From the IMG/VR virus record IMGVR_UViG_3300027754_000179, positions 1-43,297 of that record: a DNA stretch of 43,297 nt, one strand, 5' to 3'. The translations under genes were made by a program, and so were the position numbers. Below are positions 1 through 43,297 of the stretch, piece after piece (positions within the stretch are counted from its first letter, which is position 1; each line of letters opens with the position of its first letter). The stretch comes from a virus. The notes beneath the pieces are model-generated. The model was not told the DNA's origin, made no database searches, and saw only the letters and a list, made by a program, of their open reading frames with translations.

Positions 1-300
1 CCAAGCGTTTTCTCGTTCAAAAACAATGTAGTCAGCCTTTCCTTTGATCCAACCAGGATTGCCTCTGACATTGGTTCCTTCGATCCAGGTAATCTCGTCA
101 CTCAGTGACTCGTCATTACGATTAGCCTTCTTCAATGCCTTCACATCAAACTTGAGCCTGTCATTGCTTAAGTCTAGTAGTATGCCTTCAACATCCCAGT
201 GTTCAAACATGTCTTGATCCTGGGTAGCCATCACAAAGTCTTTTAGATATGTTGTGGCAAATTTGTTTTCGGCGATTCGGCCGCGCGTGAAGTCATTCAT
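1..300 (-). CDS. Partial PD-(D/E)XK nuclease-like protein (C-terminus cut by window edge)
   Basis: The reading frame runs off the left edge, so only the first 100 residues are visible. They contain Glu11, Asp36 and a D-V-K triplet (residues 52-54) followed by a conserved-looking stretch WIEGTNVRGNPGWIKGKADY. The spacing Glu - Asp - DxK is that of PD-(D/E)XK nucleases (Holliday-junction resolvase or VRR-type folds), but this is a pattern reading only. ATG at 300 has no clear Shine-Dalgarno site; an in-frame ATG at 324 would add eight residues (MRSHSKRI) and is an equal alternative. An extended -10 promoter lies upstream (365-394), with 11-bp repeats in the leader, so the gene has its own control. 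It could be a nuclease for host DNA degradation or recombination; the catalytic role is not shown. Confidence 0.55.
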   Translation of the reverse strand, partial: MNDFTRGRIAENKFATTYLKDFVMATQDQDMFEHWDVEGILLDLSNDRLKFDVKALKKANRNDESLSDEITWIEGTNVRGNPGWIKGKADYIVFERENAW

Positions 301-314
301 GATGCGTTTACTAT

Positions 315-346
315 GCGATCGCATTGCGTTTGCATTGCCATTGCAT
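315..346. repeat. Two 11-bp GCATTGC repeats next to a GCGATCGC palindrome
   Basis: GCATTGC occurs at 321-327 and 332-338, exactly 11 bp apart, with a degenerate third TTGCAT at 342-346. The palindrome GCGATCGC at 315-322 abuts the first copy. The same 11-bp unit (GCATTGC plus CGTTC or CCATC) recurs in a longer array at 8660-8698 inside the replication gene. The array lies between the promoter at 365-394 and the leftmost gene. It may be a protein-binding iteron or an operator. Confidence 0.5.
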
Positions 347-364
347 CAATCAACTCACGCTGTA

Positions 365-394
365 AGTATAGCACGTTAATCAAGACTATGCCAG
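365..394 (-). promoter_or_regulatory. Sigma70-type promoter with extended -10, leftmost gene
   Basis: On the minus strand CTGGCA (389-394) is followed after 18 bp by TATACT (365-370). TGC stands directly before the -10, giving the extended TGnTATACT form. It overlaps the 3' end of the small gene at 376-573 and would start transcripts near 357. Confidence 0.5.
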
Positions 395-573
395 TAGTTA
401 TCGAAGTCTTCAAGGCCTTGTTTACGTAACAAGTACTCTTCAGTTTGAGTCATTGGAGGATCAAACGTCTGACTAGCAGTGTCCAATTGACCATCCTCTT
501 CCCAGTGATTCTCCCCGCAACAACCACTTTTATCGTTGCGAGGCTCTTTGCAATAAATACATATCCAGCTCAT
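376..573 (-). CDS. Small Cys-rich protein, possible zinc ribbon
   Basis: 65 residues; I do not recognise the family. The N-terminus has C-I-Y-C then C-C-G-E-N-H, which could form one zinc site (CxxC...CC..H). The rest is acidic and polar without membrane segments. ATG at 573 is preceded by AGGAGG at good spacing, and the start overlaps the stop of the ArdC-like gene by four bases (570-573), so the two are translationally coupled. The location suggests an accessory to antirestriction, but no motif supports a specific role. Confidence 0.6.
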   Translation of the reverse strand: MSWICIYCKEPRNDKSGCCGENHWEEDGQLDTASQTFDPPMTQTEEYLLRKQGLEDFDNYWHSLD

Positions 574-1346
574 TCTGCACCTCCTGCTTTTAAGATTTTG
601 TCGGCAGCTGAGAATATTCTCTTAGCTGATTTGTCGTCAATCGGTTGGCCATCTAACCAGTGTTGGATGTATCCGCGTGATTCAACCTCGCCTGGTAAAC
701 CTAACAACTGACATAAAATGTAAGCCACTGACTCAGCCTCAACCTCTTTGATGTCTTTAGGTGTGTGCTCTGAATCTGAAAGCTCATGCTCTAATGTGTG
801 TCCCAACGTGACGTGCGCGAGTTCGTGAAAAAGTGTCTTATGAGGAAGCACAGCAATATCACTGACAGCAACACTGCGCCCACGCGCAAAACCCTGGCAG
901 TTACCGTCCGCTTTGTCAAAGGGGATCTGAGTAATATCCAAAGATTTAAGAGCTCGTTCTTTATTCCATACAGCAGACTTAACTTCCGCAACATATTCTT
1001 CTCCTTCAGTTTGTGATAAGAAAAACCATGCTTTCTTAGGTAAGAATAAGCGTTTTTGTTTGCCAGTCTTGTTACCGTTGGCATCCTTCTCATCAATGAT
1101 TACTGGTAATGTTAAATAGATAGCCTCTGAACCTTTTTTAACTTGGCGGCCAAGAGATTGCCATTGCTTATAAGTAGCAATAGGTCCAAGGTCTAAGTCA
1201 TGTTCGAGGGATTGTAGCCATGCCCATAATTGATTGCCTAGGCTGTAATTATGGAATCGGCTGTAGCATTTACTTAAAACACCTGGTTTATTCACGGCAT
1301 CTTGTAGTAATTGTGTGTAGGGTACTGCTATTCTTGCTGTTGTCAT
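570..1346 (-). CDS. ArdC-like antirestriction protein (ssDNA-binding domain + zincin)
   Basis: 258 residues with the two-part ArdC layout. The N-terminal part (about 10-80) has the ArdC-N type ssDNA-binding signature: YSLGNQLWAW at 34-43, then ATYKQWQSLGRQVKKGSEA. The C-terminal part is a zincin-like metallopeptidase with HELAH at 174-178 and the downstream EVEAESVAY (201-209), where a glutamate would be the third zinc ligand. ArdC proteins protect incoming DNA against type I/II restriction, acting in the recipient cytoplasm. The start has a strong AAGGAG site. A promoter (1400-1428) and a 14-bp palindrome (1378-1391) sit directly upstream, so it is probably expressed early and independently. 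The assignment rests on domain order and motifs; antirestriction activity is inferred from the family. Confidence 0.82.
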   Translation of the reverse strand: MTTARIAVPYTQLLQDAVNKPGVLSKCYSRFHNYSLGNQLWAWLQSLEHDLDLGPIATYKQWQSLGRQVKKGSEAIYLTLPVIIDEKDANGNKTGKQKRLFLPKKAWFFLSQTEGEEYVAEVKSAVWNKERALKSLDITQIPFDKADGNCQGFARGRSVAVSDIAVLPHKTLFHELAHVTLGHTLEHELSDSEHTPKDIKEVEAESVAYILCQLLGLPGEVESRGYIQHWLDGQPIDDKSAKRIFSAADKILKAGGAE

Positions 1347-1377
1347 GTCGTTCTCCTTATTCGTTTATATTCGTATC

Positions 1378-1391
1378 CGATCAATTGATCG
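1378..1391. promoter_or_regulatory. 14-bp perfect palindrome, likely operator of the ArdC-like gene
   Basis: CGATCAATTGATCG reads the same on both strands. It lies 8 bp downstream of the predicted -10 box (1400-1405), about at the transcription start, where a bound repressor would block initiation. A closely related sequence (AGATCAATTGTTCT, two mismatches from a palindrome) occurs at 2917-2930 in the pqqA leader. Confidence 0.5.
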
Positions 1392-1399
1392 TAGGTATA

Positions 1400-1428
1400 A
1401 GATTAAACTTAAAGTTAAAGCGTGTCAA
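1400..1428 (-). promoter_or_regulatory. Sigma70 promoter for the ArdC-like gene
   Basis: On the minus strand TTGACA (1423-1428), 17 bp, then TAATCT (1400-1405). The -35 box lies inside the last codons of the upstream gene (1415-1771). Leader and promoter resemble those of the gene starting at 2591 (TTGACA-N17-TAATAT, same CGAATAAGGAGA ribosome-binding leader). Confidence 0.65.
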
Positions 1429-1771
1429 CACTTTTTTCAATAAATTTTTGTTTATCTTCTTGATCATATCCTGTAGCCTCAAGAGTCTTAACAACTAAAT
1501 CTTTGCCATTTCTGCTAATTTCATACTTGTAAGACAAGTCACCATGCCTATCAGGTCCGTGGGTTAGGTATACATCGCCACCTGCTTCATTCTTATTGGC
1601 CTTGATAAACGCGGCCGCAAACTCTGAGGCATCAAACCTTGGTAGATCCCAGGCAAACTTCTTGGCTTCTTTGATAAAGCCATGAGCTCCCTCTGGATAA
1701 CCATCATAATGCTTGTAAACGCTAAACTTACTATCTTCATCTATAAATGTATATACGGCTCTTGTACTCAA
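1415..1771 (-). CDS. Conserved phage protein of unknown function (STRAVYTF family)
   Basis: 118 residues from the TTG at 1771. An in-frame ATG two codons earlier (1777) is only one base from AAGGAGA, whereas the TTG has seven bases after AAGGAG, giving an N-terminus STRAVYTF. The start STRxxYxF...YKHYDGYPEGA (about residues 15-30) recalls a group of short phage proteins of unknown role that begin STR and carry a HxDGYP motif. No membrane segment, cysteine cluster or known catalytic motif is visible. It is the last gene of a four-gene leftward operon starting at 2591, and its end carries the -35 box of the next promoter. Confidence 0.65.
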   Translation of the reverse strand: MSTRAVYTFIDEDSKFSVYKHYDGYPEGAHGFIKEAKKFAWDLPRFDASEFAAAFIKANKNEAGGDVYLTHGPDRHGDLSYKYEISRNGKDLVVKTLEATGYDQEDKQKFIEKSVDTL

Positions 1772-1786
1772 TGTCATTCTCCTTAA

Positions 1787-1978
1787 TTAAAATGGGCCTT
1801 CGCAAATACCGTCATCGATAAGTGCTTGAGCTGTGCGGCCATACCATCCTTGGAGACTCCAAGCTAGGCCAGTGTTGATAAGATATTGCCATGCTGAAAT
1901 GATCGTGTCTTCATCGTGCTCGATACCATCAAATCCTTCTACTGCTGCTGATGCGTCATACGGTGTCCATGTTGTCAT
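1787..1978 (-). CDS. Small conserved phage protein, unknown function
   Basis: 63 residues, acidic N-terminal half, then AWQYLINTGLAWSLQGWYGR and a short tail. The pattern AWQxLIxTGxxWxLQGxYGR recalls small early phage proteins that I have seen described only as hypothetical. ATG at 1978 follows AAGGAGAATAAC, a strong ribosome-binding site. It is the third gene in the operon starting at 2591, between two other small unknowns. Confidence 0.6.
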   Translation of the reverse strand: MTTWTPYDASAAVEGFDGIEHDEDTIISAWQYLINTGLAWSLQGWYGRTAQALIDDGICEGPF

Positions 1979-2005
1979 GTTATTCTCCTTGAAAGAAGTG
2001 ACCGC

Positions 2006-2296
2006 TTATGCGGCCACCTTTGGTATTTCGATAAAGTTAAGAGAGCTTTCTTTGTATCCACAAGCTTTTAGTAAAGCTTTTTTAGCACCCTCTAAAGTTT
2101 TAAAATTGCCTTTGCCTCTGCGTTGTTTGCCCGCACCTTGACAAACCCAGTTCCATGTATATGCAATACTGCTGTTTCTTTTGCCTGTAATGACATCATA
2201 TTCAGTTTCAATAATTGCATAAGGAAAAATTGCTCCTACTTTAAAATCGTTTGATTTTGTAGAAATTTTTATTGTTGATCTATTATCTGTTGTCAT
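2006..2296 (-). CDS. Hypothetical protein
   Basis: 96 residues; not recognised. The centre is aromatic with a basic run (YTWNWVCQGAGKQRRGKGNF) and the C-terminus has a possible helix (LEGAKKALLKACGY). This looks like a small alpha/beta protein. The start ATG at 2296 uses a ribosome-binding site made of the last codons of the preceding gene (AAAGGAGAA just before its TAA), so the two are translated together. No neighbour gives a specific role. Confidence 0.55.
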   Translation of the reverse strand: MTTDNRSTIKISTKSNDFKVGAIFPYAIIETEYDVITGKRNSSIAYTWNWVCQGAGKQRRGKGNFKTLEGAKKALLKACGYKESSLNFIEIPKVAA

Positions 2297-2297
2297 C

Positions 2298-2591
2298 TTA
2301 TTCTCCTTTGATTGGTTTAACGTTGATTGAGATTACTGCTGTAGTTTTGCTATACTTAGCTATTAATGCAGCTGGTACTTCTAGCTCTGTTAATAGCGCT
2401 TTGTTATCTACAATAGTTCTTTGTGAAAGCTTAACGTCGCTGGTATAGTATTCACCTACTTGAACACCTTCACCTTGATTTTTAAGCTCATCTTTGTATG
2501 CAGCTTCTTGTTCTTGAAGTGCCTTGATCTCTTCTTGTAATTGGCCTAAACGGTCAACTAATGAAAGGGCTTGTTGAATTGTTGTTGTCAT
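2298..2591 (-). CDS. Small coiled-coil phage protein, first gene of a four-gene operon
   Basis: 97 residues. Residues 1-40 form a predicted coiled coil (LVDRLGQLQEEIKALQEQEA...). The rest is a small beta-rich domain with the pattern GEYYTSDVKLSQRTIVDNKALL and a C-terminal VISINVKPIKGE. Similar short proteins with a leading coiled coil and a 'xxG.Y.....S.RT..D.KAL' core often lie near phage recombination genes; their function is unknown to me, and a Gam-like nuclease inhibitor is only a loose analogy. It has a strong AAGGAG site and a near-consensus promoter at 2641-2669. Confidence 0.6.
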   Translation of the reverse strand: MTTTIQQALSLVDRLGQLQEEIKALQEQEAAYKDELKNQGEGVQVGEYYTSDVKLSQRTIVDNKALLTELEVPAALIAKYSKTTAVISINVKPIKGE

Positions 2592-2640
2592 TTTACTTCT
2601 CCTTATTCGTTTAAATTAGTATTGGTAATGCTGTAACTAA

Positions 2641-2669
2641 ATATTAGAGTAGTATTTAAACCATGTCAA
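2641..2669 (-). promoter_or_regulatory. Near-consensus sigma70 promoter for the 2591-to-1415 operon
   Basis: On the minus strand TTGACA (2664-2669), exactly 17 bp, TAATAT (2641-2646). The leader to the ATG at 2591 carries CGAATAAGGAGA, the same block as in the ArdC-like gene leader. The stretch 2670-2787 between this promoter and the pqqA terminator holds no convincing gene; I see only a short GGGTAAAACCC hairpin near 2754-2764. Confidence 0.7.
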
Positions 2670-2787
2670 CAACTATTTTCAGTTATTTTTAAATTATTTT
2701 TAGGATAAGTTGGCACGGTTTTTGCCTGCAAAATGACATATATGACAGTTTATGGGTAAAACCCTTGTGGCTGTAGGCAATAAGCAA

Positions 2788-2811
2788 TAAAAAAGGGAGC
2801 CAAAGCTCCCC
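2788..2811 (-). terminator. Intrinsic terminator downstream of pqqA
   Basis: Read on the minus strand: GGGAGC, TTTG loop, GCTCCC, then six T. The stem arms are 2805-2810 and 2795-2800, the T tract 2789-2794. It begins about 20 bases after the pqqA stop codon and so ends either a stand-alone pqqA transcript or the long leftward early transcript. Confidence 0.85.
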
Positions 2812-2829
2812 TAGTGTGTATCGTGTGTA

Positions 2830-2901
2830 TTACTTGTTCATTACGTACATTGTTACTTCAAAGCCAAAACGCATTTCTGTTGCTGATGGGGTTGTCCACA
2901 T
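2830..2901 (-). CDS. pqqA: PqqA, pyrroloquinoline quinone precursor peptide
   Basis: 23 codons plus TAA. The peptide starts MWTTPSATEM and continues RFGFEVTMY, ending VMNK. Known 23-residue PqqA peptides start MW, have P at position 5 and the core RxGxEVTxY. Glu15 and Tyr19 here are the pair cross-linked by the radical SAM enzyme PqqE (with PqqD as chaperone) to build PQQ, the redox cofactor of periplasmic methanol, alcohol and glucose dehydrogenases. The ATG at 2901 follows AAGGAGA at six bases, a strong site. A terminator follows immediately. No pqqB, C, D, E or F gene is in the window, so the peptide would need the host enzymes. Its neighbours are phage replication genes, which argues against host contamination. 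This is an auxiliary metabolic gene candidate; length, termini and catalytic pair all agree, so chance is unlikely. Confidence 0.92.
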   Translation of the reverse strand: MWTTPSATEMRFGFEVTMYVMNK

Positions 2902-2925
2902 ATTGTTCTCCTTAGTAGATCAATT

Positions 2926-2953
2926 GTTCTAAAAATTGCTACACAAACGCCAA
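2926..2953 (-). promoter_or_regulatory. Possible promoter of pqqA overlapping an operator-like near-palindrome
   Basis: On the minus strand TTGGCG (2948-2953), 16 bp, TAGAAC (2926-2931), each 4 of 6 to consensus. The -10 overlaps AGATCAATTGTTCT (2917-2930), related to the perfect palindrome before the ArdC-like gene. An alternative pair is TTGTTT (2991-2996), 16 bp, TATGCA (2969-2974). A weak hairpin with arms 2943-2948 and 2961-2966 lies between. Without either promoter pqqA could still be read from the upstream operon. Confidence 0.35.
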
Positions 2954-3013
2954 AATTGAAGTTTGTATTGCATATTTTGCGCTTTTTGCTAAACAAAACC
3001 ATCAAGAAAATCA

Positions 3014-3241
3014 TTAATATCTGGCGTAGGTAGCTTGATTGTAAAGTTTCTCTTTTAAACCTTCCAAAGCATCATCGGTAAATGCTTCTGGGTGGGTCAA
3101 CATAATAGACTCAATGACTTTATCTAATCTATTCCAATGAGATCGCTTTTCACTTGGCGTGTATTTATCAAACACTTGACGTGACGCATTAAGCGCTACC
3201 TCTCTTAATTGTTGACGTTCTTTTGCTGTAAGTAAAATCAT
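3014..3241 (-). CDS. Hypothetical small helical protein
   Basis: 75 residues, almost wholly helix-forming and charged, without cysteines, membrane segments or known motifs. I do not recognise it. The ATG at 3241 overlaps the stop of the methyltransferase gene (ATGA, 3238-3241), so it is translationally coupled to it and might be an accessory protein. It is the last gene before pqqA in this leftward run; a 112-base leader separates the two. Confidence 0.55.
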   Translation of the reverse strand: MILLTAKERQQLREVALNASRQVFDKYTPSEKRSHWNRLDKVIESIMLTHPEAFTDDALEGLKEKLYNQATYARY

Positions 3242-4635
3242 TTAATTTCTCCTTTGTTGATGCGTTCCTGTTGAAGTTCTTTATAATCAGTATTTAATTC
3301 ACATCCTAAGTATTGTCTACTTAACTCTAAAGCAACTTGAGCTGTAGTTCCTGAACCCATAAACGGATCTAATACTGTGCCAGCTATAGTTTCTTGTGTG
3401 TTGCATTTACATTGTTTTATGAGACCGCCATCCAAATAATTATTTGCGCATTTCAATCCACTCTTATAAAAGATTTTAGTCATAGCCTGATCATATTTTT
3501 CATCTAACAATAATAATTGTTTAAGCTTGATCCAGTCTTCTTTAGATGGGTAGCTTCCCCCTTTTTCAAACCAATGGTGTGGAGCTTGCGTTCCAAAATG
3601 TTCTTCAATTTGATCAATAGTAAACTCTTGCATGTGCCTATTAAATTGTAAGTAATCTCGCAATTCATTATGATCAGGAAGCTTTCTATATTCTACAACC
3701 TGATTTCTAAATTCTGCATCAAGCACAGCATATGGTTTACGTTCCTTATCGGTTTCCATAATGTTCTTACGGATTTCTTCGACCTCTTCTAAAGTAAGAT
3801 TTTTTTCTACAATCTTTTCTCTTTTGTATGGTGTTCTGCATTCAACACATATTTTTTCAGGTGCGCCAGCTTTGATGCATGGTTCAATCAAATCTTTTGG
3901 AAAAGTAGCAAAGTGTGCGCCTTTGTATGGTTTAGTGTTAACAGTCCATACAGATCTCTTATTGCGCATACCATCGTAAACTTTGTATTCAGGAGGCCTT
4001 GCATTTACTCCAGCCTGACCTTGTCTGTCTACACTTCCCTTAGCTCCCTTGGTGCCAGCTGGTATAACACCAGGTTCTTTCATAGCCAAATGATCAAAAT
4101 AATATTTAGGTGATTTAGTAAACAAGAAAATATACTCATGAGCTTTAGTGCATCTATCTTGCACGGATTCGGGCATTGGATTTGGTTTATGCCAAATAAT
4201 GTCTTGTCTGAGCGTCCATCCAAAATCTTGTAAGGCAAATGCTACGCGCCAAGGAATACCAATTAAATCTTTTTCTTTTAAGCCTTCTTGCTTATTGCCG
4301 CGCCTTGCACATGCGTTTGGTAAATCTTGTTTTGAATTAGATACAGTCTGTTTATTTAATGCTTGCCCTTTGCCTGGTCTATAATTGTAGTAACTATCTC
4401 CAAGGTTAAGCCACACAGTTCCATCATCTGAAAGAATGTCCCACACGTGAGCAAATACATCTACCATGTTAGCAACATAATCACCAACAGTTTGTTCTAA
4501 TCCTATTTGTCCGTCATGACCGTAATCACGCAATCCGTAGTAAGGTGGAGATGTCACACACGTTTGAACTTTAACTCCCTCATCTTTCCATTGTTTCATT
4601 ATCTCGCGGCAATCGCCAAATTCAATTTTATTCAT
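3238..4635 (-). CDS. DNA methyltransferase (N4-cytosine/N6-adenine, beta class) with Cys-rich insert
   Basis: 465 residues. Motif IV TSPPYYGLRDYG is at 28-39 and the AdoMet-binding motif I DPFMGSGTT at 423-431 near the C-terminus, the order typical of beta-class DNA methylases. It transfers a methyl group from AdoMet to an exocyclic amino group in DNA; SPPY is commoner in N4-cytosine enzymes but does not settle the base. The middle holds a target-recognition region with CVEC and later Cys pairs (a possible zinc site). No cognate restriction endonuclease is adjacent, so it looks like an orphan phage methylase protecting phage DNA or marking it for packaging or regulation. Starts and stops overlap both neighbours by four bases. 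Confidence 0.9.
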   Translation of the reverse strand: MNKIEFGDCREIMKQWKDEGVKVQTCVTSPPYYGLRDYGHDGQIGLEQTVGDYVANMVDVFAHVWDILSDDGTVWLNLGDSYYNYRPGKGQALNKQTVSNSKQDLPNACARRGNKQEGLKEKDLIGIPWRVAFALQDFGWTLRQDIIWHKPNPMPESVQDRCTKAHEYIFLFTKSPKYYFDHLAMKEPGVIPAGTKGAKGSVDRQGQAGVNARPPEYKVYDGMRNKRSVWTVNTKPYKGAHFATFPKDLIEPCIKAGAPEKICVECRTPYKREKIVEKNLTLEEVEEIRKNIMETDKERKPYAVLDAEFRNQVVEYRKLPDHNELRDYLQFNRHMQEFTIDQIEEHFGTQAPHHWFEKGGSYPSKEDWIKLKQLLLLDEKYDQAMTKIFYKSGLKCANNYLDGGLIKQCKCNTQETIAGTVLDPFMGSGTTAQVALELSRQYLGCELNTDYKELQQERINKGEIK

Positions 4636-4868
4636 TTAATTATTTTCTCCAATTCGTTTGCTGCGCTATCTTCAATCGTACTATTAATCATGCGATCAAT
4701 CGCCTTGTTAAGATCATAATCGTATGTCTTCCAATCTCTATCTACTTCAGTATTTAAAACTTTAATGCGTCTTACTGGGGCCCATCCTATAACTAACACA
4801 GACCATTTATCTTTTCGGCTGCACTCAATTGCAATGTTACGATAATGATTAATTAGTATTCGTGCCAC
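4632..4868 (-). CDS. Hypothetical protein
   Basis: 78 residues from a GTG at 4868, chosen because AGAGGA lies seven bases upstream. It mixes a basic N-terminal half (VLVIGWAPVRRIKVL) with an acidic helical C-terminus. Not recognised; no catalytic motif seen. The start lies inside the preceding HNH gene (20-base overlap) and the stop overlaps the methyltransferase start (4632-4635), so it is part of the same translational chain. Confidence 0.5.
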   Translation of the reverse strand: MARILINHYRNIAIECSRKDKWSVLVIGWAPVRRIKVLNTEVDRDWKTYDYDLNKAIDRMINSTIEDSAANELEKIIK

Positions 4869-5142
4869 TCAGTAGTCCTCTGGTATCTTCCAATAGAGCG
4901 GCTTCATCATACCCGTAGCACTTAACAAAACCCTTGGTTCCCAAACCGTGCACTCCCGTGTTACCTCTGTGGTGTTCGACGCAAAGAGGAATTGCTTCTT
5001 TGTGGGATGCGCGAAGTGCGAGCCCAACACCTTTACGTGGGTGGTGGATTTCCGCAGGTGTTCCTGGATAACCCATGCGTCTGCATACAGCGCAACCAAG
5101 CTCAGCAACAGCAGCCAAGTGTTTCTTTTCATCTTTAGTCAT
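4849..5142 (-). CDS. HNH nuclease-like protein resembling the RecA-dependent nuclease Ref
   Basis: 97 residues: CAVCRRMGYPG (about 17-27), EIHHPRKG (about 31-38), then RASHKEAIPLCVEHHRG and a GVHGLGTKGF segment. This layout - CxxC, IHH, LCxxHHRG, GxH - is that of the Ref/RecA-dependent nuclease and related phage HNH proteins, which cut DNA at RecA-bound sites or in recombination. The zinc-binding cysteines and the HNH histidines are all present. It is shorter than P1 Ref, containing the nuclease core only. The start ATG overlaps the stop of a small membrane protein gene (ATGA). With RusA nearby, a recombination role fits. Confidence 0.72.
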   Translation of the reverse strand: MTKDEKKHLAAVAELGCAVCRRMGYPGTPAEIHHPRKGVGLALRASHKEAIPLCVEHHRGNTGVHGLGTKGFVKCYGYDEAALLEDTRGLLSGTNTN

Positions 5143-5282
5143 TTCTTAAAATTTGTATATGTGCGTAAATATTTTCTGTACGCTAAAACAAATTCAGTTG
5201 CAAAAACACAAGCAAGTGCGACCCACCACCAATAAGATGCGCCCATTTTGTAAAACAAAAAGATTGTTAATAGTTCACTCAT
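5139..5282 (-). CDS. Small one-segment membrane protein (47 aa)
   Basis: Starts MSELLTIFLFYKMGASYWWW and ends with a basic tail (YRKYLRTYTNFKK). It has one hydrophobic span of about 20 residues (YWWWVALACVFATEFVLAY), so an inner-membrane protein with a cytoplasmic basic C-terminus is likely. ATG at 5282 follows GTGAGGAT, and the stop overlaps the next ATG (5139-5142, ATGA). Function unknown. Tight coupling on both sides supports that it is a real gene. Confidence 0.6.
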   Translation of the reverse strand: MSELLTIFLFYKMGASYWWWVALACVFATEFVLAYRKYLRTYTNFKK

Positions 5283-5284
5283 AG

Positions 5285-5449
5285 TTAATCCTCACATACA
5301 CCATTGCGACATGCACGTGCAATGATTTCTTGTTCAATGTTTTCTAATGCGTCTTTGGCCTCGTCGGTTTCTGATGATTCATGCATCAGTTTAGTAATTA
5401 AATTTTCTATTCTTTCCAATCTATATTTAATTTCATCCAACTCAGTCAT
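5285..5449 (-). CDS. Small acidic coiled-coil protein (54 aa)
   Basis: Starts MTELDEIKYRLERIENLITK, a heptad-like helix, and ends in ARACRNGVCED with two cysteines five apart. No membrane segment. The ATG at 5449 overlaps the stop of the upstream membrane protein by one base (TAATG), and its own stop is two bases from the next start. Overlap at both ends supports expression. Function unknown; the paired cysteines might bind metal or form a disulfide. Confidence 0.6.
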   Translation of the reverse strand: MTELDEIKYRLERIENLITKLMHESSETDEAKDALENIEQEIIARACRNGVCED

Positions 5450-5679
5450 TATTTAATTCCTCTCATAATTCTTTGTTTGCGATACGTTGCAAGTAAAATT
5501 CTCATAATAAAAAACATAAACACTAATAACACTCGATTAATATCCCAATCAAGATCAGTCCATGTGTGGCCAAGTACTGTGTAGCAAAATGCATCGCTGA
5601 TACCTACCCAGACTGGAATGACTAGCAATAGCAAGAAAATCATTTCAATCCATTCTTTTAATGTGTAGTGCTTTCTCAT
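5449..5679 (-). CDS. Two-segment membrane protein, unknown function
   Basis: 76 residues from ATG 5679 (MRKHYTLKEWIEMIFLLLLV). An in-frame ATG at 5727 exists, but 5679 makes an ATGA overlap with the upstream stop and has GGAGGGAAGG upstream. Two hydrophobic spans (about 11-30 and 45-62) with positive N- and C-termini suggest both ends in the cytoplasm. Such proteins in early phage operons include superinfection-exclusion factors, but no motif shows this. Confidence 0.6.
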   Translation of the reverse strand: MRKHYTLKEWIEMIFLLLLVIPVWVGISDAFCYTVLGHTWTDLDWDINRVLLVFMFFIMRILLATYRKQRIMRGIK

Positions 5680-6017
5680 ATAGTTACCCTTCCCTCCGCT
5701 CTTAAGTTTGATTGTTCTGTACGCCATACATCAACTACAATTTTAGCAATATCAAAAAAGTGTCTAAGTTTTTCATACTCTTCTCCAGCAATTGCTTCAG
5801 CTTCTAAATGGGCCAAGTAATCTGGATGTGATAGTGCCTCACGCTCTTGTGCGCCTATTGAATTCTCTAAACTTTGTTTCATAAGAATAGATTTCAAAGA
5901 TTTCTTAAACTCTTCTAGCTGAGTTAATTTTCTTTTTGCGGCTGATATGTTTGGCACGTTCGCCATCATCCATTCAACTGCCTTGTGTGGATCTCTACCT
6001 TGATATGCTATTGTCAT
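5676..6017 (-). CDS. Conserved phage protein of unknown function, paired with RusA
   Basis: 113 residues, helical. The central part (KKSLKSILMKQSLENS...ALSHPDYLAHL) and the end (FFDIAKIVVDVWRTEQSN) look like a recurring phage protein found beside resolvase and helicase genes; I know no function. GAGGAGATAAA precedes ATG 6017, and the start overlaps the RusA stop by four bases, so the two are made together. Possibly an accessory factor in replication or recombination (inference from position only). Confidence 0.6.
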   Translation of the reverse strand: MTIAYQGRDPHKAVEWMMANVPNISAAKRKLTQLEEFKKSLKSILMKQSLENSIGAQEREALSHPDYLAHLEAEAIAGEEYEKLRHFFDIAKIVVDVWRTEQSNLRAEGRVTI

Positions 6018-6361
6018 TTTATCTCCTCTACTTTTACTTTAATTTTTCCGCCTTTTTCATCTGCCCAATAAATTCGTAAATCAACTATTAAATGATCGTC
6101 TACATAAACACCAGCATGCGTTAATGCATCCAATGGCGCCTTAAGTAAATTATCTAAGTCTCTTCTTCGTTCATCTGGGCGCCAGGCTTCTATCGTCATC
6201 TTAACTTTACCTTGATAATGCTTAGCGCCTTTTTGAATTAATACTTGATCTGCTACTGCCTGTCTATACTCGCGGCCTTTTTTACTTATCAACATGCGAC
6301 CATTAAAGTTACGCCAATAAGTATTGACTGACGGAGGAAAAGGTAGGTCAAGTTCAATCAT
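6014..6361 (-). CDS. rusA: RusA-family Holliday junction resolvase
   Basis: 115 residues from ATG 6361: MIELDLPFPPSVNTYWR is the usual RusA N-terminus. The catalytic region RRDLDNLLKAPLDAL (66-80) supplies Asp68 and Asp70, and VYVDDHLIVDLRI supplies Asp88/89, matching Asp70, Asp72 and Asp91 of E. coli RusA. A TTG 42 bases upstream keeps the frame open but has no family support. The enzyme cuts four-way junctions symmetrically with Mg2+ as a homodimer, resolving recombination or replication intermediates before packaging. The start overlaps the upstream gene by eight bases. Confidence 0.92.
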   Translation of the reverse strand: MIELDLPFPPSVNTYWRNFNGRMLISKKGREYRQAVADQVLIQKGAKHYQGKVKMTIEAWRPDERRRDLDNLLKAPLDALTHAGVYVDDHLIVDLRIYWADEKGGKIKVKVEEIK

Positions 6362-6614
6362 GTACTTCAATCTTTGGCTTGCGTCTAAGAATGATGTCGG
6401 CAAGTTCAGGGCCTTTCATCTCAGGATTGTCAGTACAAATCTTTCCACATGCTTCACGTTCTTTAATAATTGCCTCATCAACAACAGCCAAGAAGTCTTC
6501 AAAAGATTTAGACATCTCTTCATTGTGTTCTGCAACCGAAATAAAGTCAGGGTTATGTGGAATTGTTTTACCTAAAAATACATCTGCAAAATTACTTTTC
6601 TTTTCTTCAGCCAT
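6354..6614 (-). CDS. Hypothetical protein
   Basis: 86 residues. The C-terminal half EREACGKICTDNP...ADIILRRK resembles the 'REACAxxxE....A..IRxR' segment that recurs in small phage proteins of unknown role. No membrane segment and no enzyme motif. AGGAGATAGTA precedes ATG 6614. The gene overlaps both neighbours by eight bases and lies between RusA and another small unknown. Confidence 0.55.
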   Translation of the reverse strand: MAEEKKSNFADVFLGKTIPHNPDFISVAEHNEEMSKSFEDFLAVVDEAIIKEREACGKICTDNPEMKGPELADIILRRKPKIEVHD

Positions 6615-6897
6615 TACTATCTCCTATACCATGTTTACGTTCAATTGCTCTTGCAAAATGCAATGGGTACATTGGATCATGAAGATTTAAATCCTCAACC
6701 AACTCCCATACATCATCTTCAGGCAATGGTTTATTTTTATATAATTCTATTTCTTTTTTTAATGTTTCAAGCACGTTCATTGCGTATCCTGCAATTGCAT
6801 CGTTCTCATGACTTTCATCATCTGGAACATAAATTTCGCAAATAGCATCAAGCGCATTCATGCTTTCTTTTAATTTTTGCATTAATTGTTCACTCAT
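6607..6897 (-). CDS. Hypothetical acidic protein
   Basis: 96 residues from ATG 6897. A GTG three codons earlier (6906) abuts the Shine-Dalgarno sequence, while GGAAGG is properly spaced from 6897. Acidic, mostly helical, with a C-terminal DPMYPLHFARAIERKHGI. Not recognised. The start overlaps the upstream stop by eight bases (ATGAGTGA), the same arrangement as before RusA. Confidence 0.5.
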   Translation of the reverse strand: MSEQLMQKLKESMNALDAICEIYVPDDESHENDAIAGYAMNVLETLKKEIELYKNKPLPEDDVWELVEDLNLHDPMYPLHFARAIERKHGIGDSNG

Positions 6898-7096
6898 ACC
6901 ACTCACCCTTCCTTCCTCGGTTGCCTTTATTCCATTGGTTCATTACATCCTCCGTTAATTTAGAATTTTTATGATTGGCATCCCATCTGCCCATAAACTC
7001 GTATGCCGTGTCTCTATTTGCAATGCGCTTCTTAATAACGTCTCGAACCAAACATTGATAGAGGAATTCCTTGCTGCAATTACCTTTGTCAATCAA
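6890..7096 (-). CDS. Small basic phage protein ending WNxGNRGxxGEWxE
   Basis: 68 residues from a TTG at 7096 whose TTGA overlaps the helicase stop. Cys-containing N-terminus, a central RDTAYEFMGRWD segment and the ending MNQWNKGNRGRKGEWYE. This ending recurs in short phage proteins near replication genes, one of the recent DUF families; I recall no function. Close coupling to the helicase suggests an accessory role (inference). Confidence 0.55.
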   Translation of the reverse strand: MIDKGNCSKEFLYQCLVRDVIKKRIANRDTAYEFMGRWDANHKNSKLTEDVMNQWNKGNRGRKGEWYE

Positions 7097-8040
7097 AATG
7101 CACCTGCGGTGTCAAACGCCATAGGCACTCCATTTTCATCTTCAATAAATTGTTGACTATCTTTGTGATAGTAAAGACCATACCAATCTTCTGTTTCACC
7201 ATTACGTTGCTTTTCACACATAAGGTGTGCATCAGGGGCTTGCACTACAGCTTCGCCTTGTCTAATCTTTCGCTCCTTAGCTTTGTTTCTGTGCATAAGT
7301 AAAACATTGTCCACTTGATCTGCAATAGCGCCAGTCCCTTTAACATCGTTTTTGTTTGGTTTAATTTCCTCACTTGCAAGCTTTCTAATGTGATGTATTA
7401 AATGTATGTGAACATTATGGTCTCGGGCTAATGCCGTCAATTCATCAACAAAAGCTTTCTGGGCGTTGTAATCATCTTCACCTGATACGCACTTCATAAG
7501 CGAATCAATAAATATATGTGTAATACCTAATTCAACAGCACAATACCTAGCAACTGAAATAACCTGCTTAGAATTAGTTGTACCTTGTTGATCGTATAAC
7601 CAAAGCTTGCTAGTAGAAAATGTTTTTAATCTATCGTAAAAGCTTGTGATCAACGCAGCTCTATCTTTAATAAATGGATTTTCTAAATCTTGTCCACTAA
7701 ATTGCCTTGTCATTCGCATGATTGTTCTTTTTGGTTTCATCTCAAAAGACATAATGCAAACCTTTTGATCTTGTTTAATTAAACCTAATGCAATCTGACC
7801 AGTAATCAAACTTTTACCGCTGCCGTTTGTGCCAGCATACAAAGTAACCTCACCTGGTCTAAAATTAAACTCATTAATAGTCTTTGACCATGGCATAGTG
7901 CACTTAGGAACCACAATTGGATTAGTGATGTCTTCCTTAAGCTCATCAATAAAAACACTAACATCTTTTACTTTCATGTTAGCTTCGGTAAGTTTTAGAT
8001 AATGCTCAAAATCTATTTCACTTGGTTGTAATAGTTCCAC
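7093..8040 (-). CDS. Replicative DNA helicase, RecA-fold (DnaB/Twinkle-like)
   Basis: 315 residues from GTG 8040 (AAAGGA seven bases upstream). Walker A GTNGSGKS is at 70-77, Walker B IFIDS at 176-180, and the DnaB H4-like motif VKGTGAIADQVDNVLLM at 233-249. This is the hexameric RecA-like motor domain with a short N-terminal extension of about 55 residues and no primase or full DnaB N-domain, like phage helicases of the Twinkle/T7 gp4 motor class. It unwinds DNA 5'-3' at the fork. It follows the DUF1376 replication protein, a common initiator-helicase pairing. No separate primase gene was found in the window, so host DnaG may be used. Confidence 0.87.
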   Translation of the reverse strand: MELLQPSEIDFEHYLKLTEANMKVKDVSVFIDELKEDITNPIVVPKCTMPWSKTINEFNFRPGEVTLYAGTNGSGKSLITGQIALGLIKQDQKVCIMSFEMKPKRTIMRMTRQFSGQDLENPFIKDRAALITSFYDRLKTFSTSKLWLYDQQGTTNSKQVISVARYCAVELGITHIFIDSLMKCVSGEDDYNAQKAFVDELTALARDHNVHIHLIHHIRKLASEEIKPNKNDVKGTGAIADQVDNVLLMHRNKAKERKIRQGEAVVQAPDAHLMCEKQRNGETEDWYGLYYHKDSQQFIEDENGVPMAFDTAGAF

Positions 8041-8383
8041 TTAATAATCCTTTGTTATCTAAAATTTGTACTTCGTCATCTTCCATCTGAAACATTAACA
8101 ACACTCTTTCAGGTAAACACTTAGTAATCTTTTCGTAAACATTTAACAGCCTATTTGAATTATCGCCTCGGATAAAAATAGTTAGGCCATAAGCAAACCT
8201 AAAATCAATAGACTCAATGTTGTCTTTAGTTTCAATAAGAATTGCGGGGTAGTCCATTGTGTCAGAGTACTTGTGCCATTCCTTTTCATAATGCGGATCA
8301 TCGTCATCACCAACCCATATATCAATTGCCTCTGGCTTGTGGCCATCTTTTCTAATCTCAAATAACTTATCTATACCAATCAT
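8018..8383 (-). CDS. Hypothetical protein between replication initiator and helicase
   Basis: 121 residues from ATG 8383, which overlaps the upstream stop (ATGA) and has AAGGAG eleven bases before it; the TTG at 8392 is too close to that site. The N-terminus reads MIGIDKLFEIRKDGHKPEAI, followed by an acidic run GDDDDP and a mixed alpha/beta body. I do not recognise it. Its position raises the possibility of a helicase-loader-like role, but no AAA motif (Walker A) is present. The C-terminus overlaps the helicase start by 23 bases. Confidence 0.5.
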   Translation of the reverse strand: MIGIDKLFEIRKDGHKPEAIDIWVGDDDDPHYEKEWHKYSDTMDYPAILIETKDNIESIDFRFAYGLTIFIRGDNSNRLLNVYEKITKCLPERVLLMFQMEDDEVQILDNKGLLSGTITTK

Positions 8384-9021
8384 TTTTTCCAATACTCCTT
8401 AGGTTTTTGCGGCTCAAGCTTAATAAGCCATTCGGCTTTAAATCCAATCCAATTATTCTCAACGCATATAGTCAAGGCATCATTTAAAGTCTTGTTGGCC
8501 TTTTTAGCCTCGCGCTCAATTGCTTTTAGGGCTATGTCCGTTATAGGAAGTCTTTTGGCTTTGCGAAGCTTAAGGTAGTCTTTCCATACAGACACATCTA
8601 CACCTTCAGGTGTATGTGTATTAGTTATTGAGTTATTGAGTTCTTTAGTTATTGAGTTAGCATTGCCATCGCATTGCGTTCGCATTGCGTTCGCATTCTT
8701 TTCTTTTTCCCACTTTACTTTAGCCGACTGACTAGCCTTGTAAGACTTCTCTTGATACTTTTCAATCTCAACATCGCAGCGCTTATGGATAAAGCCAGCA
8801 TCGGTCTTAGTGAAAAAGTCATCCAGTATATTTCTGATAGCTTGTTTTTCAATCTCATCCTTAACTCCTAAAAATCTAAAAAGTTTCTCGTCCTCTAAAG
8901 GCAAAGGCTCTTCAAGCAAGTAATACCTTGACAATGCTTTTATGTAAGCACCGTGCTCGGTCAAACTTAAATGATCCGTGTCTTTTTTGTAGTCACCAAT
9001 GTTGAACCTGAACCAATGCAT
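8380..9021 (-). CDS. DUF1376 replication protein (O-like initiator candidate)
   Basis: 213 residues. The N-terminal 90 match the DUF1376 pattern: MHWFRFNIGDYKKDT, LSLTEHGAYIKALSRYYL, then LFRFLGV. Phage proteins of this type carry a winged-helix-like N-domain and sit beside helicases or helicase loaders. A low-complexity linker (about 108-140, rich in Asn, Thr and Ser) is encoded by direct repeats (8625-8698) that may be the origin, as in lambda gene O. The C-terminal part (about 145-213) has YLKLRKAKRLPITDIALKAI and WIGFKAEWL, common to such proteins and likely to contact the helicase. ATG 9021 has AGGAGA upstream. It is the second gene of the leftward early operon. Confidence 0.75.
   Translation of the reverse strand: MHWFRFNIGDYKKDTDHLSLTEHGAYIKALSRYYLLEEPLPLEDEKLFRFLGVKDEIEKQAIRNILDDFFTKTDAGFIHKRCDVEIEKYQEKSYKASQSAKVKWEKEKNANAMRTQCDGNANSITKELNNSITNTHTPEGVDVSVWKDYLKLRKAKRLPITDIALKAIEREAKKANKTLNDALTICVENNWIGFKAEWLIKLEPQKPKEYWKK
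8625..8698. repeat. Direct repeats inside the replication gene, candidate origin iterons
   Basis: TTATTGAGTT occurs at 8625-8634, 8633-8642 and 8649-8658. It is followed by an 11-bp tandem array with GCATTGC at 8660, 8671 and 8682 and a degenerate GCATTC at 8693. Eleven bases is about one helical turn, so a protein could bind one face. The AT-rich first block beside the GC-richer second block resembles the iteron plus AT-rich arrangement of phage origins placed in the initiator gene. Confidence 0.55.
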
Positions 9022-9023
9022 GT

Positions 9024-9230
9024 TTACTTTCTCCTAAAAATATCAGGTCGTAGCATCTCTGCCTTTACCTTATTTTTGGTGTACTCTTCAATCCTTAAAC
9101 ATAATTGTGGACTAGGCTTTTTACTTCCATTCAAAATTAATGATAACCAAGTCTGCGTAATACCAAGGCTTTCACACATTTCTTTCTTTGCACCTATATG
9201 TAAATTATAAAAAAAATCATTCAGTGTCAT
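9024..9230 (-). CDS. Cro/YdaS-like helix-turn-helix repressor
   Basis: 68 residues from ATG 9230 (MTLNDFFYNL), chosen for AGGAGC seven bases upstream over an in-frame start at 9290. Residues about 13-50 form a helix-turn-helix: GAKKEMCESLGITQTWLSLI, then LNGSKKPSPQLCLRIEEYT, the layout of P22 Cro and YdaS-type regulators (K/A-L-G-x-T-x-x-x-x-S-x-x-L-x-G). It is the first gene leftward from the divergent region and probably binds the dyad at 9267-9284, repressing both promoters. No partner CI-like repressor or integrase is in the window, so lysogeny is not supported. Confidence 0.78.
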   Translation of the reverse strand: MTLNDFFYNLHIGAKKEMCESLGITQTWLSLILNGSKKPSPQLCLRIEEYTKNKVKAEMLRPDIFRRK

Positions 9231-9258
9231 GATTGCTCCTTTTCTGTAACACAAGTGC

Positions 9259-9287
9259 ATATTATCCAATATTAAAAAATATTGCAA
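9259..9287 (-). promoter_or_regulatory. Leftward early promoter
   Basis: On the minus strand TTGCAA (9282-9287), 17 bp, TAATAT (9259-9264). The -35 hexamer is its own reverse complement and also serves the rightward promoter. Transcripts start near 9252 and lead into the Cro-like gene. Confidence 0.6.
9267..9284. promoter_or_regulatory. 18-bp dyad operator between divergent promoters
   Basis: CAATATT (9267-9273), AAAA, AATATTG (9278-9284): perfect 7-bp arms around a 4-bp centre. It fills the spacer of the leftward promoter and overlaps the shared -35 box, so one bound dimer would cover both promoters. The Cro-like protein encoded next to it is the natural candidate ligand. Confidence 0.65.
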
Positions 9288-9311
9288 CAATTAATTAAAA
9301 TATGTTATAGT
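9282..9311 (+). promoter_or_regulatory. Rightward early promoter, extended -10
   Basis: TTGCAA (9282-9287), 18 bp, TATAGT (9306-9311) with TG one base before it. It shares its -35 with the leftward promoter. AAGGA then precedes the ATG at 9344. Confidence 0.6.
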
Positions 9312-9343
9312 GCTTTCACTTAAATAACTTTTAAGGATTACGA

Positions 9344-9589
9344 ATGAAAACAAATTATAGAAAAGTGCCACCTTATATGACAAAAGCTGGAGTACAGATA
9401 GGACTACTTTACCAGGAGCCATTCGAGGCCCGTATGGATGAAGATGGTTTTGCTTTACAAAGAGCTTTGCTTTCACAAAAACATAAAAATGTCAATAACC
9501 CATACATAACAATTGATCTTGTGATTGTGGCAGTATGCGTTGTGACATTGATTGGTTTAATCATAGGAGGTTTTTATGGCTTCATATGA
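9344..9589 (+). CDS. Small membrane protein, first rightward early gene
   Basis: 81 residues. The N-terminal 50 are soluble (RKVPPYMTKAGVQIGLLYQE...) and the C-terminal 28 form one membrane span (ITIDLVIVAVCVVTLIGLII), a tail-anchored layout with the N-terminus in the cytoplasm. Function unknown. AAGGATTACGA precedes ATG 9344; the end overlaps the next gene by 14 bases. The first position after the early promoter suggests a host-takeover or exclusion role, but nothing in the sequence shows which. Confidence 0.6.
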   Translation: MKTNYRKVPPYMTKAGVQIGLLYQEPFEARMDEDGFALQRALLSQKHKNVNNPYITIDLVIVAVCVVTLIGLIIGGFYGFI

Positions 9590-9794
9590 AGATGACTGGC
9601 AACAAGCAGAACAACATCAAGATATGTTAAATCGACATCAAAGGCTGATAGAAGCTTTTTGTCGAGCTATGAGTGGCATTGCAACACCTGACGATTGGAA
9701 TCATATTCGATATGAGTCTGGACTGTCTGATGGTGAATTTAGAACAGTTACATTTAATACTAATTTAGGAGAAACAAATGAGCTTAATCGTTAA
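9576..9794 (+). CDS. Hypothetical protein
   Basis: 72 residues, acidic and polar, starting MASYEDDWQQAEQHQDMLNR and containing CRAMSGIATPDDWNHIRYES. No membrane segment or known motif; not recognised. AGGAGG precedes ATG 9576. The 3' end overlaps the start of the SSB-like gene by 17 bases, tying its expression to replication genes. Confidence 0.5.
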   Translation: MASYEDDWQQAEQHQDMLNRHQRLIEAFCRAMSGIATPDDWNHIRYESGLSDGEFRTVTFNTNLGETNELNR

Positions 9795-10422
9795 AGCAGG
9801 TAGTGAATCAAATTTTATCCCCGTGCCATCTGGCATGCATCTTGCTAGATGTACAAAAATTATTGATTTAGGTACACAAAAATCAGAGTACATGGGTACA
9901 GTAAAACATCTTAAAAAACTTATGGTGCAATTTGAAGTACACGGCGAAGATGCAGAAGGCAATCCAACCGTTACAACAAAAGGCGATCCAATGATTATTT
10001 CTAAAAGTTATACTGCATCGCTTGCTGATAAAGCATCATTACGTAGAGATTTAGAAACTTGGAGAGGTAAACCATTTACGCCACAAGAAAAAGATGGTTT
10101 TGAATTAAAAAATGTTTTAGGCCAATGGGCTATGATTACCGTAGGTCAATCAGAAAATAATGGTAGAACATATACAAACATTCTTAATGTTAATCCAGTA
10201 CCTGCCAATATTAAAAAAGTTGGTTTGCCAGAAGGTAAAAATGAATTAAAGATTTTTGATATTAGCGATCCTGATATGGCACTTTTTGAATCATTTTCAG
10301 ATGGTTTAAAATCTAAAATTAAATTATCGCCTGAGTGGGAAAGATTACACGGGTCACCTGATACTGGATCAGATTCACTAGTTGCAGCTTTTGATGATAT
10401 GGATAGCGATATTCCATTTTAA
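9778..10422 (+). CDS. Single-stranded DNA-binding-like protein with SSB-type acidic tail
   Basis: 214 residues. The last ten, AFDDMDSDIPF, closely match the C-terminal tip of bacterial SSB (DFDDDIPF), which recruits replication and repair proteins. The body is beta-rich with LMVQFEV, GDPMIISKSYTASL and GQWAMITVGQSENNGRTYTNI, consistent with an OB fold in the manner of T7 gp2.5-like phage SSBs. It is longer than bacterial SSB cores, and I cannot identify OB strands with certainty. It would coat ssDNA at forks and contact the exonuclease encoded two genes downstream. AGGAGA precedes the ATG. The tail is strong evidence for the role; family membership is less sure. Confidence 0.68.
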   Translation: MSLIVKAGSESNFIPVPSGMHLARCTKIIDLGTQKSEYMGTVKHLKKLMVQFEVHGEDAEGNPTVTTKGDPMIISKSYTASLADKASLRRDLETWRGKPFTPQEKDGFELKNVLGQWAMITVGQSENNGRTYTNILNVNPVPANIKKVGLPEGKNELKIFDISDPDMALFESFSDGLKSKIKLSPEWERLHGSPDTGSDSLVAAFDDMDSDIPF

Positions 10423-10424
10423 TC

Positions 10425-11093
10425 ATGGAAAATATTGCAGAAAACGCAAACGATCCATTACCATTTAAGTTAGCAACTACAAAATTTTGCTCTAAATGCA
10501 AAAATGAAACAGCACATAGCGAGTTTTATAAAAACGCTTTTACTAGAGATGGTTTGGATAGTTATTGTAAACCATGCAAAGCCACATACTATCAAGAACG
10601 AAAAGAGGGTAAGAAATTGCTCTCTTTTAAACAAGTGGCTCCACATAAAAAGTTTTGGCTTGCAGAAAATAAACTTAAAAAAATAGCTCATCAAAAAGTT
10701 GGATATGCTATTCAAAAAGGTGAATTAATTAGGCGGCCATGCGAACGTTGTGGTACTACAGAAAATGTTGTAGCACATCATGAAGATTATAATAAGCCTT
10801 TAGAAGTTGTATGGCTATGTAAACATCATCATATGGAAAGGCATGCTGAATTGGATAGAGAAGACAAACCGAAACCTGACATGATCAATCACCCGCCTCA
10901 CTACACCCAGGGTGGTATTGAGATGCTTGACTACATTAAGGCTAAATTCCCGCCCGAGCAATACATAGGATTTTTGCGCGGCAATATTGAAAAATATAAT
11001 ACGCGTATTGGTCTTAAAGATGATTCAGTCCAGGAAGCTGCAAAGATAGAATTTTACGCTAAAGAACTACATCGATTTTTAAGAGAGGGATAG
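10425..11093 (+). CDS. Fusion of Cys4 zinc finger, HNH-like module and DUF3310
   Basis: 222 residues in three parts. Residues about 24-60 hold CSKC...FYKNAFTRDGL...CKPC, a four-cysteine finger. Residues about 101-143 hold CERCG...VVAHHEDYNKP...WLCKHHHMERH, an HNH-type zinc nuclease core. Residues 153-222 are a complete DUF3310 domain (MINHPPHYTQGGIEMLDYIK), related to the T7 gp1.7 nucleotide-kinase-like family. DUF3310 usually stands alone, so a homing-type HNH module seems to have joined its 5' end. An internal ATG at 10881 could make DUF3310 alone but has no clear ribosome-binding site. The same finger type opens the HNH gene at 35163-35651. Three bases separate it from the SSB-like gene; the start itself has a weak site. 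Confidence 0.75.
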   Translation: MENIAENANDPLPFKLATTKFCSKCKNETAHSEFYKNAFTRDGLDSYCKPCKATYYQERKEGKKLLSFKQVAPHKKFWLAENKLKKIAHQKVGYAIQKGELIRRPCERCGTTENVVAHHEDYNKPLEVVWLCKHHHMERHAELDREDKPKPDMINHPPHYTQGGIEMLDYIKAKFPPEQYIGFLRGNIEKYNTRIGLKDDSVQEAAKIEFYAKELHRFLREG

Positions 11094-11094
11094 T

Positions 11095-11901
11095 ATGACT
11101 GAGCCAAGTAAAAGTTTGTTTTATGTATCAGAACAGCCAAAGATTAGGGCATCAGAATCTAATCACTGGTACACCAGGGATGGTATACCACAGTATACAG
11201 TTGTAGGTAAGAATGGAAATGAACGCAATACTACCCTAAGAGACGCTAGGACTATGGATTTAGTTCCATCAGTTACGACTATTTTAGGCGTTGCGGCAAA
11301 ACCTGCATTGGTAGCTTGGATGCAAACCCAAGTTTTAATGACTGCCCTTACTTCTACAAAACGAGAAGGGGAAGCTGAAAAAGATTATATTGATAGAATT
11401 ATCTATGATTCTAAACAACAGGGTCGAGATGCTGCCAATAAAGGTACTGATATCCATGCCGCTATAGAATCGTTTTTTGAGGGCCGATATCATAAAGATT
11501 ACCCAGAACATGTCCAAGGATGCGTTCGTGCGTTAGAAGCTCATTATGGAAGGATTGGATGGGTTGCTGAGCGTTCTTTTGGTCATGAGCTAGGTTTTGC
11601 TGGAAAATGTGACCTTCATGCACCAAATGAGGTCATAGACGGTGGAATTGTAGTTGATGTTAAGACAAAAGATTTTGAAGATGACAAAGATGTGATAGGA
11701 TATGATGAACACCTCATGCAATTATCTGCATACAGAGTAGGGCTTGGTATACCCAACGCTCGTTGCTCTAACATTTTTGTATCCCGCACAAAGCCTGGTC
11801 TGTGCAAAATTATTGAATGGTCTGAAGAAGACTTGCAACGCGGCTGGGAAATGTTTGTAAACCTTTTAAAGTTTTGGCAACTTAAAAACAAATACAAGTG
11901 A
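11095..11901 (+). CDS. PD-(D/E)XK exonuclease, RecB/Cas4-like
   Basis: 268 residues. After LVPSVTTILGVAAKPALVAW (57-76) come the helical motif KGTDIHAAIESFFEG with His121, Asp173 in GKCDL, the catalytic Asp188-Val-Lys190 in IVVDVKTKD, and Q209xxAY212 in MQLSAY. These are the RecB-family nuclease motifs seen in phage recombination exonucleases. It would resect dsDNA ends for single-strand annealing or degrade host DNA. It lies two genes from the SSB-like protein and far from RusA. No Redbeta/RecT-type annealase was recognised, so the SSB-like protein might serve that role (inference). GAGAGGGA precedes ATG 11095. Confidence 0.85.
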   Translation: MTEPSKSLFYVSEQPKIRASESNHWYTRDGIPQYTVVGKNGNERNTTLRDARTMDLVPSVTTILGVAAKPALVAWMQTQVLMTALTSTKREGEAEKDYIDRIIYDSKQQGRDAANKGTDIHAAIESFFEGRYHKDYPEHVQGCVRALEAHYGRIGWVAERSFGHELGFAGKCDLHAPNEVIDGGIVVDVKTKDFEDDKDVIGYDEHLMQLSAYRVGLGIPNARCSNIFVSRTKPGLCKIIEWSEEDLQRGWEMFVNLLKFWQLKNKYK

Positions 11902-11908
11902 GATAAAT

Positions 11909-12136
11909 ATGAACGAAGACCTAATTAAACAAATATTTTTTTATTGTAAGAACAATGATCCTAATGGCTTATACACCGATCCTACGGATGAGTCATTAGA
12001 CATACTTGAGTTTGCTCGCAAAATTGAAGCAGTATTATCTATTCAAGTTCGCGATGCAGAACATGCACGATTGGTTGAGATAGCACGATCTCTCAATCCT
12101 AACGTTGCACGCGTGTTGGAGGAGAAAAAGCTCTAA
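11909..12136 (+). CDS. Hypothetical protein
   Basis: 75 residues, acidic N-terminal half (NDPNGLYTDPTDESLDILEF) and a helical C-terminus (AEHARLVEIARSLNPNVARV). Not recognised; no metal or membrane motif. It follows the exonuclease by seven bases in the same operon. A 32-base gap with a strong new ribosome-binding site follows. Confidence 0.5.
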   Translation: MNEDLIKQIFFYCKNNDPNGLYTDPTDESLDILEFARKIEAVLSIQVRDAEHARLVEIARSLNPNVARVLEEKKL

Positions 12137-12168
12137 CGCAAAGAGTAACATTTGGTAAGGAGGTAACA

Positions 12169-12540
12169 TTGATAGACCAAATAGCAGCATTAACATGCTT
12201 GGCCCAGGCAGCTTTTATGGAAGCAAGAGGCGAGCCAGTAGCAGGACAAACGGCGGTAATGATGGTTCTCTATCGGAGGGCTGAATTTAAACCTGAACGG
12301 ATATGTTTAGAGTTGGCAAGGCCTTACCAATTTTCATGGTATGGACATATTAAACCACCTCAGCGAGGCGCTACGGAATTGCGACCGTTCTATAATTTAG
12401 CACATCAAGTGTTAAATTTAAAAGTAATAGACACATCAAAGGGAGCTTATAACTTTCATGAAATCTCACTCAAGCCCAAACCCCTCTGGGCAAAACAAAA
12501 GCCAGTCAAAGTCGTCATCAATAATCATATCTTCTACTGA
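12169..12540 (+). CDS. SleB-like cell wall hydrolase (Hydrolase_2)
   Basis: 123 residues from a TTG at 12169, fixed by a full AAGGAGG at 12157-12163. The domain begins LAQAAFMEARGEPVAGQTAV, with Glu18 as the likely catalytic acid. It continues VLYRR, CLELARPYQFSW and a C-terminal GAYNFHE...PLWA segment, the SleB/CwlJ core of a lytic transglycosylase-type muramidase. No signal peptide or membrane anchor is visible. It lies in the early operon, away from the lysozyme/holin cassette (28132-29808). Roles may be a second endolysin or peptidoglycan remodelling during entry. The 3' end overlaps the next gene by 83 bases. Confidence 0.82.
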   Translation: MIDQIAALTCLAQAAFMEARGEPVAGQTAVMMVLYRRAEFKPERICLELARPYQFSWYGHIKPPQRGATELRPFYNLAHQVLNLKVIDTSKGAYNFHEISLKPKPLWAKQKPVKVVINNHIFY

Positions 12541-12727
12541 ACCTGTAGCTTGGTTATGGGAACGCCGTGATGATGAAGGCCGTTTAATTGATCATATTGT
12601 GTGGCTTCAAGAGCCGACACTCAATCTAGAATTGTGGAATGCCACTCTTACTCCCTTATACCGTGGCGAACCCATAAAAGCTACTTCCAAGGTACATGAC
12701 TCAAGCAAGTTTGTCTATGGATTGTGA
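12458..12727 (+). CDS. Small phage protein with EPVAWLxE...TPLY pattern
   Basis: 89 residues. The first 27 (Ser/Lys-rich) overlap the hydrolase gene; the rest carries TEPVAWLWERRDDEGRLIDH and ends in ATLTPLYRGEP. Short phage proteins with EPVAW near the start and TPLY near the end are common and uncharacterised. No other start codon exists downstream in frame, so the overlap is likely real although the Shine-Dalgarno site (GGGAG) is 12 bases from the ATG. The 12728-12789 gap has only a weak promoter-like TTGACA. Confidence 0.5.
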   Translation: MKSHSSPNPSGQNKSQSKSSSIIISSTEPVAWLWERRDDEGRLIDHIVWLQEPTLNLELWNATLTPLYRGEPIKATSKVHDSSKFVYGL

Positions 12728-12789
12728 ACAAATAAAGTAGGTGTTTTTGCCTTGACATTTGTTATTATTAGGTAATGAAAGGAATCACC

Positions 12790-13005
12790 ATGACAGACAA
12801 CGACATCATTGAAATAGCCAACAATATTGATGACTTCTTAATCCAACAAATTGAGGTGTACAATATTACGTCGCTTGATTTGAGTGCTATTATCAATAGC
12901 AGACTTCGAGCATTAAACGCAGAAGAAAATACAGAGGGTGATTATGATTCTTTGCTTGACCATTTAAATAGTCAATCTGTTATAGTGCCCAGAACAATAC
13001 ATTAA
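12790..13005 (+). CDS. Hypothetical small acidic protein
   Basis: 71 residues from ATG 12790 (MTDNDIIEIANNIDDFLIQQ), seven bases after AAAGGA; the ATG at 12775 lies before that site. Acidic and helical, with a possible dimerising helix. Not recognised. The stop TAA is followed at once by the ATG of the next gene. Confidence 0.5.
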   Translation: MTDNDIIEIANNIDDFLIQQIEVYNITSLDLSAIINSRLRALNAEENTEGDYDSLLDHLNSQSVIVPRTIH

Positions 13006-13215
13006 ATGAAATCAAGAAAAAGAACACCTGAAGAATTAGCAAAAATTATATCGGATTATATAAATAAATATCCAGATACGAATCGTCACAAAATTAGAAA
13101 AGCAACCGATATAAGTGAAGATAGGCAACAAAAACTTGAAGATATGGGTCTGGTCAAATTGCCAGCAAAAATTAAAAATGGCGTTAACACGCCGTGGAAA
13201 GTATATAAAATATGA
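13006..13215 (+). CDS. Small basic protein, possible winged-helix DNA binder
   Basis: 69 residues, strongly basic (KSRKRTPEELAKIISDYINK; later NRHKIRKATDISEDRQQKLE). The order helix - turn - helix - short beta hairpin (VKLPAKIKNG, TPWKVYKI) fits a small winged helix, but this is structure reading by eye. It abuts the preceding stop and overlaps the next gene by four bases (ATGA). It may act as a late regulator, as the last small protein before the protease; unproven. Confidence 0.5.
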   Translation: MKSRKRTPEELAKIISDYINKYPDTNRHKIRKATDISEDRQQKLEDMGLVKLPAKIKNGVNTPWKVYKI

Positions 13216-13556
13216 CAGTCTTACGTACAGAGGAACATTGTAAAGCAATTTATACATTGCTCTGTAAACTGCCGCCGTTTGACAAGATTAAAATGCCTAC
13301 AGCTTCAAAGATTATATGGGTTATATCAGATCGAGACGATGTTCTTGGTGAGTATATTCCTGATCCACACACAATCACTATATCCCTAGCAAGACAAGAT
13401 CACTTTGAAAATATATGTAAGACTATCCTACATGAGATGGTGCATATGTTGCTTTACATACAAGGCAAGTCTCATTACGAAAAACACGATAAAACTTTTA
13501 AAACATGGACTGCAAAGATTGCAGCGATATACGGATTTGATCCTAAAGAGCTTTAA
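13212..13556 (+). CDS. SprT-like zinc metalloprotease
   Basis: 114 residues. HEMVH at 74-78 is the HExxH zinc site, with His92 in SHYEKHDKTFKTW as the likely third ligand. The upstream SDRDDVLGEYIPDPHTITIS strand pattern and the C-terminal WTAKIAAIYG fit the SprT-like fold. SprT-like proteins degrade DNA-associated protein; phage versions are uncharacterised. It closes the rightward operon. Its stop overlaps the stop of the leftward virion block (13553-13556), so the two transcripts converge here. I see no clear bidirectional terminator. Confidence 0.75.
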   Translation: MTVLRTEEHCKAIYTLLCKLPPFDKIKMPTASKIIWVISDRDDVLGEYIPDPHTITISLARQDHFENICKTILHEMVHMLLYIQGKSHYEKHDKTFKTWTAKIAAIYGFDPKEL

Positions 13557-14659
13557 TTTTCTTTATCTGCTTCTGAATTAATATAGTTTAATCCGTTAAC
13601 CAATGCAGGCATAGGAATGTCTTTAGCACCTTTTAATATTGTAGGAATATATTTTCTTGCTTGACCAGATTTTGCAGCAACATCAGCAACAAGTGCAGGA
13701 GATTTAAAAATAAGTGGTAAGGCTCCTAATCCCCCAAATGCCGAATGAAGAAGCGCAGATGGTATTCCTCCTAATCCAGCAGCTTGAGTTAGCATGCGAG
13801 ATATAGCTCTTTTTCCTGTTGGTAAAATATCACCTGTTTTCATTCCTAATATTTCAGCCCTTGCCATTTCATTAGATGGTAACTTTGCAAGTAATTCTCT
13901 TCTCATTTTTGCAAATTCAACGGGGTCTATCTTTAATGGATTTTGATTTTCCCACAAATTCTTAAGCATATATGCGCCACTTTCTAAATCTTGACGATAG
14001 TGTGTAGCCATTCTAGCTACCTTTGGTGGCATGCCTAAAGTCATTGCATAGTTGTAATTAGCAATAGAGTCTACCAATGGATCAAGTTCTTTTTTTTGAT
14101 ATTCTCTAAAAGCTTTAACAATTTCTGGGTTGCTTTCTTTAAACATTTGGTAAATATCTTTAATGTCTTTAGTTGGTATGTTAGACATATATGACATAGC
14201 CTTAGCTGGTGCATCTACTATTTTTTGTCCAACATTAGATGCAACATCTGAAACTTTTTCTACAATAGGCTCTACTACTTCAGTGGCTTTTTTATATAAG
14301 GGATGTGATGTGACTTTTTCTATATCAGGAAATTTACTAGCTACAGCACTTAAACTTTTTTCAAGCGCTGGAATTTTATTAACCAAATAAGGAATTGCTT
14401 TTTCTCCAATGTTAACTTCAGGCCCTAACATAGGAACGCCTTCTAACATTTTCAAACCTTCTTCAGCAAATTGACCTGCTTTATAACCAAAAGAATTTTG
14501 ATATTCTTTGTATTTTTTTTCTGCAGCCGCTTGTTCTTCTTCGCTTTTAATGTAAGGAACACTTGGATCGCTAGAAACAAATTGCGCGCCAGGAGGTAAA
14601 GGGGGAAGTCCATCTCCCTCCATAAATATAGCACCTTCAGGAAGTGGTGGTAACGCCAT
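13553..14659 (-). CDS. Internal virion/ejection-type protein with LPPLPxGA repeats
   Basis: 368 residues. The N-terminus has two copies of LPPLPxGAxF (about 3-12 and 18-28), a repeat common at the start of internal virion proteins in short-tailed phages. An amphipathic body follows, and a C-terminal region (about 285-345) with hydrophobic, Gly-rich segments (AAGLGGIPSALLHSAFGGLG) that could insert into a membrane. Proteins like this are often ejected with DNA to form a channel across the envelope. No catalytic motif seen. ATG 14659 overlaps the upstream stop by one base (TAATG). Last gene of the virion block. Assignment is by composition and position. Confidence 0.5.
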   Translation of the reverse strand: MALPPLPEGAIFMEGDGLPPLPPGAQFVSSDPSVPYIKSEEEQAAAEKKYKEYQNSFGYKAGQFAEEGLKMLEGVPMLGPEVNIGEKAIPYLVNKIPALEKSLSAVASKFPDIEKVTSHPLYKKATEVVEPIVEKVSDVASNVGQKIVDAPAKAMSYMSNIPTKDIKDIYQMFKESNPEIVKAFREYQKKELDPLVDSIANYNYAMTLGMPPKVARMATHYRQDLESGAYMLKNLWENQNPLKIDPVEFAKMRRELLAKLPSNEMARAEILGMKTGDILPTGKRAISRMLTQAAGLGGIPSALLHSAFGGLGALPLIFKSPALVADVAAKSGQARKYIPTILKGAKDIPMPALVNGLNYINSEADKEN

Positions 14660-16182
14660 TATTTAGCGTCCTCACCTGTGTCTGCAAATACCCACTTACC
14701 ACCTCTAACAACAATTTCTCTGTTGCGTAAATAGTGTTTTCCGCCTGCTGGTTTATTAGTTGGTTTATTATCTGGTGTTGATGCTGGAGAAGTGCCAGAA
14801 ATTTCAGAGCGTAAGTTTGCACGAACCTCACGAGGCGCGCGTTGTTCAGCTTCAATTTCTTTCTGAAGCGTTTCAACTGCTCTGTCATAAGATTCTTTGT
14901 TTTTAGCCATAGCCAATATTTCTCTAGCATGATTTTTGTCTGAAACTGTTGGTACACCAGTTGGACTAATTGCCCTAGCATAGGTATTAACAAGACCATT
15001 ATTGGCTGCTGCAAATTGTGACACATCTGGATCGTTAAAGTTTTCATCGAACATAATTTGAATTTTACCAAATGGCAAGAATTTACTGCGACTTACTCTA
15101 TTAGAAGCTATTTGAGCAATTGGCACAATATTTAAGAATCCTTGAGCAGCTAATTCTAAGTTAGCGCTTCTAGTACCAAGTGTTCGTTCACCAGCTTTAA
15201 ATCCAAAGAACTCAGCGTTTTTAGCAGCAATATCTCCAGGATTCATACCGCTGTCTTTCATAATCTGAGTCATCTTAGTTCTTAATCTAACTAAATTATT
15301 TGGGCCTTGTGTTCCTCTTCCTACATTAACAAATACGCTTGTATCGCCAGCTAAAGCTTGTCTTGCTAATGCATCTAAAACTTCATCAGGGAATTCTAGT
15401 TGTTCAAGTTTTTTAAGGTCATCTTCATGATACTTAACATTTCTTTTTAAAGTTTCGTTAGTTGGATCTTTTGCTAAATCTTCTTTTAATTTTGCAAGCT
15501 CATCTTCTTTTTTCTTAAGATCAGAAGGTGTTGCTTCTTTAGGATTAGTAAAGATAATTTTTCCTGTTTTCTTATCGTATGTAGAAGCGCCTGGAGCAAG
15601 TTCGCCAATTTGTGGTTTGCTCATTTCAATAATTTTCTGGATCATGCTTGGGTCACCAGAAATAGAAACAATTTTTTGTGCAATGACTGGATCTACTTCG
15701 CCAGTATATGCACCTTTGTCATTTACTTTAAATAATTTAGGTGTTAACTGTGCAATTAAATTTTTCTCATTTTCAGAAATACTTGTCTTCATTAAGTCAA
15801 GACGCATTTTTGCGTTTTCTTTAATTTGTTTATCTTCTTCCGTAGCCGCTTCACCATAACCTTTTACAGCGCGACCAAAAGCTTCACCAAAACTACCAGT
15901 CTTACCTGGGTCTAAAAATGCTGCAGACATAGCCGCAAGTTTTGGATCAATGAATTGATTTTGTCTTTGCGAAAATCCTTCTGACATTTTTTGTATTTGT
16001 TGATTAAGCAATAATTTTTGTTTTTGATGATCATCTAAAGCTTTACTTAATATTGCTTCTTCATTTGATGGCTGAGGAGCAGCAGGCGCTTCATTAACAA
16101 CTGGTTGATCAGGTGTTTGATTGGATGGCTGATCAGTTGCTTGATCTATGTTAAGAGAATCTAATCCGCTTGTGAGTGCCAT
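14659..16182 (-). CDS. Large internal virion protein (putative ejection protein)
   Basis: 507 residues. Pro/Gln-rich N-terminus (20-40), long helical and coiled-coil segments (about 45-75 and 205-265, Lys/Glu-rich), then a conserved-looking block ALARQALAGDTSVFVNVGRG, NLVRLRTKM, AAKNAEFFGFKAGERTLG and SANLELAAQGFLNI (about 275-360). The block LAxGDxSV...GRG...AKNAEFFGxKAGxRTLGTR recurs in internal virion proteins and tail-needle-region genes of podophages and uncultured phages. Probably a structural or ejected protein. Sits two bases from the next gene. Confidence 0.55.
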   Translation of the reverse strand: MALTSGLDSLNIDQATDQPSNQTPDQPVVNEAPAAPQPSNEEAILSKALDDHQKQKLLLNQQIQKMSEGFSQRQNQFIDPKLAAMSAAFLDPGKTGSFGEAFGRAVKGYGEAATEEDKQIKENAKMRLDLMKTSISENEKNLIAQLTPKLFKVNDKGAYTGEVDPVIAQKIVSISGDPSMIQKIIEMSKPQIGELAPGASTYDKKTGKIIFTNPKEATPSDLKKKEDELAKLKEDLAKDPTNETLKRNVKYHEDDLKKLEQLEFPDEVLDALARQALAGDTSVFVNVGRGTQGPNNLVRLRTKMTQIMKDSGMNPGDIAAKNAEFFGFKAGERTLGTRSANLELAAQGFLNIVPIAQIASNRVSRSKFLPFGKIQIMFDENFNDPDVSQFAAANNGLVNTYARAISPTGVPTVSDKNHAREILAMAKNKESYDRAVETLQKEIEAEQRAPREVRANLRSEISGTSPASTPDNKPTNKPAGGKHYLRNREIVVRGGKWVFADTGEDAK

Positions 16183-16183
16183 A

Positions 16184-17260
16184 TTAGCCTCTGCCTTTTA
16201 TCTGATTAATTTTTTGAGCCATATTCATTGGGATTGGTGTCATAGATGTTTTTGCATTGTTAGCAGATCCACCTTCAGCATAACCATTTACACTACCACC
16301 TTCGGCAAAGTTAATACCTAAAGAACCTAATGCAGTTCTTACTTGACCTAACAAATCTGCTGGTAAGTTTAAAAGACCGTTAACAACATTTTGACCGCTT
16401 GTGCCAGTTGTACCTGTACCTGATGAGCCTGATCCAGAATTCATAAATGAACCTATACCAGTAAGTAAACCAGAAATTTGTCCTAATGGGCTTGCTGAGT
16501 ATTGACCGCTTGATCCTGGGCCTACTTTTTGAATTGCAGTGCCAGTAGGCATTGTGTAGCCTTGCATTAACTTAGCAAAATTTTGCGCTTGGATCATTGG
16601 ATAGTTTAATTGATTTTGACCTTGTGTTTGTTGTATTCCGCCTAAATCAGATAATTGTTTTAAACCGCCTGAGCCAATGTTGTACTGTTGATTTGCAATA
16701 TTGCCCAAGCCTTGACCAGCTTGCATTTGACGAGTTAAATCTGTTTGTGCATTAGTTATTGCATTGTTATAACCAGTGTTTAATGCGCCATATTGTTGAC
16801 CAGTAAGGTTAGCTTGCATGTCAGCCAATGTTTGACCTAATGCTTGTTGTTGTCTGCGTGAACCAAAAGATCCAGTGCCTACACCGCCACCTGCAATTGT
16901 TGGCAATACATTACGTTGTAAATTTTGTTGTTGTAGACGAGCCATCTCATTTACAACATTGCCTGTATATGGATTCATGTAATTGTTTACAATATCAGGA
17001 GCGCCAGTTGTGCCTGCTGCGCCTAATAAATTAGCGCCAGCACCAGCAGTTTGCGCGCCAGAGAATGCTGCATTAGGAGCCATTTGAAATGCTTGTTGTT
17101 GTAATGGACCGAAGCCAGCTACACCACCTTGTTGAACAGCATTAGTACCTAAGTTAGCTACGTCTTGTAAATAGTTCGTATAAAAATCAGGTAAAGTGGT
17201 TTGTTGTTGCTCGGTGGTTGTTATCGTGGGTAACGGTGCACCTTGGAAAATGTCAGCCAT
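16184..17260 (-). CDS. Gln/Gly/Asn-rich virion protein with FAEGGSV ending
   Basis: 358 residues, rich in Gln, Asn, Gly and Ala, with helical stretches (QQAFQMAPNAAFSGAQTAGAG) and PYTGNVVNEMARLQQQNLQR. The C-terminus has NFAEGGSVNGYAEGGSANN then a basic tail. The (A/D)EGGS motif reappears in the genes at 17260-19872, 40872-41261 and 41596-42840. Similar Q/N/G-rich proteins are internal or ejection proteins of podophages. No enzyme motif. ATG overlaps the upstream stop (TAATG, 17260). Confidence 0.5.
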   Translation of the reverse strand: MADIFQGAPLPTITTTEQQQTTLPDFYTNYLQDVANLGTNAVQQGGVAGFGPLQQQAFQMAPNAAFSGAQTAGAGANLLGAAGTTGAPDIVNNYMNPYTGNVVNEMARLQQQNLQRNVLPTIAGGGVGTGSFGSRRQQQALGQTLADMQANLTGQQYGALNTGYNNAITNAQTDLTRQMQAGQGLGNIANQQYNIGSGGLKQLSDLGGIQQTQGQNQLNYPMIQAQNFAKLMQGYTMPTGTAIQKVGPGSSGQYSASPLGQISGLLTGIGSFMNSGSGSSGTGTTGTSGQNVVNGLLNLPADLLGQVRTALGSLGINFAEGGSVNGYAEGGSANNAKTSMTPIPMNMAQKINQIKGRG

Positions 17261-19872
17261 TATTTTGCTCCTTTAAGATAGGCCAAAGGCGACTTTGACT
17301 TTGGCGGTATTTTGTGTAACGGTGCACTTCGTTTATGCGCCCTAATATTTTCTCTAAATCCATCTAGCATTTTAGCGCCAGCTTTGTTTGATCCATTGCC
17401 TAATTGTGCCACAGTTTCAGCATCAATCACATATTCTCCGTCAGCTAACATAGCTGGAATATCATCGGACTGACCATCGCCTGGGCCTTCTACATAGCTT
17501 CCGTTTCTGTAGTCAGTACGGCCTTCTACCATAGGTAAATTAGGATGAAATTTATCTGACATTGGTACATTTAAATTTGTTTGCATTGGTGATCCGCCAT
17601 TAGCCATCTTAGCTAAACCGCCTTTTTTAGATGCTAATATATCGGATGGACTTACTGGCGTACCGTAAGAATAGTAACCATTATCTACTGGAGCTTTTGG
17701 TAATGGTGTTGGTGGCTCTAAAGCATCCAATCCAAAATTAGGTGGATTTGGATTAACTGGCATAGCTCCGTTAGGTGCAACAGCGGTACCACTATCTTGA
17801 CCTACCATTTGACCTAATCCAGCGTCGTAAACTAAATCACCATTAGCATTATAAATATTGCCATTAGCGTCTTGGAAAAATTGTGGTTCACCTGTTTGTG
17901 GTGGAGCTATAGGTGTTCCGCCTGAAGGAGGTGCTACGATTGATTGATCAGGTTGTTGTGTATTTGGAGCTAGTCCGCCAGTTGGTGTTGTTGGTGGAGG
18001 AGGTGTCATTCTATTTGGTGACACGCCTAAGTTTTTATAAAGCTCTGAGTAATTGCCTTGATCCGTTGGTGTGCCATATTCTGAGTAAGGCGTATATTTA
18101 GCAGGGCCCATTCCAAAGTTTGTTGTGCGTGGTTGTAATGCACCTAACGCGGCCATGTCAATGCCTTTATTTACTGGCTGTGATGATGAGTTCATTAGCT
18201 GTGTAAGTAAGCCACCTAATAATGCGCCTGATACACCTTTGTTGCTTAGTAAGCCACTAATTGCATCTAAAATTCCACCGCTAGTATTTGATGAGCCTGA
18301 TGTTAGATTTGATGCAGTTGCTAACGGAGCAGTATTTGTTGTTGATAAATCTACGCCAGGCGTACTTTGAAGATTATTATAGTTAATAGGTACTGATGTG
18401 CCGCCATCTGATGTTGTTGAGCCAGTACTTCCTACACCAAGAATGTTATTTGTATCTACGGCTAGAGGATCTAATTGTGTTGTAAATTGAGATACGTCAA
18501 GGCCTCCAGTTGTGCCGTCAGCAAAACGTGGCACTGATCCACCATTTGCAAATAATGGCGTTGCTAATCCGCCTTGTTTTTTGTGCGTCACGTGACCACC
18601 TTTTTTAATAATTGTAGTGCTTCCAGGGGTATAGTTTCCATAATCAAAATAGTCTGGACTGCTATAATCATAACCTGGAGGACCCCATGGATCATAAGTT
18701 GAATTATCTGGGTAATAATCAAGACCATAGTAATCAGCGTATGGATTAAATGAATCATCTACTGGATCAAAGTTTGAATCATAAAAGTTTCCAGTGTCTG
18801 GTTCGTAGTAGTAATCATTTTGGAATGCCAAAACTAAATCACCGTTGTAATCATAAATGTTACCGTTAGTGTCAGCATAGTATTGTTGATCGTTTGGTTT
18901 GTTAGGATCGTAACCACCACCGCCATCATTAGATCCAGAAATAGCATTACTTGGATTAATATAAATTAAAGAACCAGATGCATCATAAACATTTCCATCT
19001 CGGTCTTCGTAATAATTATTAGCTAGTTGTGTTGTGCCATCTGGGATGCCAGTGTCAGGATTAACAGGTAATGTATCAGGAGGTGTAGTTCCTGAGGTTG
19101 ATCCACCGCCACCAGTGTTTGTTCCTGTGCCTGTACCAGTCCCTGCGCCAGTACCAGTGCCAGTTCCCGTTCCTGTACCACCACCATAATTAGGGCCTAT
19201 GTTTAAGTTTGGTGTTGCAATAACTTTTCCAGTGCCAGGATCTACGCCTGAAATCACATAATTAGATTGACCATTTGTTTGGCCATATTGAGCATCAATT
19301 TGTGTTTGGGTTGTGCCTGGAGGTAATTGAATACTATCTGTGCTACCAATATTGCCTGTAGGCGTTCCTCCGCCAGGGTTTGGGTTAGGGTTTGGATTTG
19401 GGTTAGGGTTTGGGTTTGGATTAGGGTTTGGATTAGGTTTTGGCGTTAATCCAGATGTTGAAGTGCTAGATCCTTTGTTTAAAGCCATGCCTAATAAGCC
19501 ACCTAACAATGCACCAGCTGCTGGTGATGTTTGTGTTCTTTCTTCTACAACTCTAGGGTTTTGTTTTGCGGCTGATCCAGGTGATGTAATTGACGTTGCT
19601 GGGGCATTAGATAAATTTGGTCTTCCAGCAAGATTTAATCCAGCTTGATTTACAGAATAATCAGGCGCAGGAGGGGCGTTAGATGCTAATGGGGAAGGTG
19701 TGCCAGTTGCATACATAACAGGAGGTTCTGTTGTTGTTCTTTCCTCAGGCAATGGATTGTCACCACGAACCATAAACACATCCTCAATAGGCACATCCTC
19801 AATTGGAGGTAAATCATATGCAGATAGGTCTACAATATCTTCTGGTTTATCAACGGTTTCTGGAAGTGCCAT
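17260..19872 (-). CDS. Pro/Gly/Asn-rich virion protein with DDIPAMLADGEYVIDA domain
   Basis: 870 residues. N-terminal linker with an NP dipeptide tract (about 144-167, TPKPNPNPNPNP...) and GT repeats. The middle has DxDGNxYDxxGxL repeats (YYEDRDGNVYDASGSLIYIN and four like it, plus FQDANGNIYNANGDLVYDAG) and KKGG/ANGGS motifs. Near the C-terminus (about 800-850) lies GPGDGQSDDIPAMLADGEYV, IDAETVAQLG, KAGAKMLDGF, a short domain common to phage virion proteins (tape-measure or internal proteins). The DGNxYD repeats look like calcium-binding or aggregation-prone modules; their role is unknown. The NP tract DNA is telomere-like and G-quadruplex capable. Virion function is inferred from position. 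Confidence 0.55.
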   Translation of the reverse strand: MALPETVDKPEDIVDLSAYDLPPIEDVPIEDVFMVRGDNPLPEERTTTEPPVMYATGTPSPLASNAPPAPDYSVNQAGLNLAGRPNLSNAPATSITSPGSAAKQNPRVVEERTQTSPAAGALLGGLLGMALNKGSSTSTSGLTPKPNPNPNPNPNPNPNPNPNPNPGGGTPTGNIGSTDSIQLPPGTTQTQIDAQYGQTNGQSNYVISGVDPGTGKVIATPNLNIGPNYGGGTGTGTGTGTGAGTGTGTGTNTGGGGSTSGTTPPDTLPVNPDTGIPDGTTQLANNYYEDRDGNVYDASGSLIYINPSNAISGSNDGGGGYDPNKPNDQQYYADTNGNIYDYNGDLVLAFQNDYYYEPDTGNFYDSNFDPVDDSFNPYADYYGLDYYPDNSTYDPWGPPGYDYSSPDYFDYGNYTPGSTTIIKKGGHVTHKKQGGLATPLFANGGSVPRFADGTTGGLDVSQFTTQLDPLAVDTNNILGVGSTGSTTSDGGTSVPINYNNLQSTPGVDLSTTNTAPLATASNLTSGSSNTSGGILDAISGLLSNKGVSGALLGGLLTQLMNSSSQPVNKGIDMAALGALQPRTTNFGMGPAKYTPYSEYGTPTDQGNYSELYKNLGVSPNRMTPPPPTTPTGGLAPNTQQPDQSIVAPPSGGTPIAPPQTGEPQFFQDANGNIYNANGDLVYDAGLGQMVGQDSGTAVAPNGAMPVNPNPPNFGLDALEPPTPLPKAPVDNGYYSYGTPVSPSDILASKKGGLAKMANGGSPMQTNLNVPMSDKFHPNLPMVEGRTDYRNGSYVEGPGDGQSDDIPAMLADGEYVIDAETVAQLGNGSNKAGAKMLDGFRENIRAHKRSAPLHKIPPKSKSPLAYLKGAK
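19374..19440 (+). repeat. Telomere-like G-rich repeat, G-quadruplex candidate
   Basis: On the plus strand GGG runs occur at 19376, 19382, 19388, 19400, 19406, 19412 and 19424, mostly six bases apart, as GGGTTT/GGGTTA/GGATTT units. On the minus strand it encodes the NP dipeptide tract. Seven G3 runs with short T/A loops fit the G-quadruplex pattern. Confidence 0.7.
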
Positions 19873-19880
19873 AAATTATC

Positions 19881-22800
19881 CTAAGTAATAAGTCCCAAAG
19901 CTTTTAATCGATTAGTATCAGTAACGGGCGTTAAAGTACTTACATCAACTTTAGATGGGGGTGTTGAAGGTAGACCTCCACCAGGAGATTGTACACCTCC
20001 TGTTGAAGTTTGTCCAAGGCCTCCTATGCCAGATACGGGAGTTAAAGTGCTTATATCGACATGTGAAGGTGGTCTTACGTATGTAGGTCTTGTAGGTCCT
20101 GTTGGTGTTCCACCATTAATAACGCTATTAAGCGTGTAGTTAATTACGCCATTAATGATTTGTCTTGTAAAGACGCGACCAAGGGTATCTACAAATTGAC
20201 CTAATGAATTTTGTGTTATACCTCCCACTGGCGTACTTGGTGGTGTCACTGGTGGTGTGACAGGCGGCGTAACCACTGGTGGCGTAACTACAGGAGGTGT
20301 CACAGGTGGTTCAACTATTGGTGGTGTAACCACTGGCGGCGTTACCACTGGTGGGGTTACAGGCTCAGTAGGAGGTGTGACCACTGGAGGCGTTACAGGA
20401 GGAGTAACGACTGGTGGTGTCACAACTGGCGGTTCAACAACAGGAGGAGTCACTGGAGGTGTTATCGGTGGCTCTACTGGCGGAGTAACAGGCGGCGTAA
20501 CAACTGGAGGAGTCACTACTGGTGGCTCTACTACAGGAGGAGTTACGGGCGGTGTTACAGGAGGTACCACAGGCGGTGTCACTGGAGGTGTAACAACTGG
20601 TGGAGTAACAGGTGGCACCACTGGTGGATTTTGAATAATGTTGCCAATAGTATCTGTTACGCCTGGTGTAGTAGGTGTTGTCGTACCTGTATCCGTTGGA
20701 GGTGTAACTGGCGGAGTGACAGGTGGAGTAACAGGTGGAGTAACAGGTGGTGTGACTGGCGGCGTTACAGGTGGCGCTGGCGGATTAGCTATGTAATTAT
20801 TTACAAAGTTTGTTTTGTAATCATTTGCAGCTTTTTGTGCTTGATTTAATATTACAGAATTAGCTTGTATATTTTTAAACCCTTCTGTGCGTAACATTGT
20901 TTGAGCCTGTTCTACTCTTGCTTGTAAGTCTTTATATCCTTGATCTTTGTATAACGCAGCATTAGCCATTTGTGTTTGAGTAAGAGTAGGTGGTGTTGTA
21001 GGCGTCGTAGGCGTCGTAGGCGTGGTCGGCGTTGTAGGTGTTGTAGGTGTTGTAGGTGTTGTAGGTGTTGTAGGTGTAGTTGTTGTACCTGGCACCGCAA
21101 CATGAGCAATATTAGTTCCATATTCAGCATTGTATTTATCAATTTTTGTATTGTAATTATTTATTGTTGTTGCGCTATTTAATAAAGCTCCCGTTGGTGG
21201 CGGTGGTGGAGGTAAATAGGAAAGTGTAGGAATCTTTGTTCCGTAATTATTATTGAAATTTGTTACAGCCTTATTATAATTGTTAGCATCTATAGAGTTT
21301 CCTATAACACCTTTCTCAGGTATGGCCGTAGGCACAGAAGAAATGTTTGTTCCGTTTTCAGCATTATATTTTGCTATGTTGTTATTTAATTCTATTGCTT
21401 TGGTTGCATCAAAGTTTCGGTCTAATCCTATTGGAATATTTATTCCTTGTATTTCATGCGTGCCATATTTTGCATTAAGTCTGTCTATAGCATTATTGTA
21501 AGTTTCAATAGATTTTAAATCGCCAGTTGGTGGTGGTGGAAGTTGTATAGGTGTAATTGTTCCAGCTTTAGGATTAATTGTATAATATTTTCCAGACGCG
21601 CCTTGCATCGCTTGATTGGAATTGATACTAATTCCAAGTTTAGGATTTCCTTGCGGTTGATTTGGGTCTGTACTAACTTGTTTTTTTGCAATATCTAATA
21701 ATGCAGCATCAGTTGGTTTTTTAACAAGTTGATCAAGAACATATTGTTCTTTATTATTAATTTGTAAATTTTTTGGAGTGTCGCCATCTAATACTGATTT
21801 AAGCGCTAGGTTAACCGCACTACCAGCTAAGCCGTATTTTGAACGCAACTGAGTGGTATTTGTTGAAAGGTTTTCAATGTTTTTTTGGATTGTTGCTGCT
21901 TTTGCAAAATCTCCAGAATCAATTGCTGCCTTCTGTTGTGCATAAAGATTATTTGGATCATTATTAACAATAGATAACTTTTGTTTGTTTATATTCAACG
22001 CTTCTTTTAAATACTCTTTTTCTTTATCTGTCAAATCAACTAATGTTGCACTTGCACTAAGTCCTGATGCAACTTTTCCAGAATCTAATATTTTTTGAGT
22101 ATCTACAATTGAATTAATAATTTGTGTTTTATTTTTTAGTTCTGGAGAAATAACAACTTGTTTGTCTTTAGGCAATACAGTATTTGTTTTAGTTAAATCT
22201 GTTTGAATCTTTTCTTGTTCTTTTTGTAATTCAACAGCTTTAGCAATGTCACCACTTTGAATTGCTTTTGATTGTGCGTCTGAGTTGTTTGAGTATGCGT
22301 ATAGGTCATATGCAGCTTGTATAGAGCCAGATACTGTGTCGTATTGGCCTTGCAAATTATTTAAATTATCAAATATACCTAATATTTCTTTGTTACCTAA
22401 TAAGTCACCATTAGTCATATTTGAATCAATGGTGGTTGTAATTGGAGCGCCTTCTCTTATGGTTCCATCTGGTAAAACTTCAATTGGTTTTAAAGTAAAT
22501 TGATATTTACCACCGCCTACATCAGTAACTGTTGTGCCAACTTGCGAACTAAGATCTGCTACATTAATTTTTTCACCTGTAAAGGTATTCATATTGCCAG
22601 TGGCTGTTTGATAGACACTGTTTAATTCAGTTAATTTTGTTGCTGCTGCATTTAATGCTGGAATAATATTATCATTTAAATTTGCCGCAATTGGATTTGC
22701 AGTATCTGCATCGCCTGCATCTTTAGCTGCATTGTATGCTGTAATTTGAGCATCGTATCTAGCTTTTAAACTTGCATAATTGCTATCTGTATATTCTTTA

Positions 22801-23495
22801 TTGTATGCATCTGCGGCCACTTGTGCTTTAGTTTGTAAATCTGACGCTTTTGAAAATGTAGGCAATACACCTTTAATTGAATTTACAGTATTTGTAAATC
22901 CATTTGAAATACTTTGAATAGCTGGTGAGTTAGCTTTTGCTGCTTCCCAAGCTTTGCCCATGTATTGAGTTGTAATTGAGCTAATACCAGCAGTAGTTGC
23001 TGCATCTATGATGTCACCACCAGTAATTCCAGCAATGACGCCAGCTGATGTAGCTTTACCTAATGCGCCAGAAAGAACAGGCGCAAATGTAGAATCGCCA
23101 AGAAGACTATCAACAGCTTTATTAAATAGTCCAGCTGGAACCATTTGTCCCGTGGCTGCATCTAACACTTTTGTTGGATCTACTAATGCAGAGCCAAATA
23201 ATTGTTTTTGTAAGATTGGGTCTGATACAAAAGGAACAATACCAGCGGCAGCAATACTTGCTAAGCTTCCACCATTAAGAGCAGAAATAGCAGCATGGCC
23301 AATACCTAAAGCTATATTTGATCCAATGTTTGCTGCAACATCAAAAGCGCTTGATATAAAGGATCCAAAACCTGGAGCTACAAAGTAATCAAATGCAATT
23401 GTTTCAATAATTGGTAATGCATTATCAATAATAACTTCAAGTACACTTCCTACCGCATCAAATACGGCGCCAATTGCATCTCCGACAAATCCCAT
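19881..23495 (-). CDS. 1204-residue virion protein with PTT and PPV repeat arms
   Basis: N-terminal 180 residues are hydrophobic and Gly/Ala-rich (GFVGDAIGAVFDAVGSVLEV; AAAGIVPFV; GALGKATSAGVIAGITGGDI), possibly membrane-seeking. A long helical region with repeated IN(K/S)YNAxYGT modules (about 640-800) follows. Then a PTT tract (about 803-836) and, after a helix, a PPV(T/V/E) tract (about 908-1090) that should form extended polyproline II rods. The C-terminus is Gly/Ser/Thr-rich with GRVFTRQIINGVINYTLNSV. Such proteins occur beside ejection proteins in podophages. No enzyme motif. ATG 23495 overlaps the upstream stop (TAATG). Its repeat DNA makes long open frames on the plus strand that are only shadows. 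Confidence 0.55.
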   Translation of the reverse strand: MGFVGDAIGAVFDAVGSVLEVIIDNALPIIETIAFDYFVAPGFGSFISSAFDVAANIGSNIALGIGHAAISALNGGSLASIAAAGIVPFVSDPILQKQLFGSALVDPTKVLDAATGQMVPAGLFNKAVDSLLGDSTFAPVLSGALGKATSAGVIAGITGGDIIDAATTAGISSITTQYMGKAWEAAKANSPAIQSISNGFTNTVNSIKGVLPTFSKASDLQTKAQVAADAYNKEYTDSNYASLKARYDAQITAYNAAKDAGDADTANPIAANLNDNIIPALNAAATKLTELNSVYQTATGNMNTFTGEKINVADLSSQVGTTVTDVGGGKYQFTLKPIEVLPDGTIREGAPITTTIDSNMTNGDLLGNKEILGIFDNLNNLQGQYDTVSGSIQAAYDLYAYSNNSDAQSKAIQSGDIAKAVELQKEQEKIQTDLTKTNTVLPKDKQVVISPELKNKTQIINSIVDTQKILDSGKVASGLSASATLVDLTDKEKEYLKEALNINKQKLSIVNNDPNNLYAQQKAAIDSGDFAKAATIQKNIENLSTNTTQLRSKYGLAGSAVNLALKSVLDGDTPKNLQINNKEQYVLDQLVKKPTDAALLDIAKKQVSTDPNQPQGNPKLGISINSNQAMQGASGKYYTINPKAGTITPIQLPPPPTGDLKSIETYNNAIDRLNAKYGTHEIQGINIPIGLDRNFDATKAIELNNNIAKYNAENGTNISSVPTAIPEKGVIGNSIDANNYNKAVTNFNNNYGTKIPTLSYLPPPPPPTGALLNSATTINNYNTKIDKYNAEYGTNIAHVAVPGTTTTPTTPTTPTTPTTPTTPTTPTTPTTPTTPPTLTQTQMANAALYKDQGYKDLQARVEQAQTMLRTEGFKNIQANSVILNQAQKAANDYKTNFVNNYIANPPAPPVTPPVTPPVTPPVTPPVTPPVTPPTDTGTTTPTTPGVTDTIGNIIQNPPVVPPVTPPVVTPPVTPPVVPPVTPPVTPPVVEPPVVTPPVVTPPVTPPVEPPITPPVTPPVVEPPVVTPPVVTPPVTPPVVTPPTEPVTPPVVTPPVVTPPIVEPPVTPPVVTPPVVTPPVTPPVTPPSTPVGGITQNSLGQFVDTLGRVFTRQIINGVINYTLNSVINGGTPTGPTRPTYVRPPSHVDISTLTPVSGIGGLGQTSTGGVQSPGGGLPSTPPSKVDVSTLTPVTDTNRLKALGLIT
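20227..20770 (-). repeat. PPV(T/V/E) coding tandem repeat
   Basis: About 540 bases of degenerate 9- to 12-base units coding for TPPV, VTPP and EPPV. Synonymous third positions vary, so selection on the protein is likely. Interrupted near 20636-20700 by a non-repetitive stretch. Confidence 0.8.
20993..21085 (-). repeat. Nine-base PTT repeat array
   Basis: About ten copies of a 9-bp unit (GTAGGTGTT-like on the plus strand), coding for Pro-Thr-Thr. The last five units are nearly identical, so slippage is likely. Confidence 0.85.
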
Positions 23496-23980
23496 TATTT
23501 ACCAGCCTTTAAATTAATTTTTAATTTATATCCAGTAACTTCACCAGTATCACCATAAGGCCTAACTGCTTCATCATGGACTTCAAATTTTTGTGAGTTT
23601 GCTTTTCTAATTAATCTTAACAGTGATGGCACACGAACAAATGCTGTTAGTTGTGTAAAGCCTGATACATGTAATGATCTACCAAAAGCAGTTAAAGCTT
23701 TAACAATGTCTTCTTGTTTATCTGTTGTAAATATATGCGCGTTAGAAGCTACAGGAGACTCTACTTTAAAAAATAAAAGTGAGTTGTGATGCCTTAGCAT
23801 TCTAAATTTATTTGATTGTATGCCGTGATACAAATAAGAATAGACTTGTTTCCAGTCTTGTCCTGGTTCCATGCGCTCAACATTTTGTTGCACAATTTCT
23901 TGTGTCGTCATTGTGCCAGTGCCATGCAATGGATTCTTTTTTGGCTTATGTTCTTTATGATGTTTATGCTGCTTGGTCAT
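23495..23980 (-). CDS. Conserved structural-block protein, possibly GNAT-like
   Basis: 161 residues from ATG 23980, seven bases after AAAGGA; the ATG at 24004 has no such site. Basic His/Lys-rich N-terminus (MTKQHKHHKEHKPKKNPLHG), then a mixed alpha/beta body: SYLYHGIQSNKFRMLRHHNS, LLFFKVES, then ALTAFGRSLHVSGFTQLTAF and a C-terminal GYKLKINLKAG. The layout recalls a degenerate acetyltransferase fold found among phage structural genes, but acetyl-CoA motifs are unclear. Overlaps the upstream gene by 17 bases. Role unknown. Confidence 0.5.
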   Translation of the reverse strand: MTKQHKHHKEHKPKKNPLHGTGTMTTQEIVQQNVERMEPGQDWKQVYSYLYHGIQSNKFRMLRHHNSLLFFKVESPVASNAHIFTTDKQEDIVKALTAFGRSLHVSGFTQLTAFVRVPSLLRLIRKANSQKFEVHDEAVRPYGDTGEVTGYKLKINLKAGK

Positions 23981-24227
23981 TATCAGTCCTTTGATTAACG
24001 GCATTCACAATAGCCTCTGCCCAATCTTGCCAGTTTTCATATATGTATGGGCCTGGTATACCTTCATTAGTAAATGTATCAATACCTTTAAGTCCTACAG
24101 CCCAGTCTTTCCAAGTGTCTTCGTCACCTGGTATTTGTAATTGCTGACCACTATAAGCTTCAACCATGAGACTTGCCCATGAGTTAAAGGTGTGGAATCT
24201 TGGATCATATACAAGTGCTAGTGCCAT
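23964..24227 (-). CDS. Small conserved virion-block protein, Trp-rich
   Basis: 87 residues with paired motifs: TWKDWAVGLKGIDTF then PGPYIYENWQDWAEAIVNAV. The WxDWAxxL...PxxYxxxxWxDWA pattern is one I associate with small proteins next to gp10-like genes in uncultured podoviruses. No known function; probably a structural or assembly component. ATG 24227 overlaps the stop of the gp10-like gene by one base. Confidence 0.55.
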   Translation of the reverse strand: MALALVYDPRFHTFNSWASLMVEAYSGQQLQIPGDEDTWKDWAVGLKGIDTFTNEGIPGPYIYENWQDWAEAIVNAVNQRTDNDQAA

Positions 24228-26245
24228 TAGTACGGTCTCACATCACCGACATCAGCATCAAGTAATACATAACCAAGTTGGTAGTTACCACCAGTGACAT
24301 TACTTTCAAATCTTAATCTTAATTCTCTGCGTTGTTCACGCATATCAATTTTACTTGTGTTTTGATTAAATGTATAAGGGCTAGATTCTTGGTCGTCACC
24401 TTGCGCAAAAGGTCGTCCTGTAACTACTAAAGTCATGTCGCCAGTCATTACAAAGTCAGGCTCTACACGCTCTAATCTTAACCAATAATTATCGCCTGTT
24501 GGGACTTGCTGAGCAGGCCCGCCAGATACCCAACCTAAGTTAGATGTCTCAAAGTAACTTTGAATAGCTGTGACCACTCCACCTGTTGGGCCTGTATAGA
24601 TAGCATCTGTTCCAGTTTCATGTTGAAATAATGATACATAACTCATTATTGTTGTAATAATCATTGCAAAATCCGCTCCATCTGGAAGTGTTGGCGCAAT
24701 TAATACATCACCTACAGCATAGTCTGTACCATGTGTTGTTATTTGCACTTCTGTAACAACTCCGCCAGCAACTGTAATCGTTGCAATAGCAGATATATTT
24801 CCATCTAAATTAGCTAATACTTGATATGGATAAACGCCATCTGTGTAGCTAGATCCAGGATCAACAATTTCAAATCCATCAACACCACCTGTAGCATTAA
24901 TTTCCCATCCAGCATTAATTGGATATGGAAATACTTGAGAGAAGTAGCCAGCTGAGCGTCTAGCGCCTAATGCTTCACCTACGTCGTACCAGCAATTTTC
25001 TCTTATGTTATAAATAATACAATCGTTACATTCTGTAGAATTATCTCTAGGATAAAACCACCAAATCTCACCATAACGAGGTACTTTATTTGCGTAAACT
25101 TTTTGTTTTTGCGCGTAATTTAAATTATCAAAAAAATAGTTTTGATTAAATGTGTTTGGAATTTCTTTTACAACGCCGTTGTATAGCATAAATCGGTCGA
25201 CGCCAATCCAATAATAAATACCATCATATTCAATAACTGATTGCGATGAAAGAATAGATGTTTGTGATGAAATAACGTCATAACGCCAATAGAATGTGTT
25301 TGGAGTGCCGCCAACAGTGACTGTAGTTGGGTTATAAGATACGCGAATAAGTGAATCAAGTGCCCAGAATAAACCTGATGGCGCATTAGATCCGCCTCGA
25401 ACTGGAAGGCCTTTTACAATTTTTGTGGAGGCTACATTTGTTTCGTTTGAATCTGTAGATACCCAGTCACTAAGATTGCCTGCTGCACAATTTTTAATAA
25501 GCCCGTTGTTGCCATATACAAACGTATAAGGATGTAGTACAACTACACCGCCAGACACTGAAATTTGATTGTCAAAAGTAAATGTATTGCTGCCTGTAGA
25601 TCCTGTGGCATCTTCTGAAAGTACAACAGAGGTTCCTGATACGGACACGACTGTGGTTCCCGCTGGAATATCCCCAGCTGAGTCAGTAATTAGTTGGCCT
25701 GCGCCAATAAGCGGATTGATAGCATCAAGCGTAATAGTATCAGTTGAATTTGTTGCCCCCGTTGCTGTAAATATACCAATAGGTGCTAATGATGTACCAT
25801 TGATATCTCCACCTAATACAGGTGTGTTTACAGTGCTGTCAATTTTAGTTAAGTTTTGTCCAGGATGAGCTAGTAGTGTTTGTTGATTAGTACCGCCAGA
25901 GTCAAACTCTGAATCCATTTGCCAAAGGTTATTATCATTTGGCGTAAATCCTGTAAGCGTAAAATCTTGTATACCACTACCAATACCTAAATTGTTGATA
26001 GCTACAACTTGAAGACCATTATTGTATCCACTAAAAATATTATTAAATCCATCATTAGGATCAAGGTATATGCCCCTGCTAGGGCCCGCTAAAGTAGCAG
26101 TAATTTCACGAAAGCCTAAAATTTTTCTTGGGCGACCACGTTGAAAACGACACCATCTTCCATCTTCGTAATAGATACGGTCTGTCAGTGTACCATCGCG
26201 TTGTATGCCAGCTTGGGTATCAATTGCAAATACTTTTTTGGTCAA
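24227..26245 (-). CDS. Packaged-DNA stabilisation/tail-hub-type protein (P22 gp10-like)
   Basis: 672 residues from a TTG at 26245 (TTGA overlap with the upstream stop; GGTGGAG upstream). The N-terminus GIQRDGTLTDRIYYEDGRWC, RFQRGRPRKILGF matches the start of large virion proteins in uncultured podophages compared with P22 gp10. These have a beta-propeller-like body: LYNGVVKEIPNTFNQNYF, GEIWWFYPRDNSTECNDC, IIYNIRENCWYDVGEA. The centre (about 165-235) has an insert rich in Ser/Gly/Thr. C-terminus ELRLRFESNVTGGNYQLGYV. Such proteins plug the tail channel. Similarity is by order and motif, so the exact class is uncertain. Confidence 0.6.
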   Translation of the reverse strand: MTKKVFAIDTQAGIQRDGTLTDRIYYEDGRWCRFQRGRPRKILGFREITATLAGPSRGIYLDPNDGFNNIFSGYNNGLQVVAINNLGIGSGIQDFTLTGFTPNDNNLWQMDSEFDSGGTNQQTLLAHPGQNLTKIDSTVNTPVLGGDINGTSLAPIGIFTATGATNSTDTITLDAINPLIGAGQLITDSAGDIPAGTTVVSVSGTSVVLSEDATGSTGSNTFTFDNQISVSGGVVVLHPYTFVYGNNGLIKNCAAGNLSDWVSTDSNETNVASTKIVKGLPVRGGSNAPSGLFWALDSLIRVSYNPTTVTVGGTPNTFYWRYDVISSQTSILSSQSVIEYDGIYYWIGVDRFMLYNGVVKEIPNTFNQNYFFDNLNYAQKQKVYANKVPRYGEIWWFYPRDNSTECNDCIIYNIRENCWYDVGEALGARRSAGYFSQVFPYPINAGWEINATGGVDGFEIVDPGSSYTDGVYPYQVLANLDGNISAIATITVAGGVVTEVQITTHGTDYAVGDVLIAPTLPDGADFAMIITTIMSYVSLFQHETGTDAIYTGPTGGVVTAIQSYFETSNLGWVSGGPAQQVPTGDNYWLRLERVEPDFVMTGDMTLVVTGRPFAQGDDQESSPYTFNQNTSKIDMREQRRELRLRFESNVTGGNYQLGYVLLDADVGDVRPY

Positions 26246-27495
26246 TTGAAATCTCCACCTGAAATACCACCTTCAAAATTTCCCGTGCCAGTAGCTTCGA
26301 CGTCGCCAGTAACTTGTGCGCCAGTTGTATTAACATTTAATCTTTCAGTTCCAATCACTGTAAAACCCATATTAGTTGCACTTGGTCTATAGATACCAGT
26401 TGAAGCCTCATTAATAAAACTTAATGAAGGGCTGCTTACACTTCCATCTACAAGTTGAGTAGTTGATCCGCCAGCTTGTACTGTATTAGCATTGTAAAAG
26501 TTGACACCATCAGAAATAACAGAAGCTTGTTGGCCAACTGGAATAGCAACTGTAGCGCCGCCAACAGAAGATGTAGTAATGGTTAATGAGTATCCATTGT
26601 CTGTAGTTTGATTACTAATAACATAAAGAGCTACTACTGGAGGATATACAACTGTCACATCCCCAGTAAGAGAGCCTACATACTCTTGAATAATAGAAGT
26701 AGCTTCGTTTGTATTTAAAATAACCGTACCAGAAGTTACTGGTTTAACAAGCGCTGTAAATAAGAAGTTAGGGCTTTGTCCATAGCCTACAGTAAAATAT
26801 TGTGTACCATCACACATGACGAACGCTGCTTCATCAGGCTGAATTGTTTTTGTAGACTGTAAGTCGATAGTTTCTGGTGCTGTTGCAGTTATTGTTAATG
26901 TGCCAGTACCATTATTTTTAAGAATAGTAAACCAGTTATCACCTAGCGTTGAAGCCAAAGGTAAATTTACTGTTCCAGCTCCGCCAGTCCATAATTTATT
27001 TTGAGCGCGATCAGAACTTATGAATGTATATGCATCAGCAAATGTTTGTACTGGATGGCTTTGATTAAGCGTTGTTGATATTGCAAGTAACCCAAGTCCT
27101 GCAAGCTCCGATGCCGTGCCACCTGATGTGCCAGCACCAAAATCAATAACACCCCATGTGCCTGCAGTAGTGTCATTTTCTGTAACATATATATAAACTG
27201 ATTTACCATCTGGAACAGAAACAATTGTGTCGCCATCATAAGTTAATACATCAAATGGTATGGCACCAAGATTACGTATTAAAGCATCCTGACCTACTGA
27301 TATTTGATTAGCTGGAGGCATACCAAGCCACCCAGTATCAGGCGTAATATCCATAATACGTGCCGCCACGTTTTCAGGCGTGGTTACATTAGAAGGCCAC
27401 TCTAATTGAATGTCTGTAGTTAGCTCATAGGCGGCATAACTTACATCCGTTGGGATGATTACGTCACCAGTAAACGGGCTTGTATATGATGGCAT
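26242..27495 (-). CDS. Tail fibre-like protein ending GGISGGDF
   Basis: 417 residues. N-terminus MPSYTSPFTGDVIIPTDVSY, then a beta-rich body (VNLPLASTLGDNWFTILKNN; AVFVMCDG-type turns). The C-terminal block SLSFINEASTGIYRPSATNM, GFTVIGTERLNVN and ATGTGNFEGGISGGDF is the end seen in many fibre or spike proteins where an S74 peptidase chaperone is missing. It ends in the same ISGGxF signature as the 1165-residue fibre (35648-39145). The last codons also carry the ribosome-binding site of the next gene. It probably sits at the tail tip, contacting the host. Confidence 0.65.
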   Translation of the reverse strand: MPSYTSPFTGDVIIPTDVSYAAYELTTDIQLEWPSNVTTPENVAARIMDITPDTGWLGMPPANQISVGQDALIRNLGAIPFDVLTYDGDTIVSVPDGKSVYIYVTENDTTAGTWGVIDFGAGTSGGTASELAGLGLLAISTTLNQSHPVQTFADAYTFISSDRAQNKLWTGGAGTVNLPLASTLGDNWFTILKNNGTGTLTITATAPETIDLQSTKTIQPDEAAFVMCDGTQYFTVGYGQSPNFLFTALVKPVTSGTVILNTNEATSIIQEYVGSLTGDVTVVYPPVVALYVISNQTTDNGYSLTITTSSVGGATVAIPVGQQASVISDGVNFYNANTVQAGGSTTQLVDGSVSSPSLSFINEASTGIYRPSATNMGFTVIGTERLNVNTTGAQVTGDVEATGTGNFEGGISGGDFN

Positions 27496-28130
27496 TATGT
27501 ATCCAATACAGTGGCTTGACGATCGCCAATACGTTGGATATCTTCTGTTTTAAGTGTATCCATAATAGCTTTGTATTGTGCTTGCCAAATAGGTGTGCGC
27601 TCATCATTTTTAAGGAATGGCATAGCTTGCAATAATGAACCATATAGCAATGCTTGTGGCGCATAGATAGTGAACCAGTTAGTTTGGTTGCTTGAGTCTA
27701 ATGGCTGTACGCGCTCGTAGTAAAGAACTTCAAAAGTGTAGTTTGTTGTTGGTGTGGGAGCTACTAACCAATTTTCATAATTATAATCACAATAATATTT
27801 AGGTACATCTGTTTGCGTTTCATCTGGCCAATATTCTCTTAAGTACTCATACTTACGAAGTAGCACAGGGTTTTTTACACCGTCTACAGTAACATTCATA
27901 GACACTGTTTTGTGCCAACGAACTGGTTTAACAATAACAGGATTACTAGCAACCATAGTGCTCTCAACGACTGTTAAGTTACCTAGAAACTTGATTTCTG
28001 AAGCAATGACTTGCTCTGCCAACATAATGAAAAGAGGTATCTTATCTAATGTGGCGGTGTCTGTTCGCTCTAAGTATGATTGAATATTTTCAACCAACGT
28101 ATCATATGTCATTACTGCTGCGACTGTCAT
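27495..28130 (-). CDS. Head-tail adaptor, SU10-type
   Basis: 211 residues. The pattern MTYDTLVENIQSYLERTD, then IPLFIMLAEQVIASEIKFLG (about 31-50), LLRKYEYLREYWPDE, PKYYCDYNYENWLVAPTPTT, FEVLYYERVQPLDSSNQTNW and LYGSLLQAMPFLKND fits the SU10 adaptor family, a dodecameric ring between portal and tail of podophages. Another adaptor-like gene is at 39515-40609. The start may be ATG 28130 or an internal ATG at residue 7. The stop overlaps the fibre start by one base. Confidence 0.78.
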   Translation of the reverse strand: MTVAAVMTYDTLVENIQSYLERTDTATLDKIPLFIMLAEQVIASEIKFLGNLTVVESTMVASNPVIVKPVRWHKTVSMNVTVDGVKNPVLLRKYEYLREYWPDETQTDVPKYYCDYNYENWLVAPTPTTNYTFEVLYYERVQPLDSSNQTNWFTIYAPQALLYGSLLQAMPFLKNDERTPIWQAQYKAIMDTLKTEDIQRIGDRQATVLDT

Positions 28131-28131
28131 A

Positions 28132-28578
28132 CTAACCTCTTAAAAATAATTTATATTCTGCTTGCCTTCGAAGTTGAAGGCCCTTTAATATCTTTCCACC
28201 TGCTCTGCAATATTTTAAAATATTTTCTGCAGCCGTTTTTTTATCTCCGCGTAACATCGCTTGACGGAGTGTTGATCTTTGTAATGTTCCGAGACCAAGA
28301 TTAAAGCTAAAACTAACCAAAGCATCAAACTCACATTGCTTAAGAGGCACAGGAAGTTGCATAGCAACACCCCGCTCAAATCTACTAAGGTCTTTTCTAA
28401 GTAAAGCATCTACTTCTGCTCCTGTGAAAGTTTTGTTGTAACTATCAGGGAGTTGTTTACCATCACCAATGAGGTGTCCGTAACCAATTGTGTACAGCCC
28501 AGCAGCGCACTTGTAAGGCCTATAACGAACACCTTCAAAATGCTTAATAAGCTCAATGCCCGCATCTGAAGTCTTCAT
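28132..28578 (-). CDS. Endolysin, GH24 lysozyme (T4/P21 type)
   Basis: 148 residues. The catalytic triad pattern Glu-8-Cys-5-Thr is seen: Glu15 (HFEG), Cys24 and Thr30 (GLYTIGYGH). The N-terminal lobe is followed by FDALVSFSFNLGLGTLQRST (about 91-110), the GH24 helix pair, and a C-terminal QLRRQAEYKLFLRG. It hydrolyses the MurNAc-GlcNAc bond. There is no signal-anchor at the N-terminus (MKTSDAGIELI), so it needs the holin to reach the wall. Stop and start abut neighbours in a compact lysis cassette. Confidence 0.93.
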   Translation of the reverse strand: MKTSDAGIELIKHFEGVRYRPYKCAAGLYTIGYGHLIGDGKQLPDSYNKTFTGAEVDALLRKDLSRFERGVAMQLPVPLKQCEFDALVSFSFNLGLGTLQRSTLRQAMLRGDKKTAAENILKYCRAGGKILKGLQLRRQAEYKLFLRG

Positions 28579-29063
28579 TATTTTTTGCTAAAAGCTTGTG
28601 ATCCAAACCAAAAACCAATGATTGACGTTAAAATAGCCTCTTCGGTTTCTGAAAATACTGCAGTTAATGCTGTGCCAAAATCTACACCTGTGTGTATAGC
28701 CCAAATAAGTCCAGCCACATCTACAAACACTAATAAAGATATGATGATGTAAGTCACCATAGGTCTTACACTAGCTCTTAAGTTAATGATCCAACTTGCA
28801 GCACCGTCAGCTTCTTTAGCTGCTTGAGCATATAATGCTACTTTTTCTTGAGCGAAAGCTTCAACTTGAGCTTCTTCAAATTTAATTTCTTCCACGCGTT
28901 CAGCTGATTTAAAGCCTCTTTCAGCCATTGCAAGCTGTTGTTCGTTTTGCATTTTAGCCATTTCAAGTTCATGTTTTTGGTCACCCTTTTGTTGAAAAAA
29001 TGATAATAGACTTGGAAGTCCGCTTGTAGCAAAACCTAATATACCACTAATAATACTAAACAT
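28578..29063 (-). CDS. Holin, GTA-type 3TM family
   Basis: 161 residues. Hydrophobic N-terminus (FSIISGILGFATSGLPSLLS), a charged helical loop (HELEMAKMQNEQQLAMAERG...), then two further spans: RPMVTYIIISLLVFVDVAGL (about 99-118) and AILTSIIGFWFGSQAF (about 143-158). This is the GTA_holin_3TM layout with the SVRPxVT motif. Holins open the inner membrane so the lysozyme can pass. It is followed by the lysozyme and preceded by a Rz-like gene. ATG 29063 overlaps the upstream stop by one base (TAATG). Confidence 0.85.
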   Translation of the reverse strand: MFSIISGILGFATSGLPSLLSFFQQKGDQKHELEMAKMQNEQQLAMAERGFKSAERVEEIKFEEAQVEAFAQEKVALYAQAAKEADGAASWIINLRASVRPMVTYIIISLLVFVDVAGLIWAIHTGVDFGTALTAVFSETEEAILTSIIGFWFGSQAFSKK

Positions 29064-29335
29064 TATTTACCCTTCCTTTGCATATCATGCTCTTCTAAAA
29101 TTCTAATACGTACATTAAGTTCACCCATCTGGGCTCTTAATTCCTCTTTCAGTTTAGCTCTAGCTTCTACTGAGATTGGGCTATCTGTAGGTACACCTTG
29201 TTCTGTAATAAGGTTAGGCATTTTAGACTTAATAGCAATTAAATCTGATTGAATAGATGCCATAGATGTAAGCAACCAGGCAATAGCCGAGACTATTACA
29301 GGAAACAACATACTAGCTAATTTTTCCATGTTCAT
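29063..29335 (-). CDS. Small membrane-anchored coiled-coil protein, Rz-like candidate
   Basis: 90 residues. One N-terminal span (MLFPVIVSAIAWLLTSMASI) and a long charged helix (VEARAKLKEELRAQMGELNV, RIRILEEHD). That topology (anchor inside, coiled coil in the periplasm) fits an i-spanin-like lysis protein, but no lipoprotein partner is seen, so the assignment is tentative. ATG 29335 overlaps the upstream stop by four bases; an alternative ATG two codons in (29329) is possible. Confidence 0.5.
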   Translation of the reverse strand: MNMEKLASMLFPVIVSAIAWLLTSMASIQSDLIAIKSKMPNLITEQGVPTDSPISVEARAKLKEELRAQMGELNVRIRILEEHDMQRKGK

Positions 29336-29499
29336 TTTAATACAATACTTAAAAGCAGCAGGATAATGGCACCAGCAGATGCCATCAAGATGCTTTCTAA
29401 TCTTTTAAGTCTTGCTCCTATCGCTTCATATCTTAAAGCACAAATTTCCTCATGAGTGCTTAAACGATGTTCTATGTCGTCTACTTTTGGTGCAGTCAT
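29332..29499 (-). CDS. XhlA-like small membrane protein (55 aa)
   Basis: Charged helical N-terminus (DIEHRLSTHEEICALRYEAI, then GARLKRLE) followed by a C-terminal span (ILMASAGAIILLLLSIVLK). This short helix-plus-tail-anchor layout is that of XhlA-type haemolysin/lysis helpers encoded near holins. AAGGAAATAAAGC precedes ATG 29499. The stop overlaps the next ATG (29332-29335). Confidence 0.65.
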   Translation of the reverse strand: MTAPKVDDIEHRLSTHEEICALRYEAIGARLKRLESILMASAGAIILLLLSIVLK

Positions 29500-29502
29500 G
29501 CT

Positions 29503-29565
29503 TTATTTCCTTCTTCTTCCGTTATTGAGATTTGGAATAGGAATAACTTTGCCCTGTTCTTCCAT
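29503..29565 (-). CDS. Possible 20-residue peptide
   Basis: Starts MEEQGKVIPIPNLNNGRRRK with a basic end. Its ATG overlaps the upstream stop (TAATG, 29565), and GGAAGA lies upstream. No known family. Coupling on both sides is the only support; it may be a leader or spurious. Confidence 0.35.
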   Translation of the reverse strand: MEEQGKVIPIPNLNNGRRRK

Positions 29566-29729
29566 TATTCTTCCGATTTTGGTTCTTCTTTAGGTGCTAC
29601 TAAACCTTGTTCTTTAGCAGCTTCTTGTAAAGCTGTAATTAGGTGAAAGACTTCTTGGTAAGGTTTTGTCCCTAAATACGCCGTAATTTGGTTTGCTAGT
29701 TCAAGTGAAAGTTCTAATTTTTTGTCCAT
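29565..29729 (-). CDS. Small acidic protein in the lysis cassette (54 aa)
   Basis: MDKKLELSLELANQITAYLG, then a helix (KPYQEVFHLITALQEAAKEQ) and an acidic Lys/Glu tail (APKEEPKSEE). No membrane segment. AAGGAAAATAAC precedes ATG 29729. Similar short helical proteins occur between fibre and lysis genes of uncultured phages; function unknown. Confidence 0.55.
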   Translation of the reverse strand: MDKKLELSLELANQITAYLGTKPYQEVFHLITALQEAAKEQGLVAPKEEPKSEE

Positions 29730-29730
29730 G

Positions 29731-29808
29731 TTATTTTCCTTGTTTATTGAATAATTTAGCTAAGTATAACTTACCTTTTTGAATAATTTTAGTAAAAAAT
29801 GTCTTCAT
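29731..29808 (-). CDS. Possible 25-residue basic amphipathic peptide
   Basis: MKTFFTKIIQKGKLYLAKLF and a short basic end. It would form an amphipathic, positively charged helix. AAAGAGC precedes the ATG. It fills the gap between the adhesin stop (29818) and the next gene, and its last codons hold the next ribosome-binding site. Weakly supported. Confidence 0.35.
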   Translation of the reverse strand: MKTFFTKIIQKGKLYLAKLFNKQGK

Positions 29809-29817
29809 TTTTGCTCT

Positions 29818-32800
29818 TTAAAATAATAAGAAATAGTTGCTATTAGCTGCACTTGGGACTGCTCCAAATATCCAGCCAGTATTATTGCTTACATTAGTTG
29901 AGTTTGCCCCTGCATACCATGTAGTTGCTGGGGTGGCATTTGAGTCTTGAATTGATAAATAATCTATGCCGCTAATGACACCGCCCCCAGTTTTAGTTAA
30001 TGTTGACTGTGTTGCAGCCGTTGATGAATTAAGTGTAACTACGTTGCCAGATGTGCCTGTGATTGTCCAATCAGCTACTGTTGTAGTGCCGCTTGCTGGT
30101 AGTGTAATAGTATGAGCCACAGTTTTAGTTGAGGCTAAAGTATTAAATGTATTATTGCCTGTAAATGTAGTTGTAGAGATTCCTGTGGCACCGCCTATTG
30201 TTAAATTATTATATGTCAATCCGCCGCCTGCAAAAGTTCTAGCAGTTGTTGTGGTATTGGATAATACAATGTTAGCCGTGTTTTTATTAAATGTTAAGCC
30301 TGTGGTAGTGGCTGTATTCCAAACAGTGCCTGTACCTGATAATGTCCATGTACCTGAACCCATTGTGATGGTTCTTGTATTGGCATTAGAGCTTGAGAAA
30401 TTAGCAGCTGTAAAGTTTTGGTTACTTGCATTAAATGTGCCGTTAGTTAATGTATAAGTATTATTTGAAACAAAAGTATCTCCTAATGCAACTGTACCCC
30501 CAACGCCGTTTTGAGTAATAGCATAAAGTGTTTTACTAGCGGAGGTAATTGTTTGCGTACCTGATGTTGCGGCAAATGTCCAAATACCTGTACCTGTAGT
30601 AAAGGTCATGCCAGACGCTAAAGTTAAGTTACCATAAAATGTACAAGTGGCTGTTGATGGAGACCATGTACCAGTAAAGCCTGTAAAGTCTAATGACTTT
30701 ACTACTGAAGCTGTTGTTAAAGTAAGAGCATAAGTACCCGTAGTAAAGTTAAAGTCAAATGCATTAGTAGATGTGCCGCCAGTCGTATGAGTTGTAACAG
30801 TAGTAGCAGTAGCGCTATTGTTTGATATGTTTACAGTTGGGGTGCCAGTGTAGGTAAGGTTTGTAGCTGTTGCAGTTGTCCATACAGTGCCAGAGCCAGT
30901 AGTTGTGATGTTTCCAGTACCAAATTGAATAGCTCGTGTGTTTGAGTTACTCGATGAAAATGTTAGTGTACTTAGTGTCTGGTTATTTAAATTTAACGTA
31001 CCATTAGTTAAGGTTGTTGCATTATTAATAGACGCGGCATCTGCTAACTGAACTGTGCCACCTACACCATTGATTGTGATTGGATTAATTGTCTTGCCAG
31101 CTGATGTTAGAACTTGAGTTCCAGATGTCGCAGTAAATGATATAGCGCCTGTACTTGCAGTACATGTCATGCCAGATACTAGTGTTAGGTTGCCTGAGGT
31201 AATAGACATTGTTGATGTGCCGCCTGACCACGTTCCAGTAAATCCAGTCCAGTCAAGCGATGCCATTGATCCAGTAACTGTAATTATATCCGTACCAGCA
31301 GTACCAAATGAAAATTGGTTACCTGATCCAGATCCTACAGTAAATGGTACTGTGAATGCGCCAAATGTAAATGTTCTAGTACCTGTTGATCCTGAATAAT
31401 TTGAAACAATTTTTGCTGTGCCTGAGTAGGTCAAGCCAGAACTTGTACTCCAAATTGTTGCAGCATTACCAGTTAAAGTAATTTGGCCTGTACCAAAGTC
31501 AATAGAATGAGCGCTTGAGCCACCTCCACTAAATGTAGTACAAGTTAATGTGTTACTTCCTAATATTAATGATCCTACATTCGTAAAACTATAAGTACCT
31601 GTAGCTGTAAGAATTCCAGAAGGAGATAATGTTAATGTGCCAAAAGAGTGACTAACCGATACAGGGGCTAAAGTGCCATTAATAAAAGTAGCAGATCCCC
31701 CTGGAGAATCTTGCAATAACGTATATCCTCCACTAATAGTTTGCGAATTTAAATCAAGGGTGCCATTATTTAAATATATTCCGTCGGTTGAAAAAGTTGT
31801 AGCATCTAATAATTTAACAGAAGTGCCTGTGTTACTAATTGAGGTGGTAAGTAGTGTTTTACCAGCCGAAGTAATTGTTTGTACACCAGAAGTTCCTGAA
31901 AAAATCCATCTACTAGTAAAACTGCCTCCTGATACTGTCATGCCTGATACAAGCTTGAAATTACCATATATCAATATTGCGGCAGTAGATCCAAAAGCCC
32001 AGGTACCTGTAAAGCCTGTAAAGTCTAATCCTCTGAAATAAGAGTTAGTTGTTGTAGTAAGAGTGTATGTGCCCGTAGTAAAATTAAAATTAAATGAATT
32101 ATTTTCTGTGCCACCTGTTGTGCCTGCAGTTATAGTAGTGGCTGTGGCACCAGAGTTGGAAATATTAACTGTAGGCGTGCCTGTGTAAGTAAGGTTTGTA
32201 GCAGTAGCAGTTGTCCATGCAGTACCAGAACCTGTGGTAGTTATGTTACCTGTGCCAAAAATAATTGAACGAACATTAGTATTAGTTGATGAGAATAAAC
32301 CTGTAGATAATGTGGCTGTGTTAGTGCCTACATCTAAAGTACCATTTGTTAAGGTATAGGTTCTATTGGCATCCATTGTTGTGGTGCCTGATGCTAATCG
32401 TACTGTGCCACCAACACCATCTTGTGTAATAGAGGGTAATGATTTACTAGCTGATGTAATTGTTTGTGTTCCAGAGGTTGCAGCAAAAGTCCAAGCGCCA
32501 TTACCTGCGGTAAATGTCATGCCAGATACTAGAGTTAATGAACCATAAAATGTGCATGTGTTACCACTAGGTGACCATGAACCAGTGAAACCTGTAAAAT
32601 TTAATGATCCAACAACAGATCCTGATGACAATGTTAGTGCATATGTACCAGTTGTAAAATTAAAATTAAATGCATTAGTTGCCGCTCCGCCTACTGTGTT
32701 TGGAATAATACTCGTGGCTGTTGCGGAATTATTAGATATGTTGACTGTAGGCGTACCTGTGTAAGTAAGGTTTGTAGCTATACCAGTTGTCCAAGCAGTT

Positions 32801-33939
32801 CCAGAGCCAGTAGTAGTGATAGCGCCTGTACCAAAAGCAATGACACGAGTATTGGAATTAGACGATGAAAAGGATCCGCAAGATAATGTAGTTGTATTAG
32901 TGCTAAGTGTTATAGTTCCATTTCCTAATGTAACAGCAGCTGTTGCTGTAACAGCGCTTGGAAGTGTCCAGTTTCCACTTACACCATTAAATGTTAATGA
33001 TGAAAAAGTTTTTCCATTGGTTGTAATTGTTTTGGCTGATGTTGCGGCCATAGTAATAGTATTTGCATTAGTTGATGCACTAAATGATCCTCCACTTGGA
33101 AAGGATAAAGTTCCATAAACAGATAGTGTAGATGAAGCGGCTCCTAATACAATTGCTTGAGACGCAGTAACTGATAAGTCTCCACAAACACCCGCACCAC
33201 ACGTAATAGTGCCCGTACCAGACGATGTATCAATGTTAACAATTTCATTTTGTACTGGGGGCTTAATAGTTCCAGGAATTCCTCCTGATGTATTAGCCCA
33301 ATTACCTGTTGTTGTTGTATCCCAGGTACCTGTACCACCAACCCAGTAAAGCGTACGAGTAGGCACAAATGATATGTTAATGGCTGACCACCCTAATCCT
33401 ACAGTTGTAGTTGCGGTTCTAACAGCTGATGCTCCAGCCGCAGCTTGTAACTCGTCTACTAGTAACAAGCCGCTGACACTGCCCGTGCTACCTGAGTTTA
33501 CTCTTGATGTGGTGCCAGCAGGTGCAGTAAATGTGGAGGCGCTAATTGAGCTGCATGCATATATACTTATGATGTAGTCATTAGCATAAGTTGTTGTTTG
33601 AGAAACAGTTGCGGGAGCTGTTGATATACCTGTAGCCATAGTGCCAACAACATCATAACTACCAGCTCCGCTATAACAGAGCATAACCGCTTTAGATGTT
33701 GTTCCACTTAATGTAAGTGCTACAGATGCTTCAGAAGAACTTGCGTATCGGGTAAGTATTGTAACAAATCTACTAACACCTTGAGCATAACGTTGGGTCC
33801 AGCCAGTAGGTGTAGTAGGTGTTGCGGAACCTGTGGTAACAATAATTAATAAGTTACCTTCATTATAAAAAGGGGGAACGGTTACCGTTGGGTTAGTTCC
33901 TGTTGCTACTGCACCTGGGGCTACGAATGCTATTGCCAT
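29818..33939 (-). CDS. Giant repetitive adhesin/tail fibre (1373 aa)
   Basis: N-terminal about 195 residues form a distinct beta domain (MAIAFVAPGAVATGTNPTVT...), followed by LYWVGGTGTWDTTTTGNWA, the start motif of many repetitive surface proteins. The rest is a Thr/Ser/Gly-rich beta-helix-like array of at least four modules built on SSxNxNxRxIxFGTGxITTTG, SGTxWTTATATNLTYTGTPT, VNIS, FNFNFTTGTYALTL, LDFTGFTGTW and LVSGMTFTAGNG. Modules are 130-290 residues apart and partly near-identical, which permits recombination. It probably binds the host surface. No S74 or lyase domain seen. It ends FGAVPSAANSNYFLLF. ATG at 33939 is four bases from the upstream stop. Confidence 0.7.
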   Translation of the reverse strand: MAIAFVAPGAVATGTNPTVTVPPFYNEGNLLIIVTTGSATPTTPTGWTQRYAQGVSRFVTILTRYASSSEASVALTLSGTTSKAVMLCYSGAGSYDVVGTMATGISTAPATVSQTTTYANDYIISIYACSSISASTFTAPAGTTSRVNSGSTGSVSGLLLVDELQAAAGASAVRTATTTVGLGWSAINISFVPTRTLYWVGGTGTWDTTTTGNWANTSGGIPGTIKPPVQNEIVNIDTSSGTGTITCGAGVCGDLSVTASQAIVLGAASSTLSVYGTLSFPSGGSFSASTNANTITMAATSAKTITTNGKTFSSLTFNGVSGNWTLPSAVTATAAVTLGNGTITLSTNTTTLSCGSFSSSNSNTRVIAFGTGAITTTGSGTAWTTGIATNLTYTGTPTVNISNNSATATSIIPNTVGGAATNAFNFNFTTGTYALTLSSGSVVGSLNFTGFTGSWSPSGNTCTFYGSLTLVSGMTFTAGNGAWTFAATSGTQTITSASKSLPSITQDGVGGTVRLASGTTTMDANRTYTLTNGTLDVGTNTATLSTGLFSSTNTNVRSIIFGTGNITTTGSGTAWTTATATNLTYTGTPTVNISNSGATATTITAGTTGGTENNSFNFNFTTGTYTLTTTTNSYFRGLDFTGFTGTWAFGSTAAILIYGNFKLVSGMTVSGGSFTSRWIFSGTSGVQTITSAGKTLLTTSISNTGTSVKLLDATTFSTDGIYLNNGTLDLNSQTISGGYTLLQDSPGGSATFINGTLAPVSVSHSFGTLTLSPSGILTATGTYSFTNVGSLILGSNTLTCTTFSGGGSSAHSIDFGTGQITLTGNAATIWSTSSGLTYSGTAKIVSNYSGSTGTRTFTFGAFTVPFTVGSGSGNQFSFGTAGTDIITVTGSMASLDWTGFTGTWSGGTSTMSITSGNLTLVSGMTCTASTGAISFTATSGTQVLTSAGKTINPITINGVGGTVQLADAASINNATTLTNGTLNLNNQTLSTLTFSSSNSNTRAIQFGTGNITTTGSGTVWTTATATNLTYTGTPTVNISNNSATATTVTTHTTGGTSTNAFDFNFTTGTYALTLTTASVVKSLDFTGFTGTWSPSTATCTFYGNLTLASGMTFTTGTGIWTFAATSGTQTITSASKTLYAITQNGVGGTVALGDTFVSNNTYTLTNGTFNASNQNFTAANFSSSNANTRTITMGSGTWTLSGTGTVWNTATTTGLTFNKNTANIVLSNTTTTARTFAGGGLTYNNLTIGGATGISTTTFTGNNTFNTLASTKTVAHTITLPASGTTTVADWTITGTSGNVVTLNSSTAATQSTLTKTGGGVISGIDYLSIQDSNATPATTWYAGANSTNVSNNTGWIFGAVPSAANSNYFLLF

Positions 33940-33942
33940 TTA

Positions 33943-35160
33943 TTAAGCCTGTGTTGCTACTGCAACAACATCCCAGAATGAATCAGCTGCATTCCATACG
34001 CAACCTACATAGTATGTCTTACCTACGCCTGTAGTTGTTGGCAATGTGGTACCGATGACTCGGTAACCAGTAGAAGTTGTTGTCCATGAGATAGTTTGTG
34101 CGGCAGCACTATAAATACGAATTGATAGTTTTTGTCCGTCTGTTGGGGTACCGCTTGGTACTGCAAAAGAAGCTGTAGCACCTAAGGCTGTAATGTTGTA
34201 TTGATCTGAGGCATCACTTGTTGGGGTGATTGTACCACCTGCAGCGCCAGTAATTGAGGTAACTCTTGATGTAATACGTTTGTTAGTTAATGTCTGTGTA
34301 TCTGTTGTACCTACAATAGCGCCACTTGGTGCGGTTAATGTAGTTCCCCATGAAGTACCTGAAGTGACTACTGCAATACCTGATCCAGATGGATAGGTCA
34401 TTGGTGCTGTGTTTGTTACTGATACTGCTCCTGTAGCTGATGTATTTGTGCTTAATCCAGAACTTGATGTAAATGAAGTTACACCAGAATTAGATAATGT
34501 GCCTGTGCTAAATAACAGCCCTGTGCCTACACTAATTGCGCTAATGGCAGTTCCATCGCCTTGTAAAATACCAGTGATTGATGTTGCTAAAGTAATTGCT
34601 GGTGTAGTTGTTGGATTTGCTACAGTTCCAGTAAAGCCGTTGGCAGATACTACGGATACTGTAGTTACCGTACCACCTGATCCAGTGGATGTTAAAGTAC
34701 CAGCAGATAAAGTTAATCCAGATCCAACAGTAATTTCTTCAGCGGAGCCAGTAGAGGCAGTTGTTCTACCTAATAGTCTTGCAGTAGCCATTGTAAGGCC
34801 GTTAGCTGATGCGTAAGCTGATGGAGCTACATAATCAGTTGCTGCAACTGCAGCACTAATTGCAGTACCGTTGCCTTTTAAGACGCCTGTAATTGTTGTC
34901 GTTAATGTGATTGCTGGAGTTGTTGTGGAGGTAGCAACTGTGCCTGCAAATCCATTAGCTGAAACAACAGAAACTGAAGTTACCGTGCCATTAACTGCAG
35001 AGCTCGCAATCACCTTAACAACACCAGCATCGTTATAAAATAGTTTACCGTCAGGTATGTTAATAGCTAATTCACCGTTTGCTAAATCGACAGCAGCGGG
35101 CGTATTAGTAGCAGTGGTGCTGTAATATAATTGTATGGGCGTATAGCCTGATTGTGCCAT
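33943..35160 (-). CDS. Tail fibre protein, QLYYSTTATNTP type
   Basis: 405 residues. The N-terminus GYTPIQLYYSTTATNTPAAV, DLANGELAINIPDGKLFYND is a particle-attachment module found at the start of many phage fibre or tropism-determinant proteins. Two copies of VTSVSVVSANGFxGTVAxxT (about 59-78 and 167-186) make a repeat shaft. The C-terminal about 110 residues form a globular tip (SFAVPSGTPTDGQKLSIRIY; GKTYYVGCVWNAADSFWDVV), a common fibre end with one exposed cysteine. ATG 35160 uses AGAGGT from the HNH gene end. Confidence 0.7.
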   Translation of the reverse strand: MAQSGYTPIQLYYSTTATNTPAAVDLANGELAINIPDGKLFYNDAGVVKVIASSAVNGTVTSVSVVSANGFAGTVATSTTTPAITLTTTITGVLKGNGTAISAAVAATDYVAPSAYASANGLTMATARLLGRTTASTGSAEEITVGSGLTLSAGTLTSTGSGGTVTTVSVVSANGFTGTVANPTTTPAITLATSITGILQGDGTAISAISVGTGLLFSTGTLSNSGVTSFTSSSGLSTNTSATGAVSVTNTAPMTYPSGSGIAVVTSGTSWGTTLTAPSGAIVGTTDTQTLTNKRITSRVTSITGAAGGTITPTSDASDQYNITALGATASFAVPSGTPTDGQKLSIRIYSAAAQTISWTTTSTGYRVIGTTLPTTTGVGKTYYVGCVWNAADSFWDVVAVATQA

Positions 35161-35162
35161 AA

Positions 35163-35651
35163 TTAGACCTCTAAATTAAATTTGTTGGATTTAAGCAAAT
35201 TCAAATCCCTGCTTATTATTTGTAAATTATCATGCGTATGTAAGCCGCATACTAGATCATTTTTTAAAGGTATTACATGATCAACATGATAAATAATTCC
35301 ACTAGACTCGCTTAAAATCCTAGCTTTTTGATAAAACTCTTTAATTCTATTTTCATCTGCCCATTTTGGAGTGCAGGTTAACTTTAAAGCTCTTCTTTTG
35401 TTTGCGTAAAAAACAGTTAATTCTTTGTTTTCTTTTCTCCAATTAGCAAAATAATTTCGCATTTTTTCTTTTGCTTTTAGACGGTATTGTTCTCTTGTTT
35501 TTAAAACTTTATCTTTATTTTCTTCTCTGTATTCAAACGTTCTTTTGTTATCGCAAATTTTGCACCATTTTTGCTTTCCGTCCTTAGAATCTTTTCGATT
35601 GTAAAATGCAGAAAAATCTTTAATTTTATTGCATTTAGAACAAGTTTTCAA
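35163..35651 (-). CDS. Free-standing HNH endonuclease between fibre genes
   Basis: 162 residues from a TTG at 35651, with GGAGG upstream and a TTGA overlap. N-terminal Cys4 finger CSKCNKIKDFSAFYNRKDSK...CKIC, basic helical middle, then the HNH core HVDHVIPLKNDLVCGLHTHDN, written in two parts: IIYHVDHVIPLKNDL and HTHDNLQIISRDLN. Homing-type HNH enzymes cut intron- or gene-less alleles and spread the gene. It is placed inside a fibre cassette, which suggests insertion into a fibre locus. The Cys4 finger matches that of the HNH-DUF3310 fusion at 10425-11093. Confidence 0.85.
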   Translation of the reverse strand: MKTCSKCNKIKDFSAFYNRKDSKDGKQKWCKICDNKRTFEYREENKDKVLKTREQYRLKAKEKMRNYFANWRKENKELTVFYANKRRALKLTCTPKWADENRIKEFYQKARILSESSGIIYHVDHVIPLKNDLVCGLHTHDNLQIISRDLNLLKSNKFNLEV

Positions 35652-38600
35652 AATGAGCCTCCAGAGATACCGCCTGTTGATGTTAACACACCAGTAGACG
35701 GGTTAAAAGTCAATTTTGTTGAGGTAACTCTTTGCGGTAAGTTACCCGTATTTGCAGTCACCCAAGTTGGGTAAACTGTCGCGTTAGTTGTGGTATCGTC
35801 AGTAATACCTGTATTTGTTGTATTTGTGGCGTTTGTAGCATTTGTAGCGTTAGTTACGGCTGTAGCGCCAATAGCGGTTACGATTTCTGATCCTGTTGCT
35901 GCCGTAAATGCGGATGTTCCGTTACCAAAAACAATGCCAGATAAGGTTGTGGCCCCAGTACCGCCGTTAGCTACATTCAATGTACCAGCTAAAGTCACTG
36001 CGCCAGAGGTAGCTGAATTTGGTGTAAATCCTGTAGTACCTGCGCTAAATGTAGTTACCGCTGAAACTGCGCCTGGGGTTGCCCATGTAGGAACGCCTGC
36101 GACTACAGTTAAAACTTGGCTACTTGATCCAATAGCTATAAATCCTGTAGCACCTGATCCTGTTTGATATGGTAATGAATTAGCAGCACCACCAGCTATA
36201 TTAGTCGCTGTTGTAGCAGATGTGGCTGTTGTAGCTGTAGTTGCAGTCGCTGCATTGCCAGATATGTTAATTCCCCAAGTTCCAGTAGCATCAGTACCGT
36301 CGGCTTTTGGAGCGCCTAAAGTGTTATAAGATATAGTTTGTGCAGCAGAGCCATTAAACGTAGTGCCTGAAGCAGCTCCAGAACCGCCGTTATTAAATGT
36401 AAGAGAATTAGAAGTGTTGGCAGTAACCGTAGCAGACCCACCCAAACTGATATTACTACCGTTGACGGTGATTGAACTATTAGCTAATTGGACATTGCTG
36501 ATAGTGCCTGAAAGGTCTGTAGTAGGTACTGTTGCTGAAGCTGTAAATGCTGATGTTCCATTTCCTGAAACATAGCCAGTAAGCGTAACTGCACCTGTGC
36601 CACCTTGATTTACAGCAATAGTTCCTGATGTAATTTGGTTTGCTGCAATAGCAATTGATGTATCCGTAGCAGAAGTAATTTGACCTTGTGCATTAATTGC
36701 AATGACTGGAACAGATGATGCGGAACCATATGTAGCAGCAGCTACACCAGTATTTGAAATATTAAATGTTGTTGCTGGCGATAGGTTTAATCCCGTGCCT
36801 GCTGAATAAGTAATTGGAGCGCCAAACTGAACAAAAATTAATGGTGTTGTACCAACAACAATAGGTAATTGAGTTTGTTGAACAAATGATGTATTTGCTT
36901 GAGTTGATCCTTGTAAAACAAATACAAAGTCACCAGCATCAATTTCATTTATGCCTGTTCCTGCTGTATCATAATCGGTAGCTCTAGTAAGTACCCAAGG
37001 GACTAATGCTGATCCTATTGCTGTTACTGTATATACGCCATTATATGCATCAAAACCTCCCACTGCAGGCTCATCTTTAATTAATACACGTACACCAATG
37101 TCAGTTACAGTAAATGTATGGCCATCTATAGAAAGCGTAGAATAAGGTGCGTTTTTTGTAATAGTGGCGCCAACACCTGAAGTACCATTGTTATAAGTGT
37201 ATGCACCTAATGCTGTTGTTGTTGCATACTGTACTGGCTGATGAAAATTAAGCCCTGAAGCAACAGAATCAACATACTGTTTAGTAGCTAATTCAAGAGC
37301 TGATGTTGGGTCTTGAGTTACTGTAACGGTTGTCAATCCTGCTAATGTAGAAGCAGTTGCGCCCAATGCAACATTTGTAGATCCAATAGTGACAGAACTA
37401 TTTGTTAGTGATGCGTTACCAATATTAGTTAGTGTGTTTGTCGAGCCACTAATTGATTTGTTAGTAAGCGTATCTGATGTGTCTGTACCTACTAAAGTTG
37501 TTGTAGAGGTAGGTAATGTAATGGTCCCTGTATTTGTAATGCTAGAGATTACAGGTGTAGTAAGTGTTTTATTTGTAAGTGTTTGCGTGCCAGTAAGTGT
37601 AGCTACAGTGGAGTCAATCGCCACTGTAACTGCGGTTGAACCATCATAAGACGTTCCAGTCAATCCAGTGCCAATCGTTAATGCGTTTGGATTTGCCGCC
37701 GTAATTGTGCCTGAGCTACCAAGACTTACTGTTGTTCCGTTGTATGTAACTGAGCTGTTAGTAAGTGAGCCGTTGCCAATATTGCTTAATGTGTTGTCAT
37801 TGCCACTAATTGTTTTGTTAGTGAGTGTTTGAGTGCCTGTCAATGTTGCAACGGTTGAATCAATTGCAATTGTTACTGGAGCAGATCCATTAAAACTTGT
37901 TCCTGTTAAGCCAGTGCCTATTGTTAATGTGTCAATTGAAGCTGTGATAGTAATTGATGAGCCAAGGCTTACAGGTGTTCCATTAATTGTAATTGAACTG
38001 TTATCTAATGCTATGTTAGGTATAGCTGTTAATGTATTTGTGGCGCCACTTATTGATTTACCAGTTAATGTTTGTGTACCAGTAAGTGTGACTACCGTGG
38101 AATCAATAGCAATAGTAACTGCTGCTGACCCATTATAACTTGTACCAGAAAGGCCTGTACCAATCGTTAATGGATAAGCAACAGATGCTGTAATTGTATC
38201 TGTTCCACCTAAACTTATTGTCGTGCCATTGATTGTAAATGAGCTATTAGTTAAAGATGCATTAGGAATATTTGTTAATGTATTGAGTGATGCATTTATT
38301 GTTACACCAGTAAATGATGTAATAGTGCCACCTAATGAAACTGTAGTTGATCCAATAGTAATTGAGCTATTAGTTAATGATGCGTTTGCAATGTTAGTAA
38401 GCGTGTTGCTTGTACCGCTTATGGTTTTATTTGTAAGTGTTTGCGTGCCTGTAAGCGTTACTACAGTTGAGTCAATAGCAAAAGTTTTTGCAACAGATCC
38501 ATCATAACTACCACCAGTAAGGCCAGTTCCTGCAGTTAGTGCATATGGATTAACCGTTGAAATAGTTCCAGAGCCACCTAGCGCAACTGTTACACCATTA

Positions 38601-39145
38601 TAAGTAACAGATGAGTTTGTAAGTGATGCATTTGCAATATTAGATAATGTATTGTTTGAACCGCTTATAACTTTGTTTGTAAGCGTTTGTGATCCTGTAA
38701 GCGTTACAACAGTGCCATCAATAGAAATAGTGCCAGTTGTTGTAATAGGGCCACCAGTAAGGCCAGTACCTGTATTAATTAATGTAACACCAAGATTATC
38801 CGTTCCATTAGATGCTGCAGTAATAAGGCCTTTAGAATTGACTGTAATGTTAGCGTTAGTGTAAGACCCTGCAGTAACACCTGATGGGTCTATGCTAATT
38901 ACAGCGCTAAATCCAGCGCCATTATCAGTAAGTCTTATAGGTAAAGTAGTAGATAAATATCGGCTATTTGGTAATGTAGGATCATAGTTGATCAATACAA
39001 AGTCAGCATTTAATAACGGGCCATAAGCCGCAGCAATAGCACCTGTAGTCGTCTTTACAGTAATGCCACTTTGAACTACAGGTACCTGTTCATTTCCCGT
39101 GAGTGCATTGGCATTAGGTAATTGGGTTATCTGTACGTTTGCCAT
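35648..39145 (-). CDS. Large tail fibre with TLTNKxISG repeats (1165 aa)
   Basis: N-terminus MANVQITQLPNANALTGNEQ, VPVVQSGITVKTTTGAIA is the common fibre attachment module. About ten copies of a 40- to 90-residue repeat follow: TGTQTLTNKTISGTSNTLTN, IANASLTNSSITIGSTTVSL, GG. After it comes TQDPTSALELATKQYVDSVA (about 607-626) and a globular part VATYGSASSVPVIAINAQGQI...GTIAVNQGGTGAVTLTGYV typical of fibre shafts. It ends STGGISGGSF, the same signature as the fibre at 26242-27495. Likely side-fibre or receptor-binding protein. Repeats make the gene prone to length change. The HNH gene starts on its stop codon. Confidence 0.75.
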   Translation of the reverse strand: MANVQITQLPNANALTGNEQVPVVQSGITVKTTTGAIAAAYGPLLNADFVLINYDPTLPNSRYLSTTLPIRLTDNGAGFSAVISIDPSGVTAGSYTNANITVNSKGLITAASNGTDNLGVTLINTGTGLTGGPITTTGTISIDGTVVTLTGSQTLTNKVISGSNNTLSNIANASLTNSSVTYNGVTVALGGSGTISTVNPYALTAGTGLTGGSYDGSVAKTFAIDSTVVTLTGTQTLTNKTISGTSNTLTNIANASLTNSSITIGSTTVSLGGTITSFTGVTINASLNTLTNIPNASLTNSSFTINGTTISLGGTDTITASVAYPLTIGTGLSGTSYNGSAAVTIAIDSTVVTLTGTQTLTGKSISGATNTLTAIPNIALDNSSITINGTPVSLGSSITITASIDTLTIGTGLTGTSFNGSAPVTIAIDSTVATLTGTQTLTNKTISGNDNTLSNIGNGSLTNSSVTYNGTTVSLGSSGTITAANPNALTIGTGLTGTSYDGSTAVTVAIDSTVATLTGTQTLTNKTLTTPVISSITNTGTITLPTSTTTLVGTDTSDTLTNKSISGSTNTLTNIGNASLTNSSVTIGSTNVALGATASTLAGLTTVTVTQDPTSALELATKQYVDSVASGLNFHQPVQYATTTALGAYTYNNGTSGVGATITKNAPYSTLSIDGHTFTVTDIGVRVLIKDEPAVGGFDAYNGVYTVTAIGSALVPWVLTRATDYDTAGTGINEIDAGDFVFVLQGSTQANTSFVQQTQLPIVVGTTPLIFVQFGAPITYSAGTGLNLSPATTFNISNTGVAAATYGSASSVPVIAINAQGQITSATDTSIAIAANQITSGTIAVNQGGTGAVTLTGYVSGNGTSAFTASATVPTTDLSGTISNVQLANSSITVNGSNISLGGSATVTANTSNSLTFNNGGSGAASGTTFNGSAAQTISYNTLGAPKADGTDATGTWGINISGNAATATTATTATSATTATNIAGGAANSLPYQTGSGATGFIAIGSSSQVLTVVAGVPTWATPGAVSAVTTFSAGTTGFTPNSATSGAVTLAGTLNVANGGTGATTLSGIVFGNGTSAFTAATGSEIVTAIGATAVTNATNATNATNTTNTGITDDTTTNATVYPTWVTANTGNLPQRVTSTKLTFNPSTGVLTSTGGISGGSF

Positions 39146-39146
39146 T

Positions 39147-39515
39147 TTAGTCCTGTGCTTGTTCTGGTAGTACTGGAGGAGTTGTTCTTAAGCCATCTAA
39201 ATTACCATCGTTTTGTATTTGTTGTGTGTTACCTTCGGTAGATATGACATAGCCTCCATATTCGCCTGTAATAAGCTCATTAGGATTAGTTGCAACACTT
39301 ACATCTGGACGCGGAAATCTTAAATTAATACGTTCTGTCTTGCGCGCAGCCAAACGATACGGATCAAGATTGTCTTTGCAGCCATGACTGCATACTCGTA
39401 AACCAGGGAAATTAAAGTCAGACTGAAGGTCGGAAAACGGCCTTTTCATCTTGCATCGATCACATATAGCTATTGCAATTGATGGATATCCTGAAGTATC
39501 TAACCATTTTGGCAT
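39147..39515 (-). CDS. Conserved zinc-finger protein of the head-tail region
   Basis: 122 residues. CDRCKMKRPFSDL (about 18-30) and PGLRVCSHGCKDNLDPYRLA (about 37-56) form a four-cysteine finger, followed by ARKTERINLRFPRPDVSVA and a Gln/Asn-rich tail. The 'CDRC...LxxDxNxPGLxVC...DxxDPYRLxxR...PRPD' pattern is conserved next to tail/adaptor genes of podophages; the role is unknown. ATG 39515 overlaps the upstream stop by one base. Confidence 0.7.
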   Translation of the reverse strand: MPKWLDTSGYPSIAIAICDRCKMKRPFSDLQSDFNFPGLRVCSHGCKDNLDPYRLAARKTERINLRFPRPDVSVATNPNELITGEYGGYVISTEGNTQQIQNDGNLDGLRTTPPVLPEQAQD

Positions 39516-40609
39516 TATCGTGTGTACGGTGAAATGTTAGGAGCCCAATAGATTGGAGACTTATCTCTTTCTTCTTGTTCTGCCTCGTTAAGGTATTGTG
39601 CAGCCATTTTTTCAAGATATTGCACGCGATCCATAGGTACTTGTGGTAATTCAAGGCTCATTCTGTGAGATAGGTTCATCACAATAGCTTCGTACCAACG
39701 TTGTGGAATTTCTAATTCACCAGAAAGATCACCCACATCCATAATTTGACGTGAGTACCATACAGTCATCTGCACGAATGGATCAGAAGGTGTTGGCCAT
39801 AAATAGATATTTGGCTGTGGAACATTGCGATCAAACCAAAATTGATATGGCTGATTAGCTGTAAAGTTTTTATTTGGTAAGTTTGTGTAGTCATCACGAT
39901 TTAAACGAGACATCATGACTTCTGTTGAGTTGTCGCCCACATACCATTCGCGAAGCGCTAAAGTAGTGCCGTTGTAGCCTCTAACGCGGTAGTATTGCAC
40001 TGTTTGGCCAGGGTCAATGTCTGTCCATATCCACTGTTTATCAGTTACAACTGTATCTGGCATGTCCTTCAAGGTGACCCAAGTTGCACCGTCAGTTGAA
40101 TATTCATATGTAAACGACCAAGTTGCAGTACCCTGACTAGCTATATACGGCATGAATCCTATTGATCCAGCATATATATAATTATCAGTACCGTAATTGA
40201 GGGCAAAATATCCATTAGCTGCACTTTGTATGGCATAAGTGTCAATGTCACTGTCAAAAACATTTGCTAAGTTTCCCGTAGATAAACCTACTGATGTAAT
40301 GTAAGCGCCATCAGCATTAGGTGTAGGGCGTGTTATGGTACGATAAAGAGCGTTTAAAACATCAACACCACCAAGAGGTAGTGGATATATATATTGATCA
40401 GCGTTTAAACCAAATACTTTTTTGTTAATAGCCCAGTATTGAATTCCAATATTGATTAAGCTTGATAGAAAGAAGTATAAAGATTGTCTTGCAGCTACTT
40501 GTTGCTCTGATGTAACTTCTTCTGCAAGCTTTCCACATCTTCTTGCTGCGTGATCGATCACGTCCTGAACACTTATTACTGTCGTGCCTGTTGTACCTGA
40601 GTAAGCCAT
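39515..40609 (-). CDS. Head-tail adaptor with inserted beta-sandwich domain
   Basis: 364 residues. N-terminal helical part (VQDVIDHAARRCGKLAEEV; SLYFFLSSLINIGIQYWAIN) and C-terminal part (LPQVPMDRVQYLEKMAAQYL) match adaptor/tail-tube proteins of P22 gp4 and T7 gp11 type. Between them about residues 95-226 form an extra beta-rich module: GNLANVFDSDIDTYAIQSAA, WSFTYEYSTDGATWVTLKDM, WTDIDPGQTVQYYRVRGYNG, similar to a discoidin (F5/8 C) carbohydrate-binding fold. The next part returns to the adaptor (PYQFWFDRNVPQPNIYLWPT). ATG 40609 has AAGGA. Confidence 0.7.
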   Translation of the reverse strand: MAYSGTTGTTVISVQDVIDHAARRCGKLAEEVTSEQQVAARQSLYFFLSSLINIGIQYWAINKKVFGLNADQYIYPLPLGGVDVLNALYRTITRPTPNADGAYITSVGLSTGNLANVFDSDIDTYAIQSAANGYFALNYGTDNYIYAGSIGFMPYIASQGTATWSFTYEYSTDGATWVTLKDMPDTVVTDKQWIWTDIDPGQTVQYYRVRGYNGTTLALREWYVGDNSTEVMMSRLNRDDYTNLPNKNFTANQPYQFWFDRNVPQPNIYLWPTPSDPFVQMTVWYSRQIMDVGDLSGELEIPQRWYEAIVMNLSHRMSLELPQVPMDRVQYLEKMAAQYLNEAEQEERDKSPIYWAPNISPYTR

Positions 40610-40618
40610 ATTTTTCCT

Positions 40619-40870
40619 TTACCAACCTGAGCAATTCCATCTTCTTAATGACGCCTTAGCTCTTGGCGCATCACCCTTTGCATTTTTAACGACACCCGAC
40701 ATGCGGGCACAAAAACTTTTTTTTCTAGCTCCACCTTGTGGTTGTGGTGCTTTTAAATTTGATCCTGTTTCTCTATTATATTTTTCACGGCCTTTAGCAG
40801 TTAATCCTGCACCTTGAGATACAGAAAGTTTTTCACCGCGGCCAATAGATAAACTTACACCTTTAGCCAT
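40619..40870 (-). CDS. DUF6321-like small basic protein
   Basis: 83 residues from ATG 40870 (MAKGVSLSIGRGEK), just past the upstream stop. Motifs GLTAKGREKYNRETGSNLKA, PQPQGG, RKKSFCARMSGVV and RAKASLRRWNC recall the DUF6321 family of phage proteins. The AKGRxxYNxxTGSNLKxP and KSFCARM signatures are highly characteristic. Function unknown; it lies among virion genes and is basic, so a DNA- or capsid-associated role is plausible. A longer frame from 40897 exists, but its N-terminus does not fit the family. Confidence 0.72.
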   Translation of the reverse strand: MAKGVSLSIGRGEKLSVSQGAGLTAKGREKYNRETGSNLKAPQPQGGARKKSFCARMSGVVKNAKGDAPRAKASLRRWNCSGW

Positions 40871-40871
40871 A

Positions 40872-41261
40872 TTAGGGGTTTTGCACTCCACCACCATGTT
40901 TTACTTTTGCAGTTTTAGCAGCTTCTTTAAAATTTTTAGCTGTTGGCGCGCCTTCAGAGCCCACTTTGCGCATTTTTTCTCCACTGCCCTGACTAATTCT
41001 TTCGCGTTTTGCATTAATATTTGCATACAAGCCTCCGTTTTTCATATATCCCATTTTGTTTCTAACCTCTGTTGGTAATTTAGCAAGGCCAGGATTTTGT
41101 TCTGAGTCTACAGATTTTAAAGATCCACCTTCTGCTTTTTTAGCCATACGCTTAACTGAGTAAGCAATAGCTACAGCTTGTTTAACAGGTCGTCCTGCCT
41201 TAACTTCTGTAGAAATATTTTTCTTAAAAGCTTTTTCTGATTTTGATTTAATAAGTGGCAT
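40872..41261 (-). CDS. Basic phage protein with [22 protein letters not shown] start
   Basis: 129 residues. [20 protein letters not shown], then [20 protein letters not shown] is a conserved N-terminal module seen in many phage proteins next to DUF6321. The middle has AEGGSL and KNGGLYANI motifs shared with other virion proteins here. The C-terminus is Lys-rich. No enzyme motif. Only weak ribosome-binding sequence (GTGGG) precedes ATG 41261. Function unknown. Confidence 0.6.
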
Positions 41262-41263
41262 TT

Positions 41264-41545
41264 TTACCCACAGAAAATAGTAACAGCAGCACTTGCTGGC
41301 AATGTTACATGAATGTCTGTATTAAAGCGTATACCATTACCTGGTATTAGCGTTGAGATAACCGCTGTGTTAGTTGTAATGTTTACTCTTAACAAAACAG
41401 TTCCACCTGATCCGCCATCACGAAATACAATTTCACCTGCGGTTCCACCTGATGCTAACTGATAGCCTGCTAGGTTAGTTGCACCAGCATACATAGTACC
41501 TGTTGCATCTTCATGTACTGCAAATACATTAGTCAATGTTGACAT
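41264..41545 (-). CDS. Small beta-rich virion protein
   Basis: 93 residues: [68 protein letters not shown]. Mostly beta with Gly/Thr turns and no membrane segment. It looks like a small capsid-decoration or tail component. AAAGGATTAATT precedes ATG 41545. A GCAA-loop hairpin (41570-41587) separates it from the upstream gene. Confidence 0.5.
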
Positions 41546-41569
41546 AATTAATCCTTTAAAATTAGTGGA

Positions 41570-41587
41570 AGGGGAGTTGCCTCCCCT
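41570..41587 (-). terminator. Stable GNRA-loop hairpin between virion genes
   Basis: On the minus strand AGGGGAG, GCAA, CTCCCCT: a perfect 7-bp stem with a GCAA tetraloop. It is not followed directly by a T tract (the first run of four T comes about ten bases later), so it is more likely a transcript-stabilising or processing hairpin, or a partial attenuator, than a strong terminator. Confidence 0.6.
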
Positions 41588-41595
41588 GTCCTAAG

Positions 41596-42840
41596 TTACT
41601 TACCTACTTTACCACCACGTTTTTTGTCAATATCGTGAGTTAATTTCTCTTGCATTGTTGAAGAGTTCATAAGCTTATCAATATCGCTATCAGTTAAACC
41701 TGAAGGGTATCTCTTTTCAGATGTTCCTTTACTTCTAACAGGTTTATCTATCATGGTTCGTTTTCCAGATTTCTCTGTTTTCATTACGGCATCGTATGCG
41801 CTATCAGGTGTATTGCCTTCTGGTGCTGACATAGGAATTTTATATCCTGTTGTCATGCCACCATCAGCATACTTTTTTGCTACACCACCTTTTTTAAGGC
41901 CTGCATGAGCTCTTGATGCTTTCATTGCTTCGTGAGATTTTAATTCTTTCTCAACTTTACCAATGCGTCTCATCTCTGAGTCATGCGATGCTTTACTCTC
42001 TACTTCACCGCCCTTTTTTTTTTGATAAGGTGAATACTTATCTAAAAGCACGGATTTTGCTTCTTTCATTGCAGTTGCATTTTCTCTATCAAAATCACCT
42101 TGCAATTTTTTTGAAGAAACGTTACCGCCCTTCTTAAAAGTGCCTGATAATTTGCTAATAGATACAGGTGTAGAAGGCTTTTTATTACCTTGTGGCATAC
42201 TAACGGCTTTGCCTTCATCTTGCACTGAACCACCGTTAGCGTACGCTTTTTTTGAGCTGCCGCCTTTTTTGAAGCCACCTGCATTACCTAAAGCAACACC
42301 ACCAGTTTTGTAACCACCGCCGTTACCTAAAACAACGCCGCCAGTTTTGTAACCGCCACCATTGCCATATTTAACATCGCCAGTTTTGCCACTAGTTTTT
42401 GTAGTGTGTTCTGCTGTTGAGATGTCGCCATCAACATATTTCTCTGCGCCTTTTTTAGAAGCTGATACAGGAATACGACCTGATGAAGCTACTACGCCAC
42501 CTTCTGCATAACAAGCTTTACCGCCTTTTTTCATTGGAACTCTTGAAAGAGGTGATTGGCTTACTGCTGGTTTGCCTACTGTCATTGCTCTACGGCGTGC
42601 TGCCATTGAAGGGCGTGAAGGAGCTCTTACTCTTTGAACTGGAGCTGCAGGACCGCCAACAAGTGCTGGTTGGTTTGCTAAAGCACCCATTACGCCACCG
42701 TCCATCATTTTCTTCATTGGCTTGTGGCCTGATTCACCACCATGTTTCATTTTTTTGTGTGCACTACCACCTTTTTTCAGTTTTAAAATCACTGAAGGTT
42801 CTGTAGTTTCCATCTTTACCATAGGTTTAAATTGTCCCAT
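41596..42840 (-). CDS. Lys/Gly-rich KKGG-repeat virion protein
   Basis: 414 residues, dominated by KKGG, KHGG, AEGGV, YANGGS and YKTGG motifs. It includes three near copies of a 13-residue unit (GNGGGYKTGGVVL), coded at about 42280-42370. Strongly basic, low complexity, no membrane segment. Similar proteins occur next to capsid and portal genes of uncultured freshwater and marine phages and are probably packaged in the virion, where they could bind DNA or the capsid lining. The function is not established. AAAGGAAAGTAAA precedes ATG 42840. Confidence 0.55.
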   Translation of the reverse strand: MGQFKPMVKMETTEPSVILKLKKGGSAHKKMKHGGESGHKPMKKMMDGGVMGALANQPALVGGPAAPVQRVRAPSRPSMAARRRAMTVGKPAVSQSPLSRVPMKKGGKACYAEGGVVASSGRIPVSASKKGAEKYVDGDISTAEHTTKTSGKTGDVKYGNGGGYKTGGVVLGNGGGYKTGGVALGNAGGFKKGGSSKKAYANGGSVQDEGKAVSMPQGNKKPSTPVSISKLSGTFKKGGNVSSKKLQGDFDRENATAMKEAKSVLLDKYSPYQKKKGGEVESKASHDSEMRRIGKVEKELKSHEAMKASRAHAGLKKGGVAKKYADGGMTTGYKIPMSAPEGNTPDSAYDAVMKTEKSGKRTMIDKPVRSKGTSEKRYPSGLTDSDIDKLMNSSTMQEKLTHDIDKKRGGKVGK

Positions 42841-42841
42841 T

Positions 42842-43036
42842 TTACTTTCCTTTTTTGTTTAATTGTAAAACCTTGTCAGAGCTTTTTTCATCAACAAGTT
42901 GCTCTAATTCTTTAACTTTATTAATTAGATCAATTTTGTCTTTGAAATGAACAGCACATTCAGTGACTGCTTGATCCCTTTGTCGCTCTAAGGTTTCAAT
43001 TATAAATTGAACTTCAGGATCTTTGTGCATTAACAT
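42842..43036 (-). CDS. Small coiled-coil protein
   Basis: 64 residues from ATG 43036 (MLMHKDPEVQFIIETLERQR), which overlaps the upstream stop (TAATG). Largely helical, with heptad pattern in KIDLINKVKELEQLVDEKSS and a Lys-rich end. No known motif. It sits between a partial structural gene and the KKGG protein. Function unknown. Confidence 0.55.
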   Translation of the reverse strand: MLMHKDPEVQFIIETLERQRDQAVTECAVHFKDKIDLINKVKELEQLVDEKSSDKVLQLNKKGK

Positions 43037-43297
43037 TAGACTGTAACCTGTTGCCAATTACCTGCACTGTCAGATACAAATAAAAGACCATCAGTTGAAT
43101 CAATACCTAATGAACCTTTACCTACGCCTGAAGCAGCGCCGTCTGTGAAGTTACCCACTTTGATAACAACAGGAGCACTAGCTCCGTCATTAGCTAAACG
43201 GATTTCAGCAGTCTTATATGGTTGCACGCCTGAAGGACCACCGCCATCAGCAATAATGTCTTGCATTTTTAAGTCAAGACCGTATGTAAAGCCTGAA
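43036..43297 (-). CDS. Partial structural protein (N-terminus beyond window)
   Basis: The frame continues to the right edge: SGFTYGLDLK precedes the first Met in view (43266), so the true start lies outside. The visible part is beta-rich: TAEIRLANDGASAPVVIKVG, NFTDGAASGVGKGSLGIDST, DGLLFVSDSAGNWQQV. It looks like a capsid-decoration or fibre C-terminal domain. No catalytic motif. Its stop overlaps the start of the next gene. Confidence 0.6.
   Translation of the reverse strand, partial: SGFTYGLDLKMQDIIADGGGPSGVQPYKTAEIRLANDGASAPVVIKVGNFTDGAASGVGKGSLGIDSTDGLLFVSDSAGNWQQVTV

Follow-up and report, generated by a model that had tools for sequence, protein, structure and literature searches.

A host-type pqqA gene in phages of Methylophilaceae that may resupply the precursor of PQQ

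The DNA analysed here (the window, 43,297 nucleotides) is a 43.3-kb virus contig that encodes on its minus strand a 23-residue peptide, which profile searches confirmed as a genuine, full-length PqqA, the precursor of the cofactor PQQ (window 2901-2830). Related copies recur in phages of Methylophilaceae, and we consider it probable that they form a host-derived cassette that would resupply the consumed PQQ precursor to host PqqB-E and thereby sustain methanol oxidation.

PqqA of the window phage and its genomic setting

The original prediction had read this short frame as PqqA, and both profile models bear it out over the full length and well above their cut-offs: Pfam PF08042 at 41.3 bits (cut-off 21.1; E 1.4e-10; whole model covered), so that the sub-threshold score named as a possible refutation did not materialise, and NCBIfam TIGR02107, the PqqA equivalog, at 38.5 bits (cut-off 20). 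The peptide, within the 20-30 residues taken as the criterion, carries the PqqA hallmark residues W2, P5, R11, G13, E15, and Y19, with E15 and Y19 giving the E-x-x-x-Y spacing for the Glu-Tyr cross-link that PqqE introduces into PqqA while PqqD acts as chaperone (PMC7678222, PMC9851590). The plus strand of the same positions does not translate to PqqA, the peptide matched no PHROG family, and no solved structures of PqqA relatives were found. The predicted Shine-Dalgarno site and intrinsic terminator are both in place (Table 1). PqqB, PqqC, PqqD, and PqqE were absent by tblastn from the window, as had been claimed, and from the stretches around pqqA of the 129 IMG/VR loci described below.

Table 1. 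Features at and around pqqA in the window
Feature	Position	Strand	Basis
pqqA, 23 codons (2901-2833) plus TAA (2832-2830), product MWTTPSATEMRFGFEVTMYVMNK	2830..2901	-	translation, profile matches
Shine-Dalgarno AAGGAG, short distance 5' of ATG	2908..2913	-	sequence
Intrinsic terminator, hairpin AGGGGAGCTTTGGCTCCCTT then T run, soon 3' of stop codon	2793..2812	-	terminator scan
Sigma-70-like promoter TTGACA-17-TAATAT of next gene block	2641..2669	-	consensus match only
PQQ-box-like site TAATGATTTTCTTGAT, 115 nt 5' of ATG	3001..3016	-	motif model
Upstream neighbour, 75-aa ORF, function unknown, no PHROG	3014..3241	-	ORF list, PHROG search
Downstream neighbour, 97-aa ORF	2298..2591	-	weak match to RecE-like and unknown phage families

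In agreement with the predicted phage genome, phage-type genes flank pqqA on both sides; they encode a DNA methylase, DnaB-like helicase, primosomal protein, exonuclease, lysozyme, SU10-type adaptor proteins, and an ArdC-like anti-restriction protein. No methanol dehydrogenase was found among the window phage proteins scanned. The DNA methylase (3238-4635, minus strand) shows a DNA match of ~70% to cyanophage methylases, with a long middle part apparently outside these matches, and a 1204-aa ORF in the structural region (19881-23495, minus strand) contains long TPPVTPPV-type repeats.

An assembly join of host and phage reads, the artefact named in the original prediction, and host contamination are both ruled out by independent contigs and by the isolate genomes. 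Contig L258 was assembled in another metagenome, shares 99.5% identity with the window across 12.6 kb, and carries pqqA in the matching position, as do the more diverged relatives L259, L261-L264, L266, and L270 (65-84% identity to the window helicase); this conservation also excludes a chance resemblance. More distant helicase relatives that we fetched are without pqqA, or their contig ends before the site. On sequence grounds, pqqA qualifies as an auxiliary metabolic gene, that is, a host-derived gene inside a real phage genome.

Distribution, host origin, and selection

A tblastn search with the window peptide against INPHARED (50,697 phage records) gave 12 matches, nine of which are cultured Methylophilales/Methylophilaceae phages: P19250A, Venkman, MEP301, MEP401, MEP402, and four Melnitz phages. 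All nine Methylophilales phage isolates found in this collection carry pqqA. MEP431-434, HIM624-A, and Venkman EXVC038S are listed in the taxonomy and gave no INPHARED match; they may be absent from the collection, and a near search with Venkman did not recover EXVC038S. One further match is a podovirus assembled from Manatee Spring, and the last two, named Acinetobacter phage MD-2021a (CAKLQF020000010.1, CAKLQH020000055.1), were rejected as wrongly labelled contigs of bacterial DNA; the one of these records that was read holds a bacterial pqqABCDE operon, with pqqBCDE directly after pqqA, plus fur and ppk.

The pqqA-bearing isolates span T4-like phages to Zobellviridae. P19250A and Venkman form one genus-level cluster (PMC8163748), MEP301 belongs to a separate group (PMC10580990), and the records classify MEP402 as Zobellviridae and Melnitz as Kyanoviridae. 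We used published classifications in place of lineage counts by shared proteins, which were dropped because single linkage fused mosaic phages into a single large group.

Two DNA patterns searched against IMG/VR each returned at least 120 stretches, and every one of the 129 loci fetched encodes a PqqA peptide; the viral-database search proposed along with the original prediction thus places the gene in nine INPHARED isolates and more than 120 IMG/VR contigs. Almost every phage copy has an AGGAG-like site ahead of it. A wider spread in phages of pseudomonads was rejected: a pseudomonad-type PqqA pattern had no match in IMG/VR, and an Acinetobacter PqqA query added no phage type to the methylophages and the one Manatee Spring podovirus, its other two matches being the mislabelled bacterial records. 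Separately, some viral contigs (L011, L020, L025, L031, L032, L035, L086) carry clearly different PqqA types, whose sequences may stem from phages of other PQQ-making hosts.

PqqA is missing from the annotation of every INPHARED phage copy: the site either lacks a gene call or is assigned a hypothetical ORF, which lay on the opposite strand where we looked. The expectation that so short a gene is easily missed by gene callers holds for all nine isolates. In the Manatee Spring podovirus (L006, 2067-2195, minus strand) and the Melnitz phages (L007, 5961-6056, minus strand), a hypothetical gene lies antisense to pqqA; these are apparently wrong calls that hide it.

The peptide core EMRFGFEVTMY is found in the genome collection, among the matches listed, almost only in Methylophilaceae and unnamed betaproteobacterial MAGs, and this Methylophilaceae-typical core, together with the methylophages among the INPHARED matches, upholds the methylotroph host of the original prediction. 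One peptide, MWTTPAATEMRFGFEVTMYVMNK, is the commonest in hosts and in phages alike, and the suggested comparison with Methylophilaceae PqqA found near-identity, the window peptide being one residue away from the commonest form. It is identical to the peptide of three genome-collection loci, the phage-like L246 included. Across about 5 kb, L246 aligns at 81% with the Methylophilaceae phage P19250A, so it is either a prophage or phage DNA that contaminates a genome bin; a small number of MAG loci may be of phage origin. Overall, the sequence comparisons support a Methylophilaceae host origin of phage pqqA.

In the hosts, pqqA was present in 60 of 60 Methylophilaceae genomes sampled (1-12 copies each), and pqqB-E lay near it in only 29 of 118 loci, within the stretch around pqqA. 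An earlier study likewise described 3-12 pqqA copies alongside just one set of the remaining pqq genes (PMC4109929), which fits PqqA as the dose-limiting part.

Phage pqqA is under purifying selection. The 135 phage copies comprise 124 distinct DNA sequences, with a pN/pS of 0.34 (bootstrap range 0.25-0.42) over residues 3-12 and 20-23, which were not set by the search pattern; given the shared ancestry of the sequences, this ratio describes constraint and is not a formal test. P5, R11, G13, E15, and Y19 are invariant in all 135 copies; G13, E15, and Y19 were fixed by the search patterns, whereas P5 and R11 were demanded by neither.

Cassette structure and a host-type control box

The window pqqA sits in a gap within the early/replication half of the genome, with 112 nt upstream and about 240 nt downstream, and its neighbours run in the same direction. 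Of the early operon originally proposed, the early region stands and the strict operon cistron does not: the gap, a terminator of its own (0.2 expected in shuffles of the 800 bases scanned), and a host-type box point to a stand-alone cassette. The promoter-like sequence ahead of the next gene block is consistent with pqqA as a separate transcription unit.

Across phages, pqqA often forms a separate unit that ends in a terminator of its own. Terminator-like hairpins were located after 63 of 134 phage copies and in 4 of 670 mononucleotide-shuffled sequences, and 42 of 136 copies oppose the genes on both sides, with gene calls in this test being rough. Host copies are followed by a terminator in 108 of 127 cases. 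Sigma-70 hexamers were rejected as a common promoter, as they showed no enrichment upstream of phage copies.

A de novo motif search in host upstream regions returned TcATGAaa.TcaTtAG.....aTTcAtga (25 bits), and a separate run on phage upstream regions returned tTaATGaTTTTc..tAt, which aligns to the host box. We then scored phage copies with a 16-bp model trained on hosts only, against 1,443 other ORF upstream regions of the same contigs: 58% of 109 non-redundant phage copies exceeded the 99th percentile of this background (1.5% of shuffles passed the threshold), and about 40%, MEP402 among them, had no clear box at this strict threshold. In the window, scored with a training set without the window and its relatives, the box at 3016-3001 is the top site of the whole 43 kb (25.4 bits, versus 12.4 for the next), and its initial three bases double as the stop codon of the 75-aa ORF upstream.

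The strict palindrome CTCATGAWWWTCATGAG was found in 26 of 60 host genomes, its reversed control in 0. It precedes pqqA or pqqB in 21 of 26 host loci checked—pqqA in 19, 111-154 nt upstream, and pqqB in two. The other five (L361, L365, L372, L373, and L374, from Methylophilaceae) lie near a gene for a glycine-zipper-like outer-membrane protein, or in two of them a pentapeptide-repeat protein, as named by eye; because these loci adjoin non-PQQ genes, the box regulon may extend beyond PQQ. We infer that the box is bound by a host regulator, and the CTCATGAWWWTCATGAG-type site upstream of the window pqqA would place this gene in the host PQQ-box regulon. The box also suggests that phage pqqA may have its own promoter, as a moron-type unit would.

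Possible role in infection

In PQQ synthesis, PqqA serves as substrate rather than enzyme: PqqE acts together with PqqD to link its Glu15 to its Tyr19, the remaining peptide is discarded, and PqqB and PqqC complete the quinone. One PqqA is consumed per PQQ, while PqqB-E are reused; pqqA alone would therefore be the cheapest way to sustain PQQ synthesis. Under the model we favour, pqqA would have been acquired from a Methylophilaceae host and retained by its phages as a stand-alone cassette made up of a host-type control box, a strong ribosome site, the 23-codon gene, and often a terminator. Once the phage shuts off host expression, the PqqA peptide should be exhausted first, and phage PqqA would resupply the one consumed component of the pathway to host PqqB-E. 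The single gene should then suffice for freshly synthesised periplasmic methanol dehydrogenase to keep receiving PQQ, such that methanol oxidation and energy flow would persist in the infected obligate methylotroph. From the sequences, we infer expression during infection, use by host PqqE, and a benefit to the phage. Weighing against this model, about 40% of phage copies show no clear box at the strict threshold, sigma-70 hexamers are not enriched upstream of phage copies, and, with several pqqA copies already present in host cells, one more might make little difference. A broader version—that pqqA is a near-universal, overlooked gene of Methylophilaceae phages, acquired with the host PQQ box and coupling precursor supply to the host regulator—appears somewhat likely.

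Small phage proteins often bind host proteins, and the peptide might accordingly serve something other than PQQ supply, for instance by occupying PqqD/PqqE or by giving rise to another product, with host PQQ synthesis shut down or redirected. We regard this as unlikely: nothing sets the phage peptide apart from the host substrate, Glu15 and Tyr19 included, and it should for that reason be processed rather than block, and a related phage pairs methanol dehydrogenase with pqqA (PMC7678222), which argues for support of the pathway, not shutdown. Quite unlikely, too, is a neutral passenger, in which a short, multi-copy, mobile host cassette was picked up by chance and brings the phage no benefit. 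A cassette of about 200 bp would be easily captured from hosts that hold up to 12 copies, often unlinked to pqqB-E; against this, the gene is retained in nine of nine INPHARED methylophage isolates found, from unrelated groups, keeps its position in diverged relatives of the window phage, and is under purifying selection (pN/pS 0.34). That the DNA box itself is the point, with extra boxes titrating the host regulator and pqqA carried along, is highly improbable even though the box is conserved 5' of phage copies, as a single box per phage makes a weak sponge, purifying selection acts on the peptide itself, and a clear box is lacking in some of the phages that carry pqqA.

Precursor supply, the reading we prefer, has a parallel in cyanophage psbA/psbD, with which the phage replenishes the fastest-depleted part of a host energy pathway. 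The two would work alike and are not homologous; psbA/psbD replace a light-damaged protein, whereas phage pqqA would replace a consumed peptide substrate. Host Methylophilaceae PqqA (TIGR02107 / PF08042) shares with the phage form a near-identical peptide, a box of the same type some 110-155 nt upstream, and a terminator after the gene, but occurs in 1-12 copies per genome, some leading pqqBCDE, whereas the phage has one solitary copy.

A 2020 study described PqqA in the Lake Baikal viral population VP_266, a T4-like phage of a Methylophilaceae host; VP_266 also encodes methanol dehydrogenase (PMC7678222). In addition, pqqA is among the reservoir viral genes listed in a 2026 paper (PMC13188868). 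VP_266 resembles the window phage in carrying a PQQ precursor peptide in a Methylophilaceae phage, with a proposed aid to methanol oxidation (PMC7678222); the window phage differs in having another genome type and pqqA as its only PQQ gene. In the isolate papers searched, we found no mention of pqqA. The literature searched yielded no description of the conservation across isolates, of the cassette form, or of the shared host box, and these look new.

For the hosts, the box is a candidate regulatory element for PQQ synthesis. Methylophilaceae (OM43, LD28) are abundant methanol oxidisers of coastal seas and lakes, and the presence of pqqA in all INPHARED methylophage isolates found suggests that PQQ supply is a likely bottleneck of infection—an idea that is directly testable, because isolates are in culture. 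It also illustrates that a 69-nt gene can remain invisible in published phage genomes. If the broader version is true, it would be a substrate-only metabolic takeover that gene callers have overlooked.

Follow-up and report, generated by a model that had tools for sequence, protein, structure and literature searches.

A candidate two-part replication origin within the linker-coding region of a DUF1376-type phage initiator gene

Positions 8623-8697 of the viral DNA analysed here (the window, that is the whole 43,297-nucleotide stretch of IMG/VR record IMGVR_UViG_3300027754_000179) very probably form a two-part replication origin, which would lie inside the gene of its own initiator, in the part that encodes the linker. 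At the level of sequence, this reading is carried by the repeats in the DNA, their place in the linker, their fixed order, the link with replication proteins, a paired change of two arrays in one relative, and repeats that change together with the N-terminal domain of the protein; from these we infer binding, melting, helicase loading and origin activity. A preliminary description of the sequence had put forward a candidate origin inside the initiator gene, as in phage lambda, and this proposal is supported: the linker contains iterons with AT-rich DNA next to them towards the C-terminal end, a DnaB-like helicase gene lies downstream, and the C-terminal domain matches O-like proteins.

Repeats and domains of the initiator gene

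The features that bear on this reading are collected in Table 1. Residues 2-87 of the initiator match Pfam PF07120 with E 6.6e-24 and 84.5 bits (curated cut-off 30.1), residues 107-202 match PHROG 678 ("replication initiation O-like"), and the best PHROG of the protein is "primosomal protein". The AlphaFold2 model (mean pLDDT 85.6) contains a confident N-terminal domain and a helical C-terminal domain, with low confidence at residues 120-131 and a linker that is predicted to be disordered. In many annotated relatives a helicase, DnaC-like or P-like gene comes after the initiator. Just upstream of the initiator gene, positions 9024-9233 of the window encode a small HTH protein that matches Pfam YdaS_toxin and a phage repressor PHROG.

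Table 1. Positions of the repeats, domains and genes considered in the window
Feature	Positions	Strand	Remarks
Gene P0002, cut by window edge	1..300	-	Begins just after second array; no Pfam or PHROG match
Second, non-coding array	303..346	-	GCATTGC exact at 321 and 332; other copies degenerate
Promoter-like site CTGGCA-18-TATACT	365..394	-	Just upstream of second array; consensus scan only
DnaB-like replicative helicase gene	7093..8040	-	Downstream of initiator; Pfam DnaB_C (E 3.4e-20), PHROGs
Initiator gene P0001, 213 aa	8380..9021	-	DUF1376 N-domain, linker, O-like C-domain
C-terminal domain, residues 138-206	8404..8610	-	Common to O-like proteins with other N-domains
8-bp AACTCAAT-type repeats (TTATTGAGTT on the other strand)	8623..8659	-	Putative unwinding tract
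Iteron array	8660..8697	-	Pitch 11; reads GCAATGC along the gene; three copies exact, one partial
DUF1376 domain (putative winged helix that would read the iterons), residues 2-87	8761..9018	-	Pfam PF07120

Exact copies of TTATTGAGTT are present at 8625, 8633 and 8649 (spacings 8 and 16), and exact copies of GCATTGC at 8660, 8671 and 8682 (pitch 11), with GCATTC at 8693 as a partial fourth copy. These coordinates, together with the TRF calls at 8619-8659 (period 8, score 61) and 8651-8697 (period 11, score 66), confirm the earlier statement that three TTATTGAGTT repeats adjoin an 11-bp GCATTGC array. The GCATTGC array encodes residues 109-121 and the AACTCAAT array residues 121-133, and the repeats were therefore correctly placed in the linker of the putative initiator, between the DUF1376 domain and the O-like C-terminal domain. 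The tract that adjoins the GCATTGC array is AT-rich (about 24% GC). The iterons are direct repeats: GCAATGC differs from its own reverse complement, and the inverted repeats that define a lambdoid ori proper are not found in the array.

When chains of GCATTGC at pitch 11 are counted with at most one mismatch per copy, none of 100 first-order Markov shuffles of the window gives a chain of three, and 29 give a chain of two. Single sites are not over-represented in the window, either for GCATTGC (14 with at most two mismatches, 10.6 expected) or for TTATTGAGTT (10 with at most one mismatch, 7.5 expected), and the signal is the tandem arrangement of the words and not scattered single sites. Tandem arrays at codon pitch are also present in large late genes of the window, with a 12/18-bp TTTGGGTTAGGG-like unit at 19375-19443 and with 12-, 15- and 93-bp units at 20266-20774. 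Cumulative GC skew has its minimum at 9328, but this coincides with a divergent gene boundary at which the gene strand switches; between the two arms, third positions differ weakly in skew (p = 0.04) and four-fold sites do not differ. Skew was rejected as an origin test and does not enter the evidence given here.

The iteron word in viral contigs and chromosomes

A scan of viral contigs for three copies of GCATTGC at pitch 11 (21 fixed bases), in which no protein information was used, returned at least 119 stretches. Among the 120 loci made up of the matches listed and the window, the array falls inside an ORF of at least 100 aa in 102, and in 95 of these it is in the GCAATGC sense; where two ORFs of a locus held the array, the one in the GCAATGC sense was chosen. 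Pfam assigns DUF1376 to 49 and Lin1244_N to 35 of these 102 ORFs (counts that may overlap), 69 match phrog_9327, "primosomal protein", and the phrog_678 C-terminal domain is found in 18 of the 102. Among the matches listed, non-coding arrays of the word occur at 18 loci, and the ORFs near them are mixed (DUF1376 in 4 of 87). Three copies of the reversed word CGTTACG at pitch 11 are present in 10 viral stretches (L201-L210), as against at least 119 for GCATTGC. We rejected this word as a null because three of the five ORFs that hold a CGTTACG array match Phage_rep_org_N. Phage_rep_org_N appears to be a third initiator family with CGTTACG, at pitch 11, as its own iteron word.

GCATTGC is also found at a 12-bp pitch, in 80 viral stretches (L121-L200). 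Of 76 ORFs, 33 match DUF1376, and many of the proteins have PHROGs named "primosomal" or "replication initiation". These arrays are read as SNA peptide repeats in similar proteins, and 12 bp is a second spacing of the GCATTGC iteron. Because these protein families often have the word at a 12-bp pitch as well, helical phase is not strict, and the earlier suggestion that an 11-bp pitch would align the sites on one face of the DNA is loose. In chromosomes (genomes of 84,980 species), the 11-bp array is present in 62 stretches and lies inside an ORF in 50, of which 8 have DUF1376, 8 have Lin1244_N and 3 have DnaB_2, the rest being mixed genes. As chromosomal arrays are also located in unrelated genes, the word alone is not diagnostic there.

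The order of the two kinds of repeat was examined in 84 non-redundant arrays with at least three exact GCAATGC copies, 72 coding and 12 non-coding; three of the 120 arrays had been dropped because they were without 140 bases of flank, and the remaining 117 were reduced to this set. At coding loci, an array of period 4-8 lies downstream of the iterons, on the C-terminal side, in 59 of the 72 cases and upstream in one, and shuffles give a short-period array in 24 of 1680. AT content is higher downstream than upstream at 49 of the 72 loci, the opposite being seen at 19. Many gammaproteobacterial phages have a 7-bp short-period unit, AACCAAT or AACCATA, clostridial Lin1244_N genes (L307-L333) have 5-bp AAAGT-type linker arrays that encode KESKVKESKVK peptides, and the 8-bp unit of the window, AACTCAAT, sits where these relatives have their 5-7 bp arrays. 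At the 12 non-coding loci a short-period array is downstream in five and upstream in three, which is not significant, so that the fixed order is not established for them; several nevertheless have the iteron-then-short-repeat pattern by eye. The preliminary description had regarded all of the linker repeats as iteron-like. This holds for the GCATTGC array, but in view of the fixed order the TTATTGAGTT copies are probably no iterons and instead make up the other part of the origin, the AT-rich one of short period.

Second arrays in the window and in relatives

The window contains a second array, at 303-346, that is identical in the near-identical contig L273. Its exact GCATTGC pair has the 11-bp pitch of the linker array and lies outside the listed ORFs, between an ORF starting at 300 on the minus strand and an ORF ending at 376; five of the seven plus-strand GCATTGC words in the window fall in one or other of these arrays. 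No AT-rich repeats are present alongside the second array. The consensus scan that located the promoter-like site found three such sites, compared to 1.3 expected in 700 bases. The array directly precedes the start codon of P0002 and may be an operator. It may represent a further binding site of the DUF1376 protein, either as an SPP1-like second origin or as an operator, and since it has no AT-rich repeats and is flanked by a promoter-like site and a start codon, a regulatory role is as possible as that of a second origin.

A relative with two arrays, L274, has an initiator that is 43% identical to that of the window and a locus that is collinear with it, and uses GTAATAC as its iteron core instead of GCAATGC. 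A second array with the same GTAATAC core is located at 10755-10812, outside the listed ORFs (between 10704 and 10868), and the non-coding module around it (10690-10820), at a distance of 9.9 kb from the linker module, is a copy of the latter. When reverse-complemented, this copy can be aligned to the coding linker for about 80 bases that include both iterons and AACCATA repeats; the alignment scores 98, as against at most 47 in 300 shuffles and 37-38 at the next best places, and the two modules share a 15-mer. Judged from these sequences, such a paired change of core is difficult to account for if the two arrays are not read by one and the same protein. The preliminary description had named repeats varying freely between relatives as evidence against an origin. 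Cores do differ between relatives, but the arrays keep their place and order, and the two arrays of L274 have changed together.

One further relative, G489, has one array in an initiator-like ORF with no Pfam match and a non-coding array 7.9 kb away, each adjoining a T-rich short repeat. Second arrays as a general rule were rejected: in 41 records (the window and 40 picked from L002-L081, mostly long contigs) searched for GCATTGC-N4-GCATTGC, an array more than 1 kb from the main one is present only in the window and G489. Allowing one mismatch in 40 of these records adds one single site, in G489, and no second array was found in 14 named phage records at the threshold used.

These arrays also bear on the possibility that the initiator, or the HTH protein encoded upstream, binds the repeats in order to regulate transcription while replication starts elsewhere. 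Array 303-346 has the position of an operator, with a promoter-like site on one side and a start codon on the other, and proteins that bind iterons often regulate their own synthesis. The main array, however, lies some 325 bases inside its gene, far from any start, and regulation alone leaves both the adjoining AT-rich array of fixed polarity and the two-part module copied in L274 unexplained. We therefore consider it improbable that self-regulation is the whole role of the repeats.

Repetition at the level of DNA

With the protein sequence held fixed, none of 3000 synonymous recodings of the initiator gene reaches the observed pitch-11 score (22), and none of 3000 reaches the pitch-8 score (19). 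It is the only one of 49 genes in the window with a non-codon-pitch repeat that passes the recoding test. Because a pitch of 11 is not a multiple of three, a single DNA word appears in all three reading frames, and in the peptide NANAMRTQC it reads as NA, AM and QC. The repetition thus appears to be kept at the level of DNA and not of protein.

The same test was applied to genes found by protein, with no reference to repeats, a pass being a non-codon-pitch repeat that is matched by at most 2 of 200 synonymous recodings. Similarity at the protein level gave 19 phage DUF1376 genes, from 16 named phages and three contigs; 17 of the 19 pass, and all of these repeats start in codons 106-143. In the prophage set, selected by Pfam from bacterial genomes, 7 of 26 DUF1376 ORFs and 18 of 26 Lin1244_N ORFs pass, 17 of the latter in the linker (codons 95-200). 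Of 99 ORFs from the neighbourhood, used as controls, 3 pass. The eighteenth passing Lin1244_N gene, L322, was rejected as a low-complexity artefact. Three genes (L384, L385 and L386) had been left out of the gene set as falling below the family cut-off, and L329 was left out of the Lin1244_N linker set because of an internal stop. The 7 of 26 figure indicates that such repeats are not universal in the DUF1376 family, or that the bacterial copies have decayed or are not phage initiators.

Scanning the whole records of 14 named phages for arrays above a fixed score at pitches 7, 8, 10, 11, 13, 14, 20 and 22 gave strong non-codon tandem arrays in 12 of the 14, once or twice each, and every array but one falls in a DUF1376 linker. 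The lone exception consists of 10-bp AAGTTTTTTT repeats at 16579-16612 of zth2-2 (L368, W01), and the linker of the initiator lies about 2 kb downstream of them. In Vibrio phage 1.183.O (L290, MG592549.1), positions 1861-1890 of the DUF1376 linker are annotated as "CRISPR spacer 1", which is a case of origin-like repeats mistaken for a CRISPR array.

These results largely refute the idea that the linker is a low-complexity tether expanded by slippage, the DNA sequence of which is irrelevant. A linker predicted to be disordered would tolerate repeats, as linkers do, and 12-bp arrays do give in-frame SNA repeats. Synonymous recodings nonetheless fail to reproduce the arrays, and pitches of 11, 7 and 5 are not multiples of three, so that they were not made by protein selection or in-frame expansion. 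Moreover, the same word forms non-coding arrays at the 18 loci described above, and L274 has its non-coding copy. We regard a tether of this kind as a highly improbable explanation.

Which domain accompanies the repeats

Five phage proteins that share the C-terminal domain of the window protein (38-52% identity) have, by eye, other N-terminal domains, and other repeats in their linkers. KLEP17-4 has AACAGCAGGTG at pitch 11; ctEw122 and DC33 have GATATCA at pitch 11 followed by GACAGA, the DC33 array missing the recoding threshold (5/200); 587AP2 has CTCGGA and TCCGAG halves at pitch 22; and Cy-LDV1 has a 5-bp array with ATGCAACG words. As other repeats go with other N-terminal domains, and few GCAATGC DUF1376 proteins have the C-terminal domain of the window, the word appears to go with the N-terminal domain. 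We also note that L388 (PQ492659.1) is assigned to Inoviridae although the record is 39 kb long and has an O-like replication protein; this assignment looks like an error of taxonomy.

Structural matches to the DUF1376 domain are weak, and include ORC2 winged helices (Z 5.0-6.0) and DnaD (Z 4.8). Tied with ORC2 are 4pql, 5kbj and 4pt7, at Z values of 5.1-5.4; Z values in this whole range may arise by chance. The PDB titles of these replication-initiator matches are "Structure of initiator" and "Structure of Rep-DNA complex", and we take the proteins to be members of RepA_N. A Foldseek search gave no match at E 0.001 or better, a PDB sequence search gave one match only (E 0.83), and an alignment query for DUF1376 revealed no conserved stretch. 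That the repeats form a partition (centromere-like) or recombination site instead of an origin is very hard to credit: AspA (5k5q), a centromere-binding winged helix, is among the weak structural matches (Z 4.0) and ParB_N is found in 2 of the 87 ORFs near non-coding arrays, but the array-holding proteins are replication initiators by PHROG that are followed by helicase or loader genes, and no partition gene lies beside the linker array among the ten window ORFs scanned with Pfam and PHROG.

Proposed mechanism and wider meaning

For the two-part origin, we propose that the winged-helix-like DUF1376 domain would bind the 11-bp GCAATGC iterons, and that the bound array would strain the adjoining AT-rich 8-bp repeats until they open. 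The O-like C-terminal domain might then bring the DnaB-like helicase to the opened strand, from which theta replication would start.

A wider reading is possible, although we hold it only tentatively. DUF1376 and Lin1244_N may together constitute a large class of phage initiators, for the most part unrecognised, with the origin in the linker and one grammar shared across bacterial phyla, in which the N-terminal domain reads an 11- or 12-bp iteron (very often GCAATGC) and a 5-8 bp array is always on the C-terminal side. N-terminal domain and iterons would be swapped as one cassette, and some phages would have a second, non-coding module. The 5-8 bp array, in this equally tentative scheme, would be a repeated single-strand element, and not merely AT-rich, with a role like that of the DnaA-trios of oriC. 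Were this so, DNA would suffice to call both origin and initiator in phages that have not been cultured. The two-part origin in the linker, if correct, would in itself allow an origin to be placed by sequence in many uncultured phages and prophages. DUF1376, listed in Pfam as a family of unknown function, and Lin1244_N would gain a function, and odd linkers of the NANAMRTQC-like, SNA and NHKPITNN kinds would be explained as translated origin DNA. With origin and initiator domain in one gene, movable as a cassette, there would also be a clean system for the study of joint inheritance. Searches of literature open without subscription found no link of DUF1376 or Lin1244 to a replication origin, no paper joining DUF1376, "primosomal protein" or "iterons" pairwise, and none on Lin1244 with phage replication.

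Comparison with known systems

Origins inside initiator genes are a known kind, represented by lambda, SPP1 and pSK41, and "Bacteriophage replication modules" by Weigel and Seitz (2006) is said to have predicted origins in such positions. The window has the features of this kind, namely mid-gene direct repeats, an AT-rich tract, an initiator-like product and a helicase gene.

According to PMC7466680, lambda and the Stx phages, P27 and 933W among them, have the origin in the middle of gene O, as direct iterons bound by the initiator with an adjoining AT-rich tract, and a gene that recruits the helicase downstream; the window resembles them in its mid-gene direct repeats, their AT-rich neighbour and the downstream gene, which here encodes the DnaB-like helicase itself. 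The lambdoid iterons described in the same source (PMC7466680) are inverted repeats, whereas those of the window are short direct repeats at an 11-bp pitch. The window also differs from lambda in that its N-terminal domain is DUF1376 and in that the tract beside its iterons is itself a tandem array. The two-array anatomy of SPP1, with oriL in gene 38 and oriR, is seen again in L274 and G489, and the window too has a second array; unlike an SPP1-type second origin, however, array 303-346 has no AT-rich repeat tract.

In the Rep protein of plasmid pSK41, according to PMC5703833, a winged-helix N-terminal domain binds Rep boxes that are located centrally in rep, the origin-encoded middle is a dispensable linker and the C-terminal domain is separate. 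The likeness of the DUF1376 domain to initiators of the RepA_N kind is a weak structural match with no PDB sequence match. The C-terminal domain of pSK41 Rep (RepA_N plasmids) binds the DnaG primase, and pSK41 is a plasmid, whereas the replicon of the window is a phage with its own helicase. Relative to these systems, what is new, as far as we have seen, is the attribution of such an origin to DUF1376 and Lin1244_N proteins, an iteron word that so many of them have in common, and the order of the two parts, measured over many phages.
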